DNA from: Gammaproteobacteria bacterium
GTDB taxonomy: Bacteria > Gemmatimonadota > Gemmatimonadetes > Longimicrobiales > Gaopeijiaceae
Direction: 5' to 3'
DNA length: 64,000 nt
Assembly (NCBI GenBank): GCA_028821195.1
Contig: JAPPHB010000015.1
Location: forward strand, 124,001 to 188,000
A model generated the notes under the pieces. That model saw nothing but the letters and a program-made list of their open reading frames with translations, searched no databases and was not told where the DNA came from. Made by a program: the position numbers and the translations under genes. Of the stretch, positions 1-64,000 are shown one piece after another (positions within the stretch are counted from its first letter, which is position 1; the number at the start of each line of letters is the position of its first letter).

Positions 1-1
1 C

Positions 2-655
2 GGGTCGCCGTACGTTGCCCTCAAGCTCGCGCTCAGCCTCGACGGACGCATCTCGCGCGCGGGCGAGCAGACCGGACTGACCGGGCCGGCGGCGCGCGAG
101 CATGTGCACTACCTGCGCGCCGGCTTCGACGCGATCATGGTGGGAGCGAACACCATGAAGATCGACGACCCCCGCCTCACGGCTCGCGGGCGGCCCGAGC
201 CCCGTCGCGCGCCCGACCGCATCGTGCTGGACTCCCTTGCCGGCATGGCTCCGGAAGCCCAGCTCCTGCGGGACGACGGCGGCGGGCGGGTGCGCGTCTT
301 CACGGGTGTGGACGCGCCCGCGGACCGGGCGCGCGCCCTTGGGCGGCGGGGCGCCACCGTCCACGCCGTTCCCTGCTCGGCCAGCGGCCTCGACCTGGGC
401 GCGGTGCTGAATACCTGTTATCGGGCGGGCCTCACCTCCATCCTCTGCGAGGGAGGCGGGGTGCTCGCCTCCTCGCTCCTGCGCGAGCGCCGAGCGCAGC
501 GCCTCTACCTCTTCCTGGCCCCGCTCACGCTGGGATCCGGCTCGGTCCCGGCCTTCCCGGGGCTGGACGAGGCGGCGTGGGAGGGATGGCGACCCGCCGG
601 GCCGCCGGCCGCGTTCGCGCGCGACCTTCTCTGGGTCCTCGACCGGGACGGCTGA
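2..655 (+). CDS. ribD: RibD, 3' part (reductase domain)
   Basis: This is the C-terminal reductase domain of the bifunctional riboflavin enzyme RibD, which reduces the ribosylamino-pyrimidine to the ribitylamino form using NADPH. The frame is open from base 2, so the start codon and the zinc deaminase domain lie outside the window. Visible family motifs are VALKLALSLDGRI near the left edge, an ITGP-like LTGPAARE, the IMVGANT and DDPRLT segments, and the glycine-rich CEGGGVLASSLL near the end. The stop overlaps the ribE start (TGATG), so the two are translationally coupled. It is the first visible gene of a rib block running to ribH. Confidence 0.93.
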   Translation, partial: GSPYVALKLALSLDGRISRAGEQTGLTGPAAREHVHYLRAGFDAIMVGANTMKIDDPRLTARGRPEPRRAPDRIVLDSLAGMAPEAQLLRDDGGGRVRVFTGVDAPADRARALGRRGATVHAVPCSASGLDLGAVLNTCYRAGLTSILCEGGGVLASSLLRERRAQRLYLFLAPLTLGSGSVPAFPGLDEAAWEGWRPAGPPAAFARDLLWVLDRDG

Positions 656-1278
656 TGTTCACCGGGCTGGTGGAGGACGTCGGAACGGTCGCGGCGGTTA
701 CGACCCGGCCGGAAGGCCGGCGGATGACCATTCGTGCCCCGGGCATCGCGCCCGACCTCACCGCCGGCGCCTCGGTGGCGGTCGACGGGGCGTGCCTGAC
801 GGTCGCCGCCCTTGAGGCCGCCACCTTCGCCGTGGACATGGTGCCCGCCACCCTGGCGCGCACCATCGCCGGCGACTACCAAGTCGGGACGCGCGTCAAC
901 CTGGAGCAGGCGCTCCGCTTGGGCGACCGTCTCGGCGGCCACCTGGTACAGGGGCACGTCGACGGGGTCGGATCACTGGTCTCCCGGACCGATCCCGCCC
1001 CCGGGGACGGCGCCCGCCTCCTCACTTTCGGCATTCCACCCGAAGTGGCCCGCGCCACCATCCTGCACGGCTCCATCACCCTCAACGGGGTGAGCCTGAC
1101 GGTCAGCGAGCTGCCCGGTCCCGACCTGGTGCGGATCGCGATCGTGCCCTTCACCTGGGATCACACCAACCTGGCCGCCCTGGCCCCCGGAGCCCCGGTC
1201 AACGTCGAGGGGGACCTGATCGGGAAGTACGTGGGTAAGCTCCTGTCAGTTCACACCCCGGATTCTCCGCAAGGCTGA
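655..1278 (+). CDS. ribE: Riboflavin synthase alpha subunit
   Basis: The product (207 aa) converts two 6,7-dimethyl-8-ribityllumazines into riboflavin plus a pyrimidine. It opens with the diagnostic MFTGLVEDVGTV and shows the two lumazine-binding half-barrels of the family, about residues 1-95 and 96-190. The second begins with the GGHLVQGHVDGVG motif, and SITLNGVSLTV is also present. Length is normal. The start was chosen because ATG at 655 overlaps the ribD stop and begins exactly at the conserved N terminus. An open frame extends further upstream, but that part is non-homologous. Confidence 0.97.
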   Translation: MFTGLVEDVGTVAAVTTRPEGRRMTIRAPGIAPDLTAGASVAVDGACLTVAALEAATFAVDMVPATLARTIAGDYQVGTRVNLEQALRLGDRLGGHLVQGHVDGVGSLVSRTDPAPGDGARLLTFGIPPEVARATILHGSITLNGVSLTVSELPGPDLVRIAIVPFTWDHTNLAALAPGAPVNVEGDLIGKYVGKLLSVHTPDSPQG

Positions 1279-1283
1279 GCCCC

Positions 1284-2483
1284 GTGCCGCACTCCCGCGT
1301 GGAAGCTGCCATCCGCGCCATTCGCGAAGACAGGATGGTCATCGTCGCCGACGACGAGGACCGGGAGAACGAGGGCGACCTGGTGTGCGCGGCCGCCGCC
1401 GCCACGCCCGAAGTCGTCAACTTCATGACCAAGCACGCGCGCGGCCTCATCTGCGTGGCCCTGACGCGCGAACGGGCTGCCGAACTCGGTCTTCCCCCCA
1501 TGACCGAGGACAACACCGACCCCCAGGGCACCGCCTTCACGGTTTCGGTGGACGCGCACCGGAAGTACGGGGTCACCACCGGCATCAGCGCCTTCGACCG
1601 CGCCAGGACCATCGAAGTGCTGATCGATCCCGCGAGCCGCCCGGGCGACCTGCGGCGCCCCGGCCACGTCTTTCCGCTGCGCGCCGTCCCCGGCGGGGTA
1701 CTGCGCCGCGTGGGGCAGACGGAGGCCTCGGTGGACCTGGCCCGCCTTGCCGGATTCGAGCCCGCGGGCGTCATCTGCGAGATCCTCAGCCAGGACGGCA
1801 CCATGGCGCGCCGTCCCCAGCTGGAACAGTTCGCCCGGGAGCACGATCTGCTCTTCATCACGGTGGCCGAACTGGTCGCCTATCGGCTGGCCAAGGAGCG
1901 GCTGGTGGAGCGAGTGGCCACCGCCCGGCTCCCCACCGGCGTCGGCTCCTTCGACGTGATCGGCTTCCGCAGCCCGCTCGACGACCGCGAGCACGTGGCC
2001 CTGGTGAAGGGCGAAATCGACGGGCGGGCGGACGTGCTGGTGCGCATGCACTCGGAATGCCTGACCGGGGACGTCTTCGGCTCGGTCCGCTGCGACTGCG
2101 GCCAGCAGTTGCGCGCCGCGATGCGCCAGGTGCAGGAGGAGGGCCGCGGCGCCATCGTCTATCTGAAGCAGGAGGGCAGGGGGATCGGCCTGCACAACAA
2201 GCTGAAGGCCTATCAGCTCCAGGATGGCGGGCAGGATACGGTCGAGGCCAATCGCACCCTCGGCTTCGAGCCCGATCTGCGCGACTACGGCATCGGGGCT
2301 CAGATCCTGCTCGATCTTGGCCTCAGCTCGATCCGCCTTCTCACCAACAATCCCCGCAAGATCGTCGGCCTGGAGGGATACGGCCTGCACGTGACCGGAC
2401 GGGTGCCGCTCGAGATCGAGCCTTCGGACTTCAACGAGCGCTATCTCGACACCAAGCGCGCCAAGCTCGGCCACCTCATTTAG
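1284..2483 (+). CDS. ribBA: Bifunctional DHBP synthase / GTP cyclohydrolase II
   Basis: This 399-aa fusion supplies both starting branches of riboflavin synthesis. The N-terminal domain makes 3,4-dihydroxy-2-butanone 4-phosphate from ribulose 5-phosphate. The C-terminal domain opens GTP. The DHBP part carries the acidic metal-binding DDEDRENEGDL at residues 23-33, HARGLICVAL and GHVFPLRA. The GTP cyclohydrolase II part shows HSECLTGDVFGSVRCDCG near residue 255 (zinc cysteines), GRGIGLHNKL, RDYGIGAQIL and LLTNNPRKI. Both domains look catalytically intact. The start is GTG at 1284, five bases after ribE. Confidence 0.97.
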   Translation: MPHSRVEAAIRAIREDRMVIVADDEDRENEGDLVCAAAAATPEVVNFMTKHARGLICVALTRERAAELGLPPMTEDNTDPQGTAFTVSVDAHRKYGVTTGISAFDRARTIEVLIDPASRPGDLRRPGHVFPLRAVPGGVLRRVGQTEASVDLARLAGFEPAGVICEILSQDGTMARRPQLEQFAREHDLLFITVAELVAYRLAKERLVERVATARLPTGVGSFDVIGFRSPLDDREHVALVKGEIDGRADVLVRMHSECLTGDVFGSVRCDCGQQLRAAMRQVQEEGRGAIVYLKQEGRGIGLHNKLKAYQLQDGGQDTVEANRTLGFEPDLRDYGIGAQILLDLGLSSIRLLTNNPRKIVGLEGYGLHVTGRVPLEIEPSDFNERYLDTKRAKLGHLI

Positions 2484-2506
2484 CAGCCCGTGGATTGCCA
2501 GCCCAG

Positions 2507-2980
2507 ATGACCGGCTCAAACACCTTCAGCGCATCGCTCGACGGATCGGAAAAGCGCTTCGCCGTCGTGGCGGCCCGCTTCAACCCGGAGATCACCGACA
2601 GCCTGCTCTCGGGGGCCCTGGCTCGCCTCGCCGAACACGGTGTTGCGACCGGGGACATCGACGTCTACCGGGTCCCGGGAGCCTGGGAGCTGCCGCAGAC
2701 CGCGGCGCGCCTGGCGACGCGTGCCGGCCATCACGCCATCATCGCGCTCGGGTGCGTCATCCGCGGCGAGACTCCGCACTTCGACTACGTGGCGGGTGAG
2801 GCGGCGTACGGGCTGGGCGAGGTCGCGCGCTCGTCGCCGGTCCCCGTCGTGTTCGGCGTGCTGACCACCGACACCCGCGCGCAGGCCAAGCGCCGCGCCG
2901 ATCCGAAGGAAATGGACAAGGGTGGAGAGGTCGCGTCGGCCGCGGTCGAGATGGCGATGCTGTTCGACGGGCTCGCCTGA
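2507..2980 (+). CDS. ribH: 6,7-dimethyl-8-ribityllumazine synthase
   Basis: The 157-aa product condenses the RibD product with DHBP to give lumazine, the substrate of RibE, and normally assembles as a pentamer or icosahedral shell. Recognisable segments are FAVVAARFNPEITDSLL, VYRVPGAWELP, ALGCVIRGETPHFDYV (with the conserved catalytic-region His) and PVVFGVLTTDT. It closes the visible rib gene set in the order ribD-ribE-ribBA-ribH. The ATG at 2507 lies 23 bases after ribBA. Confidence 0.96.
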   Translation: MTGSNTFSASLDGSEKRFAVVAARFNPEITDSLLSGALARLAEHGVATGDIDVYRVPGAWELPQTAARLATRAGHHAIIALGCVIRGETPHFDYVAGEAAYGLGEVARSSPVPVVFGVLTTDTRAQAKRRADPKEMDKGGEVASAAVEMAMLFDGLA

Positions 2981-2986
2981 AGGGGC

Positions 2987-3430
2987 ATGGCCTTCGACGA
3001 GCGACCCCGCCGCAACCGCACCCGCGCGCGGGCATGGGCGCTCCAGGTGCTCTATCGCTGGGAGGCGGCGGACAGCGAGTCGGTGCTGGATGCCCTCGAG
3101 ACCACGCTGGCCAACCGGCGGGTGGCGCCTGCCTGCCAGGCTCACCTGGCACGGGTTGTGCGCGGTTTCGCCAGGCACGAGGAAACGGTGCGCGCGGCGG
3201 TCAGCGAGGCTCTGGACAATTGGCGGATCGAGCGGCTCGCCCGCGTGGACCGCTGCATCCTGTTCCTTTCGGTGACCGAGATGCTCTTCGTGGACGGGGT
3301 GCCGCCCGCAGTCGCGATCCAGGAAGGGGTCCGGCTGGCGCAGCGCTACGGGAGCGAGCATTCGGACCGCTTCGTCAACGGCGTGCTGGACGCGGTGATG
3401 AAGGCGCGCACGGTCGTCGACGAACGCTGA
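2987..3430 (+). CDS. nusB: Transcription antitermination factor NusB
   Basis: This is an all-helical RNA-binding protein of 147 aa that acts with NusE (S10) on rRNA antitermination. Supporting segments are the N-terminal RTRARAWALQVLYRWE, the central RIERLARVDRCILFLSVTEML and the C-terminal AIQEGVRLAQRYGSEHSDRFVNGVLD. ribH-nusB adjacency is a common bacterial arrangement. The gene starts six bases after the ribH stop and is probably part of the same transcript. Confidence 0.95.
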   Translation: MAFDERPRRNRTRARAWALQVLYRWEAADSESVLDALETTLANRRVAPACQAHLARVVRGFARHEETVRAAVSEALDNWRIERLARVDRCILFLSVTEMLFVDGVPPAVAIQEGVRLAQRYGSEHSDRFVNGVLDAVMKARTVVDER

Positions 3431-3518
3431 CCGGCGTGGCCCGTAGACCTGTGCCCCCGTCCTTTCTACCTTCGACGGGGCCGAAATCAAACCCACTGGA
3501 ACCAGGGTTGGAAGAGAC

Positions 3519-3821
3519 ATGAAAGTGAACACGGTCGCTCGCGGCTGCGACGTGCCCGAATACGTGATCAAACGGGCCGACCGGAAGATCGGCAAGCTGG
3601 TCCGTTTCGACCCGCGGCTGACCTCCGCCGAGGTCGTGTTCCGGGTTGAGCGCCACGTTCACCGCGTGGAAGCCTTTCTCTCCCTCAACGGGCATGAGCC
3701 GGTCGTCGCCCGCGGGGAGGCGCGTGACTTCCCGACCGCGCTCGACCAGGTGGCCGATCGCCTCAGCAAGATCCTGCGCCGCGGCCGGACCCAGCAAGTG
3801 GAGCACTGGGCCGGCCGGTGA
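3519..3821 (+). CDS. hpf: Ribosome hibernation promoting factor, short form
   Basis: This 100-aa protein belongs to the HPF/YfiA family, which binds the small ribosomal subunit in stationary phase. Homology is seen in [28 protein letters not shown] and in the basic C-terminal helix around [15 protein letters not shown]. It lacks the long C-terminal dimerisation domain of long-form HPF, so it is a short type. Start ATG at 3519 follows a GGAAGAGACA stretch acting as ribosome-binding site. The stop overlaps the metK start (GTGA), coupling the two genes. Confidence 0.85.
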
Positions 3822-5005
3822 GCACGAAGCTCTTCACCTCCGAGTCGGTCACCGGAGGGCACCCGGACAAGCTCGCCGACCAGATCTCCGACGCCATCCT
3901 CGACCACATCCTGGCGCAGGATCCGCGGGCCCGGGTGGCGTGCGAAACCCTGGTCTCGACCAACTTCGCCCTGGTCGCGGGCGAGATCACGACGACGGCC
4001 GGCGACCTCGACTACACGCAGATCGTCCGCGAGACCATCCTTGCGGCCGGCTACACCCGCGACGAATACGGCATCGACGGCCACAGCTGCCGGGTCGAGT
4101 CGAGGATCGACCCGCAATCGCCGGACATCGGGGCAGCCGTGGACGACGGCGGCGCGGGCGACCAGGGGCTCATGTTCGGCTACGCCACCGACGAGACCGA
4201 CGAGCTGATGCCCGCCCCCATCCTCCTGGCCCATCAGCTCGCCCACCGGCTCACCTTCGTACGGACGTCGGGCCTGCTGCCCTGGCTGCGCCCGGACGGC
4301 AAAACCCAGGTCACCATGGAGTACGACGGCGACCGTCCCGTGCGCGTGCACACCGTCGTGGTCAGCGCCCAGCACGACGATGACGCCGCCGACGAGGAGA
4401 TCCGCGCGGGAATCACCGAGAAGGTCATTGCCCCCGTGTTTTCCGCGGCCGGTTTCGAGTGGCAAGGGTGCATCCGCCACATCAACCCCTCCGACCGGTT
4501 CGTGATCGGCGGTCCCTACGGAGACGTGGGCCTGACCGGCCGCAAGATCATCGTCGACACCTACGGGGGCGCCGCCCGCCACGGAGGCGGCGCGTTCAGC
4601 GGCAAGGACTCCACCAAGGTCGACCGCTCCGGCGCCTATGCCGCGCGCTGGGCGGCCCGGAATGTGGTTGCCGCCGGGATCGCGCGCCGCTGCGAGATCC
4701 AGCTCGCCTACGCCATCGGCAGGGCGCGGCCGGTCTCGGTGGCAGTCGAGACCTTCGGAACGGCCACCTGCGGGACGGCGGACGAGCACATCGCGGCCGC
4801 CGTGCAGGAGGTGTTCGACTTTCGTCCCGCCGCCATCATCGACCGCCTGGGCCTCCGGCGTCCCGTCTTCACCCCCACCGCCGTCCACGGCCACTTCGGC
4901 CGGAAGCCCGAGTGCGTGCGCTGGAAGGACGGCACGGGGGTCGAGCTGTTCCGCTGGGAGAAGACCGACCAGGTCGAAGAGCTGAGGCAGGCGCTGGGGA
5001 TGTGA
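3818..5005 (+). CDS. metK: S-adenosylmethionine synthetase
   Basis: MetK makes S-adenosylmethionine from methionine and ATP. The 395-aa protein begins [20 protein letters not shown] (ATP/metal-binding His and Asp) and contains [14 protein letters not shown], the phosphate-loop [22 protein letters not shown], and a typical C terminus ending in FRWEKTD. Length matches the family. The start is GTG at 3818, four bases inside the hpf gene. The next gene is ahcY, so synthesis and recycling of the methyl donor are side by side. Confidence 0.97.
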
Positions 5006-5134
5006 CCCGGGGCGGCCGGCCGCCGCCCTGCGTCGAACTGCCGGAACTTCGCCCGCAAGCGGGGGTCTAGCAGCCGGTGGACTCCAGCCGGACCACCCCA
5101 CATTCCGATTCTTCGGGAAGCCCATCCAGCAAGA

Positions 5135-6583
5135 ATGTCTACGCTTACCAAAGCCCGACCGGCCCGGCCCGCCGTCTCACGGCCCCCCTTCAAGGTCAAG
5201 GACCCGGGTCTCGCCGAATGGGGCCGCCAGGAGATCGAGCTCGCCCGCAGGGAGATGCCCGGGCTGATGGCGCTCCGCGAGGAGTACGCTGGCGAGAAGC
5301 CCCTCGCGGGCGCCCGCGTTTCGGGCTCCCTGCACATGACCATTCAGACCGCCGTGCTCATCGAGACCCTCGTGGAGCTTGGCGCCGAGGTGCGCTGGGC
5401 GTCCTGCAACATCTTCTCCACGCAGGACCACGCCGCGGCCGCGATGGCCGACGCGGGCGTGCCCGTCTTCGCCTGGAAGGGAGAGACGCTGGAGGAGTAC
5501 TGGTGGTGCACTTGGATGGCCCTCGCGCACCCCGAAGGCGGCCCCGACCTCATCGTCGACGACGGCGGGGACGCCACGCTCCTGATCCACCACGGGGTCG
5601 AACGCGAGCTGCAGGCGGAAGCCGGGGTCGCCCGCGCGCCCGGAGCCTCCGAGGAGGAGGAGGAGATCGGCCGGCTGCTCGACCGGGTGCTGGAAGAGGA
5701 TCCGCACTTCTGGAGGTCGCTCGCGGCGGATGTGCGGGGCGTGAGCGAGGAGACCACCACCGGCGTGCACCGGCTCTACCGCATGGCCGAGGAAGGCTCC
5801 CTTCTCTTCCCGGCCATCAACGTCAACGACTCGGTCACCAAATCCAAGTTCGACAACCTGTACGGCTGCCGCGAGTCGCTGGTCGACGGCATCAAGCGCG
5901 CCACCGACATCATGGTGGCGGGCAAGAAGTGCGTCGTGCTGGGCTACGGCGATGTCGGCAAGGGTTGCGTTCAGGCTTTCGCCGGGCTCGGCGCCACCCT
6001 CTACGTCACCGAGATCGACCCCATCAACGCGCTGCAGGCCGCGATGGAGGGCCACCAGGTGGTGACCATGGACGAGGCCTGCGCCTTCGGCGACATCTTC
6101 GTCACCGCCACGGGCAACGTCTCCGTAATCACCCGCGGGCACATGGACCGCATGAAGGACGGGGCCATCGTCTGCAACATCGGCCATTTCGACTCCGAGA
6201 TCGAAGTGGCCGGGCTGGCGGGCCTGGAGTGGACCGAGATCAAGCCGCAGGTCGACAAGATCACCTGGCCGGACGGCAAGAGCATCGTCCTTCTCGCGCG
6301 CGGGCGCCTTGTGAACCTCGGCTGCGCCACGGGCCACCCGAGCTTCGTCATGAGCACCAGCTTCACCAACCAGTGCATGGCGCAGATCGAACTCTGGCAG
6401 AAGCGCGAGACCGACGAGTACGCGAAACGGGTCTACACCCTTCCCAAGATCCTGGACGAAAAGGTGGCGCGACTGCACCTGGACAAACTGGGAGCGCGGC
6501 TCACGGCGCTCACTCCCGAGCAGGCGGAATACATCGACGTGCCGGTCGGCGGTCCGTACAAGCCCGACCACTACCGCTACTGA
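5135..6583 (+). CDS. ahcY: Adenosylhomocysteinase
   Basis: AhcY splits S-adenosylhomocysteine into adenosine and homocysteine and relieves product inhibition of methyltransferases. The 482-aa protein shows [61 protein letters not shown], the NAD-binding GYGDVGKG near residue 269, GHFDSEIE and the C-terminal KPDHYRY expected for a tetramer contact. An acidic insert around residues 170-195, with five consecutive Glu, is typical of the longer bacterial form. The 129 bases between metK and this gene hold no riboswitch that I can recognise. Confidence 0.97.
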
Positions 6584-6652
6584 GCGCCAACGCGCATTGC
6601 TGCTGCGGTCGTCCGGGACGGCCGGCGGGACAGCGTCCCGCGAGGAGGACCG

Positions 6653-7174
6653 TTGGTCGAGGTCAGGGTACAGAGCCTGGGGCTTGACCCCTCATCCAAC
6701 ACGCCGGTAGTCATCCTGCGGGAAGTGGAGGGCGAACGCGTGCTGCCGATCTGGATCGGTCCGGGGGAGGCCAGCTCGATCGCGATGGAACTCGCCAGCA
6801 TGAAGTTCAGCCGGCCCCTCACCCACGACCTCATCGTCTCGGTGATCGGCGGGCTCGGCGGCACCCTCAAGCGGGTGCTCATCACCCGCGTCCTCGACAA
6901 CACCTTCTACGCCGAGCTGATCGTGCAGCGGGACGGCGACGTCGTCTCCATCGACGCCAGGCCCTCGGACTCGATCGCGGTCGCGCTCCGGACCGAGGCG
7001 CGCATCTTCGCCCAGGAGGATCTCCTCCACAAGACCTCGATCGAGGTGACGGACGAGGAAGACGCAGCCTCGGCAGAGGGCGAGGAGGAGTCTCAGCCGG
7101 GAATGGACGCGGATGAGCTGAAGGAACACCTGCGTAAGCTTCATCCCGAGGACTTTGGCCGCTTTACGCCCTGA
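6653..7174 (+). CDS. Bifunctional nuclease (DUF151) family protein
   Basis: The 173-aa protein matches the DUF151/bifunctional nuclease family, whose characterised members cleave DNA and RNA. Family features are LPIWIGPGEASSIAMEL, RPLTHDL, LDNTFYAELIV and the acidic DARPSDSIAVALR. The last 45 residues are an acidic tail, as in many members. The start is TTG at 6653, chosen because a strong GAGGAGG lies eight bases upstream and the protein then begins directly with the conserved VEV strand. The 3' end overlaps the next gene by 20 bases. Confidence 0.9.
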   Translation: MVEVRVQSLGLDPSSNTPVVILREVEGERVLPIWIGPGEASSIAMELASMKFSRPLTHDLIVSVIGGLGGTLKRVLITRVLDNTFYAELIVQRDGDVVSIDARPSDSIAVALRTEARIFAQEDLLHKTSIEVTDEEDAASAEGEEESQPGMDADELKEHLRKLHPEDFGRFTP

Positions 7175-8375
7175 CTCCCGGGCGCTCCTGCTGGCCGCGT
7201 TCCTCTCTGCGCCGGGCTTCGGGGCCGTCCCTGCCCAAGCAGCGACGGCGTCGACCGGTGATGCACTCCCGCCATCGGCGACGCGCCCGTCGTCGCAGGA
7301 AGCCGGCGCGGCCGCCGCGACCAGCGAGCAGGCTACCGCGACGCTGCGGGGCAGGGTGCTCCTTGGCGACGCCGGAGTCGGGTCCGGGCTGGTGACGCTG
7401 CACGAAGTGGCGCTCGGGGGAGGAAGCGAAATCGACTCCGTCGTGGTCGCAGACGACGGATCCTTCGCCTTCGAGCTGCCCCGCGTCCCGGACCCGGAAT
7501 CGGGAACCGTCTTCTTCGCGTCGACCCTTTACGAGGACATCCTCTACTTCGGCATCCCCGTAAACAGCATCATCCAGCTCGACAGCACCTACGTCATCCG
7601 GGTGTACGAGACCGAACCCGCCCCGCCGGGCGGCGCGGATTTCACGGTCTCGGTGCGCAACCTCTTCCTGCAGGACGTGGGCACGGGGTGGAGCGCGGTG
7701 GACCTCATCCAGATCCGAAACGACGGGTTCCGCACCCTGATCCCGGCGAACGGCGAGCCGGTGTGGTCGTATCCGCTGCTGGGCGGCGCGCAGGACTTCG
7801 AAGTGGGCGAAAGCGATCTCGCGGAGGACGCGGTGCGTTTCGCCGACGGACGCATGTTCGTCGCGGCTCCGGTGCCGCCGGGAGAGCGCCTGTACGCGGT
7901 CCGCTACACGGTCCCCGGCCACCAGTTCGTCGCGCCGCTTCCGGGACTCACCGAGACCATGGAGCTGCTGGTCCTCGAACCTTCTCCGCCGACTGCCGTC
8001 ACCGGGCTCCAGCCGCTCCCGCCGATCGAGGTGGAGGAGGGCGTGACCTATCGGCGCTACGCCGCCGGCGACATCGTCGATGACGCGGTGGGCCTGCTCC
8101 TGGCGGAGGAAGAGGAGGGACTTCCGCTGGAATGGATGGCGGTCATCCTGACCGTCGTCCTCGCATGGCTCGGGCTTTACGCGGTCTACCGCGACCCTGC
8201 GGCGGCGACGGCTTCCGCCGCCGATGAGCGGCGCAGGCTGCTTCGCGAAGTGGCCATTCTGGACGAAGCGTATGCGCGCGAAGGGAAGGTGGGGAGCAAG
8301 GCCCGCAAGGCCTACCGGCGCAGGCGCGAGCGGCTGCTGGCGCGCATTGGGCTCGCCGACGATCCCCGGGGTTAG
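7155..8375 (+). CDS. Exported membrane-anchored protein, unknown function
   Basis: I do not recognise a named family for the 406-aa product. It has an N-terminal signal peptide (about residues 1-30), an extracytoplasmic beta-rich part beginning with a carboxypeptidase-regulatory-like segment (about residues 60-140), one transmembrane helix near residues 325-345 (WMAVILTVVLAWLGLYAVY), and a basic cytoplasmic tail. The tail repeats the pattern LLREVAILDEAYAREGK...YRRRRERLLARI, which resembles tails in cytochrome c biogenesis-type proteins, but that is only a similarity of layout. The TTG start at 7155 lies inside the preceding gene and follows a GAGGA site. Confidence 0.7.
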   Translation: MAALRPDSRALLLAAFLSAPGFGAVPAQAATASTGDALPPSATRPSSQEAGAAAATSEQATATLRGRVLLGDAGVGSGLVTLHEVALGGGSEIDSVVVADDGSFAFELPRVPDPESGTVFFASTLYEDILYFGIPVNSIIQLDSTYVIRVYETEPAPPGGADFTVSVRNLFLQDVGTGWSAVDLIQIRNDGFRTLIPANGEPVWSYPLLGGAQDFEVGESDLAEDAVRFADGRMFVAAPVPPGERLYAVRYTVPGHQFVAPLPGLTETMELLVLEPSPPTAVTGLQPLPPIEVEEGVTYRRYAAGDIVDDAVGLLLAEEEEGLPLEWMAVILTVVLAWLGLYAVYRDPAAATASAADERRRLLREVAILDEAYAREGKVGSKARKAYRRRRERLLARIGLADDPRG

Positions 8376-8378
8376 AGG

Positions 8379-9122
8379 ATGTCGCTCCTTTCCACGCGCG
8401 CCATCCTGCTCAAGGCCCATCCCTTCAGCGAAACCAGCCTGATCCTCCGCTTCTTCACGCGCGAGCGAGGCCTGGTGAGCGTGATGGCGCGGGGCCTGCG
8501 AAGGCGCGGAACCCCTCCCGAGATCTTCTCCTCGGGGGTTCTCGTGCTCTATTACCGCAGCAACCGGGACCTCCAGAACTATCGCGAGTTCTCGGTCATG
8601 CACGCGCACCGGGAGTTGGCCGGGGACGTGCGGCGTTTCGCGGGGGCGTCGCTGCTCGCCGACCTGGTGCTGCACCACGCCGGCGAGGAACCGAGCGCGG
8701 CCCTCTTCGCCGGACTCGACGCGTCGCTGGGACGCCTGGCCGAGGCTCCTCCGGAGATGATCGCGGTCCTCATCCTGTCCAGCGCCTGGGCGTTGGTATC
8801 GTTGATGGGGTACGCTCCTGAACTCGCCGTATGCGTGGCGTGCGGGGACGGACTGGACACCGCCGCCGTCGGCCGCCTGGACCATGCGGCGGGAGGGGTG
8901 CGCTGCCCGCGTTGCGCGGGGCCGGCCTCCGAGGCGCCGCGCATCGGGCCGCGCGCGCGGGAACAGTTGAGGACACTTCTCCTGGGAGAACCGGTGGACG
9001 GGCTCGACCGCGTCACCCAGCACCTCAAGGTGCTGCGCAACTACGTGCACCACCACATTTCCGGGTCCCGTCCGCTGCCCTCCTTTCCCTTTCTCGAGAG
9101 CGTCGTTGGCGAAGCCGTCTGA
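8379..9122 (+). CDS. recO: DNA repair protein RecO
   Basis: RecO anneals single strands and loads RecA with RecR in the RecFOR pathway. The 247-aa protein has the N-terminal OB-fold, with the signature [20 protein letters not shown] and the [12 protein letters not shown] turn. It is followed by a helical domain with a four-cysteine zinc site (CVACGD near residue 150 and CPRCAG near residue 178). It starts three bases after the previous stop. Confidence 0.93.
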
Positions 9123-9137
9123 ACCGCGGGAGAGCCC

Positions 9138-11042
<1,905 letters not shown>

Positions 11043-11140
11043 GCGACGCGTCTCGCGGCCTCACCGAAGAGTTGAACATTTCGAGCTTGAGCGGTGTCCT
11101 ACTGAAGCAGCCAGGCAGGGCAAGCCGGCGCCCGTCGATG

Positions 11141-11170
11141 TTGACAGAGAGGGTGGTGCCCTCGTACCAT
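11141..11170 (+). promoter_or_regulatory. Candidate housekeeping promoter for the FlgD-like gene
   Basis: A perfect TTGACA (11141-11146) is followed after 18 bases by TACCAT (11165-11170), four of six matches to the -10 consensus. It lies about 93 bases upstream of the ATG at 11263 in a gene-free stretch. Confidence 0.45.
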
Positions 11171-11233
11171 GCCGTGGTGGTGCAGACTCATTTTTTCCAG
11201 GATGCCTGGGAGGGCTATCGTTCCTAAGCTACT

Positions 11234-11250
11234 GCACAGAAAAACTGTGC
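11234..11250 (+). promoter_or_regulatory. Leader hairpin before the FlgD-like gene
   Basis: GCACAG, five A residues, then CTGTGC form a perfect six-base-pair stem with an A-rich loop. It ends directly before the GGAGGGG ribosome-binding site of the gene at 11263. This placement could control translation or protect the mRNA 5' end; the sequence alone does not tell. Confidence 0.5.
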
Positions 11251-11262
11251 GGAGGGGTTGAT

Positions 11263-11709
11263 ATGAGACGCTTCCTACGCGTCTTGACAGGCCTCCTCCT
11301 CATCCCGCTCGTTGGTCTGGATCCTACCTCGGCCCAGGAAACGGGTGATCGGGGACGCCAGCAGAATCCCGGATTCGAGTTGCGTCAGAACTATCCGAAT
11401 CCGTTCAACCCGGAGACCCGCATCCCCTTCTCGTTGGGTGAAGAGTTGTTCTCGGGCGGGGAGCCGGTCGTCGTGTCGATTCGCATCTACAACGTGCTCC
11501 AGCAGTTGGTCGCCTCCCCCACGGCCCTGCGCAACCCGGGCAGCGACGGCTTCCCCGTGTCCGACATGGAGTACGAAACACCGGGGGAATACGAAGCCTA
11601 CTGGGACGGGCGCGACCTCGAAGGCAACCAGGTTGCGTCCGGGATCTATCTTCTCGTGATGGAGGTGAATGGTCGCTCGAACGTCATCAAGATGTTCGTG
11701 ACCAAGTAG
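11263..11709 (+). CDS. Secreted FlgD-Ig-like / sorting-domain-like small protein
   Basis: The 148-aa product has a signal peptide (cleavage likely after LDPTSA near residue 24). It then carries the hallmark ELRQNYPNPFNPETRIPFSL, followed by beta-strands ending in GEYEAYWDGRDLEGNQVASGIYLLVMEV. This is the FlgD Ig-like fold that, in Bacteroidota and relatives, usually sits as a C-terminal module on large exported proteins. Here it stands alone, about 120 residues after the signal, with no passenger. It has its own promoter candidate and a hairpin leader. Function is unknown; a surface adaptor role is only a guess. Confidence 0.75.
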   Translation: MRRFLRVLTGLLLIPLVGLDPTSAQETGDRGRQQNPGFELRQNYPNPFNPETRIPFSLGEELFSGGEPVVVSIRIYNVLQQLVASPTALRNPGSDGFPVSDMEYETPGEYEAYWDGRDLEGNQVASGIYLLVMEVNGRSNVIKMFVTK

Positions 11710-11830
11710 GCTTGCGGCTGGCCACCGCTTCTTCCCCACCCTACGATTAGCGTCTGTCCGCGCCCGATTCGCGGGTAGCGGTCCGCCATCGCCCGGCTGA
11801 CGCGGGCGACCGCTTCAGGGGAGGAGCCGC

Positions 11831-13105
11831 ATGACGCCGCTCGACCGCCGCAACTTCATCCGCACCACCGCGGCTGCCGGTCTGGCCGCGCTTCCTGCCG
11901 GAGGGCTGGCGGCCCGCATCGCCGAAGGGGCCGAGTCCGCATCGGACAGCGCATCGCCCAGCCCCGCGCCCTTGAGTCCCTCCCTCGACGATCCGCTCGG
12001 CGTCCGCGCCAGCTTCCCCGTGACCGACGAACTCGCGTACCTGAACACGGCTTCCGTCGGTCCCATCCCGATCCCCGTGCGCGACGCGCTGTACGCGTAC
12101 GCGGACGGTAAGATGCGGAGAAAGGGCGCAGGTTCCGGCCCTTCGCCGCGGCAGAGGGCCGTCGCCGGCTTCGCCGGGCTGTTCGGGGCCGACGAGGACG
12201 AGGTCGCCCTGCTCTATTCGACGACGGACGCGGAGAACATCGTCGCTAGCGCGCTCGACTGGCGCGAAGGCGACAACATCGTGGTCGACGAACTGCATTT
12301 CGTCTCCACCTACGTGCTCCACCGGCAGCTCGAGCAGCGGATGGGGGTCGAGCTGCGTGTGGTGCCGTCGCGCGACGGCGTGGTCACGACCGAGGACTTT
12401 GCGCGCCGGACGGACGCGCGCACCCGGCTCGTCAGCGTGGCGTGGGTGTCCAACCGGAACGGCTTCCGCCACGATCTGCCCGCGCTCGCCGAGCTGGCGC
12501 ACGCGCACGGAGCCTATCTCTACACCGATGCCGTCCAGGCGCTGGGCACCTTCCCCGTGAACCTGCGGGATGAGGGCGTCGACTTCGCCGGCGCAAACGG
12601 CTACAAGTGGCTGCACGCGGACTTCGGCTGCGCCCCGTTCTTCGTCCGCCGCGAGCACCTGGACTGGATGGCGCCCGACCGCTACGGGCACCGGCAGGTG
12701 GCCGAAACCCTGCCGGGGCATCGCTACCGCCTGCGCAGCAGCGCTGCCAAGTTCGAGTACGGGAGCCTGGCCAACGGTCCGGTGGCCGCCATGGCGGCGG
12801 CGCTCGACTTCCTCGCCGGGGTGGGACTGGACCGCATCGCCGGGCATACCCACGCGCTGGCCGGCGAACTGCGCGACGGAGCGGAGGCGCTGGGGATGCA
12901 ACTCTTCACTCCGCCCCGTAATTCTTCGCCGATCGTGAGCTTCTACCACGGCCTGGAACATGAAGCGCTGGCGAAGGCTCTCGCCGACGAGGGCATCGCC
13001 ATCACCTTCCAGGAAGAGGGAAGGCTGCTCCGCGCCGCCGTGGCGATGTTCAACAACCGCGAGGACGTGGACCGCCTGCTGGGGGTGCTCTCGCGGATGG
13101 TCTAG
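11831..13105 (+). CDS. Tat-exported class V aminotransferase-fold PLP enzyme
   Basis: This 424-aa protein has a twin-arginine leader (DRRNFIRTTAAAG) and then the fold-type I PLP domain of the class V (isopenicillin-N epimerase/cysteine desulfurase-like) family. Visible elements are AYLNTASVGPIP, the cofactor Asp in YLYTDAVQALG, and the Schiff-base lysine in NGYKWLHADFGCAP. Substrate cannot be predicted. A strong GGGGAGGAG site precedes ATG 11831. A second Tat-exported member lies at 38749-40092, so the genome uses this fold outside the cytoplasm more than once. Confidence 0.85.
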   Translation: MTPLDRRNFIRTTAAAGLAALPAGGLAARIAEGAESASDSASPSPAPLSPSLDDPLGVRASFPVTDELAYLNTASVGPIPIPVRDALYAYADGKMRRKGAGSGPSPRQRAVAGFAGLFGADEDEVALLYSTTDAENIVASALDWREGDNIVVDELHFVSTYVLHRQLEQRMGVELRVVPSRDGVVTTEDFARRTDARTRLVSVAWVSNRNGFRHDLPALAELAHAHGAYLYTDAVQALGTFPVNLRDEGVDFAGANGYKWLHADFGCAPFFVRREHLDWMAPDRYGHRQVAETLPGHRYRLRSSAAKFEYGSLANGPVAAMAAALDFLAGVGLDRIAGHTHALAGELRDGAEALGMQLFTPPRNSSPIVSFYHGLEHEALAKALADEGIAITFQEEGRLLRAAVAMFNNREDVDRLLGVLSRMV

Positions 13106-13160
13106 GACGTTCGCCAGCGCCCCCGCAGGCGCCGGACGGGACGCGGACCGCGGACCGGAG

Positions 13161-14225
13161 TCAGTGCTCCAGCAGCGTCTCCACGTGCGCCGCAGCGGCG
13201 AGCGCGGTCCCGTCCAGGTTGTATCCGCCCTCGAGCAGCGACACCAGGCGCCCCTCACAGCAGCTGTCGGCGTAGTCCATCGCCATGCGGGTCATGCGCC
13301 GGAAGGCGTCGTCGGTGAGGTCGAAGCATCCCAGCAGATCGTCGCGGCGGCTGTCGAAGCCCGCTGACACGATCACGAAATCGGGGTCGAAGGCCGCCAC
13401 CGCGGGCGAGAGCGCGTTGTCCCAGTAGCGCAGCATGTCGGCGTCGCTGGAGCCGCACTCCAGATGCACGTTGATGTTCAGGCCCGCGCCGTCTCCCTCT
13501 CCGGCGAGCGAAGGATCGCCGGTTCCGGGATACGCGTTCCAGTCGTGGGATGAGAAGAAGAGCACCGAGGGGTCGTCGTAGAAGGCGTTCTGGGTGGCGT
13601 TGCCGTGGTGGTAGTCCCAGTCGATGACCAGGATCTTCTCATGACCGTGGATCTCCTGGGCGTACTTCGCCGCGATGGCAGCGTTGCTGTAGTAGCAGAA
13701 GCCCTCTTCCGCGCCGGTGTTGTTGGCGTGATGCCCCGGAGGCCGGATGGCGCAGAAGACGTTGCGCGCCCGGCCCTCGGCGACCACGTCCACGCCGGTC
13801 AGGGCGCCGGACACCGCGAGTTCGGCCACGGTCGCGCTCACGCCCAGCTGGCGCACCGAATCTACGTGTTCGCCGGTGTGGTGAGCGCGGATGCGGAGCA
13901 GGGGATCGACGGTGGGTGCGATGGGCACGGTCGCCTCGGTGAGCCCGCGCGCCTCCAGTTCGGCCCGCATGCGCACCAGCCGCTCCGGGATCTCCGGCGG
14001 GCGGGAGCCGTTCGGTCGAATGAGCACGTGATCGAGGTAGCGCGGGTCGTAGATGAGGGCCGTTCCGGCGGCCTGTCCGGAGTTCGCGGAAAGGCGGTCG
14101 GGGCTCCACGGGGAAGGGGCCGTGCCCGCGCGGAAGCGTCCGCCGCGCGCGGGAAGCGTCGTCGTCAGGGCGGGCAAGGCCCCGAGCGCCGCGGCTGAGG
14201 ATTTCACGAAATCGCGCCTGTTCAT
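13161..14225 (-). CDS. Tat-exported histone deacetylase-fold hydrolase
   Basis: The 354-aa protein belongs to the arginase/deacetylase superfamily of zinc amidohydrolases (AcuC, acetylpolyamine amidohydrolases). The active-site set appears complete: His-His in RPPGHHA, the zinc ligands in DWDYHHGN, a second Asp in SAGFDSRRDD, and the GGYN tyrosine-loop region near the C terminus. The N terminus MNRRDFVKSSAAALGALPAL is a twin-arginine signal, so the enzyme acts in the periplasm or at the surface. That argues against acetyl-protein or histone substrates and for acetylated amines or sugars. An upstream GTG at 14231 is in frame but less likely. Confidence 0.85.
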   Translation of the reverse strand: MNRRDFVKSSAAALGALPALTTTLPARGGRFRAGTAPSPWSPDRLSANSGQAAGTALIYDPRYLDHVLIRPNGSRPPEIPERLVRMRAELEARGLTEATVPIAPTVDPLLRIRAHHTGEHVDSVRQLGVSATVAELAVSGALTGVDVVAEGRARNVFCAIRPPGHHANNTGAEEGFCYYSNAAIAAKYAQEIHGHEKILVIDWDYHHGNATQNAFYDDPSVLFFSSHDWNAYPGTGDPSLAGEGDGAGLNINVHLECGSSDADMLRYWDNALSPAVAAFDPDFVIVSAGFDSRRDDLLGCFDLTDDAFRRMTRMAMDYADSCCEGRLVSLLEGGYNLDGTALAAAAHVETLLEH

Positions 14226-14335
14226 GACCACCCCACTTGTCGACCGGGATCGCTTTTCCTCCGGCGGGCATAATACTTCTGTTGTCGAGTCGCCCGAAAG
14301 ATTGCCTGAAACGGTTGCCCCAGCCGGAGGAAGCC

Positions 14336-14737
14336 ATGAAGTCCGAACCCAGGTCGGCGTACCGGCTCGCCATCGTCGCCGCGCTCGCGACGGGGCTCAT
14401 CCTGCTCTGGGTCATCGGTGCGGTCGGGCTCATCGGAGTCGAGGGCGATCCCTTCGACCGTTCGTACGGGGGCGTGCTCGCGGTCGGCATGATGGGGGCC
14501 CTGGTCGCGCGCTTCCGGCCACGCGGAATGGCGCACGCGATGGTCGCGGCGGCGTTCGCCCAGGCGCTGGTCGCCGTAATCGCCCTGATCATCGGCAAGC
14601 AGCACTCCCCGGTCAGTTCCGTGGTCGAGATCCTGGGCTTGAACGGGTTTTTCGTGGTGCTCTGGGTGGTGTCGGCGCGGCTGTTCCTGCGAGCCTCGCG
14701 ATTGTGGGCCTCGGCGGACGCCCGCGTCTCGGGATGA
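14336..14737 (+). CDS. Small multi-pass membrane protein, unknown
   Basis: This 133-aa protein is mostly hydrophobic, with about four predicted membrane segments starting at LAIVAALATGLILLWVIGAVGLIG. No catalytic motif is visible. ATG 14336 has a good GGAGGA site eight bases upstream. The stop overlaps the start of the next gene (ATGA), beginning a chain of four overlapping genes that ends in the NifA-like regulator. Function is not inferred. Confidence 0.7.
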   Translation: MKSEPRSAYRLAIVAALATGLILLWVIGAVGLIGVEGDPFDRSYGGVLAVGMMGALVARFRPRGMAHAMVAAAFAQALVAVIALIIGKQHSPVSSVVEILGLNGFFVVLWVVSARLFLRASRLWASADARVSG

Positions 14738-15915
14738 GGCTTCGCCGGATTCGGTCGGCGGGGGGCGGCGTCGACTGCGGCCGCCCATCGTCCACAGCTG
14801 CATACAGGGTTCACGCCTGGCTGTTGGTGGTCCTGGCGATGAACGGGCTCGCCTCCGCTTGCACCCTCGATCTCCCAGGCATCGAACATCCGCTTCCGGA
14901 CAGCCTGCCGAGCGCGTTTCATCCGAACCTCGTTACAGACGTGCGAGATGCCCCGGCATGGGTAGGTCCCGATGACGAACCCGACTCGCTGGTCGCCATC
15001 TTCGGCGCCCGGGAAACGCCGGAGGCCGAACTCATCGGCAGGATCAAGATGGCGAAAGTCCGGGGCGACGAGATCTTCGTCCTCGACGAGCAGTTGAACG
15101 TGGTGCACGTGTTGAACATCCCGGCGCGAACGCACGTGCGGGTCGGGAGACCGGGCCAGGGCCCGGGGGAACTGGCCTTTCCGCGGGGCCTCGCGCTGTC
15201 CGAAGATCGCATCTTCGTGACCGATGAGCGGCAGATGATCCATGTGTTCGACCGAATGGAGGGGGAGTGGTCGTGGACGCGGGATGTCCCCGTCCCGTTC
15301 TTCCCCATGGACGCTTGCTTCATGGACGATGGCCTGTACCTGCTTGCCCTGAGGGATGAGGCGTCCGGCTTCATTCATCGGCTGGAACAGGACGAGGTGG
15401 TTGCGTCGTTCGGGATCTCCTACCGCTGGGACAACCCGATCGTCCGCGATGCGACGACGGAGGGCCGGCTCGCCTGCCTTCCGGAGATCGACGGCATCGC
15501 CTGGGTGCCGACGCGCCTGAACGAAGTGCACATGTATGGAACGGATGGCGTGTTGCGCTGGATCGCCCGGCTGCCGGATCATCGGCCCATGGGAATCGTC
15601 GAGAATGCGGAATCGGGTTCCGTGGCCATGGGGTTGACCCCGGGGCGCAGCGAGATGCACATGCTGTACGCGGTGGCGCCGGTCGCTTCGCATCTTCTGG
15701 TGCAATTGAGTCTGTACGACCAGGAAGCTGTCGATGCGGATGCCCCGAAGGCGATTCACAGCTATGTCATCGACCCAGCCTCGGGCGCGGTTGGCGAGAT
15801 CGACTTTCCATATCCGGGTCTGATCGATTGGCAAGGCGGACGCATGGCATTGTTCGCGAACGATCCGTGGCCGAAAGTGGATGTCATTGCCGTCTCGGAG
15901 AGGAGTGCGAAATGA
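14734..15915 (+). CDS. Six-bladed beta-propeller lipoprotein (copy 1)
   Basis: The 393-aa product has a hydrophobic segment ending in a lipobox (LASAC), so it is probably an exported lipoprotein, though about 28 residues precede the hydrophobic core. The body has repeated blades of the type DEIFVLDEQLNVVHVLN and the family-marking RPGQGPGELAFPRGLA. Such NHL/six-bladed propellers usually bind other proteins or carbohydrates; no enzyme motif is visible. It overlaps both neighbours by four bases. Four more members lie in this window (20812, 22152, 58908, 62481). Confidence 0.75.
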   Translation: MRLRRIRSAGGGVDCGRPSSTAAYRVHAWLLVVLAMNGLASACTLDLPGIEHPLPDSLPSAFHPNLVTDVRDAPAWVGPDDEPDSLVAIFGARETPEAELIGRIKMAKVRGDEIFVLDEQLNVVHVLNIPARTHVRVGRPGQGPGELAFPRGLALSEDRIFVTDERQMIHVFDRMEGEWSWTRDVPVPFFPMDACFMDDGLYLLALRDEASGFIHRLEQDEVVASFGISYRWDNPIVRDATTEGRLACLPEIDGIAWVPTRLNEVHMYGTDGVLRWIARLPDHRPMGIVENAESGSVAMGLTPGRSEMHMLYAVAPVASHLLVQLSLYDQEAVDADAPKAIHSYVIDPASGAVGEIDFPYPGLIDWQGGRMALFANDPWPKVDVIAVSERSAK

Positions 15916-17381
15916 CCGGCCGCCTTATCCCCATCCTGATCGCCATGACTCTGGCGTTGCCGGCAACGCTCGAAGCCCAGGCCGGCCCGCCGGGGCAGGC
16001 CGCCGCCCCGCCCAGAACCATCTTCGACGGGGCGACCGTGATCGACGGCACCGGAGCCCCGGCCAGGACCGGGATGGCCATCGTGGTGGAAGGGGAGGGG
16101 ATCGCCGCTGTGGTCCCGGTCGCCGACCTTACCCAGGAAATGCGCGAGGGCGCCGAGGTCATCGACGCGAGCGGGTGGTTCGCCATCCCCGGTCTCGTAG
16201 AGTCGCATACCCACGTGGCCACGATGGCAAACCGCGCCCGGGCCGAGTTCATCCTCAACCGCCAACTGTATGCGGGGATCACGACGGCGCGGGACATGGC
16301 GGGCGACGTGCGTTCGCTGATGGACCTGCAGCGCGCCTCCCTCGTCAAGGAGATCGACGCGCCCGACCTGTACTTCTCGGCGCTCATGGCGGGACCGGTG
16401 TTCTTCACCGATCCGCGCACGGTCTCGTCGGCGGCGGGCGAGACGCCCGGCGAGGTGTCGTGGATGCAGGCCGTCACTGAGGAGACCGATCTGGCGCAGG
16501 CCGTGGCGCTGGCGCGGGGCACGTGGGCCACCGGCATCAAGACCTATGCGGCGATCGACGGAGAACTGCTGGCCGCGATCACCGCCGAAGCCGGCAGGCA
16601 GGGGATCCCGGTGTGGTCGCATACGCACGTCGGGCCGGCGCGGGCGCTCGAGGTGGCCGGGACGGGCGTGCGCTCGATGTCCCACGTGTGCAGCGTCGGC
16701 AGCGCGGCGATTCCGGACGACGTCTTTCGCGAGGGGCAGGAGGGGCGCCGCACCGGGTTCGTTGACGTAGACCTGGACCATCCGGCAGTCGATTCGGTGT
16801 TCGCGCTCATGAAGCGGAACGGCACGGTGCTCGACGCCACCATCCGGGTCGTGGTCCAGGTCGGACTGAGGCGCATGGCGGCGATCGACACGGTCAACGC
16901 CGCCCGTCCCGATGAGGCAGCGGACAGCGCGGGGGCACGGCCGGGACCCCGCCGCCCGCCCATCGACCGGCGCCGCCGCGGTGTGCGTGCCGGGTGCGAG
17001 ACGGCCGACGCGATTGCACTCACCCGCCGGGCGTGGGAGGCGGGCGTCATGGTCGCGACCGGGACCGACGGCATGACTCCGCCCGCCTCCGATTTCCCGG
17101 CGCTCTTCGACGAAATCCGCCACCTGCACGACGACGTGGGCATGCCGATGCTGGACGTGCTGAAGGCGGCCAGCCATCACGGCGCGGTCGCGCTGGGGCT
17201 GGAGGACTCTATCGGTACGATCGAGCCCGGCATGCACGCCGACATCGTCTTCCTGCGGGAGGACCCGCTGGCCGGGCCGGAGAGCCTGCGCTCGGTGGAA
17301 CTCACGGTGAAGCGCGGTACGCCGTACTACCGGCGGGACTTCGTGCTCGGAGCGCCGCGCGCAGGACCACCGGGACGATGA
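15912..17381 (+). CDS. Exported amidohydrolase (imidazolonepropionase-like)
   Basis: This 489-aa metal-dependent hydrolase has a signal peptide (cleavage near LEAQA) and an amidohydrolase fold. It shows the first metal motif ESHTHVA, a lysine in GIKTYAA that could be the carbamylated bridging residue, WSHTHVG, MSHVCS and the final metal Asp in TGTDGM, and then the composite beta domain near the C terminus ([12 protein letters not shown]). The active site looks complete. An Arg/Pro-rich insert lies about residues 340-365. Substrate is unknown. Start and stop overlap both neighbours in the operon. Confidence 0.85.
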
Positions 17382-18883
17382 CGGCCGAGTCGCACCCCCT
17401 CGCGCTCCTCCGCGAGGTCAGCACCATCCTGGACGAGACGGCGGACCTGGGGTCGTCGGTGCGGCCGATCCTGGGCGCGCTTTCGCGGCGCATGGAGCTC
17501 GAGTGCGCGACGCTCACGGTTCTAAACCGCCGGACGTCCGAAATCCTGCTACACGAGGCGGTGGGCCTGACCGACGACCAGCGCGAGCGCGCCCGCTACC
17601 GGCTCGGCGAGGGCATCACGGGACGCGTGGTCGAGACCGGCGTCCCGGTCGTCATACCGTCCGTTGCCACCGAACCGCGCTTTCTGAGCCGGGCTCGCCC
17701 GCTGGAGGAGCGTGACGGGACCGGCTTCGTGTGCGTCCCGGTGCGGCACGGCAACGAGACGATCGGAGCACTGAGCGCCGAACGCCCCTGCGGCGAGGCA
17801 GCCTCCTTCGACGAGGACATCCAGATCCTTTCGGTGCTGGCCTCCCTCATCGCCCACGCCGTGCGCCTCCGGCAGTTCGCAGAGGAAGAGAAGGCACTGG
17901 TTGCCGAGAACCGGCGCCTTCGGCGGGAGCTGGCCGACAGGTACCGGCCCGACAACATCGTCGGCAACTCGCGGGAGATGGTCCCGGTGTTCGAGATGAT
18001 CGGCCAGGTCGCGGGGAGCGACGCCACCGTGCTCATCCGCGGGGAGAGCGGCACCGGGAAGGAGCTCATCGCCCAGGCCGTGCACTACGGGAGCCGGCGG
18101 TCCGAGGGGCCCTTCGTCCGCGTCAACTGCGCGGCGCTCCCCGAGGGGCTCGTCGAAAGCGAGCTGTTCGGCCATGAGCGCGGCGCGTTCACGGGTGCGC
18201 TGCAGCAGCGGGCGGGCCGCTTCGAGCGGGCTTCGGGCGGGACGATCTTCCTCGACGAGATCGGCGATCTTCCCCCGTCCGTGCAGATCCGCCTCCTGCG
18301 CGTGCTGCAGGAGCGCGAGTTCGAGCGGGTTGGCGGCAACAGGATGCTCAAGACCGATGTCCGGGTCGTCGCCGCAACCAACCGGGATCTCGAGGCGGAC
18401 ATCGAGGACGGCCGCTTCCGGACGGATCTCTACTATCGACTGAACGTCTTCCCGATCCACGTGCCGCCGTTGCGCGACCGCCGGACCGACATCATCCTGC
18501 TCGCAGACCACTTCGTCGAGATGTACAACAGGCGGCACGGGCGCGCGATCGTCCGCCTCTCCACGCCCGCCATCGATCTCCTCATGGCCTATCACTGGCC
18601 AGGCAACGTGCGGGAGCTTGAGAACGCCATCGAGCGAGCCGTGCTTCTGGCCGACGGCGACGTGATCCACGCCCGCATCCTCCCGCCCAGCCTCCAGATG
18701 GCCACCCCGGGCGCCGGGCGTTCGGGGCCGCTCAAGGTCCAGTTGGATGCGCTCGAGAAAGAGCTGATCGTCGACGCCCTCAAGGTGAGCCGCGGCAATC
18801 GCGCCGCCGCCGCCCGGCAACTCGGCATCACCGAGCGGGTGATGGGGCTGCGCGTCGCCAAGTACGGCCTCGCCGGACGCTGA
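17378..18883 (+). CDS. NifA/NtrC-type sigma-54 activator with GAF domain
   Basis: The 501-aa regulator has an N-terminal GAF domain (about residues 20-165) with the NifA-like [14 protein letters not shown] pattern. A sigma-54 activator AAA+ domain follows, with Walker A GESGTGKE near residue 221, the sigma-54-contacting GAFTGA loop near 268 and Walker B-like [12 protein letters not shown]. The end is a Fis-type helix-turn-helix ([20 protein letters not shown]). It is directly upstream of amtB and a PII gene, with a matching sigma-54 promoter and paired palindromes in between, so those genes are its likely target. No nif genes are visible, so nitrogen control rather than fixation is the safer reading. 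Confidence 0.9.
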
Positions 18884-18894
18884 CAGCCTGCGAC

Positions 18895-18908
18895 CTACAA
18901 TTCTGTAG
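18895..18908. promoter_or_regulatory. Enhancer palindrome 1 (activator site)
   Basis: CTACA-ATTC-TGTAG is a perfect five-base inverted repeat 12 bases after the NifA-like gene and about 130 bases upstream of the sigma-54 promoter. A second copy of the same form follows. This is the usual position for an upstream activator sequence. Confidence 0.6.
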
Positions 18909-18922
18909 CTTTGTTCCTGATC

Positions 18923-18936
18923 CTACCAAAATGTAG
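18923..18936. promoter_or_regulatory. Enhancer palindrome 2 (activator site)
   Basis: CTACC-AAAA-TGTAG matches the first palindrome at nine of ten arm bases. The two centres are 28 bases apart. Paired sites upstream of a sigma-54 promoter are typical for oligomeric NtrC/NifA-class activators. Confidence 0.6.
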
Positions 18937-19025
18937 GCACGCCCTCCTCCGGTCCCGTCGCCATCTACCGGCGTCCTGTCCCGCAAGAGCAGACGCGGCA
19001 ACAGGTTGCGCACCCAACACCTGCC

Positions 19026-19041
19026 CGGCACGCCGCTTGCC
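19026..19041 (+). promoter_or_regulatory. Sigma-54 (RpoN) promoter for amtB-PII
   Basis: CGGCACGCCGCTTGCC fits the -24/-12 consensus (TGGCACG-N4-TTGC) at all positions except the first T. The invariant GG and GC are separated by exactly ten bases. Transcription would start near 19052, about 80 bases before the amtB ATG. Confidence 0.75.
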
Positions 19042-19133
19042 CTGCACCGCCCCGAACCGGTCGCGGACCGAGCAGCCCGCGGACGAATCCGCGCGCCCGC
19101 GCCCACGCTGCACCGACTCCCGGGAGGTGAACC

Positions 19134-20435
19134 ATGCGGTTCCTCATGACGCTTGCGTCAGTCGTGCTCCTCGCTGCCTTCCCCGATGCGGCCGCCGCGC
19201 AGACGGCCTCGGCGGCCGACGCGCTCTTCGCGGTCAACAACACCTGGATGATGGTGGCGACCTTCCTCGTCTTCGTCATGCACCTGGGGTTCGCCACCCT
19301 GGAGTCCGGGCTGACCCAGTCGAAGAACACGGTGAACATCCTCTTCAAGAACATGGGGATCATCGCCATCGGGCTGCTCACCTACACCCTGGTGGGGTTC
19401 AACCTGATGTATCCGGACGAGTTCGCGCTCGGCGGCTTCCTCGGCTTCACCGGGATGGGCATCGGGACGGACGCCGCCGGCGTGACGGCCGAATACAACC
19501 CGGGCTACACCTACTGGACGGACTTCCTCTTCCAGGCGATGTTCGCGGCCACGGCGGCAACGATCGTGTCGGGCGCCGTGGCGGAGCGGGTGAAGCTCGG
19601 TTCGTTCCTCCTCTTCGCGACGATCTACGTCATGTTCGTCTATCCCGTGGTGGGGTCGTGGAAGTGGGGCGGGGGCTGGCTGGACGGGTTGGGGTTCTAC
19701 GATTTCGCCGGTTCGACGATCGTCCACTCCGTGGGCGGCTGGGCGGCGCTCGCGGGCGTGATCTTCCTCGGTCCCAGGCTGGGAAAATACGTCAATGGCG
19801 AGATCCGGCCGATCCTGGGCCACAACCTCCCGCTCGCCGTCATGGGGATGTTCCTCCTCTGGCTGGGGTGGTTCGGCTTCAACGGAGGTTCGGTGCTGAG
19901 CGCCGACCCGGGACTGGTCTCGTACGTGCTTGTCACCACCTCGCTCGCGGCCGCCGCCGGCATCGTCGGAGCCATGGCGACGACCTGGGTGGTCCACAGG
20001 CATCCGGACGCGTCGATGGTCCTGAACGGGGCGCTCGCCGGGCTCGTCGGGGTGACCGCCGGCGCGGATGTGGTGAGCGTTACGGCCGCGGTCATCATCG
20101 GCCTCGTTGCCGGGGTGATCGTCGTCATCTCCGTCGAGTCGTTCGACCGCGCGAAGCTCGACGATCCCGTCGGGGCGATCTCCGTGCACCTGACCTGCGG
20201 CGTCTGGGGGACGCTCGCCGTGGGGATCTTCAGCGCGGATCACAGCCTCCTGACCCAGTTGGTGGGCGTGGCGGCGTGCGGCGCCATCGCCTTCCCGGCC
20301 GCCGCGCTCATCTTCCTCGTCCTGAGGAGCACCATCGGCCTCCGGGTGAGCCCGGAGGAGGAACGGCGGGGCCTGGACCTCGCGGAGCACAACATGGAAG
20401 CCTACCCGGACTACACGATCTTCACGGCTCGCTGA
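19134..20435 (+). CDS. amtB: Ammonium transporter
   Basis: The 433-aa protein has a signal peptide (to about residue 22) and eleven membrane segments of the Amt family. The twin pore histidines are present in GSTIVHSVGG and VHLTCGVWG, as are the phenylalanine-gate region MFAATAATIVSG and the LGWFGFNGGS motif. It takes up ammonium at low concentration and is blocked by PII in relatives. Start ATG 19134 follows GGGAGGTG. The sigma-54 promoter upstream and the PII gene 25 bases downstream make a classical nitrogen-limitation pair. Confidence 0.96.
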   Translation: MRFLMTLASVVLLAAFPDAAAAQTASAADALFAVNNTWMMVATFLVFVMHLGFATLESGLTQSKNTVNILFKNMGIIAIGLLTYTLVGFNLMYPDEFALGGFLGFTGMGIGTDAAGVTAEYNPGYTYWTDFLFQAMFAATAATIVSGAVAERVKLGSFLLFATIYVMFVYPVVGSWKWGGGWLDGLGFYDFAGSTIVHSVGGWAALAGVIFLGPRLGKYVNGEIRPILGHNLPLAVMGMFLLWLGWFGFNGGSVLSADPGLVSYVLVTTSLAAAAGIVGAMATTWVVHRHPDASMVLNGALAGLVGVTAGADVVSVTAAVIIGLVAGVIVVISVESFDRAKLDDPVGAISVHLTCGVWGTLAVGIFSADHSLLTQLVGVAACGAIAFPAAALIFLVLRSTIGLRVSPEEERRGLDLAEHNMEAYPDYTIFTAR

Positions 20436-20460
20436 GACCACCCACCCGAGACGGGAGTGC

Positions 20461-20805
20461 ATGATGAAACTCGTGATTGCGTACGTTCAGCCCGATCGGC
20501 TGCACAGCGTCAAGGAAGCGCTGGCCGAGGTGGAAGTGGGACGGATGTCGGTGACCCACGCCCTCGGCTGCGGGCAGCAGGGAGGGTTCACGGAGACCTA
20601 CCGGGGAGCGGACTTCGAGGTGAGGCTCCGCAAGAAGGTGCGCTTCGAGATCGCCGTGAACGACAATTTCCTGGAACGGACCAGGCAGGCGATCATCAAG
20701 GGAGCGCGCACGGGGAACATCGGCGACGGTGTGATCTTCGTGCTGGAACTTGCGGAGTGCTACCGGATCCGGACGGGAGAGGAGGGCTCCCCCGCGATCG
20801 GCTGA
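20461..20805 (+). CDS. glnK: PII signal protein lacking the uridylylation tyrosine
   Basis: The 114-aa protein is a PII family member; companions of amtB are usually GlnK. Counting from the second Met, T-loop residues align as ETYRGADF, so position 51 is Phe where enteric PII has the uridylylated Tyr. Gln39, Lys58 and the C-terminal RIRTGEE are retained, but Lys85 and Lys90 of the TGKIGDGK signature read Asn and Val (TGNIGDGV). It therefore probably senses effectors without covalent uridylylation, and its ATP site may differ. ATG 20461 and ATG 20464 are both possible starts. Confidence 0.88.
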   Translation: MMKLVIAYVQPDRLHSVKEALAEVEVGRMSVTHALGCGQQGGFTETYRGADFEVRLRKKVRFEIAVNDNFLERTRQAIIKGARTGNIGDGVIFVLELAECYRIRTGEEGSPAIG

Positions 20806-20811
20806 CCCCGA

Positions 20812-22098
20812 CTACTTGTCGATCCGGTATATGCGGACGTACTGAACGTCCAGTTCGTCGGTCCAGACGCCGAGGACGTAGTCATCGCCGATCTCCATGT
20901 AGGGTGCCTGGTACTGGATGAAGCCCCGTTCGAGCCCGGGGGGCAGCGAAACGCTGCCGAGCCAGGTGCCGTCGGGGGCGAGGATCTCGAAGGGCGGTGG
21001 GTCGGCGCCGGCCACGTAGTACGGCTGGAGCCACAGATGCCCGGTCCCATCCACGTGAACGGAACGGAGAATGGGGAGGTGCGGCGCCCGCGGGAATCCC
21101 TGCCACATCCGGCGCAACCCCGCGACCCGTTCCGGCGCGGCCTGGTCCGGATCCGGGAAGACAATCTCCGTGATGCCGTCCAGATGGAGGTCGAAGAGGG
21201 CGGTGGTCGCCTCGCGGGGCGCCACATCGCGGCGGAAAACGGCCGTGGCCGCGCCATCGCGGGGTGAAAGCAGGCGCACCGACCAGGCCTCCGTGTCGAT
21301 CACCGCAAGGCGCCCGTCCGCGGCACCGAACTCCGGCCCCCTGGCGAAGACATAAGTGCTGAGGGACCAGCCTCCGTCCTCCCGGACCCGCGCAGACGCT
21401 TCGTTCCCCGGCAGCACGATCAGCGACCTCCCGGCGCCGTCATCAAGGTCGACCGTCGCCAAGCGCTCCAGGGGCCATCGGACGACGCCGTTGGGAACCT
21501 CGTCACCGTACTCGGCGAAGCGAACGATGAGCAGACCGTCCACGACGCCCACCGCCTTGTCGGCCACCGCCGCCCTGTTGGCGCCCTCGCCCTCGGTGAT
21601 CGCCACCCGGTAGCTTCGCGCCAGGCGGCCCTGCGGGTCGAAGAGCTGGGCCCGCAGCAGAGCTCCGTCGTAGGTCACCAGTGAATCACCGGCCGTGGTT
21701 CCGACGAAGTCGAGACTCCTGAACTCACCTGGTCCTTCCCCGGACCTCCCCGCCCGCCACCGGAAGTTCCCTGCTGCGTCATAGCCGCGAAGCTCCGATG
21801 CGGCGCGCTCTGCAACCACGATGTCGCCATTGCTCAGGCGAACGGTCGCGACCACATCGGTGAACAGGTATTCGGCTGCGCCGGTGACCGTGCCGATGTC
21901 GAGGAGAGGCTCGGACTCGACGGTCCAACCCTCATCGGGGCCCCACAGTGGCTCGACGGCCGTGGCGATGGGGATGCCGGCCGAGTCGGTGTATATGGTG
22001 TGTACAGGAGGAGACGCGGAGTCGCAGCCGGCGACGATGATGCAGATCGCCATCGCGGCCAGGCGGGTCGCGGGAGACTCACCGGTCCTCATGTCCAT
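20812..22098 (-). CDS. Six-bladed beta-propeller lipoprotein (copy 2)
   Basis: The 428-aa lipoprotein has a lipobox (IIVAGC) near residue 24 and a propeller body with GRSGEGPGEFRSLDF. The C terminus is TDELDVQYVRIYRI, nearly the same as in the next gene (RDDLDVQYVVRLRV). The two are tandem copies on the same strand, 53 bases apart, and convergent to the PII gene. No catalytic residues are visible; a binding or scaffold role outside the membrane is likely. An ATG at 22092 is an equally possible start. Confidence 0.75.
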   Translation of the reverse strand: MDMRTGESPATRLAAMAICIIVAGCDSASPPVHTIYTDSAGIPIATAVEPLWGPDEGWTVESEPLLDIGTVTGAAEYLFTDVVATVRLSNGDIVVAERAASELRGYDAAGNFRWRAGRSGEGPGEFRSLDFVGTTAGDSLVTYDGALLRAQLFDPQGRLARSYRVAITEGEGANRAAVADKAVGVVDGLLIVRFAEYGDEVPNGVVRWPLERLATVDLDDGAGRSLIVLPGNEASARVREDGGWSLSTYVFARGPEFGAADGRLAVIDTEAWSVRLLSPRDGAATAVFRRDVAPREATTALFDLHLDGITEIVFPDPDQAAPERVAGLRRMWQGFPRAPHLPILRSVHVDGTGHLWLQPYYVAGADPPPFEILAPDGTWLGSVSLPPGLERGFIQYQAPYMEIGDDYVLGVWTDELDVQYVRIYRIDK

Positions 22099-22151
22099 CC
22101 CCGGTGAAGCCGTCGTCACGCCTCGTCGTGCGGACGGTTGCAAGCGGCACT

Positions 22152-23372
22152 TCACCGCACGACCCGCAACCGCACGACGTACTGCACGTCGAGATCGTCG
22201 CGCTGCACGCCGTAGAGATGCTCCCCCTGGGCCATCATCGGATCGAAGCCCCTGGGTGGCGTCATCGTGCCCTGGTAGCGCCCTTCGCGGTCGAAGATGT
22301 CGTACTCCCGGGCGGCAATGGCGTGGAGACCGAAACTCGCTATTTCGTGCGGCTCGAATGATGAGACCTGAAGCGCCTGCTGCACCCACAGTGTTCCGTC
22401 GGGGCCACCGAACAGCGACGCGAACGCCGGAAAATGAGTTCCGAACTCCATGGTGCGGATCATCTGTTCCCTTTCGGCGGACAGAGGTCCGCTCCCGTAG
22501 ACCCCTCGTATGCGCTCGCGCAGCGCCTGCCGGTCGGAGTCGCGTAGCGGCCTGGGCTCGAACGACTTGGTGACGACGCGCCCCATGCGGCCATTCCGAT
22601 CCCGAATCTCCAGCCGGTAGGCCGAGAGACGCCCGCTGACCAGGCGACCGTCTTCCAGCAGTGCCCATCGCGGCTCGGGCGAAAACGCGACCATGTGCGC
22701 CATGCCGTTGCGATATTGGAGTGCTCCGCTGTCCTCCATTTCGAGCAACGTTTCGACGACCTGGCCGCCACCGTCCCGGAGCAGCACCAGAGCCGGGGGT
22801 GCTTCGCCGCTGGATGAGGGGGGATGTGGCCTGAGCTCTTCCAGAAGCAGCCCATCGCGAGTGGCCCAACTCAGGGGAAAGCCACGAGCCAGGTCCATCG
22901 GGGACTGGCCGGCCGGCGATCCATCCGTGAGGAACCTCTGTACCCGTCCATTAGGGACATCCGGTACCAGGATCGTGTCGCCCCCGCCGATCAATACGGC
23001 GGATGGCGAGTTCAGTTCGCCCGGTCCGCTCCCTCGCTGGGCGAATGCGCTGAGGAACTTGCCGTCAGGGTCGAAGACCCGGATTTCACGGGCCATCGAA
23101 TCGAGAACGTAGATGCGGCCGGCGTCGTCAACCGCCAGACCCGCGATGAACCCGAACTCCCGCATCGGGTCACCGATCACCACGCCGATCCGCAGCTCCT
23201 CCTTGAGACTCCACGCCGTGGCCTCCGTCCAGAGGCCGGCCGCGGGGTTGGCGACGACAGTCACCCCGGCGCTGTCGTAAACGGTGCCCGCCCACTCGCG
23301 GGCGACGCGCGAGTCCGCGCTGCAGCCCAACGCGGCCGCCGAGAGCATCGCCGCGGCCATGAGTCGGTTCAT
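22152..23372 (-). CDS. Six-bladed beta-propeller lipoprotein (copy 3)
   Basis: This 406-aa product starts MNRLMAAAMLSAAALGC, a short lipoprotein signal, and this start was chosen over an in-frame ATG at 23477 whose extra 35 residues are hydrophilic. Blades include GRIYVLDSMAREIRVFDPDGK and the marker RGSGPGELNSP. The C-terminal motif DDLDVQYVV is shared with copies 2 and 4. It lies directly upstream of copy 2 and may be co-transcribed with it. The roughly 200 bases to the divergent SDR gene must hold both promoters. Confidence 0.75.
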   Translation of the reverse strand: MNRLMAAAMLSAAALGCSADSRVAREWAGTVYDSAGVTVVANPAAGLWTEATAWSLKEELRIGVVIGDPMREFGFIAGLAVDDAGRIYVLDSMAREIRVFDPDGKFLSAFAQRGSGPGELNSPSAVLIGGGDTILVPDVPNGRVQRFLTDGSPAGQSPMDLARGFPLSWATRDGLLLEELRPHPPSSSGEAPPALVLLRDGGGQVVETLLEMEDSGALQYRNGMAHMVAFSPEPRWALLEDGRLVSGRLSAYRLEIRDRNGRMGRVVTKSFEPRPLRDSDRQALRERIRGVYGSGPLSAEREQMIRTMEFGTHFPAFASLFGGPDGTLWVQQALQVSSFEPHEIASFGLHAIAAREYDIFDREGRYQGTMTPPRGFDPMMAQGEHLYGVQRDDLDVQYVVRLRVVR

Positions 23373-23573
23373 GCCCACTACGCGGCCCACTACGGGGTCC
23401 CCGGCCGGCTCTCGCGGCTCCACCGAGTCACCCCGGGGGCCACTATCGCCTTGGTTCATCTCGCTTTGCGTCGGCATCGGCGTACCATGGTCGCGGGGTG
23501 CCGTACCTGCAAGTCGCTGTATCTTCGAGCGAAGACAACCAACTCCTCATCCTCCACATCGCAGGAGACAGCA

Positions 23574-24581
23574 TTGCCGGACCTTCCGCTCCAGGACCGG
23601 GTGGCCGTCGTAGCCGGCGCCACGCGCGGCGCCGGCCGCGGCATCGCGCGCATGCTGGGCGCGGCGGGGGCGACCGTCTACTGCACGGGCCGCAGTATCC
23701 AGGGCCGGCCCGCCACCCCCGGGCGCCCCGAGACGCTGGAGGAGACAGCGGAGCTCGTCACGGCGGAAGGAGGCCGTGGCATCGCCGTCCGCGCCGACCA
23801 CACCATCGAGTCGGAAGTCGAGCGGCTCTTCGCGCGCATCCGCGCTGAGGCAGGCCGGCTGGACATCCTGGTCAACGACATCTGGGGCGGCGACGCGCTC
23901 ACCGAGTGGGGAACACCCTTCTGGGAGCTCTCCTCCGCCAAGGGGCTGGAGCTGCTCGAGCGCGCCGTCCACACGCACATCATCACCAGCCGCCACGGCG
24001 TGCCGGCGATGGTCGAACGCGACACCGGGCTCATCGTCGAGGTCACGGACGGCGACACCTTCGGCTACCGCGGCAACCTCTTCTACGACCTCGCCAAGAA
24101 CGCGGTCGTGCGGCTCGCCTACGCGATGGCCGGCGACCTCCACGCCCACAACGTGACGGCACTGGCGGTCACCCCCGGATTCCTGCGCTCGGAGGCGGTG
24201 CTCGACCACTTCGGGGTCTCCGAGGGCAACTGGCGCGACGCCATCGAGAAGGACGAGTACTTCGCCGAGTCCGAGACACCGTGCTTCGTCGGCCGTGCGA
24301 TCGCGGCGCTCGCCGCCGACCCCGAGGTTGCCCGGAAGAGCGGCGGGCTCTACTCGAGCTGGGAGCTGGCGAAGGAGTACGGCTTCACCGACGTCGACGG
24401 GCGCAGGCCGGACTGGGGCAGCTTCTTCCTCGGCAAGGTGCGGGAGATCCTCTCTCGGGACGCGCCGCCGGACGAAATGGACCTTTTTGTCGTACGCAGC
24501 CGGCTCTATCAGGCGGAACTCGACTCGTCCGCCGCGAGCGAGGCTGAGCGCCTCCGCACCTGGCTCGCGCGGCACGAATGA
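23574..24581 (+). CDS. Short-chain dehydrogenase/reductase family protein
   Basis: The 335-aa protein has the NAD(P)-binding GATRGAGRGIARML near residue 17. It also has LDILVNDIWGG, where classical SDRs have NNAG, and a YDLAKNAVVRLAYAMA segment equivalent to the catalytic YxxxK. It is longer than most SDRs, with a C-terminal extension of about 60 residues. Substrate is unknown. The start is TTG at 23574, chosen for the GCAGGAG site seven bases upstream. A perfect TCTTCG-AG-CGAAGA hairpin lies 38 bases before the start. Confidence 0.8.
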   Translation: MPDLPLQDRVAVVAGATRGAGRGIARMLGAAGATVYCTGRSIQGRPATPGRPETLEETAELVTAEGGRGIAVRADHTIESEVERLFARIRAEAGRLDILVNDIWGGDALTEWGTPFWELSSAKGLELLERAVHTHIITSRHGVPAMVERDTGLIVEVTDGDTFGYRGNLFYDLAKNAVVRLAYAMAGDLHAHNVTALAVTPGFLRSEAVLDHFGVSEGNWRDAIEKDEYFAESETPCFVGRAIAALAADPEVARKSGGLYSSWELAKEYGFTDVDGRRPDWGSFFLGKVREILSRDAPPDEMDLFVVRSRLYQAELDSSAASEAERLRTWLARHE

Positions 24582-24605
24582 ACCCGGCTGGCAGTCCGTG
24601 AGCTG

Positions 24606-25865
24606 CTAGGCCTCCTTCACCCACCTCACCAGCTCGCGAAGGGTGGGCCGCTTCCCCTGCATGAGAATCCCGACACGATAGATCCTCCCGGCCACCCACG
24701 ACGTGCCCACCACCGCGCCGGCCATGAAGACCAGCGACAGCCCGGTCATCCACCAGGGCACCGCTCCCTGCAATGCCCGCGGGAACATCATGATCGGGCT
24801 GAAGAACGGAAAGAGCGCCACCCAGTCCATCCACGGCATCGTGCCTCCCCCGAGAGTGGCCGACTGCAGGATCAACGGGATGATGAGCAGCATGATCACC
24901 GGGAACTGGGCGTGTCCGGCTTCCTCCTCGGTGGCGCACATGGCCCCGACCGCCGCGAACAGGGACGCATAGAGGAAGTAGCCGAGAAGGAAGAAAACGA
25001 TGAGGAGCACCAGGGCGCCCGGCCCCGGCAGGACCTGCGTGAAGAGCTCAAGGTCCGCGTTCGGGATCTGGACCGCGATGATCGGTGCCGCGACGAGAAG
25101 CAGGATGCCCGCGGACGCCGCCCAGATGCCCATCTGGGTCAACCCCATCGATCCCACGCCGAGCACCTTGCCCAGCAGGAGCCGCCACGGCGTAACCGAC
25201 GAGATCACCACCTCCACCACCCGGTTTCGCTTCTCGTCGAGGACGGACCGGAGCACGAAGGCCCCGTAGAGGAGCGTGGCCATGTACAGAAAGAAGGCTC
25301 CGCCAAAGCCGAAGGCCATCCCCGACATCCGGGCCGCCTCGGCCTCCGCCTGGTCTTCCACTTCGACGACCGATTCGAATTCCAGCCGCCCGCCTTCGAT
25401 GAGCGACCGCAGCTCTTCCCCGGTACCGATCGTCGCCAGGTAGCTTTCCAGCGCGACATCGTTCACCGCGGACTCGAAGAGGGCCACGCGCGTGATGCCG
25501 GGCGAGTCCTGCCCGTGGTAGGCGAACACCCCCTCCGACAGCGTGCGGTCGTCGAGCACCAGGTAGGCTTCCAGTTCGTCGTCGATGACCTGACGATCCA
25601 GTTCTTCCAGGCTGACGTCCGGTCCCATTACCTCAACGTCGTAGCCCAGTCCGTCGAGCCGCCCGGCCACCGCCTCGCCGATGCTGCCCGTTAAGTCCAC
25701 CAGGGCGAGTTCCCGGTCGGAGTCCGAGGCCTGCACCGCAATGAAGATGTTGAGCCCCATGATCCCGATCATGAAGAGCGGAAGGGCGATCGTGCCGATG
25801 ATGAATCCTTTCGTCCTTACCCGCTCCAGGTACTCCCGCCGCAGCACTACCCAGATCTGTCTCAC
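24606..25865 (-). CDS. ABC-2 type exporter permease (NatB-like)
   Basis: The 419-aa permease has one N-terminal membrane helix (GFIIGTIALPLFMIGIMGLN), an extracytoplasmic domain of about 150 residues, then five or six membrane helices. It contains LDEKRNRVVEVVISSVTPWRLLLGK, the conserved cytoplasmic element of NatB/ABC-2 permeases, and works with the ATPase encoded just upstream. The start is GTG at 25865, overlapping the ATPase stop by four bases (GTGA). Sodium or drug export is known for relatives, but the substrate here is not evident. Confidence 0.85.
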   Translation of the reverse strand: MRQIWVVLRREYLERVRTKGFIIGTIALPLFMIGIMGLNIFIAVQASDSDRELALVDLTGSIGEAVAGRLDGLGYDVEVMGPDVSLEELDRQVIDDELEAYLVLDDRTLSEGVFAYHGQDSPGITRVALFESAVNDVALESYLATIGTGEELRSLIEGGRLEFESVVEVEDQAEAEAARMSGMAFGFGGAFFLYMATLLYGAFVLRSVLDEKRNRVVEVVISSVTPWRLLLGKVLGVGSMGLTQMGIWAASAGILLLVAAPIIAVQIPNADLELFTQVLPGPGALVLLIVFFLLGYFLYASLFAAVGAMCATEEEAGHAQFPVIMLLIIPLILQSATLGGGTMPWMDWVALFPFFSPIMMFPRALQGAVPWWMTGLSLVFMAGAVVGTSWVAGRIYRVGILMQGKRPTLRELVRWVKEA

Positions 25866-26800
25866 GGCGAGCCTCCCTTCGGCCGCATCGCCGGTTCGGT
25901 CGATTCCTCCCCGGCGTGGCGCACGAAGATCTCGTGCAGGCGGGGCTCCAGCACCTCGAAGCGGCGCAGGCTCACCCCTTCGCGCAGGGCGGCGCCGAGC
26001 AACTCGTCGTGGGAGATCCGGCCCGGCGGGATGTGCCAGGCGCCGTTCACCTTCTCGGCATCGACGACGCCTGCCCGGTAGAGCCAGCCGGCGTCGCCTT
26101 CGAATTCCACGGCCATCGCGCCCGTCCTCTCGCGGCGCTTGAGCTCCCTGAGGTCGCCGTCGAGCACCTTGCGGGACCGGGAGATCATGCAGACGCGCTC
26201 GCACAGCCGCTCCGCCTGCTCCATGAGGTGGGTGGAGAACAGGATGGTCTTGCCGCGTTCCCTCTCCTCGCGGACGATCGACTCCAGCACGTCCTGGTTG
26301 ATCGGGTCGAGCCCGCTGAAGGGCTCGTCGAGGATAAGGAGGTCCGGGTCGTGAAGGATCGTCCCGATGAACTGGACCTTCTGCTGCATCCCCTTCGACA
26401 GGTCCTGCACCTTCTTGGCCGCCCAGTCCTCGAGACCCAGCCGATCCAGCCACCCTGCCGCCCGCCGTCCGGCATCGCGCCGCGCCAGACCCCGGAGTTC
26501 ACCGAGGAAGACGAGTTGCTCGATCACCTTCATCTTCGGATAGACGCCCCGTTCCTCGGGGAGATACCCTACCCGGCTCCTGCGCTTCATGTCGGGGGAG
26601 CCGCCGAGCAGTTCGACGGATCCTTCGTCCGGCAGGAGGATGGCCATGATCATGCGGATCGTCGTCGTCTTGCCCGATCCGTTCGGGCCCAGCAATCCAA
26701 GGATTGTGCCCCGGGGGATGTCGAGGTCGAAGTCGGAAACCGCGGTGTGCGCCCCGAACGACTTGGTGACGCCCGACAGCCGGACTGCTGTTTCGTTCAC
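25862..26800 (-). CDS. ABC exporter ATPase (NatA-like)
   Basis: The 312-aa ATPase has Walker A GPNGSGKTTT near residue 39, the Q-loop replaced by a PEERGVYPKM stretch typical of NatA/DUF4162 types, signature LSKGMQQKV, Walker B LLILDEPFSGLD and switch THLMEQAE. The last 90 residues form the DUF4162-like C-terminal domain. It drives the permease encoded at 24606. The start is GTG at 26800. The intergenic region to the divergent gene at 26897 is only 96 bases. Confidence 0.9.
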   Translation of the reverse strand: MNETAVRLSGVTKSFGAHTAVSDFDLDIPRGTILGLLGPNGSGKTTTIRMIMAILLPDEGSVELLGGSPDMKRRSRVGYLPEERGVYPKMKVIEQLVFLGELRGLARRDAGRRAAGWLDRLGLEDWAAKKVQDLSKGMQQKVQFIGTILHDPDLLILDEPFSGLDPINQDVLESIVREERERGKTILFSTHLMEQAERLCERVCMISRSRKVLDGDLRELKRRERTGAMAVEFEGDAGWLYRAGVVDAEKVNGAWHIPPGRISHDELLGAALREGVSLRRFEVLEPRLHEIFVRHAGEESTEPAMRPKGGSP

Positions 26801-26896
26801 GTATCGGCTCTCTGCTGAAGGGGTCTGAGGTGATTCGACAGCCGTTGGCAGGTACTATTGTCGAGCCGGAAATGTTCAAGAGCAGGCCCGAGAGCC

Positions 26897-27898
26897 ATGT
26901 ATACCACATGTATGTTCTGCCAGCGCTCCCTGGGCGCCAACGAAGTGGTGGAGGCGTTTCCGGTGGGGCGCAGGCTGGCTTTCGACGCGGGCAAGGGACG
27001 TCTCTGGGTTGTATGCCGGAGCTGCGAGCGCTGGAACCTGACGCCGCTTGAGGAACGCTGGGAAGCGGTCGAGGCGTGCGAGAAGCTCTTTCGCGAGACC
27101 CGCACGCGCATGTCCTCGGAGAATGTCGGTCTGGCTCGCCACCCCGAGGGACTCGAACTGGTGCGGATCGGGAAGCCGGTGCGGGCGGAGTTCGCCGCGT
27201 GGCGCTACGGAGACCAGTTCGGGCGCAGGCGCAGGCGCGGCATCTTGCGATGGACCTTTGCGGGCGCGGGGCTGGCCGGTGGCGTTGCCGTGGCGGGCAT
27301 TGCCGGAGGCGCCGTGGGTGCGCTCCTGGCGTTCGAGGGAGCCAACTGGGTGAGCCTCCTGAACTACGTTCGGCCCTCGATTCGCTTCCGGCCGGAAGAT
27401 GGGCTGCTCAGGCGCATGAGTCGCAGCGGTGTCCGTGAAACCCGCATCCGTCCCACCGACGACGACACCCTCTTTCGGGTACAGGCGCGGCCTCAGCGCT
27501 TCGACATCACTACGGCGGAGTGGTTCGAAGGAGAGGACGCGCTGCGCGTGCTCAGAGCGGCGCTCCCAACCCTCAACGCTCTTGGCGGCAAGGCTCGTAC
27601 GGTGGCGGCCGCCGTCTCGGAGATCAGCGAACGCGGGCATGCGCACGCTTTCCTCGAGCAGATCGCCGTCCGAAGCGAGGGTTATCTTCGCGAGGGGGTT
27701 CCCGGCTCCCTCGTCAGGATGCCCGGTCCGGTTCGGCTGGCGCTGGAGATGTCCCTCCATGAGGAGGATGAGCGGCGGGCGCTCGAAGGTGAGCTGTGGC
27801 GCCTGGAGCGGGCTTGGCGCGAGGCCGAGGAGATCGCCGCGATCGCCGATCGGCTCCTGCTGCCCGACGGCGCCATCGACAAACCCGACCTTTGCTGA
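26897..27898 (+). CDS. Zinc-ribbon membrane protein, unknown
   Basis: I do not recognise this 333-aa protein. It opens with two CxxC pairs (CMFC near residue 5 and CRSC near residue 41) that could form a zinc ribbon. It then has a Gly/Ala-rich hydrophobic stretch about residues 118-145 that could span the membrane one or two times, and a helical hydrophilic C-terminal half ending in coiled-coil-like acidic and basic heptads. ATG 26897 was chosen because the CxxC pair follows directly. It stands alone between divergent ABC genes and the oxidoreductase. Confidence 0.65.
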   Translation: MYTTCMFCQRSLGANEVVEAFPVGRRLAFDAGKGRLWVVCRSCERWNLTPLEERWEAVEACEKLFRETRTRMSSENVGLARHPEGLELVRIGKPVRAEFAAWRYGDQFGRRRRRGILRWTFAGAGLAGGVAVAGIAGGAVGALLAFEGANWVSLLNYVRPSIRFRPEDGLLRRMSRSGVRETRIRPTDDDTLFRVQARPQRFDITTAEWFEGEDALRVLRAALPTLNALGGKARTVAAAVSEISERGHAHAFLEQIAVRSEGYLREGVPGSLVRMPGPVRLALEMSLHEEDERRALEGELWRLERAWREAEEIAAIADRLLLPDGAIDKPDLC

Positions 27899-27981
27899 CC
27901 GGATCGGCGTGTAATTAGGTTGTCGGACGCCAGCGTTGGCGAAACAGCGCTTTCGCACGGACTTCCACACGTGTGCTCATC

Positions 27982-29403
27982 ATGATCGAAACAGGGAAAT
28001 CGAGGCCCGGTCCACAATCGAGACCCGAACCCCGCGCCCGCAGCCGGCGGGAGTTCGTCAAGTCTGCGATGGCCGGTTCGGCCTTCGCCGCGGGTCTCCC
28101 TTCGGCGCTTGCAGCCGCAGGAGGGCGAACCGTCCGCCGGACGCTGTCGCGGGAACCGATCCCTCCCGGTCAGGTTGCCCCCTCCGACCGCGTCGGCCTG
28201 GCCGTCATCGGCGCCGGCGGGATGGGCATGGCCGACGTGGGCACGGCGCTGCGCATCCCCGGCGTCGAACTGGTGGCAGCGTGCGACATCTTCGACGGCC
28301 GCCTCGACGCGGCGCGCGAGCGTCACGGCGACATCTTCACCACCCGCGACTACCGGGAAGTCCTTGCCCGCGACGACATCGACGCGGTCATCGTGGGCAC
28401 GCCGGATCACTGGCATCAGGCGATGTCCATCGAAGCGCTCAGGGCGGGGAAGGCCGTCTATTGCGAGAAGCCGATGGTGCACGACATCGCCGAAGGCCAC
28501 GACCTGATCCGCGCCCAGGAGGAATCGGGACGGGTATTCCAGGTGGGCAGTCAGGGGATGAGCTCGCTCGGCAACGAGAAGGCGAAGGAGCTGTACGAGC
28601 AGGGCGCCATCGGGCAGCTCAACTACGCGGAGGGCTTCTGGGCGCGCAACGATCCCATCGGCGCATGGCAGTACCCCATCCCGCCCGACGCCTCGGAGGA
28701 GACCGTCGACTGGGAGCGTTTTCTGGGACCGGCCCCCGATCGTCCCTACGACCCGCTGCGCGTCTTCCGCTGGCGCAACTATCGCGACTATGGCACCGGC
28801 GTCGCCGGCGATCTCTTCGTTCACCTCTTCTCGAGCCTCCACTTCGTCGTCTCTTCGCGGGGACCCACGCGCATTCAGGCTGCGGGAGGGCTGCGCTACT
28901 GGAAGGACGGGCGGGAGGTGCCCGACGTGCTTCTCGGTGTCTTCGACTATCCGGAGACGGACGCGCATCCAGGATTCAATCTGTCGTTGCGCGTCAACTT
29001 CGTGGATGGCACCTCGGGCAGCACCTTCCTGCGGCTGGTGGGAAGCGAGGGCGCCATGGACGTGACCTGGACCGACGTGGTGCTGCGCAAGAACGTCGCG
29101 GTCGATCCCATGGACGCCTTCTCGCAGGAGAAGATGGCCGAAGCGGCGGCGGGCGAAGGCGGTCTTCCCGCCCGCGTGCGCATGCTTCCGCCCGCGGAGG
29201 CCCGCTACGAGGTCGAGCGCGGCTACCGGGGCGCGCACGTCGATCACTTCTTCAACTTCTTCCAGGCGATCCGCGGAGGCCCTCCGGTCATCGAGGATGC
29301 CGTCTTCGGCCTGCGCGCGGCGGCTCCGGCGCTGGCGTGCAACCTCAGCTATTTTGAGGACCGGATCGTGCGCTGGGATCCCGACGCGATGAGACTCGCC
29401 TGA
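27982..29403 (+). CDS. Tat-exported Gfo/Idh/MocA family oxidoreductase
   Basis: The 473-aa enzyme has a twin-arginine signal (RSRREFVKSAMAGSAFAAG), a Rossmann motif VIGAGGMGMADVG near residue 73, the substrate-loop CEKPM with the family lysine, and a C-terminal alpha/beta domain. Relatives oxidise sugars or sugar derivatives with NAD(P) bound tightly; Tat export lets the folded, cofactor-loaded enzyme reach the periplasm. A GTG at 27973 is an alternative start. The stop shares a base with the next gene start (TGATG), and a DUF1080 hydrolase follows, so extracellular glycan breakdown is a plausible common theme. Confidence 0.87.
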   Translation: MIETGKSRPGPQSRPEPRARSRREFVKSAMAGSAFAAGLPSALAAAGGRTVRRTLSREPIPPGQVAPSDRVGLAVIGAGGMGMADVGTALRIPGVELVAACDIFDGRLDAARERHGDIFTTRDYREVLARDDIDAVIVGTPDHWHQAMSIEALRAGKAVYCEKPMVHDIAEGHDLIRAQEESGRVFQVGSQGMSSLGNEKAKELYEQGAIGQLNYAEGFWARNDPIGAWQYPIPPDASEETVDWERFLGPAPDRPYDPLRVFRWRNYRDYGTGVAGDLFVHLFSSLHFVVSSRGPTRIQAAGGLRYWKDGREVPDVLLGVFDYPETDAHPGFNLSLRVNFVDGTSGSTFLRLVGSEGAMDVTWTDVVLRKNVAVDPMDAFSQEKMAEAAAGEGGLPARVRMLPPAEARYEVERGYRGAHVDHFFNFFQAIRGGPPVIEDAVFGLRAAAPALACNLSYFEDRIVRWDPDAMRLA

Positions 29404-32400
29404 TGGATCGGGCTCCGACGAGCGGCATGACATCCGTGCCGGCTGGACCCGATCCGGCAAGGGGGACGGCCCGGGCTACGAACTACCGCCGCTCCAGAGT
29501 CCTCTGCCTGGCGGCCATCCTGTGCCTGATCGTCAACTGCGGAGACGAAGTGCCCGCGGTGTTGGCTCCGCCGCCACCGCCCGGGCCGGTCGCAACGACC
29601 GTCACCCTGGAACCCTCGTCGGTGACGCTGGACGCGCTGGGCGACACGATTCGACTCGCCGCCACGGTGCTCAACCAGAACGGTGACGCGATGACCGGGG
29701 TCCCGATCGGTTACACGACCACCGACGCGTCGGTGGTGCGGGTGGACGGTTTCGGCCTGGTGACGGCGGTGGGGAACGGGAGCGCGGTGGTGACGGCCGC
29801 GAGCGGCGCCGCGACGGGGGTCGCGACCGTGACCGTCGAGCAGATGGTGGCACGGGTGCGGGTGTCGCCCGACTCGGCAACGCTGGTTGCCATCGGGGAC
29901 ACGTTGCGGCTGGAGGCCGAGGCGCTCGACTCGCAAGGCCAAGCGGTGCCGGGAACGTACGTGTTCGAGTGGTCGAGCGACGACTCGGTGGCCGCGGTGG
30001 ACGAGGACGGCCTGGTGACGGCGGTGAGGAACGGGAGCGCGGTGGTGACGGCCACATCCGGGACGGTGTCCGGCGAAGCGACGGTGAACGTGGAACAGGC
30101 CGTGGCGGAGGTGCGGATTCTCCCCGGCTGGGTGACGCTCTTCTCCGTCGGCACCACGGCCCAGCTCACTGCCCGGGCGCTGGACGCGAACGGGGCGGAC
30201 GTGCCCGGCACCGAATTCGAGTGGTCCAACGACCGCGGCGCGGCTCGCGTGAACGCCACCGGCCTCGTAACCGCGATACGCGAAGGGACCGGAGTGGTGA
30301 CGGCCACGACCGCTTCGGTCTCGGGGAGCGCGGCGGTGACGGTGAGCCTGCTCGTGGGCTCCGCCAAGGACCGCGCGATCCTCGAAGCCGTCTACGACGC
30401 GACCGAAGGCCGCTTCTGGAGGAACAACCGCAACTGGCTCAGCGACGCACCGCTGGGGGACTGGTACGGTGTCGATACCGACGCTGAAGGACGGGTCGTC
30501 GGGATCGACCTGGTCGCCAACAACCTGGAGGGGCACATCCCGCCCGAACTCGGCCGGCTCGATGTGCTCCGGGAGCTCCAGCTCGACGCTGCGACGGTCC
30601 CCCAGACCTGGTGCTATCGGCCGTCCAGTCCTCCCGAGTCGAGTGCGCGCAACGGAGGCGACGTCGGCTGGTCCGGATCCCCACGCCAGGGCGGAAGCCT
30701 GCATTGGCTCTCGTGGGCGAGGCGCACCGGCTCCGGCCGCGAGCACGGGGCCGGCCTCGTGGCCGACATCCCGATGGGTGCGCCGCTCAGCTTCGGGACC
30801 GGCCTCCGGAACGGTGGCAACCGATTGGCGGGACCCATTCCGCCCGAACTAGGAGAACTTGCCAATCTCGAGACGCTCTCTCTCGATTCGAACGAGCTGT
30901 CGGGCTCAATTCCGCCGGAACTGGGGAAGCTCGCAAACCTCAAGACACTGTCGCTCTCGCGAAACCGGCTTACGGGCACGCTTCCACCTGAGCTGGGCAA
31001 CCTGATCCGACTCGAGAGCCTGAACCTCGCGGTGAGCTACGATCTCACGCTCACGCCCCCGCGCCCGCGGTATGTGCTCTCCGGACGGCTCCCGCCGCAA
31101 CTCGGGAACCTGGTCCGCCTGAAGGAGCTGGATCTCAGGGGACACAAGTTCACCGGCACGGTCCCGTCCGCATTCGCCAGGCTCCGCGCGCTCGAATACC
31201 TGTCACTGACGTGCAACTCGCTCGACGGCCCGATTCCGTCGGTCGTCCGGCAGCTTCGCCAACTGCGCCACCTGGATCTGTCCGGCAACCAGTTCGAAGG
31301 AGGCATCCCCGCGTGGCTGGATGACCTGGACGACCTCGAATTCCTCGATCTCGCCAGCAACTACTTCCTGACCGGGCCCATACCGACGAGCGTTACGCGG
31401 ATGACCCGACTGGTCCGGCTGAGCCTCGGCACCAACCGGCTCTTCGGCCTGATTCCGCCGCGACTCGGCCGCCTGACGAACCTGGAATCGCTGGCGGTGG
31501 GCAACAATCTGCTGACCGGCGCGCTGCCGCCCCAGCTCGGGAATTTGCCGAACCTGGAGTACCTCTCGGTGTTCAGGAACGCCGGTCTCACCGGGGCGCT
31601 TCCCCGGGAACTCATGCAGGTCCGTTTGGACGACTTCAATTGGCAGGCCACCGCCCTGTGCGCCCCGCGCGATCGCGTATTCCAGTCATGGCTGGCGAGT
31701 ATCCTCAACCACCAGGGAGGCCCTGGCTGTACGCTCCCGCCGCGCGAGATCTTCACGGCGTTTTTCGAGGCGACCGGCGGTGCGGGCTGGACCAACAACG
31801 CGAACTGGCTCAGAGATGCACCCGTGGCTTCGTGGTTCGGCGTGACCGTGGAGGACAGCCTGCTCACGGCGCTCGACCTCCCCGACAACGGGCTTTCGGG
31901 CACGCTCCCTCCCGCGGTGGGCGACTTCCTGGACCTGAAGCGTCTGGACCTGGAGGGCAACGCGCTGACGAGCCGTCTGCCCCCGGACCTCGGAAACCTG
32001 CTGGAACTGCAGGCTCTCGACCTGTCGGGCAACGGGTTTTCGGGACCGGTCCCACGCGACCTTGCGCAGCTCGGGGCGCTTGAACGCCTGGACTTGTCCA
32101 ACAACGAGCTGGCGGGCGCGCTCCCGGGCATCCTGACCAGCCTGAGTTCGCTTTCCGACTTCAACTGGCGCAGGAGCGGCGCCTGCGCCCCCGAGGTGGC
32201 CTGGTTCCAGACATGGCTCGAGTCGGTGGAGACCCGCTCCGGGCCGACCTGCGACGGGATCTTCTCGGTGTCGGTCGCGGAAGCACACCTGTCGCAGGCC
32301 ACCCAGGGCGTAGGCGGCGGAGTTCCGCTCATCGCCGGGCGTCCCGGGCTCGTGCGGGTTCTGGCCACCGCGGACCGGGCCAACGACTTCAGGCCGAGTG

Positions 32401-33728
32401 CCCGCGCCGCGTTCGTCGTGGATGGCAGCGAGGCCCACGCGGCCGACATGGCGCTTGAATCGTCCCGCGGCCTGGCCGAGAGCCTTCCGGGGCAACTGGA
32501 CCAGTGGTATCAGGCTGCGATCCCGGCGGCGGCGCTGCGTCCCGGAGTCGAGATGGCCGTGCGGATCGATCCCGACAGCACCATGCCCAGAGCGACGCTG
32601 GATGAAGTGCGGCTTCCCCTCGACGTGCGCGAGTTGCCGCCTCTGGATCTCACCATCGTACCCGTCGTGACCGGATCCAGCGCGGACGCGAACGTGCGGG
32701 AATGGGTCAAGGACGCCGAAGCTCCGCCGGTGAAGTTCATGCGGGCTGTGCTGCCGGTCGGCGAACTCAACCTGACCGTTCGCGAGCCGCTCAGGATCGC
32801 ATCGGCCCCGGATGCCTCGAAAGGCGCAGAGTGGATCGTCATCCTGGAGGACATCGAGCTGGTCCGGAAGGCCGAGGGCGGCCGCGGATATTGGTATGGC
32901 GTGGTGAACCGCGACGGAGACGAAGGCATCAGGGGCATCGCCCTGGTGGAGGGCCGGGTCGCGCTCGGCGTCCCCGATGCCGAGGTCTTCGCGCACGAAC
33001 TGGGTCACAGCATGAGCCTCATGCACTCGCCCTGCGGGAATCCATGGCAGATCGATCCGGACTACCCCTATCCGGACGGCAGTATCGGCGTGCTCGGCTA
33101 CGACGCCCGATCCGAGGAGCTGGTGGACTCCTCGACGCACGACCTGATGTCCTACTGCCATCCGCAATGGATCAGCGACTACAACTTCAGGAAGGCGCTC
33201 GAGTACCGGCTCCGGGCGGAGACCAGCCCACGCGCCCTGGCCGCCCGGGACGAACCCCGGGGAAGCCGGCTGCTGCTGCGCGGCCACGTGAGCGCCGAGG
33301 GCCAACTTCACCTGGATCCCGCGTTCGCGCTCGACGCGCCGGCGCAGTTGCCCTCGGGGTCCGGTCCCTATCGCGTCGAAGGCTTTTCCACGGATGGCAG
33401 CCGCGCGTTCGCGCTCGACTTCGACATGGAAATGGTCTCGGAGGGCGGCGGCAGCTTCCTCTTCCTGGTCCCGTTCGCCGAGGATCGCATCGCCGCGCTG
33501 GAGCGCATCGTGCTCTCCGGACCGGAAGGCACCGCGACGCTGGACCGGGAGACGCGCGCGTCGCCGGTGGCCATCGTGACGGACCGCGCAACCGGACGGA
33601 TCCGGTCCATCCTGCGGGGTGAGGCTGCGGCAGCGGCCGGTGCGACGGTGGCGGCTGACGGGCGTTCCGGGGCCGTGCCTCGCGACCGCGTGCTGGTCAG
33701 CTATGGATTGCCGGGATCGGTGCCTTGA
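29403..33728 (+). CDS. Giant BIG2-LRR-metalloprotease surface protein
   Basis: The 1441-aa exported protein has, in order: a signal or lipoprotein-like segment ending at VNC near residue 46; three BIG2 immunoglobulin-like domains (about 65-315); a plant-type LRR block (about 320-760) opening with an NxNWL cap; a second capped LRR block (about 780-940); a beta linker; a zinc protease domain; and a C-terminal beta domain. The protease has HELGHSMSLMH at residues 1198-1208, with Ser where metzincins have Gly, and a Met-turn DLMSYC near 1249. An 80-residue non-LRR insert interrupts the first LRR block. It is probably a secreted or anchored protease with substrate-binding repeats. ATG overlaps the upstream stop. 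Confidence 0.85.
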   Translation: MDRAPTSGMTSVPAGPDPARGTARATNYRRSRVLCLAAILCLIVNCGDEVPAVLAPPPPPGPVATTVTLEPSSVTLDALGDTIRLAATVLNQNGDAMTGVPIGYTTTDASVVRVDGFGLVTAVGNGSAVVTAASGAATGVATVTVEQMVARVRVSPDSATLVAIGDTLRLEAEALDSQGQAVPGTYVFEWSSDDSVAAVDEDGLVTAVRNGSAVVTATSGTVSGEATVNVEQAVAEVRILPGWVTLFSVGTTAQLTARALDANGADVPGTEFEWSNDRGAARVNATGLVTAIREGTGVVTATTASVSGSAAVTVSLLVGSAKDRAILEAVYDATEGRFWRNNRNWLSDAPLGDWYGVDTDAEGRVVGIDLVANNLEGHIPPELGRLDVLRELQLDAATVPQTWCYRPSSPPESSARNGGDVGWSGSPRQGGSLHWLSWARRTGSGREHGAGLVADIPMGAPLSFGTGLRNGGNRLAGPIPPELGELANLETLSLDSNELSGSIPPELGKLANLKTLSLSRNRLTGTLPPELGNLIRLESLNLAVSYDLTLTPPRPRYVLSGRLPPQLGNLVRLKELDLRGHKFTGTVPSAFARLRALEYLSLTCNSLDGPIPSVVRQLRQLRHLDLSGNQFEGGIPAWLDDLDDLEFLDLASNYFLTGPIPTSVTRMTRLVRLSLGTNRLFGLIPPRLGRLTNLESLAVGNNLLTGALPPQLGNLPNLEYLSVFRNAGLTGALPRELMQVRLDDFNWQATALCAPRDRVFQSWLASILNHQGGPGCTLPPREIFTAFFEATGGAGWTNNANWLRDAPVASWFGVTVEDSLLTALDLPDNGLSGTLPPAVGDFLDLKRLDLEGNALTSRLPPDLGNLLELQALDLSGNGFSGPVPRDLAQLGALERLDLSNNELAGALPGILTSLSSLSDFNWRRSGACAPEVAWFQTWLESVETRSGPTCDGIFSVSVAEAHLSQATQGVGGGVPLIAGRPGLVRVLATADRANDFRPSARAAFVVDGSEAHAADMALESSRGLAESLPGQLDQWYQAAIPAAALRPGVEMAVRIDPDSTMPRATLDEVRLPLDVRELPPLDLTIVPVVTGSSADANVREWVKDAEAPPVKFMRAVLPVGELNLTVREPLRIASAPDASKGAEWIVILEDIELVRKAEGGRGYWYGVVNRDGDEGIRGIALVEGRVALGVPDAEVFAHELGHSMSLMHSPCGNPWQIDPDYPYPDGSIGVLGYDARSEELVDSSTHDLMSYCHPQWISDYNFRKALEYRLRAETSPRALAARDEPRGSRLLLRGHVSAEGQLHLDPAFALDAPAQLPSGSGPYRVEGFSTDGSRAFALDFDMEMVSEGGGSFLFLVPFAEDRIAALERIVLSGPEGTATLDRETRASPVAIVTDRATGRIRSILRGEAAAAAGATVAADGRSGAVPRDRVLVSYGLPGSVP
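29754..30053 (+). repeat. 45-bp near-identical repeats inside BIG2 domains
   Basis: Bases 29754-29798 and 30009-30053 match at all but one position and are 255 bases (85 codons) apart. They encode the GLVTAVxNGSAVVTA core of BIG2 domains 1 and 2. DNA-level identity suggests recent domain duplication or gene conversion. Confidence 0.8.
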
Positions 33729-33744
33729 TGGATGGAATACACAA

Positions 33745-35145
33745 ATGCGTAGAATGCGTAAGACGATGAGACATGGCTTCATGGCTGGAGGAAGAGCGGG
33801 ATCGCGAGTCAGCGGGCTGCTCGCGGTGGCGCTGTTCGCGGGGTGCCTCCTGGCCGTAGCGTGCGCGGATGCCGCCGACGCTCCGCGGCGGACCACGCCG
33901 GACTCCGATATGGCCGTGGCGGCCGCGGGACAGGCTGCAGCACCCAACACCCTCACCGAAGCCGAGCGCGCTGCCGGCTGGCGCCTTCTTTTCGACGGCG
34001 AGACCACGGACGGCTGGCGTGGTTACAACCGCGAGTCCTTCCCCGACACCGGATGGGCGGTGATCGACGGCATGCTGGTCGTCGGTGCGACCGCCGTGGA
34101 TCCCGATGTCCCGGTGGGCGGCGACATCGTCACAACCGAGTCGTTCTCGGACTTCGACCTCAGGTTCGAGTTCATGCTGTCGGAAGTGGCCAACAGCGGT
34201 GTCCTCTACCGTGTGATCGAGGAGGAAGGCGCCGAGATCTGGTTCAACGCGCCCGAGTATCAGGTGCTCGACGACACCGCGTACATCGAGATGGGCACGA
34301 TGGACATGCGCACCCACCTCACCGGCGACAACTACGACCTGCACGCCGCCGGCGAGAAGACGCTGCACGGCCCCGGCGAGTGGAACGAGGGCCGCATCCG
34401 CATCGCGAACAACCATGTGGAGCACTGGCTGAACGGCGTGAGGACGGTGGAGTACGAACTCGGCTCGACGGAATGGGAGGCGCTGGTCGCGGCCAGCAAG
34501 TTCGCGCCCTATCCGCGCTACGGGCGCGCGGCCTCGGGTCCCATCGGGCTCCAGGACCACGGGCGCAACGTCTTCTATCGCAACATCAGGATTCTTCCGC
34601 TGGGGCCGGTTGCGCTCTTCAACGGCGAGAACCTCGACGGCTGGCGCGTGCACGGAACCGAGCGCTGGTATGTCGAGAACGGGGAACTGGTGTGCGAAAG
34701 CGGCCCTGATGCTGAATACGGCTACCTGACGACAGAACAGCTATTTGGAGACTTCGATCTGACCGTTGACTTCAAGCAGGAAGCGGACGGCAACAGCGGT
34801 GTGTTCTTCCGCTCCAGCGTGGAGGGTACCGTGGTGACCGGTTGGCAGGCCGAAGTCGCGCCGCCGGGACTCTTCACCGGCGGGGTCTACGAGTCCTACG
34901 GGCGCGGCTGGCTGGTGCAGCCCGATCCGGCGCTCGACGCGGCGCTGAAGATGGGCGACTGGAACACGCTGCGGGTCCGGGCAGTTGGCGACCGGGTCAC
35001 GACCTGGCTGAACGGCACGGGCATGGTGGATTTCGAGGATGCGCAGATCGGCGAAGCCGAGGGCTCGATCGCGCTCCAGATCCACGACGGCGGCGGGATC
35101 AAGGTGCGCTGGCGGAATCTCCGGATAGTGGATCTTGGGGGATAA
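33745..35145 (+). CDS. Two-domain DUF1080 (3-keto-disaccharide hydrolase-like) protein
   Basis: The 466-aa exported protein contains two concanavalin-like DUF1080 domains. The first (about 75-290) starts GWRLLFDGETTDGWRGY. The second (about 292-465) starts VALFNGENLDGWRVHG and includes NSGVFFRS. DUF1080 proteins are tied to 3-keto-glycoside hydrolysis and usually sit beside Gfo/Idh oxidoreductases, as here two genes upstream. The N terminus has a hydrophobic signal with candidate lipobox (LAVAC). Several in-frame ATGs (33745, 33754, 33766) make the exact start uncertain, and none has a good ribosome-binding site. Confidence 0.85.
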   Translation: MRRMRKTMRHGFMAGGRAGSRVSGLLAVALFAGCLLAVACADAADAPRRTTPDSDMAVAAAGQAAAPNTLTEAERAAGWRLLFDGETTDGWRGYNRESFPDTGWAVIDGMLVVGATAVDPDVPVGGDIVTTESFSDFDLRFEFMLSEVANSGVLYRVIEEEGAEIWFNAPEYQVLDDTAYIEMGTMDMRTHLTGDNYDLHAAGEKTLHGPGEWNEGRIRIANNHVEHWLNGVRTVEYELGSTEWEALVAASKFAPYPRYGRAASGPIGLQDHGRNVFYRNIRILPLGPVALFNGENLDGWRVHGTERWYVENGELVCESGPDAEYGYLTTEQLFGDFDLTVDFKQEADGNSGVFFRSSVEGTVVTGWQAEVAPPGLFTGGVYESYGRGWLVQPDPALDAALKMGDWNTLRVRAVGDRVTTWLNGTGMVDFEDAQIGEAEGSIALQIHDGGGIKVRWRNLRIVDLGG

Positions 35146-35161
35146 GGCGCGCGGAGATTCC

Positions 35162-35779
35162 GTGAGAGCCGTCCTCTTCGATCTGCTCTCGGCGCTGATC
35201 GACTCGTGGTCGCTCTGGGACGACATCGCGGGGAGCGAGGAGCGCGGGGGTCGTTGGCGCTTCGAGTACCTGCGGCTCACCTACGGGACCGGCGCCTACG
35301 TGCCCTACCTGGATCTCGTGGAGGAGTCGGCGGCTGCCGTCGGCATGCCACGGGAATTCGCTGCCGAGCTGGAAGCGCGCTGGGACGAACTGGCCCCGTG
35401 GCCGGGGGCGGGCGCGGCGTTGCGGCGAATCGCACGGAGAATGCCCATCGGCGTCGCCACCAACTGCTCCCAGGTGCTGGGCGTGCGCGCGGCCGGGCTG
35501 GTCGGAGCCCCTTTCCGCTCGGTCGTCACGGCCGAGTCGGCCGGGTTCTACAAGCCCGACCCGCGCATGTATGAAGCGGGCGTGGAGGCGCTCGGCGTCG
35601 CCGCGGGCGAGGTGTTGTTCGTGGCGGGTTCGCCACGCGACATCCGGGGCGCGGTTTCGGCGGGCCTCAAGGTCGTGTGGCACAATCCGGCGGGGCTGGG
35701 CGCGGGCGGAGCGGAGAAGCTCGCTTTCGCGGTGATCGACGATCTGAGTAGGCTGGCTGGCGTGATCGCCAGGATCTAG
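35162..35779 (+). CDS. HAD-superfamily haloacid dehalogenase-like protein
   Basis: The 205-aa protein has the HAD nucleophile strand VLFDLLSALIDSW, the threonine/serine loop IGVATNCSQ, the lysine in AGFYKPDP and the acidic loop FVAGSPRDIRGA. That last loop has Ser-Pro where phosphatases have Asp-Asp, as in type II haloacid dehalogenase relatives. The substrate is unknown. GTG 35162 was chosen because a GGAG site lies seven bases upstream; a TTG at 35135 would overlap the previous gene. Confidence 0.75.
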   Translation: MRAVLFDLLSALIDSWSLWDDIAGSEERGGRWRFEYLRLTYGTGAYVPYLDLVEESAAAVGMPREFAAELEARWDELAPWPGAGAALRRIARRMPIGVATNCSQVLGVRAAGLVGAPFRSVVTAESAGFYKPDPRMYEAGVEALGVAAGEVLFVAGSPRDIRGAVSAGLKVVWHNPAGLGAGGAEKLAFAVIDDLSRLAGVIARI

Positions 35780-35800
35780 CTTAGCTTGGTCTAGCTAGAT
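35774..35800. promoter_or_regulatory. Inverted repeat, candidate toxin-antitoxin operator
   Basis: ATCTAGCT (35774-35781) and AGCTAGAT (35793-35800) are perfect inverted arms with an 11-base spacer. A TACTAT -10-like element overlaps the right arm at 35800-35805. The site ends 25 bases before the antitoxin ATG, where Phd-type antitoxins autoregulate. Confidence 0.55.
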
Positions 35801-35825
35801 ACTATCTCCGGCCGGTGAAAGTCCA

Positions 35826-36077
35826 ATGAAGGTCAACATGCACGAGGCGAAGTCGCAGTTGTCACGTCTCGCCAGGCGCGCGTGGCAAGGTGAGGACGTC
35901 GTGATCTGCAAGTCGGGACAGCCGTGGCTGCGACTGATTCCGTATCGGGAGCGACTGGAACGCCGGCAGCCGGGTGGGCTGGAGGGCCAGATCCGCATGG
36001 GACCCGACTTTGACGCGGACGATGAAGAGATCGTTGAGGCCTTCGAAAACTACACGCTCTTCCCGGGCACCGACTGA
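35826..36077 (+). CDS. Phd/YefM-type antitoxin
   Basis: The 83-aa protein has the Phd fold signature MKVNMHEAKSQLSRLARRA...GEDVVICKSGQPWLRLIP, which binds DNA and dimerises. The acidic C terminus (DFDADDEEIVEAF) would wrap the toxin. It precedes a PIN-domain toxin by two bases and follows an inverted repeat that is a likely autoregulatory operator. Confidence 0.88.
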   Translation: MKVNMHEAKSQLSRLARRAWQGEDVVICKSGQPWLRLIPYRERLERRQPGGLEGQIRMGPDFDADDEEIVEAFENYTLFPGTD

Positions 36078-36079
36078 CG

Positions 36080-36457
36080 ATGCGCCTTCTCCTGGACACG
36101 GACACGTTTCTGTGGTGGGTGTCGGATTGGGGTGAAATCGACGAGACCGCCCGGGATGCCATCGCCGATCCCGGAAACGAGGCCTTCGTGAGCGCGGTGT
36201 CGGGTTTGGAAATCGCGGTCAGGAAGGCCAAGGGTCGGCTCGTCGCGCCGGACAGCCTGAGCGCGGTGGTCGAGGCGAAGCACTTCGAGCACCTTCCGCT
36301 GACCTTCGAGCACGTCGAGAGAGCCGCGGTTCTGCCGATGCATCATCGTGACCCGTTCGACCGGATGCTGATTGCGCAGGCGCAAGCCGAGGGGCTTGTC
36401 CTCGTTACAAGGGACGAGCGCATGCGTCTGTATGACATCCTGACGATGGCAGTCTGA
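36080..36457 (+). CDS. vapC: VapC-type PIN-domain ribonuclease toxin
   Basis: The 125-aa PIN protein has the first acidic residue in LLLDTDTFLWW (Asp6), Glu in VSGLEIAVRK (near residue 45), and the acidic motif DPFDRMLIAQA (near residue 93) with VTRDERM. The set required for metal-dependent RNase activity looks complete. It pairs with the Phd antitoxin two bases upstream. A second, unrelated PIN toxin of the same kind lies at 53651. Confidence 0.9.
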   Translation: MRLLLDTDTFLWWVSDWGEIDETARDAIADPGNEAFVSAVSGLEIAVRKAKGRLVAPDSLSAVVEAKHFEHLPLTFEHVERAAVLPMHHRDPFDRMLIAQAQAEGLVLVTRDERMRLYDILTMAV

Positions 36458-36480
36458 CAGGCGCGCGGTCCGGCTACGCC

Positions 36481-37458
36481 TTACACCAGCACCTGCCTGT
36501 CCCGCTGCACGGTGCGGCCATCGACCGCGATGGTCGGCTCCCACATGAGCAGGTCGTAGTGCGTGGGGGCGACGATCTCCCCTCCCAGGGTGTGGCTGGT
36601 GCCGATGCCGATGTGGATCGTGCCCATCACGCCCTCGTCCTCCAGCATCTCCCCGGTGAGGCGCGCGTTCGGGTTCAGGCCCACGCCCAGCTCCGCGACG
36701 TTGAAGCAGTGCCGGTCGCCGAACGACTCCAGGTGCTCGCGCAGGAAGTCGGCCTGTGCGCCGCCGGTCATCTTCACGATGTAGCCCTCGCGCACCGAGC
36801 AGACGATGGGCTCCTCCAGAATGCCGATGCCGAGATAGGGTACGGAGGCGTCGGCGACGATCGTGCCCACGGCCGAACCGGTGACGGGCACGACGTTGAC
36901 CTCGATGTCGGGGACCGGCGCCAGTTGGCCGGGATCGGGGATGTTGGTCAGCACGTTGGCGACCCGGCCCTCGATGCCGAAGCGGAGGTTCGTGCCGCGC
37001 GGGGAGGTGAGGCGCACCGTCCGGCCCTCCGTGAACGCCGCGCCCAGCCGGCGGCAGACGTGGGCCTGCGCCTTGAAGTCGGTCTCGAGCAGGGCGGGGC
37101 TGGTCATGATCGCGTCGGTGTAGGCGGTCATCATGCACACCCGCGCGCCCGCTTCGAGGGCGGCCCGCATCGCGCGCGTGTGGGTGATGGAGATGCGGAC
37201 GGGGGAGAAGATCACGGCCGCCTCGGTCATGGCGCGCGCGACGGAGCGCGGCGGCTCCTGGCCATCCTGGTCGCGCACCGGGATGACGCTGACGGTGACG
37301 GCGGCTCCGGCCTCGCGTGCGGCCCCGGCGACGGCATCCGCGTAGCGCCCCATCGTGGGGTCGGTTACCACCAGCACCGCCTCGCCCGGCTGGACGCGGC
37401 CGTTCACCTGCACGAGCCGCCGCGCGCCGGGAGACAGGTCCACGCTCGCTTCAGACAT
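36481..37458 (-). CDS. M29 aminopeptidase / NicX-like metalloenzyme
   Basis: The 325-aa protein resembles the thermophilic-aminopeptidase T and 2,5-dihydroxypyridine dioxygenase (NicX) superfamily. Its C-terminal half holds the typical metal-ligand run: FNVAELGVGLNPNA (Glu), EDEGVMGTIHIGIG (Glu, His) and TSHTLGGEIVAPTHYD (His, His, Asp). Whether it cuts peptides or opens a ring cannot be decided here. ATG 37458 follows GGAGGCGGGA, a better ribosome-binding site than that of the upstream in-frame TTG at 37485. It lies 38 bases downstream of the symporter gene on the same strand and may share its transcript. Confidence 0.75.
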   Translation of the reverse strand: MSEASVDLSPGARRLVQVNGRVQPGEAVLVVTDPTMGRYADAVAGAAREAGAAVTVSVIPVRDQDGQEPPRSVARAMTEAAVIFSPVRISITHTRAMRAALEAGARVCMMTAYTDAIMTSPALLETDFKAQAHVCRRLGAAFTEGRTVRLTSPRGTNLRFGIEGRVANVLTNIPDPGQLAPVPDIEVNVVPVTGSAVGTIVADASVPYLGIGILEEPIVCSVREGYIVKMTGGAQADFLREHLESFGDRHCFNVAELGVGLNPNARLTGEMLEDEGVMGTIHIGIGTSHTLGGEIVAPTHYDLLMWEPTIAVDGRTVQRDRQVLV

Positions 37459-37496
37459 TCCCGCCTCCGCCAATTCCCGCTGCAATCACGCCCGCC

Positions 37497-38693
37497 TCAG
37501 CCACGTCTCCTCCCGAAGAACTCGTCGAACCGCCCATCGAAGATGATCGCGGTGTAGCCGTCGCCAGTACAGTTGGTCGCGGTGCGCAGCATGTCGGGGA
37601 TGCCTCCGGAGAGGGCGATCCAGCTCGCGATGAACTCGCCTTGCGCCGCGCCATCGAGCCCCAGAATGCTCGCGAAGAGGGTCGCGCTCCAGAGCGCCGT
37701 GCCCATCCCGGCCGGAAGCCCCGGGGCGGCGATGGTGAAGAGCACGACGGCGGGCCACGCGGCCAGCATCATCATCCAACTGAGCTCCAGGCCGAAGACG
37801 TGGCTCACGACGAAGGGCCCGTAGGCGACGTAGGCCAGCGCGCTGGCGTCCAGGTTCACGACCGCGCCGAACGGCAGCACGAAGTCGGCCACCTCGTCGC
37901 GCACGCCGACCCGCTTGGCGTTGGCGAGGTTGACGGGAAGCGTCGCCAGCGACGAACACGTCCCGGCGGCGAACACGGCTGTGGGGACGTAATACCGGCT
38001 CAGGACCGGTCCCACGGGGCGGCGCCCGACCCGGCGCACGAGCACGAACGTGTAGAACGCCCACCAGACGAGCACGAGCGCGCCCGTGTAGGCCGTCATG
38101 GTGAGGTAGTGGGACAGCCCCAGCCTCGCTCCGAAGCGGACGCCCAGGGTGATGCCGAAGGCGAGGATGAGGGGCAGCATCACGTAGGCGAGCCCGCTCC
38201 CCGCGCTCTCGATGGCGTCGGCGATGCGCTTGAGCACCCGGTAGGTCGGATCGTGGCGGGCGCCCCAAAGCCCCATCAGGACGCCCACGAGGATCGCCAG
38301 GAGCGGCCACGAGGCTCCGCCCGCTCCGAGGCTCTCGAGCATAGTGGCGGCTTCGGTCCAAACGCCCCGCCCGCCCGTCGTCAGTGGAATGCGGAAGATG
38401 ACCGCGGACGTAAAGAGCGCGATGAGCCCCGCGACGGTCGACGTGAACACGTACCAGAGAACCACCGCGCCGGCGAACCGCCCCGCCAGCCCGCGCCGCA
38501 CCAGGGTGGCGATGGCCGGGCTGAGGGCGGCCAGGATCAGGAGCGGCACGATGGCAACCACCCACGCGATCAGCGTGGCGGTGGCGTCGGCGACGGGGGC
38601 GAGAGGGCCTGGGAGAAGACCCCCTGCCGCCAGACCCGCCAGCAGAGCCAGAAACGTCCACACATAGGTGGGGATCCTGCGGACTTCCGACAG
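37497..38693 (-). CDS. Dicarboxylate/amino acid:cation symporter (DAACS)
   Basis: The 398-aa transporter shows the glutamate-transporter (GltP/DctA) core: the serine-rich hairpin CSSLATLPVN near residue 245 and the substrate/cation motif AVVNLDASALAYV near 275 (NMDGTA in classical members). A second hairpin, SGGIPDMLRTATNCTGDGY, lies near the end, with about eight membrane helices. No ATG, GTG or TTG fits well. A CTG at 38693 lies five bases after a perfect GGAAGGAGG, so it is the most likely start. TTG 38732 is an alternative. Confidence 0.85.
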   Translation of the reverse strand: MSEVRRIPTYVWTFLALLAGLAAGGLLPGPLAPVADATATLIAWVVAIVPLLILAALSPAIATLVRRGLAGRFAGAVVLWYVFTSTVAGLIALFTSAVIFRIPLTTGGRGVWTEAATMLESLGAGGASWPLLAILVGVLMGLWGARHDPTYRVLKRIADAIESAGSGLAYVMLPLILAFGITLGVRFGARLGLSHYLTMTAYTGALVLVWWAFYTFVLVRRVGRRPVGPVLSRYYVPTAVFAAGTCSSLATLPVNLANAKRVGVRDEVADFVLPFGAVVNLDASALAYVAYGPFVVSHVFGLELSWMMMLAAWPAVVLFTIAAPGLPAGMGTALWSATLFASILGLDGAAQGEFIASWIALSGGIPDMLRTATNCTGDGYTAIIFDGRFDEFFGRRRG

Positions 38694-38748
38694 CCTTACC
38701 TCCTTCCGGTTTTTCGTTTGGCCGACTGCCAACCTTTCATTCCCAAGC

Positions 38749-40092
38749 TCACCCGCGCCGCGCCGCGATCGCCTCGATTGCCGCATCGATCTCGTCGCGG
38801 GTGTTGAAGAAGTGGATCGACAGCCGGAAATCGCGCGGCTGCCGGACCGGCGACGCGAGGATCCCGTCGCCTTCGCGCAGGTCGTTGTAGAGCTCCGTGG
38901 CGTCACACCCCTCGGGCAGTTCGAGCACGAACACGCCCGACCGGTCCGGCCGCGCGCGCGGCGACGACACGCCCAGCCCGTCCGTGCCGTCGACCGCCTC
39001 GATCGCATGGTCGACCAGGGACTGGATCCGCTCCTCGACCCGCGCGAGGCCGATGTCCTCCATCCAATCGACGGCGCGCGCGAAGCCGGCGAAGTCCGCG
39101 AGGGCGCGGGTGCCGAATTCGTAACGGGCAGCGCTCGGGAGCAGGGTGTAGGCGCCTTCGTAGTCCATGGTCGCGTGGCTGTGGGAGCCGGCCCAACTGA
39201 GCCGCACGTCGTCGAGCAGCTCTCGGCGCACGAAGAGCGCCCCGGTGCCCTTCGGGCCCAGCAGCCACTTGTGGCCGCACGTGGAATAGCAGTCGCAGCC
39301 GAGTGCGCGGAAATCGGTGGGGACGCACCCCGGGCCTTGCGCGCCGTCGAGGTGGTAGCGCACGCCGCGGGAGCGGAGCAGCGCGCCCAGTTCGGCGGAC
39401 TCGTCGGTGCGCAGCGTCCGTCCGTTGTTCCGGGACACGTGGCTGACGCTCACCATGCGCGTGCGGGCGGAGAGCTGGCCGCGGACTTCGTCGAGGAGTT
39501 CCGTCCCCGTGCTCAGATCGATCTCGCGAATCACGATCCCGAACCGGTCCTTCAGGACGTACCATGGGATTACGTTCGCGGGGTGCTCCGTGTTGGAGAT
39601 CACGACTTCGTCGCCCTCCCTCCAGTTCAGACTCCAGGCGACGATGGAGATTCCCTCCGAGGTGCTGTGCGTGAGCGCGACCTCGTCGGCCCCGGCCCCG
39701 AATACGCGCGCGAGCTGCGCCCGCAGGTCGGGTTCGATGCGGCCCATGTCGGTCGCAATGCGGGGCTCGGCGGGGCTTTCGTTCTGGAAGGCGAGCCGTT
39801 CCCGGACGTGGTCGATGACCGGGTCGGGGGAGGGGCCGATCCCGCCGGTCTGGAAGTAGAGGCTGCCGGTCGAGGCGGGGATCTCGGCGCGAGCGCGGGC
39901 GACCCAGGCCTCCTGAGGCGCGGTCTGGCCGGTGAGCCGCGGACCCGCGTCCGTAGCCGGGCGGGTCGTGGGCTCCGTGTCCGCTCCATCCATCCCGCCC
40001 AGCAGAGCGACCCGCCCGACCGGCACCACCGGAGCGAGAGCCAGCGCTCCCGCCGATCGGCGAAGAAAACTGCGTCGATTTGTGTTCATCAT
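38749..40092 (-). CDS. Tat-exported class V aminotransferase-fold PLP enzyme (second copy)
   Basis: The 447-aa protein has a twin-arginine leader (TNRRSFLRRSAGALALAP) and a class V PLP domain with THSTSEGISIVAWSL, SNTEHPANVIPWY, the cofactor Asp in YHLDGAQGPG and the lysine in TCGHKWLLGPKGTGALF. It resembles isopenicillin-N epimerase-like exported enzymes and the protein at 11831. It overlaps the FAD protein upstream by four bases (ATGA), so the two are co-translated. A joint pathway acting on exported amino compounds is possible but unproven. Confidence 0.87.
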   Translation of the reverse strand: MMNTNRRSFLRRSAGALALAPVVPVGRVALLGGMDGADTEPTTRPATDAGPRLTGQTAPQEAWVARARAEIPASTGSLYFQTGGIGPSPDPVIDHVRERLAFQNESPAEPRIATDMGRIEPDLRAQLARVFGAGADEVALTHSTSEGISIVAWSLNWREGDEVVISNTEHPANVIPWYVLKDRFGIVIREIDLSTGTELLDEVRGQLSARTRMVSVSHVSRNNGRTLRTDESAELGALLRSRGVRYHLDGAQGPGCVPTDFRALGCDCYSTCGHKWLLGPKGTGALFVRRELLDDVRLSWAGSHSHATMDYEGAYTLLPSAARYEFGTRALADFAGFARAVDWMEDIGLARVEERIQSLVDHAIEAVDGTDGLGVSSPRARPDRSGVFVLELPEGCDATELYNDLREGDGILASPVRQPRDFRLSIHFFNTRDEIDAAIEAIAARRG

Positions 40093-41471
40093 GTGTTCTC
40101 CCTCACCTTCCGGAACCGCCAGCCGTGCAGAATGCTCCCGTAGTGATTGAACGAGCGCCTCGCCTCGGCATCGTCGAAGGGATAGTTCGCGCCGAGCTGT
40201 ACCGCGGCGGCGAGCCCGCTGACGAAGCACGTCTCCTGACTGTTGATGAGCGTATGCGCCCCACAATGCCAGGTCCGCCGCTGCCCCTGGATCCTGCGGA
40301 ATAACGGCACAAGCCATGCGACATGGCGCACGTCGTGCACGATGTGCTGGAACCACCACTTGCCGATAATCTTCCGATTATCGATTCGACTGATGGGATT
40401 GTAGGTCACCAGGCAGGGCCGGTCAGACCGGCCGACCCACGGCTGCTGGTTGTGCATGATATACGTGATCTCATAGTTGTCCGGCCTGGCGCCGTATTGC
40501 TCGATATGATTGCTCCGCGTTGTCAGGGGCTTCACTTCGTTGTCGGGGAGGACGGACGCGTCGAAGTGGATGATGGTATGGTTGTGAAGTTCGCTCTCGT
40601 AGCGCACCGACGAGAGAATGTAGCGCTCGAGCAGAGTGGGGTCGTCGAGCATCATCAGCGTCTGGTTGGCGTTGCATGCGAAGATCACCTGGTCGAACGT
40701 CTCCCTGGCGCCGTTCTCGTCCTCGATCACCACGTGGGACGGCCCGCGGTAGACCTTCCGCACCGGCCGGTCGAGGTAGATCCGGTCCCGGAAGTTCACG
40801 GTCAGATGCTCGTAGATGCGGCGCGTCCCCTGGTCCCAGGTCTGCATGGGCGTGGCCGACTCGATGTCGAAAAACTCGAGGTACCGTGAGAAGAGCGCCG
40901 CGGGCATGTCGAACACGTTCGTCGCCATCAGGAAGTTGACGAACATCGGCTTCAGCACCTTGTACCTGAAGTCTCCTGAGAATCCGGCCAGGTTCAGGAC
41001 CGTCCCCATGCTGACGTAGTTGAAGGGATTGAGGGCGTTCAGGAACTTCGACTGCGAGCGGGTCAGCCAGCCGAACCGGTGCAGCCACCTGAGGATTCGC
41101 TGGAACTTCGCAATCTCGGGTTGCAGTTGCTCCCTGATATCGGAGTCGAAATCGTGGGCATAGATGCCGCCCCGGTATTTCACGCTGTAGCTGAATCGGG
41201 TGTCGATCAGCTCGATGCCGTACTCCTCCATCAACAGCATGATGTGCCGGTATACCGACGGTATGCAGGCGGTGACGGAGATGTCGAAGGGAATGGAGCT
41301 GCCGTCGCGCTGGGGCATGTCCGCGGTGACCGCATTGCCGCCGATCCGGTCCCGGGCCTCGTACAGCCGGAAGTCGAACCGGTCCGGGTGGCGGTCGAGC
41401 GCCCACGCGGCCGCGAGGCCCGAGATGCCTCCGCCGATGATGGCGATTCGCCGCGGGATCGTCCTGGTCAT
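40089..41471 (-). CDS. FAD-dependent amine oxidase-like protein
   Basis: The 460-aa flavoprotein has the N-terminal dinucleotide-binding motif RRIAIIGGGISGLAAAWAL, the LYEARDRIGGNA segment, and the C-terminal CGAHTLINSQETCFVSGLAAA FAD-contact region of the NAD(P)-binding amine-oxidase/phytoene-desaturase-like family. No signal peptide is seen, so it is cytoplasmic. It is translationally coupled to the exported aminotransferase. The substrate is unknown. ATG 41471 was chosen because the Rossmann motif follows within 10 residues. Confidence 0.82.
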   Translation of the reverse strand: MTRTIPRRIAIIGGGISGLAAAWALDRHPDRFDFRLYEARDRIGGNAVTADMPQRDGSSIPFDISVTACIPSVYRHIMLLMEEYGIELIDTRFSYSVKYRGGIYAHDFDSDIREQLQPEIAKFQRILRWLHRFGWLTRSQSKFLNALNPFNYVSMGTVLNLAGFSGDFRYKVLKPMFVNFLMATNVFDMPAALFSRYLEFFDIESATPMQTWDQGTRRIYEHLTVNFRDRIYLDRPVRKVYRGPSHVVIEDENGARETFDQVIFACNANQTLMMLDDPTLLERYILSSVRYESELHNHTIIHFDASVLPDNEVKPLTTRSNHIEQYGARPDNYEITYIMHNQQPWVGRSDRPCLVTYNPISRIDNRKIIGKWWFQHIVHDVRHVAWLVPLFRRIQGQRRTWHCGAHTLINSQETCFVSGLAAAVQLGANYPFDDAEARRSFNHYGSILHGWRFRKVRENT

Positions 41472-41472
41472 G

Positions 41473-42645
41473 CTATTCGCGAGGTGAGCCGTGCGGCAGC
41501 AACATTTCGGCGAGTCCGGCCGCGGGCACGGCCTCAATCCGACTGGCCAACCGATAGCGGGACGTGCCGGCGTGGATCACGTCGAGACGGCCCAGGTTGA
41601 GCGTTTCCATCGCAGACCGCATGGACCGGGTGAGCCGCGGAGCCTCGGAGCGCTTGATTTCAAAGCCGTGCCGGCGTGCGCCGTCGATCACCAGAAGATC
41701 GAGCTCCGCGCCTGCGTGCGTGGACCAGTGGAAGCAACGATCGGGAGGCGCCCCCATGAGGTGAGCGATCTGTTGAATGACAAACCCCTCCCAGGAAGCC
41801 CCGACTTTCGGGTGCGAGACGACATCCGTACGGCTGGTGAGGCCGAGCAGGGCGTGGAGGATGCCGGAGTCCGCGATGTAGACCTTGGGCGAACGCACCT
41901 GTCGCTTGCTGATGTTCTCGAACCAGGGCTGGAGCTGGCGGACGACGAAGACGGAGGTCAGGAGATCCAGGTACCGACGCACCGTGGTATGGGCGACCCC
42001 GAAGGCGCGTCCAAACTCGGCGCCGTTCCAGATCTGCCCGTGCCAGTGCGCAAGCATCGTCCAGAAACGGCTGAGCGTCGGTGATGGAATGGTGTTTCCG
42101 AGCCCCGGCAGATCGCGGGAGAGCAGGGTGCGAACGAAGGCGTCCCGCCACCGGCGGCTTGCAGCTTCCGACTGCGCGAGGTAGGAGCGCGGAAAGCCGC
42201 CACGCAGCCAGAGGCTCTGCAGATCGTCGACCTCAGTCAGATTGAAGCCGTCGAGTTCGTGGAAGGCAACACGGCCCGCAAGCGACTCCGAGGTTTGGCG
42301 CAGCAGTTCCGGCGATGCGCTCCCGAGCACCAGAAAGCGGGCTGGCGGACCCGGACGATCGACGAGAACGCGCAGGAGTTCGAAGACGCCGGGAAGTCGG
42401 TGGATCTCGTCGAGGACCACGAGACCCTGAAGCGGTCGGAGCTCCAGCCCGGGATCCGCGAGCCGCGCAAGGTCGGCTGGATCCTCGAGATCGAACCAGT
42501 AGACGGGATCCTGATGTGCCTCAGCCAGTTGCCGAGCCAGGGTGGTCTTGCCCACCTGGCGTGCCCCCAGCAAGGCGACGACCGGGAATTCGCGCAGCAG
42601 CAGCCGTACGCGCGTCAGGTCATCCTCTCTTGCGATCATCATCAT
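41473..42645 (-). CDS. AAA ATPase with DUF4143 domain
   Basis: The 390-aa protein belongs to the common AAA_14/DUF4143 family. Walker A is GARQVGKTT (residues 27-35), Walker B LVVLDEIHRLPG, then LVLGSASPELL. A winged-helix part (VAHTTVRRYLDLL) and a PD-(D/E)XK-like C-terminal segment (GASWEGFVIQQI...HAGAELDLLVIDG...FEIKRS) follow. The Glu/Asp-Glu-Lys order in that segment resembles a nuclease fold. Biological role is unsettled in the literature that I know. It starts with three consecutive Met codons after a GC-poor region. Confidence 0.85.
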   Translation of the reverse strand: MMMIAREDDLTRVRLLLREFPVVALLGARQVGKTTLARQLAEAHQDPVYWFDLEDPADLARLADPGLELRPLQGLVVLDEIHRLPGVFELLRVLVDRPGPPARFLVLGSASPELLRQTSESLAGRVAFHELDGFNLTEVDDLQSLWLRGGFPRSYLAQSEAASRRWRDAFVRTLLSRDLPGLGNTIPSPTLSRFWTMLAHWHGQIWNGAEFGRAFGVAHTTVRRYLDLLTSVFVVRQLQPWFENISKRQVRSPKVYIADSGILHALLGLTSRTDVVSHPKVGASWEGFVIQQIAHLMGAPPDRCFHWSTHAGAELDLLVIDGARRHGFEIKRSEAPRLTRSMRSAMETLNLGRLDVIHAGTSRYRLASRIEAVPAAGLAEMLLPHGSPRE

Positions 42646-42685
42646 TGAAATCTGTGCGACGACCGTTCATTTTGCAAGGGAGCAC

Positions 42686-42925
42686 ATGGAGGCATCGCAA
42701 GACTTCCGCGTCCCGGCCGCAGCCGTCCTCCTCGCCTCGCCCGCGGCCTGCGCCCCAGGCGATGAGGGCTCAAAACACACAAGATATAATACAGGTATCA
42801 TACAGGATAACATACAAGACGCCGGGCTGAACATACAGGATCTCGTGAACGGGTGGGCGGTGTTCCGTTGGAAGCCGATCTTTCCCACCAGTCGGAGAAT
42901 GACCGGGAGGTCGTGCGTCTGCTGA
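42686..42925 (+). CDS. Doubtful small exported peptide ORF
   Basis: A 79-aa frame starts at ATG 42686 with AAGGGAG five bases upstream. It contains a short hydrophobic stretch ending AAC that looks like a lipoprotein signal. Its middle encodes IQD repeats created by the ATACAGG DNA repeats, and it has no recognisable domain. It may be a fortuitous frame in the 378-base gap between the DUF4143 ATPase and the S9 peptidase. Confidence 0.2.
   Translation: MEASQDFRVPAAAVLLASPAACAPGDEGSKHTRYNTGIIQDNIQDAGLNIQDLVNGWAVFRWKPIFPTSRRMTGRSCVC
42789..42839. repeat. Helically phased ATACAGG repeats
   Basis: ATACAGG occurs at 42789, 42800 and 42833, with a variant ATACAAG at 42812. Start-to-start distances are 11, 12 and 21 bases, about one, one and two DNA turns. 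The block is AT-rich against a GC-rich background and lies between divergent genes. It looks like a multi-site regulator-binding array or iteron-like element. Confidence 0.6.
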
Positions 42926-43023
42926 TCGAGGCGTGTGACGGTTGCCCGTGCGCGGACCGCAGCCCAGCCGCTATGCTTGTCGTCTGAGCCCGCGCGCGAC
43001 TCGCAGCACCCAAGGAGACCCGC

Positions 43024-45078
43024 ATGACCGCCCGCCCCCACTTCCGCACCGCCCCAGCGCTTCTTGCCCTCGCGATCGCCTTTGCACCGCCCGCCCCTTC
43101 GGCCGCGCAGCAGCCGAGCGGCCTCCTCGACATGGACACCTACATGGAGATGGAGTCGGTCGGCAGCCCGAGCATCTCTCCGGACGGCAACTACATCCTC
43201 TTCACGCGCGGGAGCGTGGACAAGATGAACGACCGGAACAAGAGCGAGCTGATGATCATGGATCTGTCCACGCGGCGGATCAGCGAGCTCGAGACCGGCA
43301 GCTTCGAGGTCTCGTCACCGATCTGGTCGCCGGACGGTGCGCGGATCGCCTTCCTGTCCGACAAGAGCGGGACGAACCAGATCCACGTCATGTGGCTCGA
43401 CACGCGCGAGACCAAGCAGCTCACCAACCTCGACCGGGCCCCCGGCGGCATCCGCTGGTCGCCCGACGGCGCGCGGATCTCGTTTACGAGCTTCATCCCG
43501 GAGACCGGATCCCCGCTGCCCATCACGATGCCCGCCTTCCCGCCGGGCGCGAACCTGGCCAGGCCGGCCGTGGTGGAGGACCGCATCGCCTGGCAGCGCG
43601 ACGGGACCGGCTACACGCGCCGGGGCAACACGCAGATCTTCATCGTCGACGCGGACCTGGGCGGCACCCCGCGCCAGATCACCTTCGGCGACACCTCGCA
43701 CGGCAATCCGCGCTGGGCGCCGGACGGCACGAAGCTGTACTTCAGCGGCGATCTCATCCCTGAAGAGGGCTATGAGCGCGGCAACTCCGAGGTGCACGCC
43801 ATCGACCTCGCGACCCTCGAAATCACCACGCTCACGGACCGCCTGGGCCCCGACAACGGCCCCATCCCGTCGCCCGACGGGCGCATGATCGCCTACACCG
43901 GCTACGACGAGAACGAGAACTACAGCAACCTGTCGCACCTCTATCTGATGGATGCCGACGGCTCGGGCAGCCGGATGCTCGCCGGCAACCTCAAGAACTC
44001 CCCGAGCGGCGTCACCTGGGCGCCGGACGGGTCCGGCCTCTACTACACCCTGGGCGAGGAGGGCTCGTCCAACCTCCACTTCGTGTCCACGAGCGGTGAC
44101 ATCGAGAAGGTGACGGACGGCGTCCACTACATCTCCGGCGTCTCGATCGCGAACAACGGCCGCGCGGCCGCCATCAACTCGACCTTCTACCGCCCGAACT
44201 ATCTGGTCACATTCGACCTGGACGACGCGGATGAGCTCGAGACCTTGGTCGATTACAACGAGGACGTGCTCGCCGGCATCACGCTCGGCGACGTCGAGGA
44301 GATCTGGACCGAGTCCGTTGACGGCTGGCCGGTGCAGGGGTGGCTCATGAAGCCGGCCAACTTCGATCCGGGGCGCGAGTACCCGCTGCTGCTGTGGATC
44401 CACGGCGGGCCGGTGTCGATGTACACCGTGCGCTGGAACTGGAACTGGCAGAACTTCGCGGCGGACGGCTACGCGGTGCTGTGGACGAACCCGCGCGGGA
44501 GCACCGGATACGGCCAGGACTTCGTGAACGGCATCAACTACCTGTATCCCGGCAACGACTTCCACGACCTCATGGCCGGCGTGGACGCCGCCATCGAACG
44601 CGGCTTCATCGACGAGGACAACATGTTCGTCACCGGGAGCAGCGGGGGCGGCGTCCTCACCGCCTGGACCGTGGGACACACCGACCGCTTCCGGGCCGCG
44701 GTGTCGCAGCGGCCGGTCATCAACTGGCACTCCTTCGTGGGGACGACGGACGGGTCGGGCTGGTACCGCCGCTTCCGCTCCTATCCCTGGGAGGACCCGG
44801 TGGAGTATGCCGAGCGCTCACCGCTGCACTACGTCGGCAACGTCACCACGCCGACTATGCTGCTCTCGGGCGTCGAGGACCTGCGCACCCCGATGCCCCA
44901 GGCGGAGGAGTTCTACCGCGCGCTCAAGGTGCTCGGCCAGGAGACGATGCACGTCAAGATTCCGGACGAGTACCACGGCTCGCGCTCCGTGTCGCACCGG
45001 ATCATGACGCAGCTCTACATCAAGGCGTGGTTCGACAAGTATCGGACAGGGGCGGTGACGCAGCAGGACGGCGGGTAG
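43024..45078 (+). CDS. Secreted S9 family prolyl oligopeptidase-like peptidase
   Basis: The 684-aa exported serine peptidase has a signal peptide (cleavage after PSAAQ near residue 29). A beta-propeller follows (about 35-400) with repeated SPDG/WAPDG blades of the TolB/DPP type, and then an alpha/beta-hydrolase domain. The catalytic triad is visible: nucleophile Ser540 in GSSGGG, Asp619 in GVEDLRTPMP and His651 in EYHGS, together with the oxyanion HGGP near residue 460. It probably trims peptides outside the cell. ATG 43024 follows CAAGGAG. Confidence 0.93.
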   Translation: MTARPHFRTAPALLALAIAFAPPAPSAAQQPSGLLDMDTYMEMESVGSPSISPDGNYILFTRGSVDKMNDRNKSELMIMDLSTRRISELETGSFEVSSPIWSPDGARIAFLSDKSGTNQIHVMWLDTRETKQLTNLDRAPGGIRWSPDGARISFTSFIPETGSPLPITMPAFPPGANLARPAVVEDRIAWQRDGTGYTRRGNTQIFIVDADLGGTPRQITFGDTSHGNPRWAPDGTKLYFSGDLIPEEGYERGNSEVHAIDLATLEITTLTDRLGPDNGPIPSPDGRMIAYTGYDENENYSNLSHLYLMDADGSGSRMLAGNLKNSPSGVTWAPDGSGLYYTLGEEGSSNLHFVSTSGDIEKVTDGVHYISGVSIANNGRAAAINSTFYRPNYLVTFDLDDADELETLVDYNEDVLAGITLGDVEEIWTESVDGWPVQGWLMKPANFDPGREYPLLLWIHGGPVSMYTVRWNWNWQNFAADGYAVLWTNPRGSTGYGQDFVNGINYLYPGNDFHDLMAGVDAAIERGFIDEDNMFVTGSSGGGVLTAWTVGHTDRFRAAVSQRPVINWHSFVGTTDGSGWYRRFRSYPWEDPVEYAERSPLHYVGNVTTPTMLLSGVEDLRTPMPQAEEFYRALKVLGQETMHVKIPDEYHGSRSVSHRIMTQLYIKAWFDKYRTGAVTQQDGG

Positions 45079-45153
45079 GCAGCCGCGTCTCCCGTCCTTC
45101 GAAGACCGGCAGCGCTCGCGATGAACTGCAGTGTTAGGTTGGAGTCCGCCGCC

Positions 45154-47070
45154 TCACCAGGAGTCGATTCCGGGTAACACGCTCTTCCTGTTGAGCGAGA
45201 CCACTTCGGCGATCCCGGCGCGAAACGCCTCAGGCCCGCGATGCGCCATGTCCGGGTCAGCGCGAAACCGCTCAGCCAGCTTCGCGGCATAGCCCACTTT
45301 CCTTTCGCTGAGCCGCTTGACGAGTGCTTCCTTCGTCAAACCGGAGGGGTGCTCTACACCCAACTCTGCCAGGATTTCACATAGCTCGGAGCGGAGTCCG
45401 TCATGCACGAGTTGCGTTTCCAGGTCTCCGGCGGGATGCAACAGGCATAGCTGCTTCAGCTCGGAGTTGTCGAAACCACGTTTGAGGAGCTGCTGCTTGT
45501 AGATCTCTCCCGCTGTGTCTCCATCGAATACGGCAACCCAAGGTATATCAAGCCCCCGGGCAAGCGTCGCGAACGCCACAGGATTGCCGTTGTTCTGCGC
45601 GTCGATCACGGACACGCGGTACCCGTCCAAGTCGCACTCCATCGCGTGCGCCAGCCCATGCACGATGAGATAGTCGGCCTGCCCTTCGACGATGAGCCAG
45701 CGTTCAGCAAAGAAGATCTCCCCGCGTATGCGCTGAGCAAAGGTTTCAAGAGACCGGAGCTCGTCATCTCCAATGTACCGGGCGGATCGGTCTCGCAACT
45801 CCCTCAGCACACGTTGAGACTCACGACGCCGCTCATGCGCTCCACAACAGCCGAGCAGTCTGCGATACACCTTTTTGTGGAGCACCCCCGAGACAGTGAG
45901 CTTGCTGTTCGGCTGGTCGTACTCCAGCAAGCCATTCGACCGCTCAACCTCCCTCTCCAGACCGTCGAGATCGGCAATCGACACTGAGAAGCGCTCGGGC
46001 AGAGAGCTCACCTTGGTCCCGTCATCGGTGAATCGGACAAGACGAAGGTCTCTGAACGACGTGTTCTGGACGAGGTACGGCGAATGGGTCGTGACGATTC
46101 TCTGGCCGGGTTGAGCCTGGATGTGCCGCCACAGCGTGCGCACCGCATGGGGATGCAAATGGGTTTCCGGTTCCTCGACAAGAAGCGCCGGCCTCCTGTC
46201 TTCCACATACAACTCGTCCAGAAAGTGCCTGACAAACGCCAAGAACATGGAGAAGACCGACAAGCTCTGCATCCCCTGTCCCCTCTCCTCGGGTGGCGAC
46301 CAATGCCTTAGCTCATCCGGCAACCAGAACCATGTGAAAAAGCGAGGATCGTTGGACATCTCCCGGGGCAGCTTGGAAAAATCGGGGACCCAGTCACGGT
46401 GGAGCAGCATGTCATCGTTTATTCCGGCGAGCGCCAAATTGATATCCATCACGGCCGGATCGCCTTTCTGCAGCCTGGAATAGAGCCGGTCCAGAACATC
46501 TTGCGCATCGGACTCAAGACCGGCCGGAAGCTCCGCCGCCCTCAGGCGTTGTTCCCAAAATCTCGGGAAGTTCGACCAGTATTCCTTGTCGACATCCCGC
46601 AATGGGCCAAGGTAGAACACCGGCAAATGGCGCCAGTCGCCGTCGGCTTTCACATGCCGGTACCTTCGTCCGCACCGCGGTTCGTCCACGGCTTCCAGCA
46701 GCCTGCGTCTCGGCTCGATCTTGCCGCTCTCCCGGTTACGCGCAAACCGCGTTACCAGCGCGAGGGAACGACGTTCGCGGCTCAGGTACGAGCGAGCCTT
46801 CGAGTCCGGTTTTTCTTCACCGCCCCGCGGCCATTCCCCCGGTGCGGACTCTTCCACGCAAATGCGAATGCTCGTGCGGATGCTCGCGCCGGATGGCGCC
46901 TCGCCGACTTCCGTCCTTCCCCAGGGACGCGTCAACGCAAGGCGCATCGCATCGAGGATTGCCGATTTCCCCGCATTGTTCGGACCGATCAACACCGTCG
47001 TCTCGCCGAAATCGAGGACGAGATGCCGTATGGACCGGAAGTCTTGGATTTCGACTCGCGTAAGTCTCAT
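45154..47070 (-). CDS. OLD-family ATPase/TOPRIM nuclease
   Basis: The 638-aa protein has an N-terminal SMC-like ATPase (Walker A GPNNAGKS near residue 29, VEEPETHLHP, TTHSPYLVQN) and a C-terminal TOPRIM nuclease. The TOPRIM part carries the Glu motif WLIVEGQADYLIV near residue 455 and the Asp pair in AVFDGDTAG. This is the overcoming-lysogenisation-defect architecture found alone (class 1) or with a UvrD-like helicase in Gabija. No helicase gene is adjacent. A TTG at 47079 is an alternative start. A defence role is likely but not shown. Confidence 0.85.
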   Translation of the reverse strand: MRLTRVEIQDFRSIRHLVLDFGETTVLIGPNNAGKSAILDAMRLALTRPWGRTEVGEAPSGASIRTSIRICVEESAPGEWPRGGEEKPDSKARSYLSRERRSLALVTRFARNRESGKIEPRRRLLEAVDEPRCGRRYRHVKADGDWRHLPVFYLGPLRDVDKEYWSNFPRFWEQRLRAAELPAGLESDAQDVLDRLYSRLQKGDPAVMDINLALAGINDDMLLHRDWVPDFSKLPREMSNDPRFFTWFWLPDELRHWSPPEERGQGMQSLSVFSMFLAFVRHFLDELYVEDRRPALLVEEPETHLHPHAVRTLWRHIQAQPGQRIVTTHSPYLVQNTSFRDLRLVRFTDDGTKVSSLPERFSVSIADLDGLEREVERSNGLLEYDQPNSKLTVSGVLHKKVYRRLLGCCGAHERRRESQRVLRELRDRSARYIGDDELRSLETFAQRIRGEIFFAERWLIVEGQADYLIVHGLAHAMECDLDGYRVSVIDAQNNGNPVAFATLARGLDIPWVAVFDGDTAGEIYKQQLLKRGFDNSELKQLCLLHPAGDLETQLVHDGLRSELCEILAELGVEHPSGLTKEALVKRLSERKVGYAAKLAERFRADPDMAHRGPEAFRAGIAEVVSLNRKSVLPGIDSW

Positions 47071-47211
47071 GGTGTTCAAACCATTCCCGCGTAGGCACTG
47101 CTGGCCGGGTCAACAGAGCTGCTTGCAACAGGTCAACGACAGGCCTGGGATTCTGGGCCCGTCAGCGCCTCGACCGGTGAGCGGTCTGGTCGACCGACGT
47201 TCCGTTACGGC

Positions 47212-50043
47212 CTACCGACCCCGGAACGCCTCCCACAGGCGGTCGTGCTTGTTCGCCCTGGGATCCACCTCGAGCCCTCCGACCCACATGCGCTCGATCC
47301 GCGTGAGCGACTGCAGCGGGGATCCGTCCGTGACCAGCAGATCCGCCCGCTTGCCGGGCTCGATGCTCCCCATGAGGTCGCTCAGGCCCAGCGCCTCCGC
47401 CGGACCCAGGGTCACCCCGCGAAGCGCGGCATCCTCGGGAAGCCCGAAGCCCACCGAGAGCGCCGCGTGATAGGGGAGGTTGCGGACATCGGCGTCGCTC
47501 GCCGTCGAGAACGAGACCGTGACGCCCGCCTCATGCAGAAGCCCGGCGTTGCGGTAGCCTGACGTGACGGCCACGTCCCGATCGGCGGGTGCCTGGAGGG
47601 TGCCCGTGAGGATCACCGGGATGTTGCGCGCGGCCAGACCGGAAGCCACGCGATAGGCTTCGCGGCCGCCCAGCACCACGGGGTCGATCGCGGGAAACGC
47701 GTCCAGGAACACGAACAGGGTGCGGATCTCCCAGGCCGTGTCCACCGAGAAGAAGACCGGCACCTCGCCGCGGAGCGCCGGCTGAAGCGCGTCGAGCAGG
47801 ACGGCCTCTCCGCCCCAGGTGTTCGCCTCGAAGGGCGCGGTCGGGTCGTCGGAGGTCGACGGGTTCGCCCCGTATGCGACGGCGCGCTCGAACAGGTCGA
47901 CGAGGTCCTCCATGGCGCTGGCGTCGAGCTCCGGTTCCTCGTCGTCGTCGCCTTCGGGGCCCGATGGCAGATCGACGACAAGGGACGCCTCCGCGGCCAC
48001 GGCCACCTTCTCGAACGTGTCTCCGCCGTTGAGCTGGATGACCGAGCCGGTACCCCGAACCACACCGCCGCCCTGGGCGGTCTGAACCGTGGTGATGCCG
48101 TTGGCCCGCGCCACGTTCAGGCTGGGGTAGTACGTGTTCACGGCCGCGAGCGCCCGGATGTGCGGGTTGTAGTCCCCGATCTCGCCGATGTCGGTGGCCT
48201 GGCCGACCGCGCCGAACTCGAAGAGGCCGAGCGTGGTGAACGGGTCGACCATGCCCGGATAGATGTGCCGCCCGGCCACCTCCACGCGCGCGGCATCGGC
48301 GGGAATCTGCACCTCGGACCGCGTTCCCACGGCCTCGATGGTCCCGTCCCGGATGAGCACCACCCCGTCGGGAATCGTCCCGCCCGACACCGTGTGAACC
48401 GTGCCGCCCACGAGGGCCGTGGCGGCTTCCTGGGCGGCCGCCGATGTTGGCGGCGCTTCTCCGTTCGTGCCGGGCGCAACGGACGTGCCGTTCGCGCCGG
48501 ATACGATCCCGGCTCCCGAGTCCGAGCCATCGCCGGGCTCCGGGCCAACGCGGGGGCCCGGGCCACCGGCCGAATCCGGGCCGTCACCGGGGGTCGAAGT
48601 CCGCGGCGTGGCCGGCGGCGCAACCAGATCCGTGACCGCTCGCACGGGCTCGCCCCGCGTCCCCTGTTCATCGTCCACGTCGTAGTAGACGATGCCGTCC
48701 ACGATGGTCTTCTCGATCCGGCTGAACGAGTCGAAGGGCGATCCGTCAAGCAGCACGACATCGCCTTCCTTGCCTTCCTCCAGGCTGCCGACCCGATCGT
48801 CCAGGTACATCATCCGGGCGGGGAAGAGCGTCAGCATCTGGAGCGCTTCCAGCTCGCTCACGCCTCCGTACTTCACCGGCTTCACGATCTCCCGGTGCAT
48901 GAAGGGCTGGAGCGAGGGGATGTCGGAGTTGATCGCGGTGAGCACGCCGTGCTGGTGCATGATCGCGGCGTTGTGCGGGATCGACTCGTAGGCCTCGAGC
49001 TTGTACTGCCACCAGTCGGAGAAGGTCGAGCCGGCGGCCCCGTGCTCCGCCATCTCGGTCGCGACCCGGTATCCCTCCATGACGTGCGTGAACACGTCGA
49101 TCCTGAACCCGAACCGCTCCGCGACGCGGATGAGCATGAGAATCTCGTCCGCCCGGTACGAGTGCGCGTGGATGCGAATGCGTCCCTCCATGATGTCGAC
49201 CAGCGCCTCGAGGCGGAGGTCCCGGCGCGGGGGAACGGGGAAGGCGGCCGGGTTCTCGCGGAAGCGATCCCATTCCGCCCGGTAGGCCTGCGCGGCGGTG
49301 AACGCCTCGACGTAGATCGCCTCGACGCCCGCGCGGCTCATCGGAAACCGGGAATTGGCGCCTGGGGGAGCAGCCTTTCGGGTCACGTTTTCTCCGAGGG
49401 CGAACTTCACGAACCTGGGCGCCCCCGGGAGCAGCAACTGCTCCGTGGCGTCCATCCCCCAGCGCATCTTGATCACAGCGCTCTGGCCGCCGATCGGGTT
49501 CGAGCTGCCGTGCATGATGCGCGCGGTCGTCACCCCGCCCGACAGGGCCCGGTAGATCCCGAAGTCCTCGGTCGTGAGCGCGTCCAGGACCTGCACCTCG
49601 GGTACGATGGGAGCGGTGCCCTCGTTGCCGGCGACCAGCGCAGTGTGGGAGTGCTCGTCCACGATGCCCGGCATCGCGGTGAGACCCGTCCCGTCGATCA
49701 CGCGCACACCTTCGGGCGCCACCAGGTCGGCCCCGATGCCCTCGATGATCCCCTCCCGAATCAGGATCGAGACACCCTCGAGCACGGGGCCGGCCGCCGT
49801 GTGCAGGGCCTCGAGATTGCTGATGAACAGATCGCCCGTGGGGTAGCTGCCCGCGTCGGCGGGGAGCTGCACGTCCCACTCCTGCGCCGCGGCCGCAGCT
49901 CCTGCAAGGGGGCCGACCGCCGCGGTCCCGGCAGCGAGGCCGATCGCTGCCATCGCCACGCCCGCGCGTACCATCTCTCGAATCGCCATCGTGTGCCGAA
50001 TGGTCATCGAGTGCCGGATATGCATCGTGTGCCGAATCCTCAT
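47212..50043 (-). CDS. Exported double amidohydrolase
   Basis: The 943-aa exported protein contains two amidohydrolase modules separated by a Pro/Gly/Ser linker (about residues 470-535). The first module (about 65-465) keeps metal-binding elements: DEHSHTAL, RIMHGSSN, FALGENV with a Lys, RIHAHSY and INSDIPS. The second (about 540-940) aligns, but its first motif reads PGMVDPFTTLG, with no HxH, so it is probably inactive. The N terminus before the signal peptide is made of six-codon repeats, each with an ATG. The ATG at 50043 overlaps the upstream stop (ATGA); starts at 49989 or 49971 would give a more ordinary signal peptide. Confidence 0.83.
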   Translation of the reverse strand: MRIRHTMHIRHSMTIRHTMAIREMVRAGVAMAAIGLAAGTAAVGPLAGAAAAAQEWDVQLPADAGSYPTGDLFISNLEALHTAAGPVLEGVSILIREGIIEGIGADLVAPEGVRVIDGTGLTAMPGIVDEHSHTALVAGNEGTAPIVPEVQVLDALTTEDFGIYRALSGGVTTARIMHGSSNPIGGQSAVIKMRWGMDATEQLLLPGAPRFVKFALGENVTRKAAPPGANSRFPMSRAGVEAIYVEAFTAAQAYRAEWDRFRENPAAFPVPPRRDLRLEALVDIMEGRIRIHAHSYRADEILMLIRVAERFGFRIDVFTHVMEGYRVATEMAEHGAAGSTFSDWWQYKLEAYESIPHNAAIMHQHGVLTAINSDIPSLQPFMHREIVKPVKYGGVSELEALQMLTLFPARMMYLDDRVGSLEEGKEGDVVLLDGSPFDSFSRIEKTIVDGIVYYDVDDEQGTRGEPVRAVTDLVAPPATPRTSTPGDGPDSAGGPGPRVGPEPGDGSDSGAGIVSGANGTSVAPGTNGEAPPTSAAAQEAATALVGGTVHTVSGGTIPDGVVLIRDGTIEAVGTRSEVQIPADAARVEVAGRHIYPGMVDPFTTLGLFEFGAVGQATDIGEIGDYNPHIRALAAVNTYYPSLNVARANGITTVQTAQGGGVVRGTGSVIQLNGGDTFEKVAVAAEASLVVDLPSGPEGDDDEEPELDASAMEDLVDLFERAVAYGANPSTSDDPTAPFEANTWGGEAVLLDALQPALRGEVPVFFSVDTAWEIRTLFVFLDAFPAIDPVVLGGREAYRVASGLAARNIPVILTGTLQAPADRDVAVTSGYRNAGLLHEAGVTVSFSTASDADVRNLPYHAALSVGFGLPEDAALRGVTLGPAEALGLSDLMGSIEPGKRADLLVTDGSPLQSLTRIERMWVGGLEVDPRANKHDRLWEAFRGR
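49978..50043 (-). repeat. 18-bp tandem repeats with in-frame ATGs
   Basis: Starting at the ATG at 50043, three 18-base units and a partial fourth encode MRIRHT, MHIRHS, MTIRHT and MAIRE. Each unit holds an in-frame ATG, so the gene has several nested candidate starts ahead of its signal peptide. Confidence 0.85.
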
Positions 50044-51680
50044 CGCGCACCTCCCGGAGCCCGTCGGGCCGTCATCTGGAAATCTCCCATCGGGCTCGAT
50101 CCCGAACCGTTCATGCGATCGCCCTCCACGTCGGCCTCGAACGACAGCTCCATCGACTGGCCGCCCGCCGCGACGACCAGGCGGAACGTGACTTCGTTGC
50201 CTGAAACCCGTCCGCCGCGCACCTCCGCATCACCGAACATGTCCGCGGCCGCAGTGCCCGAGAACTCGCTTCCCTCCTGCGCGAGCTCCATCTCCATGGG
50301 GACCGTCATCCCCTGAGCGGTCACCTCGACTTCCCAGGAGCCCGACACGTTGACCGTGGGAGCCTCGCCGCCCCCGGCGCCCGATCCGGGCCCGGCCTCG
50401 TAGCTGCCCTCGACGAAGGTGTAGGCGATCTCGCTCCCCTCCTCGAGCAGCGGGCCGGTCGTAAGGATGAAGGTCGCCGGCCGGCCCTCGCCGACCTGGA
50501 TGAGCGACCTAACGCCCAGGATCTCGGCGGGGGCGGTGGTCATGGCCGCGACGGCCGCGTTGCGGGACAGCCCGTACTCGACGGCCTTGCGGGCCCCCTC
50601 GATCGGATCCGCGTCGCCCTCTCCGCTGGTCAGCGCGAACTGCACGCCGGCGGCCTCGAGCGCGGCCGCATTGCTGTACAGCGCTTCCAGCTCGCGCTTC
50701 TCGCGGAATGCCGCAGGTTCGAGTTCTTCTTCCTCGGTCTCCGGATCCCATTCATCCGGTTCGCGAAAGTCCGTATCGATGAGGACGGGGACGCCCCGGT
50801 CGGCGAGTTCATCCGCGACCATCCACGCCTCGTCGCCTCCCACGATGATCGGCCGAAAGCCGATCTCGTCCGCGAGCCCGAGCACCCGGCGGATGTCCTC
50901 CGAGTCCGCCGCGTGGAAGAACACGGGCGTCTCGCCCGCTGCCACATCGCGCAGCACCTCGTAGTCCGGATCCCAGTCGGGCATCTTCATGCCGGCGCGG
51001 CCATCCGCGAAGGCGCTCTCGAGGGCGGCCTGGCGCTCGGCGTCCAGGAACGCCTGCCGAATCGTGGCCATCACGCCCAGGAGCGTCGAGGGGTACACGC
51101 CCTGTGCCGTCTGGAGGCTCATCGAAAGCCCGGCGTCGGCGCGGGCGATCAGCTCGCGCGAGGTCTCGGCGTCGACCCGATTCAACAGGACCGCGCTCCG
51201 CCCCGGGGCGATTCCGTCGCCGGCGTGCACCGCCGCGGCGACGATCCCGCGCCTTCGCTGCTCGCCCTGCGCGCCTCCGGTCGCGGTGACGTGGTCGGCG
51301 ACGCGCCGGTACGGGGCGACGCGCTGAGCGATGCGCGTGGGGGCCCAGGACGGCGGCCCATCCTCTGGAGCATCGGGAAACTCGAACTCGCTCACGCCAT
51401 CGGCGTCGACGAGCCCCGGGTAGAGATAGAGCGAGTCGCCCTCCAGCCGCTCCGCGTCCGCGGGAATCTCGAGTCTGGCGCCCATCGCCTCGACAAGCCC
51501 TCCTCGGACGATGACCGTGACGCCCGCCTCTTGCTGAAGGCCGGGTCCGACGACCGTCACGCCCTCGATCGCGTAGGCTGCCGGGGGCGGGACGCTTCTG
51601 TGCTGTGCCATGAGCGGCGTGACGCACAGCAGCGATCCCCAGACGGCGATCGCGGCTATGCGAACTGGTGTCTTCATCAT
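50040..51680 (-). CDS. Exported degenerate amidohydrolase-like protein
   Basis: The 546-aa exported protein has a signal peptide (MKTPVRIAAIAVWGSLLCVTP) and an amidohydrolase composite domain. Where active members have PGxxDxHxH it reads PGLVDADGVSEFEF, so the metal site is missing. FHAADSEDIRRVLGL and FALTSGEGD preserve later strands. A C-terminal beta domain of about 110 residues starts VSGSWEVEVTAQGMTVPM. It is coupled to the double amidohydrolase downstream, whose second module is degenerate in the same way. A binding partner role is an inference. Confidence 0.8.
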   Translation of the reverse strand: MMKTPVRIAAIAVWGSLLCVTPLMAQHRSVPPPAAYAIEGVTVVGPGLQQEAGVTVIVRGGLVEAMGARLEIPADAERLEGDSLYLYPGLVDADGVSEFEFPDAPEDGPPSWAPTRIAQRVAPYRRVADHVTATGGAQGEQRRRGIVAAAVHAGDGIAPGRSAVLLNRVDAETSRELIARADAGLSMSLQTAQGVYPSTLLGVMATIRQAFLDAERQAALESAFADGRAGMKMPDWDPDYEVLRDVAAGETPVFFHAADSEDIRRVLGLADEIGFRPIIVGGDEAWMVADELADRGVPVLIDTDFREPDEWDPETEEEELEPAAFREKRELEALYSNAAALEAAGVQFALTSGEGDADPIEGARKAVEYGLSRNAAVAAMTTAPAEILGVRSLIQVGEGRPATFILTTGPLLEEGSEIAYTFVEGSYEAGPGSGAGGGEAPTVNVSGSWEVEVTAQGMTVPMEMELAQEGSEFSGTAAADMFGDAEVRGGRVSGNEVTFRLVVAAGGQSMELSFEADVEGDRMNGSGSSPMGDFQMTARRAPGGAR

Positions 51681-51840
51681 GCCCGGCGGGTCTCCCTTTG
51701 CTTGTTCGGTCGCCAGCGCGTCGGTCGGCTGAGCGATTCGTCACCCTTGCGATTCGTGACCATGGCGAACCCTACTGCTCTTTCGGCGCGCGGTGCAAGG
51801 TGGCTCAAAGCAGGCCACGACGAAGACGCTCTGGCGTTCA

Positions 51841-51882
51841 TAGCAAGTTTAGGGATATTATCTCTCGACGATAAACTTGCTA
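51841..51882. promoter_or_regulatory. Perfect 11-bp inverted repeat before the ATPase
   Basis: TAGCAAGTTTA (51841-51851) and TAAACTTGCTA (51872-51882) are perfect arms with a 20-base spacer containing TATTAT. The right arm ends 24 bases before the ATG at 51907. There is no T-run for a terminator, so an operator is the better reading. A TATAAC at 51890-51895 could be the -10 and would give a nearly leaderless mRNA. Confidence 0.65.
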
Positions 51883-51906
51883 ATTCTGCTATAACTTGAG
51901 TTCGAG

Positions 51907-53097
51907 ATGGATCCGATTCAGAACCCCTATTCGCCCGGGGCGGGAATGCCACCGCCTGAATTGGCGGGGCGGGAACAGCTGTTGGCCAAGGCAGCCATAA
52001 CGTTGGAACGGATGCGCGTCCGCCGCCCTTCGAAGAGTGTCCTGCTCATAGGCCTTCGGGGCGTAGGCAAAACCGTCCTCCTCCTGAAGATGAGCGAGTA
52101 CGCGCGCTCCCGGGGCATTCTGGTTGTGGAGGTGGAGGCTCCGGAGTCCCGCTCTCTGCCGGCAATGCTGGCCCCGGGACTGCGGCTGGCGATGATCCGG
52201 CTGGCCAGGGAATCCCGCGGACGAGAACTGGCTCGGCGCGCGCTTCGGGGTTTGGCGGGTTTCGTCGGCGCTCTCAAGGTGAAGTACCAGGACATCGAGG
52301 TCGGACTCGATCTCGACCCCGAACCGGGACTCGCTGACAACGGTGACCTCGAGCTCGATTTGCAAGCGCTTCTTGAGTCCGTCGGTGAGGCCTGTGCCAG
52401 CGTGGGGACAGGTTTGGCGATGTTCATCGACGAACTGCAGTACGTGCCAGAGGACGATCTGGCAGCTCTGATCGTCGCGTTGCACCGCTCTGCCCAGCGA
52501 CAACTGCCCGTTACGCTCGTGGGCGCGGGACTGCCGCAACTCCGGGGCCGGATGGGGCGCGCGAAGTCCTATGCCGAGAGGCTGTTCGACTTTCCGGAGG
52601 TGGGGCCGCTTCCGCCCAAGGCCGCAGCATTGGCCATCACCAAGCCTGCTGCGGATCTGGGAGTCGAGTACCGGGAGGAGGCGCTCGACATCATCGTCCG
52701 GGAATCCGAGGGGTACCCCTACTTCCTTCAGGAATGGGGCAAGCATGTATGGGATGTCGCCGCGCGCTCGCCGATCACACGGCGTGATGTGCGAGCCGCG
52801 TCGGAGTCCGCCGTCGCCGCGCTCGACGAGAGCTTCTTCATGGTGCGCTTCGACCGCTTGACGCCATCGGAGCGGAGGTACCTTCGCGCCATGGCTGAAA
52901 TGGGTCCGGGGCCGCATCGCTCGGGCGACATTGCTGCCGTACTCGATCGTTCCGTTACTTCCCTTGGTCCGGTGCGCGCCAAGTTGGTTTTCAAGGGGAT
53001 GGTCTGGAGCCCGGGTCACGGAGACACGGCGTTTACCGTCCCCCGCTTCGACCAATTCATGCGGCGCATCATGCCGGGCATCGGTTGGAAGAGCTAG
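51907..53097 (+). CDS. Orphan AAA ATPase (ATP-binding protein)
   Basis: The 396-aa protein opens with the family-marking NPYSPGAGMPPPELAGRE. It has Walker A GLRGVGKT at residues 49-56, Walker B LAMFIDELQ near 172, a sensor-like TLVGAGLPQL, and a C-terminal winged-helix part (RRYLRAMAEMGPGPHRSGDIAAVL). This is a widespread single-gene ATPase family with no settled function. No partner gene is adjacent; a toxin-antitoxin pair follows. No ribosome-binding site is evident, consistent with a short or absent leader, and the perfect inverted repeat upstream is probably its operator. Confidence 0.83.
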   Translation: MDPIQNPYSPGAGMPPPELAGREQLLAKAAITLERMRVRRPSKSVLLIGLRGVGKTVLLLKMSEYARSRGILVVEVEAPESRSLPAMLAPGLRLAMIRLARESRGRELARRALRGLAGFVGALKVKYQDIEVGLDLDPEPGLADNGDLELDLQALLESVGEACASVGTGLAMFIDELQYVPEDDLAALIVALHRSAQRQLPVTLVGAGLPQLRGRMGRAKSYAERLFDFPEVGPLPPKAAALAITKPAADLGVEYREEALDIIVRESEGYPYFLQEWGKHVWDVAARSPITRRDVRAASESAVAALDESFFMVRFDRLTPSERRYLRAMAEMGPGPHRSGDIAAVLDRSVTSLGPVRAKLVFKGMVWSPGHGDTAFTVPRFDQFMRRIMPGIGWKS

Positions 53098-53240
53098 CCG
53101 CCCGCGCATCTCACTGCTCCACGATGCTGGCATATTGCATGCGAATCAATTACGTTACGCTGTCACACGCAGATTGGCGGCGCCGGCACGAGGTACGCTG
53201 ACGACACCGGCGCCGTTGGACCAACGCGCGCGGAGGACGC

Positions 53241-53654
53241 ATGGGCGTACTCACCATCCGCAACGTGGACAACGATGTGATCGCCGCGTTAAAGGCGCGG
53301 GCCAGGGCCAATCATCGCTCGCTCGAGGGCGAACTGCGCTATCTGCTCGAACGCTCCGCAACTCCGAGACCCGCGCTCGGCCTGGTGCGCGAACGGGCCC
53401 GGATGGCTGCCCGATACCGCGCGGATGCGACCGTTGCGACCACCGCGTCCGACATCCGGATCACCGAGGCCCAGGTAGCCGGGTCAGCCCCCGACGCCAG
53501 CCCAGGGGTCGAAGCCGACGGCGGAGAATGGATGGGGGCCATGAGCGACGTGGGCGAGATCGTGGGCGACATCGTGTCCCCGGCGACCGATCCCTCCGAC
53601 TGGGCCGCGCTCCGCCCGGACATCGCGGAGCCGAACGGCGTCGACAAGCCGTGA
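53241..53654 (+). CDS. FitA-type ribbon-helix-helix antitoxin, long form
   Basis: The 137-aa protein starts with an RHH domain (MGVLTIRNVDNDVIAALKAR...NHRSLEGELRYLLE) typical of FitA/VapB antitoxins. It is longer than usual: after residue 45 come a basic stretch and an acidic tail of about 60 residues that could mask the toxin. The stop overlaps the toxin start (GTGA). Confidence 0.85.
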   Translation: MGVLTIRNVDNDVIAALKARARANHRSLEGELRYLLERSATPRPALGLVRERARMAARYRADATVATTASDIRITEAQVAGSAPDASPGVEADGGEWMGAMSDVGEIVGDIVSPATDPSDWAALRPDIAEPNGVDKP

Positions 53655-54046
53655 ATCTGCTTCTCGACACCCACATCTGGCTCTGGAGCCTTCTGGATCC
53701 CGGTCGGCTCTGCGGTCGGGCGCGCAACGAGCTGATCGACCCGGCGAACACCCTGGCGCTCTCATCCGTCAGCATCTGGGAGGCGCTGGTGCTGGCCGAG
53801 AAGGAACGCGTGCTGCTCCGCCCCGATCCCTGGAGCTGGATCCGCACCGCCCTGACCGTCCGGCCCTTGCGCGAGCTCCCCGTGACGTTCGACATCGCGC
53901 TCGGCAGCCGAACCGTCCGCCTGGGTCATGACGATCCGGCCGATCGCTTCATCGCGGCCACCGCCGTGGCGCACGGACACACCCTGGTCACCGCGGACGC
54001 GTCGCTCCTGCGGTGCCCCGACATCCGGGTGATGCCGGGCGTTTGA
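53651..54046 (+). CDS. vapC: VapC-type PIN-domain ribonuclease toxin
   Basis: The 131-aa PIN protein has NLLLDTHIWLWSL (Asp6), SSVSIWEALVLAEK (Glu), and DDPADRFIAATAVAHGHTLVTADASLL (acidic pair). The four acidic positions needed for RNase activity are present. GTG 53651 overlaps the antitoxin stop by four bases. It differs clearly from the PIN toxin at 36080. Confidence 0.9.
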   Translation: MNLLLDTHIWLWSLLDPGRLCGRARNELIDPANTLALSSVSIWEALVLAEKERVLLRPDPWSWIRTALTVRPLRELPVTFDIALGSRTVRLGHDDPADRFIAATAVAHGHTLVTADASLLRCPDIRVMPGV

Positions 54047-54058
54047 AGGCGATCGACT

Positions 54059-54412
54059 TTAGCCCCCGCGGGTGCCGTTCGGGACCGGGTGCTCCGGGGT
54101 CAGCAGCGCCGGTCGGAGGCCATCCTCGTAGCCGACGTCGAAGAGCATTCCCTCCGAGACTTCCCCCATCATCTTCCTTGGCTCCAGGTTGACGATGAAC
54201 AACGCCTGCCGGCCTTCGATCTCGGTCGGATCTTCGCGCTCCTGCTTCATTCCCGCGAGGATCGTCCGCTTGTGGTCGCCGAAATCGACCCTGAGTCGAA
54301 CGAGCTTGTGTGACCCTTCAACGTCGCTGACGCTCTCGATCGTGCCGACGCGGGCGTCAACCTGATTGACGACACCGATGTTGATGGTGGGCTTGACGCG
54401 TGCAGGCTTCAT
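54059..54412 (-). CDS. tRNA-binding (EMAP/CsaA-like) domain protein
   Basis: The 117-aa protein is a single OB-fold tRNA-binding domain, as in CsaA and the C terminus of methionyl-tRNA synthetase. Supporting segments are VDARVGTIESVSDVEGSHKLVRLRVDFG and FIVNLEPRKMMGEVSEGMLFDVG. CsaA proteins have chaperone-like or tRNA-related roles. It is divergent from the saccharopine-dehydrogenase-like gene and convergent to the FitA-VapC pair. Confidence 0.85.
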   Translation of the reverse strand: MKPARVKPTINIGVVNQVDARVGTIESVSDVEGSHKLVRLRVDFGDHKRTILAGMKQEREDPTEIEGRQALFIVNLEPRKMMGEVSEGMLFDVGYEDGLRPALLTPEHPVPNGTRGG

Positions 54413-54519
54413 TTCCGGCAACCCGATCCCTCTCCTGGAGCGTTCTCCGGCCGCGCCGATTCGCGGCCGCTGGCCAGCGAAAGGTAGACGCGAGCCCGGA
54501 AGCGTGGAAGCTTGACCGA

Positions 54520-55602
54520 ATGAAACGAAAGCTGATGATCTACGGCGCGACCGGCTACACCGGCCGGCTGGGTGCGGAGGAGGCGGTTGAAGCCGGCGTA
54601 CGGGCCCTGCTTGCCGGCCGCGATGCGGGGAAGCTCGGCGCGTTGGCCGATTCCCTGAGCGCGCCCCTGAACGCGGCGTCGCGGAGCGCACCGCTTGAGA
54701 CCCGGGCGTTCGGCCTGGACGAGCCAGCGGCCATCGCCGCGGCCCTCGGGGACGTCGACGTGGTGCTGCACTGCGCCGGCCCCTTCTCGCGGACCGCGCT
54801 GCCGATGTTCGACGCCTGCCTCCGGACCGGCACGCATTACGTGGACATCACCGGCGAGATCGCCGTCTGCGAGGCCCTCGCGGCCCGGGACGCGGAGGCG
54901 CGGGAGGCGGGGATCATGGTGCTGCCCGCCGCCGGCTTCGATGTGGTGCCGAGCGACTGCCTGATCGCGGATCTTGCCGCGCGGCATCCCGGCGCGCGCG
55001 TTCTGCGGCTGGGTCTCTTGGTCCGTTCCGGGGCCTCGCGCGGCACGATGAAGACTGCGCTGGAGGGCGTAAACGCGATGCGCATTCGGCGCGACGGTCG
55101 CATCACGCGGGTCGGCGCGGGCAGCTTGCGGCATGAGTTCGACTTCGGGCGCGGGCCGGCCGCGGCCCTCGTGACACCCTTGGCGGATGTCTCGACGGCC
55201 TGGTGGTCGACCGGCATCGAGAACATCGAGACCTACTATCGCGCCGGGAGAAGACTCCCGCAGCTGATGCGGCTGAGCCGGTGGTTCGGATGGCTGCTGG
55301 CCGGGCGGACGGCACAGGCCCTTCTGCGCAGATGGATCGACCGTGGACCCGAGGGACCGAGTGACGCGGAGCGCAGGACCAGCGAAGGGATCCTGGTCGC
55401 GGAGATCGAGGATGCGCGGGGCCGGCGCACCGCCGCCCGCATGCGCGTTCCCGATCCTTACGGATTCACCGCGAAGACCCTGGTGGCTATCGGGGTGCGC
55501 GTGCTGGACGGGGATTTCAAGGCCGGGTATCAGACGCCGTCATCGGCGTACGGCGCCGACTTCGTTCACGAGTTCGATGGTGTGGAGTGGGAGCCGCTCT
55601 AA
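54520..55602 (+). CDS. Saccharopine dehydrogenase-like NAD(P)-binding reductase
   Basis: The 360-aa protein has the Rossmann motif MIYGATGYTGRLGAEEA at residues 6-22, HCAGPFSRTALPMFDACLRTGTHY and the PAAGFDVVPSDCL signature of the saccharopine-dehydrogenase/trans-acting enoyl reductase group. The substrate is unknown. The TAA stop lies inside a 22-bp direct repeat whose other copy is the 3' end of the substrate-binding protein gene at 56164. That suggests this gene end once abutted it. Confidence 0.83.
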   Translation: MKRKLMIYGATGYTGRLGAEEAVEAGVRALLAGRDAGKLGALADSLSAPLNAASRSAPLETRAFGLDEPAAIAAALGDVDVVLHCAGPFSRTALPMFDACLRTGTHYVDITGEIAVCEALAARDAEAREAGIMVLPAAGFDVVPSDCLIADLAARHPGARVLRLGLLVRSGASRGTMKTALEGVNAMRIRRDGRITRVGAGSLRHEFDFGRGPAAALVTPLADVSTAWWSTGIENIETYYRAGRRLPQLMRLSRWFGWLLAGRTAQALLRRWIDRGPEGPSDAERRTSEGILVAEIEDARGRRTAARMRVPDPYGFTAKTLVAIGVRVLDGDFKAGYQTPSSAYGADFVHEFDGVEWEPL

Positions 55603-55624
55603 CGCGCCAGCCAGGTGCTGGTAT

Positions 55625-55951
55625 TCAGCCCTCTTTCGCGAGTCGGACGCTCGCAAGTCGATTCATGCTTACACCCTGTTCCGCCGCCTGTATGGCCAGG
55701 GCACGATGCGTCTCCGGTGGCACGCGCACCACGAACTTGCCACTGTAGAGGCGATCTGCAACCGGCTGCGGAGCCGTCTCACCGTTCGACTGCATGTCAG
55801 CGACGCAGTCGGCAACGAGTTGTTGGATTCCGGAAAGGGCCTCCCCGGGAGTCGGCGCCAGCCAGCTGAGCGACGGGAATTCGGCACATAGCCCTACATG
55901 CTCAGCATCTTCAGCAGACCACGTGATGCGGTAGGTGTAGTGGTCGGTCAC
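55625..55951 (-). CDS. hicB: HicB-family antitoxin
   Basis: The 108-aa protein has an N-terminal HicB fold (YRITWSAEDAEHVGLCAEFPSLSWLAPTPGEAL) and a C-terminal ribbon-helix-helix segment (GKFVVRVPPETHRALAIQAAEQGVSMNRL), as in DNA-binding HicB antitoxins. GTG 55951 overlaps the stop of a short upstream frame by four bases. No full HicA (GSHH-containing) toxin is adjacent, so it is either an orphan antitoxin or works with a reduced partner. Confidence 0.85.
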   Translation of the reverse strand: MTDHYTYRITWSAEDAEHVGLCAEFPSLSWLAPTPGEALSGIQQLVADCVADMQSNGETAPQPVADRLYSGKFVVRVPPETHRALAIQAAEQGVSMNRLASVRLAKEG

Positions 55952-56046
55952 TCCATGCCCTCCAGCTTTTCGATGGCCCGGAACCGAACACCCCTCGGGT
56001 TCTTGCGGAATGCCTCGATGGCTGCCGGTATCTCCCCACGCTTCAT
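55948..56046 (-). CDS. Short frame coupled to HicB; possible HicA remnant
   Basis: This 32-codon frame (MKRGEIPAAIEAFRKNPRGV...) ends in the GTGA overlap with hicB, which suggests real translation. The open frame continues upstream at least to about 56120 with TTG codons but no better ATG. The FRKNPRGVRFRAIEKL stretch resembles the N-terminal NPxxVRF segment of some HicA-like toxins, but the catalytic GSHH part is absent. It may be a truncated toxin or an unrelated short partner. Confidence 0.45.
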   Translation of the reverse strand: MKRGEIPAAIEAFRKNPRGVRFRAIEKLEGME

Positions 56047-56163
56047 GGTAGCATTAATGATACTAGGATCCAAGGTGACGGCTCCGCGGTCGATGCGGAA
56101 CTCCAACCTGGGCGGAATCCGTGAGCGGCCGAATGGCCGAATGGGGCGTGGTGGTTGCGGCGA

Positions 56164-57291
56164 CTAACGCGCCAGCCAGGTGCTGAAGCGTTCGTTCAGC
56201 TCGTCCTGGTGGTCGACCCAGAAGGCCCAGTCGTAGAGCAGGGCGCGCGCGGCATTCGCGGGGCTCGCCGGCATGTGAGGCTCCATCTCGACACCGGTAG
56301 CCAGGTGGGTCGTCACCAACGGCATGCCGGACCTGCGCGTGGGTGAGTATGAGATGCGGCGGCTGATCCGCGCGAGCGACTGGGCGCTGGTCGCAAAGCC
56401 CACGTAGCTCAGCGCCGCGTCGAGTCTCGGTGTGCCCCGGACGATCCCGATCTGACCGAAGGCGAGCAGCTGGCCATCCCAGATGATCACGAACGGCTGG
56501 TCCTCCAGAACCTGCGCGTTGAAGATGCGTCCGTTGTACGCGGTGCTCATCACCACTTCGCCGTCGGCAAGCATCTGCGGCGGCTGGGCGCCGGCTTCCC
56601 ACCAGATCACCTGGTCCTTGATCGTATCGAGCTTGTCGAAGGCACGGTCGAGCCCTTCGGGCATGCTCAGAGTCGCGTAGACCTGGTCGCGGGGCACTCC
56701 GTCGGCGAGCAGTGCAAACTCCAGATTCGCCTGCGCAAGACGCCGCATCCCGCGCCGACCCGGAAATCTCTGCAGGTCGAAGAAGTCGGCCATGGTAGCG
56801 GGCTTCTCGCCCGGGATAGTCTCCTCGTTGTAGACGATCACCGTGGACGCGTACAGGAAGGGGGCGCCGCAGACAGTCTGCGTCTCGGCAACGAAGTCCT
56901 CGGCTGCCGGCGTGCCGTCGTAACCGGGAGGCAATGCGTCGATGTCGATCGGCTCGAGCAGCCCTTCGTCGCACGCCTGCACCGCGTCGGCGATCTCCAG
57001 GCTGACCACGTCCCACTGGGTGTTGCCGATGTCCACCTGGGCGCGGATCTCGGCGAGCCCGCCGTGGTACGCCCCGAGGTTGACGGGGATGCCGGTCGCC
57101 TCGGTGAACGGGACGATGGTGGCTTCCTCAACGGCTCGGCCGTAGGAACCGCCCCATGACACGACGGTGATCGGCTCGGGCCGGTCCTGTCCGCAGGCGG
57201 CGGCGAGCATCACCGCGATGGCGGGAGTCAACGCCCTTCGCAATCCGCCGCCGTTGTTGAGGGATCGATCGACCTTCGGGTTTCCGGGCAT
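56164..57291 (-). CDS. Orphan extracellular substrate-binding lipoprotein (polyamine type)
   Basis: The 375-aa protein has a lipoprotein signal with Cys33 (LAAAC) and the class of fold used by spermidine/putrescine-binding proteins. Supporting segments are ITVVSWGGSYGRAVEEA, WDVVSLEIADAVQACDEGLLEPID, GAPFLYASTVIVYNEE and AYNGRIFNAQV. No permease or ATPase gene is nearby, so it must serve a transporter encoded elsewhere or act alone. Its last 22 bases are duplicated at 55599-55620 on the far side of the HicB cassette. Confidence 0.85.
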   Translation of the reverse strand: MPGNPKVDRSLNNGGGLRRALTPAIAVMLAAACGQDRPEPITVVSWGGSYGRAVEEATIVPFTEATGIPVNLGAYHGGLAEIRAQVDIGNTQWDVVSLEIADAVQACDEGLLEPIDIDALPPGYDGTPAAEDFVAETQTVCGAPFLYASTVIVYNEETIPGEKPATMADFFDLQRFPGRRGMRRLAQANLEFALLADGVPRDQVYATLSMPEGLDRAFDKLDTIKDQVIWWEAGAQPPQMLADGEVVMSTAYNGRIFNAQVLEDQPFVIIWDGQLLAFGQIGIVRGTPRLDAALSYVGFATSAQSLARISRRISYSPTRRSGMPLVTTHLATGVEMEPHMPASPANAARALLYDWAFWVDHQDELNERFSTWLAR

Positions 57292-57321
57292 CGAGTATCT
57301 TACTCTTCCGGGCCGGCTGCG

Positions 57322-57399
57322 TCATGCCGGTTCGGTGAAGGCCAAGTAGTAGCCGTTCGGGTCCTGGATTGCGAGCATTCGCCATCGGGAACGTACCAG
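57322..57399 (-). pseudogene. Remnant of a VOC/glyoxalase-family gene (3' end)
   Basis: The minus strand encodes RMLAIQDPNGYYLAFTEPA then a stop, a typical C-terminal strand of vicinal-oxygen-chelate proteins (xxxxDPDGYYLEF). Upstream the frame loses similarity within a few codons, so only the last 20 or so codons remain. It lies in the 206-base gap between the substrate-binding protein and the DUF4377 gene. Confidence 0.5.
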
Positions 57400-57497
57400 A
57401 CTGCACCGAATAGTATCGGAGGAGCACCGTCGGAACCCTGTTGCGATTCAGCGCGAGGTGCAGCGTGGGGGTGGCCTGTAGCGAAGGATGGACTCCA

Positions 57498-58277
57498 ATG
57501 CGCACCCGAAGCCTGGCGCTCTCCTGCCTGACGCCCCTGGCCCTGGCCGGCTGCGACCTTCTCGGGCCCGAGTACATCGAGACCCGCGAGGTGACCGTCG
57601 GGCCCACGCTGGCCAAGTGCTACGGCGTGGGTCCGCAGTCGTGCATGGTGGTTGACGGCGGGTTGTTCTACGACGGGATCGAAGGATTCGACTACGAGCC
57701 CGGCTACGACTATCGCCTCCGCATCGGCAAGTACGATCCCTGGGGCGGGGGAGAACCGCCGCAGGATGCCGGCCGGTACGCCTATCGTCTGCTGGAGCAA
57801 CTGGAGAAGACCGTCGCACCGTCCACCCCCGCAACCCTGTCGCTGGCTCCGACGCGGGTGACCTGCATCCAGGGTGACGACTTCTGCCTCGTGCTGGACG
57901 GCGAGCTCTATGACGACATGATCACCAGCTTCGAATACGAGGCGGGCGATCACTATATCCTCGATGCCAACAGGTATCGCGATGGCCGGTATCTGCTGAA
58001 CGAGATTACTTCGAGAACCAGGGCAGCGGGGACGGAAGAGGAGATTACCATCGATCGGCACCGGGTGGAGTGCGGCGACGGCCATCCCGGGTACTGCAAG
58101 GTCGTGAACGGCGCACCGTACCGCGGCGAGATCGTCGGCTTCCAGCCCGCGCACGACTATGACTACCGCCTGCGCGTCGAGCGGTTCAACTTGCTTCCCG
58201 AGGGTGTGACCCCGGCGCCTTACGTTCCGGCGTACGGTTACCGCTGGCTCGAAACCCTCGAACGCACGAGCAGCTGA
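57498..58277 (+). CDS. Lipoprotein with three DUF4377 repeats
   Basis: The 259-aa lipoprotein (lipobox ALAGC near residue 18) contains three copies of a DUF4377-like unit. Unit 1 has KCYGVGPQSCMVV and EGFDYEPGYDYRLRI, unit 2 TCIQGDDFCLVL and TSFEYEAGDHYIL, unit 3 ECGDGHPGYCKVV and VGFQPAHDYDYRLRV. Each has a pair of cysteines that could form a disulfide. Function is unknown; related domains are found in small stress-linked lipoproteins. ATG 57498 was chosen because the signal peptide begins there. Confidence 0.8.
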   Translation: MRTRSLALSCLTPLALAGCDLLGPEYIETREVTVGPTLAKCYGVGPQSCMVVDGGLFYDGIEGFDYEPGYDYRLRIGKYDPWGGGEPPQDAGRYAYRLLEQLEKTVAPSTPATLSLAPTRVTCIQGDDFCLVLDGELYDDMITSFEYEAGDHYILDANRYRDGRYLLNEITSRTRAAGTEEEITIDRHRVECGDGHPGYCKVVNGAPYRGEIVGFQPAHDYDYRLRVERFNLLPEGVTPAPYVPAYGYRWLETLERTSS

Positions 58278-58328
58278 TTCTTCCCGGGCCGGACCGCCGC
58301 CCGCGCGCAGACGACCGCGCGATGACCG

Positions 58329-58865
58329 TCAGCCAGGTGACCCGCTCTCGTTCCACTCCACCGCGTGCGGCACTCCTTCGCTCGCCAGCTCTTCCAGGAT
58401 GGCGTGCACCGCGTCCGCGAGGCGGTCGTCGAAGAGATGGGAGTGGTCGAGGTACCAGGCCACCCAACCCTCGCTGAGCAGGTGCTCCTTGAAGGAGCGA
58501 CGGTAGGATTCCCACATCTTCTCTTCCATGGCCCCGGTTTCCTGCTGGTAGACCAGGTTGCCCATGTGGCGAAAGATCGCCGTCATATAGGAGTTCCAGC
58601 GCAACCGCTCCCCGGCCGTGAGCCCGTCCGGGTCGTCGGCCGCCCGGGCGAGGAAGTCGGCCAGTTCGGGGTCCCGGAAGACGTGCTCGAGCAGCCGGAT
58701 ACTGTTCTCGACCATCGAGTTGAAGGTGGCCGCGCGTACGCTCTTCGTGTTGCGCTGCGTCTGCTCGATGCCGAGCCTCATCCGGCGCGCGACCAGAAGC
58801 AGCGAAGCCACGACGCCCACGGCACCGATGAACTCGCCGAGGTTTCCGAGGATGTCCAGGTTCAT
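58329..58865 (-). CDS. Membrane-anchored helical protein, unknown
   Basis: This 178-aa protein has one N-terminal membrane helix (EFIGAVGVVASLLLVARRM) and a helical C-terminal domain rich in Trp and acidic residues (AATFNSMVENSIRLLEHVF, WESYRRSFKEHLLSEGWVAWYL). This layout recurs in uncharacterised bacterial proteins. No catalytic motif is seen. It stands convergent to the DUF4377 gene and follows the propeller gene on the same strand. Confidence 0.65.
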   Translation of the reverse strand: MNLDILGNLGEFIGAVGVVASLLLVARRMRLGIEQTQRNTKSVRAATFNSMVENSIRLLEHVFRDPELADFLARAADDPDGLTAGERLRWNSYMTAIFRHMGNLVYQQETGAMEEKMWESYRRSFKEHLLSEGWVAWYLDHSHLFDDRLADAVHAILEELASEGVPHAVEWNESGSPG

Positions 58866-58907
58866 TCGGGAAGCGTCACCGAGGCGTGGCAGGTGAGTGG
58901 GGTTGAA

Positions 58908-60140
58908 TCAGCGCATCCCTTCCGGCAGACGCCTAACTGCCACGTAGGGCACATCCAGGTCGTCCGTCTCCACGAAGGCGACGAGCCCGTTCGGGCCGAA
59001 GGCGGAGGGCATCGCGGTGGATCCGGGCGGGAAGGTGCCCAGGTAGCGTCCGTCCGACGAAATGAGGTCGATGCGGTTGCCCTCCGTGTCCCCGTCGCCT
59101 CGGTGAAGGACCCAGATGGTGCCTTCCCAACTCGTTGTCAGGCCGACCACTACGGGGACCTCGTCGAAGAACTCCATCGCCTCGATCTGGCCGCGGCGCA
59201 TTTCTCTCATTTGCTGTTGAAACGAGTCGCCGCCGCGAACGGGCGCGAGTGCTTCCAGGCGCCGGTCGATCTCAGCCGCCCTGATGCGGCCCGTCACGGG
59301 GCGGGGTTGGAACCGACGGGTCAGGACCCGGGTTACAAGGCCGCCCGGCACCGCAGACTTGATCGCATACGTGGAAGAGTCGGTGTACACGAACGCTCCG
59401 CTGGGCAGTACTGCCGCCCTGAGCACCGGCCTGAATCCCTCCGCATCACCAGGGGGCCGCCACCCCGCGGCAACCGAGTCGATGCGGACCTCGTCGCCGC
59501 TCAGATCATAGCTCAGGACATGCCGGAACGAGGGTTCCGACGGCCCGTCGTCTCGATCGGCGGTCATTCTCACATGGCGGACCTCGGATGTCGCGAGGAC
59601 TCTATCCATTCCCGGGAAGGCCTGAATGCCGCCAATCATCGCAGCGCTCATCTGCGCACCTGGAAACCGGGCCATGCGTTCGAATTGGCCGTCGGCATCA
59701 AAGAGGGTGAATCCCATTTGTCCCAGGTCGTAGACGGTCACCCGCCCATCCCGCATGACCGCGAGCTGCAGCATTGGCGCGGTGTCGCTTCCAAACTCTC
59801 CGGGGCCTTGTCCTTCTCGCATGAACTGGCGCAACAGGTTGGCTTGCAGGTCGACGACATTAATCCGCACCGCCTCCGTGTCGAGGATGTAGAGGTTGCC
59901 GGCACCGTCGAAGCCGACCCCCGCGACGCGGCCGAAGGTGTCCCAGCCATCCCCATCCAGCGAGCCCACCCGGTAGATGTCCTCGAAGTCGGCGTCGAGG
60001 GGCCGGTCTTCGGCCGGGAGTTCGACTACTTCCTGGGCGGCGAGTGGATGGGCGAGCCCTGCGAGTATCACGATGGAGAGCGTGGCCATTGCGATGGCCG
60101 TCGCATAACTCGGGCGATCTTGCGTCGTCTTCCCAACCAT
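58908..60140 (-). CDS. Exported six-bladed beta-propeller protein (copy 4)
   Basis: The 410-aa protein has a signal peptide (cleavage near HPLAAQ, residue 36; an inner Met at residue 18 could also start it). Blades include GNLYILDTEAVRINVVDLQ, the marker REGQGPGEFGSD, and the C-terminal TDDLDVPYVAVRRL. Unlike copies 1-3 it has no lipobox and appears to be fully secreted or periplasmic. It follows the ATP-grasp gene by 38 bases on the same strand. Confidence 0.75.
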   Translation of the reverse strand: MVGKTTQDRPSYATAIAMATLSIVILAGLAHPLAAQEVVELPAEDRPLDADFEDIYRVGSLDGDGWDTFGRVAGVGFDGAGNLYILDTEAVRINVVDLQANLLRQFMREGQGPGEFGSDTAPMLQLAVMRDGRVTVYDLGQMGFTLFDADGQFERMARFPGAQMSAAMIGGIQAFPGMDRVLATSEVRHVRMTADRDDGPSEPSFRHVLSYDLSGDEVRIDSVAAGWRPPGDAEGFRPVLRAAVLPSGAFVYTDSSTYAIKSAVPGGLVTRVLTRRFQPRPVTGRIRAAEIDRRLEALAPVRGGDSFQQQMREMRRGQIEAMEFFDEVPVVVGLTTSWEGTIWVLHRGDGDTEGNRIDLISSDGRYLGTFPPGSTAMPSAFGPNGLVAFVETDDLDVPYVAVRRLPEGMR

Positions 60141-60178
60141 CGTTCGTCTCCTGCGGTGTTGCGGCTACGGCATCCCCG

Positions 60179-61165
60179 CTAACACGCGATGCGCTGCGGC
60201 CGAAGGCGCGGCATCGCCGTCCTGCGTACATACCGGGCCACCGCGCGCATGCCGTCGACGCCGACGCGGGCGCCGAACGCCTGATTGTAGTTGGTTGTGC
60301 CGTTGATGTCATACGTGTAGCGGTTGCCGCGGGCATCCTCCACGAATTCGATTCCGGCGATCTCGATCCCTTCCTCGATGCAGAGCCGGATGTACCTCCG
60401 GACCAGCGGGTCGCCGGCTGCGATCGGCGACGGGCTGAAGAGGTCGGCAGCACTGGTGCCACCCGCACCCGTCCAGAGGCTCTCCCGGTTCGTGGGCATC
60501 GGATTGCACGCATCCGAGGGGCAGAGTTCGAACCCCCCGGCCGTGGAACTCCGCATAGCGAACACGAAGCGGCCGCCAACGATCTCCACCCTCGTGATGA
60601 ATGGTTCGGCCGCGGGGATGTACTGCTGGAGGATCACCCTGGCGCCGGGCCCGGCGTCGAAGCTCCTGTCGTCAAGATGCTCTTCGAGCTTCCCGGGGTC
60701 CTGGAAGAGCCGGATGCCCAGGCCCTTGCCCCCCTGATCGTGCTTCGTGATGAACGGGCCATCGAAGGTTGCGGCCGCTGCGCGCAGATGCTCCCTTCCG
60801 ACGGCCAGCACCGTGCGCGGCGTCCGGATTCCGTGTCGCCGCAGGACGAGGTCCTGCCGAAGCTTGCTCATCTCCAGCTCAAAGGCGCGCAGCCCATTGA
60901 TGACTCGACGGCCGTGGGACTCCAGCCAATACAGAAGCTGGCGAGCCAGTTCCACCGTGTGGACGTGACCCCGGGTGTGCGAGGACGGGCTGATGCGGTT
61001 CATCCAGATGCCTTCGGGAGGAGGCGCCGACGGGTCGACGATCCCCTCGTTCACATGCACGAGGCGGACCCGGAAGCTTTCGCTCTCAAGTGCCTCCCGA
61101 AGGGGCGGAATCCAGACAGGATTCTCGTAGAGGACATTTATTGTCGGTAGCACAGGACTGATCAT
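60179..61165 (-). CDS. RimK-like ATP-grasp ligase
   Basis: The 328-aa protein is an ATP-grasp carboxylate-amine ligase. The ATP-lid segment ITKHDQGGKGLGIRLF lies near residue 140, the VILQQYIPAAEPFITRVEIVGG strand near 180, and the metal-binding GIEFVEDARG...YDINGTTNYN near 270-295. Such enzymes join an amino acid or peptide to a carboxylate (glutathione synthetase, RimK, peptide-modifying graspetide ligases). No other biosynthetic enzyme is adjacent. Upstream on the same strand are an intrinsic terminator and a Cys-rich mini-ORF, which suggest either cysteine-controlled attenuation or a ribosomal peptide substrate. Ribosome-binding site is weak. Confidence 0.83.
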   Translation of the reverse strand: MISPVLPTINVLYENPVWIPPLREALESESFRVRLVHVNEGIVDPSAPPPEGIWMNRISPSSHTRGHVHTVELARQLLYWLESHGRRVINGLRAFELEMSKLRQDLVLRRHGIRTPRTVLAVGREHLRAAAATFDGPFITKHDQGGKGLGIRLFQDPGKLEEHLDDRSFDAGPGARVILQQYIPAAEPFITRVEIVGGRFVFAMRSSTAGGFELCPSDACNPMPTNRESLWTGAGGTSAADLFSPSPIAAGDPLVRRYIRLCIEEGIEIAGIEFVEDARGNRYTYDINGTTNYNQAFGARVGVDGMRAVARYVRRTAMPRLRPQRIAC

Positions 61166-61216
61166 GGTTTGTCTCTGAGGTGCGGGCAGGGTGGACGGGG
61201 AGCGGATCGGAGCACG

Positions 61217-61248
61217 AAAAAACCGCCCGGATCGGCTGACCGGGGCGG
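61217..61248 (-). terminator. Intrinsic terminator in the ATP-grasp leader
   Basis: On the minus strand CCGCCCCGG (61248-61240), a nine-base loop and CCGGGCGG (61230-61223) form an eight-pair GC stem with one bulged C, followed directly by six T (61222-61217). It lies 34 bases after the Cys-rich mini-ORF stop and 51 bases before the ATP-grasp start, so it would block read-through into that gene unless prevented. Confidence 0.8.
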
Positions 61249-61281
61249 CTCGAAGGCGGCTTGAGCTCGGGACTCAGCGCA

Positions 61282-61380
61282 TCAACACACCCGGATCCAG
61301 GCGGAGCATGGACACGAGCAGCTACAGGTGCAGGTCGCTCCGCGGGCGCGGGCGGATCGGATGTCGGTTGCGTGGATCAT
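61282..61380 (-). CDS. Cys-rich 32-residue leader or precursor peptide
   Basis: ATG 61380 to TGA 61282 encodes 32 residues: a basic N-terminal half (MIHATDIRSARARG) and a C-terminal half with alternating cysteines (ATCTCSCSCPCS), ending in WIRVC. Six of the last sixteen residues are Cys. There is no clear ribosome-binding site. Its position, just before an intrinsic terminator and an ATP-grasp gene on the same strand, fits a cysteine-sensing leader peptide. A peptide substrate for the ATP-grasp enzyme is the alternative. Confidence 0.5.
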   Translation of the reverse strand: MIHATDIRSARARGATCTCSCSCPCSAWIRVC

Positions 61381-61398
61381 GGCGAGAGAAGATGTCGG

Positions 61399-61408
61399 AA
61401 ACCGGTTT
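61399..61408. promoter_or_regulatory. Palindrome upstream of the Cys-rich mini-ORF
   Basis: AAACCGGTTT is a perfect ten-base palindrome 18 bases upstream of the mini-ORF ATG. It may be an operator, but short palindromes also arise by chance. Confidence 0.3.
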
Positions 61409-61477
61409 GGGGGACAAGCGCAGCCTGTCAGCGGTCTCAGCTAAGGCGATCCACCGTTGGCCTTTCGTGCGAATCGC

Positions 61478-61660
61478 TCATCCGCCGAGAGCCCGCAAAA
61501 CTGCTTCAGGCTCTCGGTCGATGACCGTGAGCAGGACACGGGCTGCGCGGTCGGGCACCCGCCGTCCCTGTTCCCATTCCTGAACGGCCCGTACATGGAG
61601 GCCGAAACTGTCGGCGAACTTCGTGGCCGAGGCGCGCGCGAATCTCCAGGAAGCGATCAC
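61478..61660 (-). pseudogene. Remnant of a HigA/NadS-type HTH antitoxin gene
   Basis: The minus strand encodes [42 protein letters not shown], a clear match to the helix-turn-helix of small XRE-type antitoxins. In those proteins it follows IRARLGLSQ. Here the DNA just upstream encodes FLEIRARLG in another reading frame, with the switch near 61627, so the gene is frameshifted and probably lost a few codons. No RelE-like toxin is found beside it. Confidence 0.6.
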
Positions 61661-61807
61661 GCTCTTCCTCGAAACGGCGTCCCCCGAAGAGATCGAAAGA
61701 CGCTGGCGCAGCGAAGTCTATGTGCCCAGGTCGAGGTCGCGGTTGGGTAGGCCCGACGGCGTCGGCGCGGCCGTCCGCGCCCGCTCGATTGTCTGGATGG
61801 GGTGGCT

Positions 61808-62479
61808 TCACGGAAGAATCAGCGGCCCCAGCCACAGGACCCATAAAGGACCACCCACGGCCACGCTGCCCACCAGCGTCGGGACGACGATCCGGATCCT
61901 CCGGCCTCGGGGAATCGCTGTTACGAGGAACCAGTATCCCAACAGGAGACAGGTGAGACCGAGTAGAAGGAGAAGGGTCTCGGGGATCCCCGTGAGCGCC
62001 GCCAACCAACCCTCGTCCGTGTTCGATGGGAACGGCAGCCGACCGCGGAGCTTCGAGACCAGGATCGGAATCGCTCCCAGCCAGCGCAGCGGGGTCACGA
62101 GCCCGACTCCGAGAACCACCGAAAGCGGGCCCGGACCGAAACGGCGGACGGCAAGCACGCAGGCGATGACCGTCAGGTAGGTGACGATCACTCCCGCAGC
62201 CACGCCGACCGCCACCTGCCACGGTTGAACGATCGCCGCCGCAGCCTCCACGTCCCCCGCCCGCACGAGCCTGCCGAACTCCCCGGAACCGGACCAGCTG
62301 GCAGAGCCGTACCGCAGGACCGGATCGGGGAATCGGAACGCGACGAACGCCGCGAAGTGCCCGAGTTCGTGTACCAGCACCGCGATGGGGAAGGCGATCG
62401 CGCCGCCGGTGACGCTGGTCAGCCATTTGCCGGATCGTAGCCAACCTGTCGGATCGCTGGGGGCTGGTGGTGTCGTCAG
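61808..62479 (-). CDS. Membrane metalloprotease-like protein (HExxH, M50-like)
   Basis: The protein has the zinc motif HELGH inside its first membrane helix (AIAFPIAVLVHELGHFAAFV) and four or five further membrane segments, the layout of site-2-protease-like M50 proteins. A later Asp ligand motif is not obvious. The first standard start (GTG 62380) would begin three residues before the HExxH and cut the helix. An in-frame CTG at 62479, two bases after the upstream stop and ten bases after GGAG, gives a full 223-residue protein and is preferred here. Confidence 0.65.
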   Translation of the reverse strand: MTTPPAPSDPTGWLRSGKWLTSVTGGAIAFPIAVLVHELGHFAAFVAFRFPDPVLRYGSASWSGSGEFGRLVRAGDVEAAAAIVQPWQVAVGVAAGVIVTYLTVIACVLAVRRFGPGPLSVVLGVGLVTPLRWLGAIPILVSKLRGRLPFPSNTDEGWLAALTGIPETLLLLLGLTCLLLGYWFLVTAIPRGRRIRIVVPTLVGSVAVGGPLWVLWLGPLILP

Positions 62480-62480
62480 G

Positions 62481-63650
62481 TTACCGATTCTCCACTAGCG
62501 CGTGCACCGCGACCCGCTGGACATCCACGTCATCCAGGGTTCGTACCAGCGCCCAATCCCGGCCGATGTCCAGCAGGAGCGTGCGGGGAGGCAGCACGAG
62601 CGTACGGATCCATGTGCCATCCGCGGCGAAGGCGAACCACTCACTTGGCTCTCCCGGGCGAACGTAGTCGTGCACCCATAGTACGCCGTCGTCTCCGATC
62701 ATGAGTCTGTCGTAAGCGGGAAAGACATCGGGCACGTTCTCGCTTTCCCATGCCCACCGGCGCTCGAAGCGTGCGCGCCAGTCGGGATTGCCGCCACGCC
62801 GGTAGCTTCCCTCAAGCGCGTCACGGTATCGGTCGACATCCCTCTGTGTCACGTTCAGATCCGGCCCCTGCCAGCGGATCCGCCGAATCGTCTCGCCCGT
62901 CCACCCAATCAGTTCCACCTCGTAGTTCTCGCTGCTTCCAAACCAGATGCCCTCGGTGGCCACAGCAATCGCTACGTTGTGCGCCCAGATGCTTCCGGGC
63001 ATGGCGTCCCCGGGTCCGAGGTATCTCCTCTCCGAGCCCTGGATCCGCTGGCGCACCGTGGTGGCGGCGGTGTCGCCCAACTCCACCCAGCCAAGAGTCA
63101 TCAACTCACGGTAGAGTTCTTCGGACGCGAGGCCCTCAATGGTTTGGTCGCTGTCTCCCGTGAAGCCCAGGCGCCCGTTCGGTGCGCACCCAAACCGCCG
63201 GATCGGCAGTCCGTTGTACAGGAGACGGTAGTCGTCGACGAGATCCCCTTCGTCGTTGAACACGGTGACCCGTGGGGTCCATATGTCGTAGACGACGATC
63301 CGGCCCGCGCTCACGCACCCGTGGACGATCTGGACATTCTCGAATTCCCCGGGACCTTCGCCTTCGCGGCCGCGGCTCCAAAGATGTTCACCGTCCGAGC
63401 CGAAACGCTGGATGCGGAAGTTCATCCGGTCGGACACTACCACGCTGCCATCGGCGAGCAGCGAACCAGCGTTGATCTCGCCGAAGAGGTATTCGTCAGG
63501 TCCGTCGAGCATCCCGACGGACAGCACTGGATCGGCCGACAGGCGCACTTCAGCGGCGGGTCGCGACTGAATGGACTGCGCGCCGATTAGTCGACTTCCG
63601 GTGGCCAGTGCCAGTGCCGGCAACGTGGCTGCCAGAACGAAAGACTTCAT
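62481..63650 (-). CDS. Exported six-bladed beta-propeller protein (copy 5)
   Basis: The 389-aa product has a signal peptide (MKSFVLAATLPALALATG, cleavage near GAQS). Propeller blades include the marker REGEGPGEFENVQI and the C-terminal LDDVDVQRVAVHAL, matching copies 2-4. It is directly upstream of the membrane metalloprotease-like gene and probably co-transcribed with it. No enzyme motif is visible. Confidence 0.75.
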   Translation of the reverse strand: MKSFVLAATLPALALATGSRLIGAQSIQSRPAAEVRLSADPVLSVGMLDGPDEYLFGEINAGSLLADGSVVVSDRMNFRIQRFGSDGEHLWSRGREGEGPGEFENVQIVHGCVSAGRIVVYDIWTPRVTVFNDEGDLVDDYRLLYNGLPIRRFGCAPNGRLGFTGDSDQTIEGLASEELYRELMTLGWVELGDTAATTVRQRIQGSERRYLGPGDAMPGSIWAHNVAIAVATEGIWFGSSENYEVELIGWTGETIRRIRWQGPDLNVTQRDVDRYRDALEGSYRRGGNPDWRARFERRWAWESENVPDVFPAYDRLMIGDDGVLWVHDYVRPGEPSEWFAFAADGTWIRTLVLPPRTLLLDIGRDWALVRTLDDVDVQRVAVHALVENR

Positions 63651-63754
63651 TGCGACGACTCCGCGTGCTCGGGAGACCCGGGAAGCTGCGAATGGTAAGG
63701 CGCAGGGGTCCGGGCCACAACTCGAACGCGCTGGACTTCCGAGACGCTTCCGAG

Positions 63755-64000
63755 TCACGTTGTCCCCATTCGCTCCGCGGCCTCGATGAACCGGTCACGG
63801 ATGTCGGCCGCGACCTCCTTGACCTGCCGCGGGGCACGAATCTGATTGCCTGCGCGTTCCTCGAGGGCGACGACGAGAGGCCAAAGGTCGGCGGACCTGC
63901 CGGTATCGTCGGCGAAGACAGCCAGCAGATCGCGGGGGGAGATTCCGGCTCCGACCAATGCCGGCACCAGGCGTAGCATTTCGTGTATCGTTGCTTCGTG
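63755..64000 (-). CDS. Partial hypothetical protein at window edge
   Basis: The minus-strand frame is open to the window end (81 residues seen, ending IEAAERMGTT). An ATG at 63979 could be internal or the start. The protein is mostly helical, with EMLRLVPALVGAGISPRDLLAVFADD and an acidic/basic C-terminal helix. I do not recognise a family. Confidence 0.5.
   Translation of the reverse strand, partial: HEATIHEMLRLVPALVGAGISPRDLLAVFADDTGRSADLWPLVVALEERAGNQIRAPRQVKEVAADIRDRFIEAAERMGTT

Follow-up and report, generated by a model that had tools for sequence, protein, structure and literature searches.

Enterobacterial trp and his attenuators work through alternative RNA pairings (1:2, 2:3 and 3:4) that are set by the ribosome on the regulatory codons, and attenuators of the trp and his type turn on genes of amino-acid supply. 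Here we describe a putative leader of this kind in Gemmatimonadota, a bacterial group of soil and sea. Cysteine attenuation as such is already known. In Actinobacteria, cys leader peptides have no conserved terminator hairpins as far as the available text of the account goes (PMC1262725), and mycobacteria have polycysteine leaderless short ORFs (Canestrari et al. 2020, as cited in the available parts of PMC9094748 and PMC13236596). In Rhodobacterales, uORFC-8-2 precedes cysS and has two tandem Cys codons followed by an intrinsic terminator, for which the accessible portion of the report gives bioinformatic evidence (PMC8632094).

The locus analyzed here lies in a 64,000-nucleotide stretch of contig JAPPHB010000015.1 (the window), whose closest named relatives belong for the most part to Gemmatimonadota, and comprises a short upstream ORF (uORF) with a run of Cys codons, an intrinsic terminator and an ATP-grasp ligase gene. 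Like the trp and his attenuators it has four segments with alternative pairings; unlike them, it has Cys codons, a predicted leaderless start and a single ligase gene. It resembles the mycobacterial and actinobacterial leaders, as the available extracts present them, in its upstream Cys-run short ORF and in the cysteine-responsive attenuation proposed for it, the leaderless start being here only predicted. Compared by description with those same extracts, it differs in its conserved terminator and antiterminator, the protector helix of its main family, its target and its phyla. With uORFC-8-2, as that report's accessible portion describes it, the locus shares Cys codons in a uORF, a following intrinsic terminator and support that is bioinformatic, and it differs in having 3 to 10 Cys, an ATP-grasp target rather than cysS, and a covarying antiterminator.

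Layout and predicted switching of the window leader

Direct reading finds a 32-codon Cys-rich ORF, a terminator and an ATP-grasp gene in place on the minus strand, as the initial annotation of the window had described. The parts are, from 5' to 3' on that strand:

61412..61417, minus strand: -35-like box TTGTCC of the region's top-scoring promoter, 17-nt spacer; TTG conserved in the leader alignment
61389..61394, minus strand: -10-like box CATCTT, its end 8 nt before the uORF ATG
61282..61380, minus strand: leader peptide ORF MIHATDIRSARARGATCTCSCSCPCSAWIRVC, 32 codons, from direct reading and counterparts in relatives
61354..61364, minus strand: segment 1 (protector), ACATCCGATCC, inside uORF codons 6-9, from the minimum-energy fold and a permutation test
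61306..61332, minus strand: regulatory run of five alternating Cys codons (17, 19, 21, 23, 25)
61287..61298, minus strand: segment 2, GGATCCGGGTGT, directly 3' of the Cys run, partner of segment 1 or segment 3
61238..61249, minus strand: segment 3, terminator 5' arm, GCCGCCCCGGTC
61222..61233, minus strand: segment 4, terminator 3' arm, GATCCGGGCGGT
61217..61222, minus strand: U-tract of the intrinsic terminator
60179..61165, minus strand: RimK/LysX-like ATP-grasp ligase, 328 aa, the putatively regulated gene

By direct reading the uORF holds six Cys codons (17, 19, 21, 23, 25 and 32). The terminator stem is GCCGCCCCGGTC-AGCC-GATCCGGGCGGT (61249-61222), and with its U-tract the terminator spans 61249-61217. 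The distance of 51 bases first given between terminator and ligase is that from the U-tract to the ATP-grasp ATG (61165); the 34 bases given between ORF and terminator did not hold, as 32 are counted from the uORF stop codon to the stem as drawn. Rfam gave no match at gathering scores in 54000-64000. Upstream of the leader, a 60-codon ORF (61478-61660, minus strand) resembles the helix-turn-helix end of an MqsA-type antitoxin (29.7 bits against a cut-off of 61.8) and is possibly a remnant. On the plus strand, 57441-58277 encodes a protein with a DUF4377 match in which, by eye, a similar segment occurs more than once.

Pairing of leader bases with the terminator 5' arm, also proposed at the outset, is real. 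GATCCGGG (61297-61290) pairs with CCCCGGTC at seven of eight positions, one of them a wobble, and the pairing extends to GATCCGGGTG:CGCCCCGGTC, with nine of ten positions paired and two wobbles (counted by eye). The leader here has the same eight letters with which the terminator 3' arm begins, so that segment 2, with these letters of segment 4, competes for segment 3. In the minimum-energy fold of the window leader, 1:2 and 3:4 are paired.

Ensemble folding of the window RNA was carried out with all bases 5' of the ribosome's leading edge removed. The 3:4 terminator pairing was 0.90 without a ribosome and 0.91 with a ribosome at the stop codon. For stalls at Cys19, Cys21 and Cys23 it was 0.02, 0.01 and 0.04, with 2:3 at 0.45-0.46, and for stalls at Cys17 or Cys25 the terminator was mostly formed at equilibrium (0.75 and 0.91).

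The window promoter, TTGTCC-17-CATCTT, lies 8 nt before the uORF ATG. This position recurs in the two ligase families described below: the -10 box of the best promoter lies 4-11 nt before an in-frame start in 20 of 24 main-family and 14 of 21 sister-family leaders, against 132/1200 and 160/1050 in the respective shuffled controls. The 24 main-family representatives, used for the promoter, pairing and folding tests, were hand-chosen from 103 loci. From such spacing the message is predicted to start at or next to the AUG, which would make the uORF leaderless.

In the mechanism that we propose, RNA polymerase would start at or next to the AUG of a leaderless uORF. When cysteine is ample, the ribosome would reach the stop codon and cover segment 2, and the 3:4 terminator would form. 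When Cys-tRNA is scarce, the ribosome would stall in the Cys run with segment 1 occupied, segments 2 and 3 would pair, no terminator would form and the ligase would be made. If there is no translation, 1:2 would pair and the terminator would form by default.

The ligase family and the sister operon

The window ligase matches the RimK-like profile PF08443 at 31 bits (Pfam gathering cut-off 21), and its match to TIGR00768, the RimK family alpha-L-glutamate ligase, is 59 bits, below the NCBIfam curated cut-off of 143.4. LysX/ArgX and RimK ATP-grasp ligases are 15-20% identical to it. The family has at least 7183 scored relatives at E 1e-10. Residues 212-220 form an F-x-L-C-P-x-D-x-C motif, and the four printed alignments to solved RimK/LysX chains end just before it. 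Among 47 sequences of 30 to 100% identity, F212, L214, C215, P216 and C220 are invariant and D218 nearly so. The motif may be a catalytic or metal site particular to this family.

Around the main-family genes (80 named loci) no neighbor family is common to more than 17 loci, gene-overlapping frames aside. The gene right downstream of the window ligase (58908-60140) has a weak ScyF/NHL match below cut-off and belongs to a family found in 7 of the 80 loci; no recognized sulfur gene adjoins the window ligase. A sister ATP-grasp family of Gemmatimonadota, at about 30% identity, has as its partner a Bac_luciferase-type flavin monooxygenase (PF00296). The best NCBIfam match of this monooxygenase is the dimethylsulfone monooxygenase SfnG (256-265 bits against a cut-off of 383) and the next is the alkanesulfonate monooxygenase SsuD, also below cut-off. 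Its best solved relatives are 3rao, an unnamed luciferase-like protein, and 8vw6, an alkanesulfonate monooxygenase, and it also matches YtnJ, MoxC and DszA chains weakly. Sister ligase and SfnG/SsuD-like monooxygenase make a tight gene pair in Gemmatimonadota (for example L195:7005-9061, and also in G088). An SfnG-like gene at E 1e-60 or better is present in 32 of 147 genomes, and 31 of these genes lie directly downstream of a sister ligase on the same strand; the SfnG-like gene of G118 has no ligase match. From the side of the ligases, 31 of 37 adjoin an SfnG-like gene, and of the six that lack one, those of G066, G072, G093 and G116 are near a contig end and those of G045 and G070 are not. 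At E 1e-60 the SfnG-like partner is absent from the window's genus. One genome (G029) has both ligases, each with its own Cys uORF and terminator (L022, L145).

Because attenuators of the trp and his type serve supply genes and the sister ligase adjoins an SfnG/SsuD-like gene, we place the ligase family in cysteine or sulfur salvage, not consumption. By this analogy its most likely role is in the salvage of organosulfur compounds or cysteine. The ligase might on the contrary consume cysteine, as a thiol or peptide synthase under a homeostatic leader of opposite sign. We consider this unlikely, since the order of Cys run, segment 2 and terminator gives an on-when-starved switch in folding, and since the monooxygenase beside the sister ligase has as its nearest families enzymes that cleave C-S bonds, a supply function (SfnG and SsuD, according to the available part of PMC10863075). 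The joint reading, a Cys attenuator before the ATP-grasp gene and a ligase family that acts in cysteine or sulfur salvage rather than consumption, is in our judgment highly probable.

In B. subtilis, S-modified cysteine is salvaged by N-acetylation, cleavage by a flavin monooxygenase and deacetylation (available portions of PMC9706529 and PMC10863075). The sister operon is like these YxeK/CmoJ pathways, as those portions describe them, in having a flavin monooxygenase, theirs releasing cysteine from S-modified cysteine. It is unlike them in that they acetylate the amino group first, whereas here there is an ATP-grasp partner and the best family match is SfnG. Our guess, by analogy, is that the ATP-grasp step replaces acetylation in salvage. 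A fuller scheme would be an undescribed salvage route in which the ligase puts an amino acid or carrier on a sulfur compound, in the manner of LysX with LysW or of N-acetylation in the YxeK and CmoJ routes, the monooxygenase cleaves the C-S bond, and a leaderless four-segment Cys attenuator, kept with the gene across Gemmatimonadota and Myxococcota, governs the route; we offer it tentatively and would sooner doubt it than rely on it.

Conservation of the Cys uORF, terminator and antiterminator

Leaders were scored by a fixed rule, which calls a Cys uORF when an ATG ORF of 8-60 codons with at least 3 Cys in 7 residues lies no more than 420 nt upstream of the gene, and a terminator when T4 plus a hairpin follow the Cys uORF. 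In 147 genomes, all 23 loci of at least 54% identity (L001-L023, window included) have before the gene a uORF rich in Cys and, following GC-rich sequence, a T-run. A scan of named genomes gave 80 further loci, partly from the same genomes as the first search. Before redundancy removal, the fixed rule calls a Cys uORF at 60 of the 72 loci with an identity of at least 54%, and at 54 of them a terminator as well. The comparison upstream of orthologous ATP-grasp genes that the initial annotation had proposed gave, for non-redundant orthologues at this identity (window included), a Cys uORF in 32/44 and a Cys uORF with terminator in 26/44. Sister genes numbered 37, with a short partial match in G127 outside that count; 27 were examined for leaders, and 21 have the Cys uORF, 17 with terminator. 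Among other mechanically called ORFs of at least 200 codons in the 80 loci L048-L127, which served as control, the corresponding counts were 3/380 and 0/380.

The switch is not universal, because 12 of the 44 non-redundant orthologues and 27 of the 31 relatives at 43-54% identity are without a Cys uORF (4/31 have one). The 27 comprise 12 Arthrobacter rows and 15 others; the only Arthrobacter row outside the 27 is a weak hit. By record title, carriers beyond Gemmatimonadota are Myxococcota, Myxococcales, Deltaproteobacteria, proteobacteria and one Rhodobacterales bin (L070-L072, L076-L078, L080, L081, L083, L085, L086, L099, L107), with a further carrier, L098, in a bin titled Candidatus Poseidoniales. 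Several leaders outside Gemmatimonadota are without a clear U-tract. The titles of L048, L069, L098, L108 and L118 (Gammaproteobacteria, Candidatus Poseidoniales, Klebsiella pneumoniae MAG) are at odds with the nearest relatives of the ligase, and these bins may be mislabeled or mixed. One subgroup (L011, L012, L014, L021) carries a further T5-6 tract, 3' of the uORF and 5' of the terminator, at about -80 to -90 relative to the gene. Comparison across genomes shows that the Cys-run uORF, the predicted terminator and the gene are kept together in Gemmatimonadota, in lineages of other title (Myxococcota, Deltaproteobacteria, Proteobacteria) and in the sister family. Conserved Cys codons with variable flanks before orthologues, in several phyla by record and in the sister family, support the first proposal that Cys attenuation links the ligase to cysteine.

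The Cys run itself takes many forms, among them TCTCSCSCPC, CICRCSCSC, SSCCCCTCL, CACCCCTCP, CVCCCC and MCCCMC, with 3 to 10 Cys per uORF. These forms bear on whether the signal is Cys-tRNA supply or whether the nascent Cys-rich peptide, while in the exit tunnel, responds to a metal or thiol oxidant. Metal binding by CxCxCxC motifs is conceivable, and a Cys-containing uORF is reportedly used for copper sensing. Yet the motif ranges from alternating (CTCSCSCPC) to contiguous (CCCC), and its variable form and the variable number of Cys fit the counting of codons more readily than a ligand site that is fixed; folding, moreover, puts the switch where the ribosome has stalled on Cys codons. We regard such sensing as improbable and codon counting of Cys-tRNA supply as the better account.

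Across lineages, the uORF peptides have little in common but Cys. The nucleotide block GATCCGGGTGTGTTGATGCGCTGA (around GATCCGGGTG) shows few changes in the alignment of Gemmatimonadota orthologues. Most of them translate it as WIRVC-stop; L018, L017 and L057 use another frame, with DLGVLMR, DSGVAMR and RTRGVTMR respectively. Since the block is read in differing frames, it is the RNA that is kept and not the peptide, and an RNA function is called for. The other possibility raised initially, that the Cys-rich peptide is a graspetide-like ribosomal precursor modified by the ligase, is very improbable: its flanks are unconserved beyond close relatives, and the frame shifts between orthologues through the 3' element. 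A RiPP (graspetide) locus was thereby rejected, with no conserved precursor leader peptide found outside close relatives.

The RNA function that we favor, an antiterminator, was examined by scoring each leader with its own and with re-paired terminator arms in 20000 permutations. In the main family (n=23) own arms scored 485.6 against 420.2 (sd 15.5), reached in 2/20000 with ancestry uncorrected, and in the sister family (n=21) 424.4 against 386.7 (sd 16.4), reached in 291/20000, again uncorrected for ancestry. L070 has no hairpin and is missing from the test, and several loci with a visibly wrong automatic terminator choice (e.g. L015, L022, L086, L145) were kept in it. Pairs that are changed yet matching include GACCGGGGCA:TGCCCCGGTC (L076), ACGGGGC:GCCCCGT (L077) and GCCGGGGG:CCCCCGGC (L107). 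The antiterminator guessed from the window alone shows covariation with the terminator arm when divergent loci are compared. Taken singly, the window does not stand out in this test: its leader pairs equally well with 13 of the 22 arms from other loci. For the protector helix 1:2, re-paired leaders reach the main-family value (n=24) in 27/20000 permutations, ancestry uncorrected; in the sister family the helix is unsupported (3292/20000). The terminator-arm helix test was used in place of plain RNAduplex over long GC-rich segments, which gave noisy results, a mean share of 0.31 and 0.26 of the cross pairs scoring no worse.

When 23 loci were folded, a mid-run stall clearly raised 2:3 over the state without ribosome only in a minority (L001, L006, L022, L086). 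It raised 2:3 slightly in L085, L099 and L107 and lowered it in L083. In most others 2:3 was about unchanged, at a level that was high in L010, L016-L018, L023, L057, L076 and L080, low in L078 and zero in L015 and L098. Loss of 2:3 at the stop codon is built into this folding, the segment being covered.

The leader combines a conserved one-amino-acid leader ORF, an intrinsic terminator, an exclusive antiterminator and, in the main family, a protector helix. Judged from these sequence features, the ribosome probably controls transcription by attenuation in the 250 bases before the ATP-grasp gene, and the gene would be turned on when charged tRNA-Cys runs short. Three features go beyond the first reading of the locus: the protector helix, a promoter immediately ahead of the uORF, and the operon in which the sister gene is joined by a monooxygenase. 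A simple terminator scan alone found 4 against 3.5 expected, which is not significant, and the whole leader folds no better than shuffles (z 0.27), so the case is carried by conservation and not by folding energy. That a chance Cys-rich ORF lies before an ordinary terminator, which the background-level terminator scan would allow, is scarcely credible against 32/44 versus 3/380 Cys uORFs and the covariation.

No wider Cys regulon is visible, because the cysS and cysK/M-like genes of relatives carry no such leader: a Cys uORF was found in 0/16 upstream regions of cysS (window's relatives and own genome) and in 0/27 of cysK/M-like genes in relatives (of 30 loci, 3 dropped by the ORF rule). A general Cys regulon was also rejected in the window's own genome, where the pattern searched, TGYNNNTGYNNNTGYNNNTGY, gave 17 hits against 26 for the reversed control, contiguous-Cys patterns being outside its scope. 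Beyond two overlapping hits inside the window uORF (L043, L044), the other 15 have no T5 run within 250 nt after the ORF end.

Novelty and significance

In a literature search with most subscription papers outside its coverage, there was no report of leader-peptide attenuation in Gemmatimonads, of cysteine attenuation in Longimicrobium, or of SfnG with an ATP-grasp protein. Under the same coverage, ATP-grasp with alkanesulfonate monooxygenase or with a cysteine attenuator returned only matches unrelated by title. As far as the literature was covered, what is new is the target family, the phyla, the predicted joining of a leaderless uORF to a four-segment switch that ends in an intrinsic terminator, and the link with an SfnG-like operon.

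A protein named from Longimicrobium terrae is identical to the sister ligase of G088, which lies behind a Cys uORF and a terminator, so the claim is testable in a named species. As an example of a classical four-segment cysteine attenuator driven by a uORF that is predicted to be leaderless, the locus is a clear one. It gives a physiological signal for a large uncharacterized ligase family and points to organosulfur or cysteine salvage in Gemmatimonadota. If the fuller scheme is true, a whole ATP-grasp family would be dedicated to the opening step of a salvage route for cysteine or organosulfur compounds that is so far undescribed.
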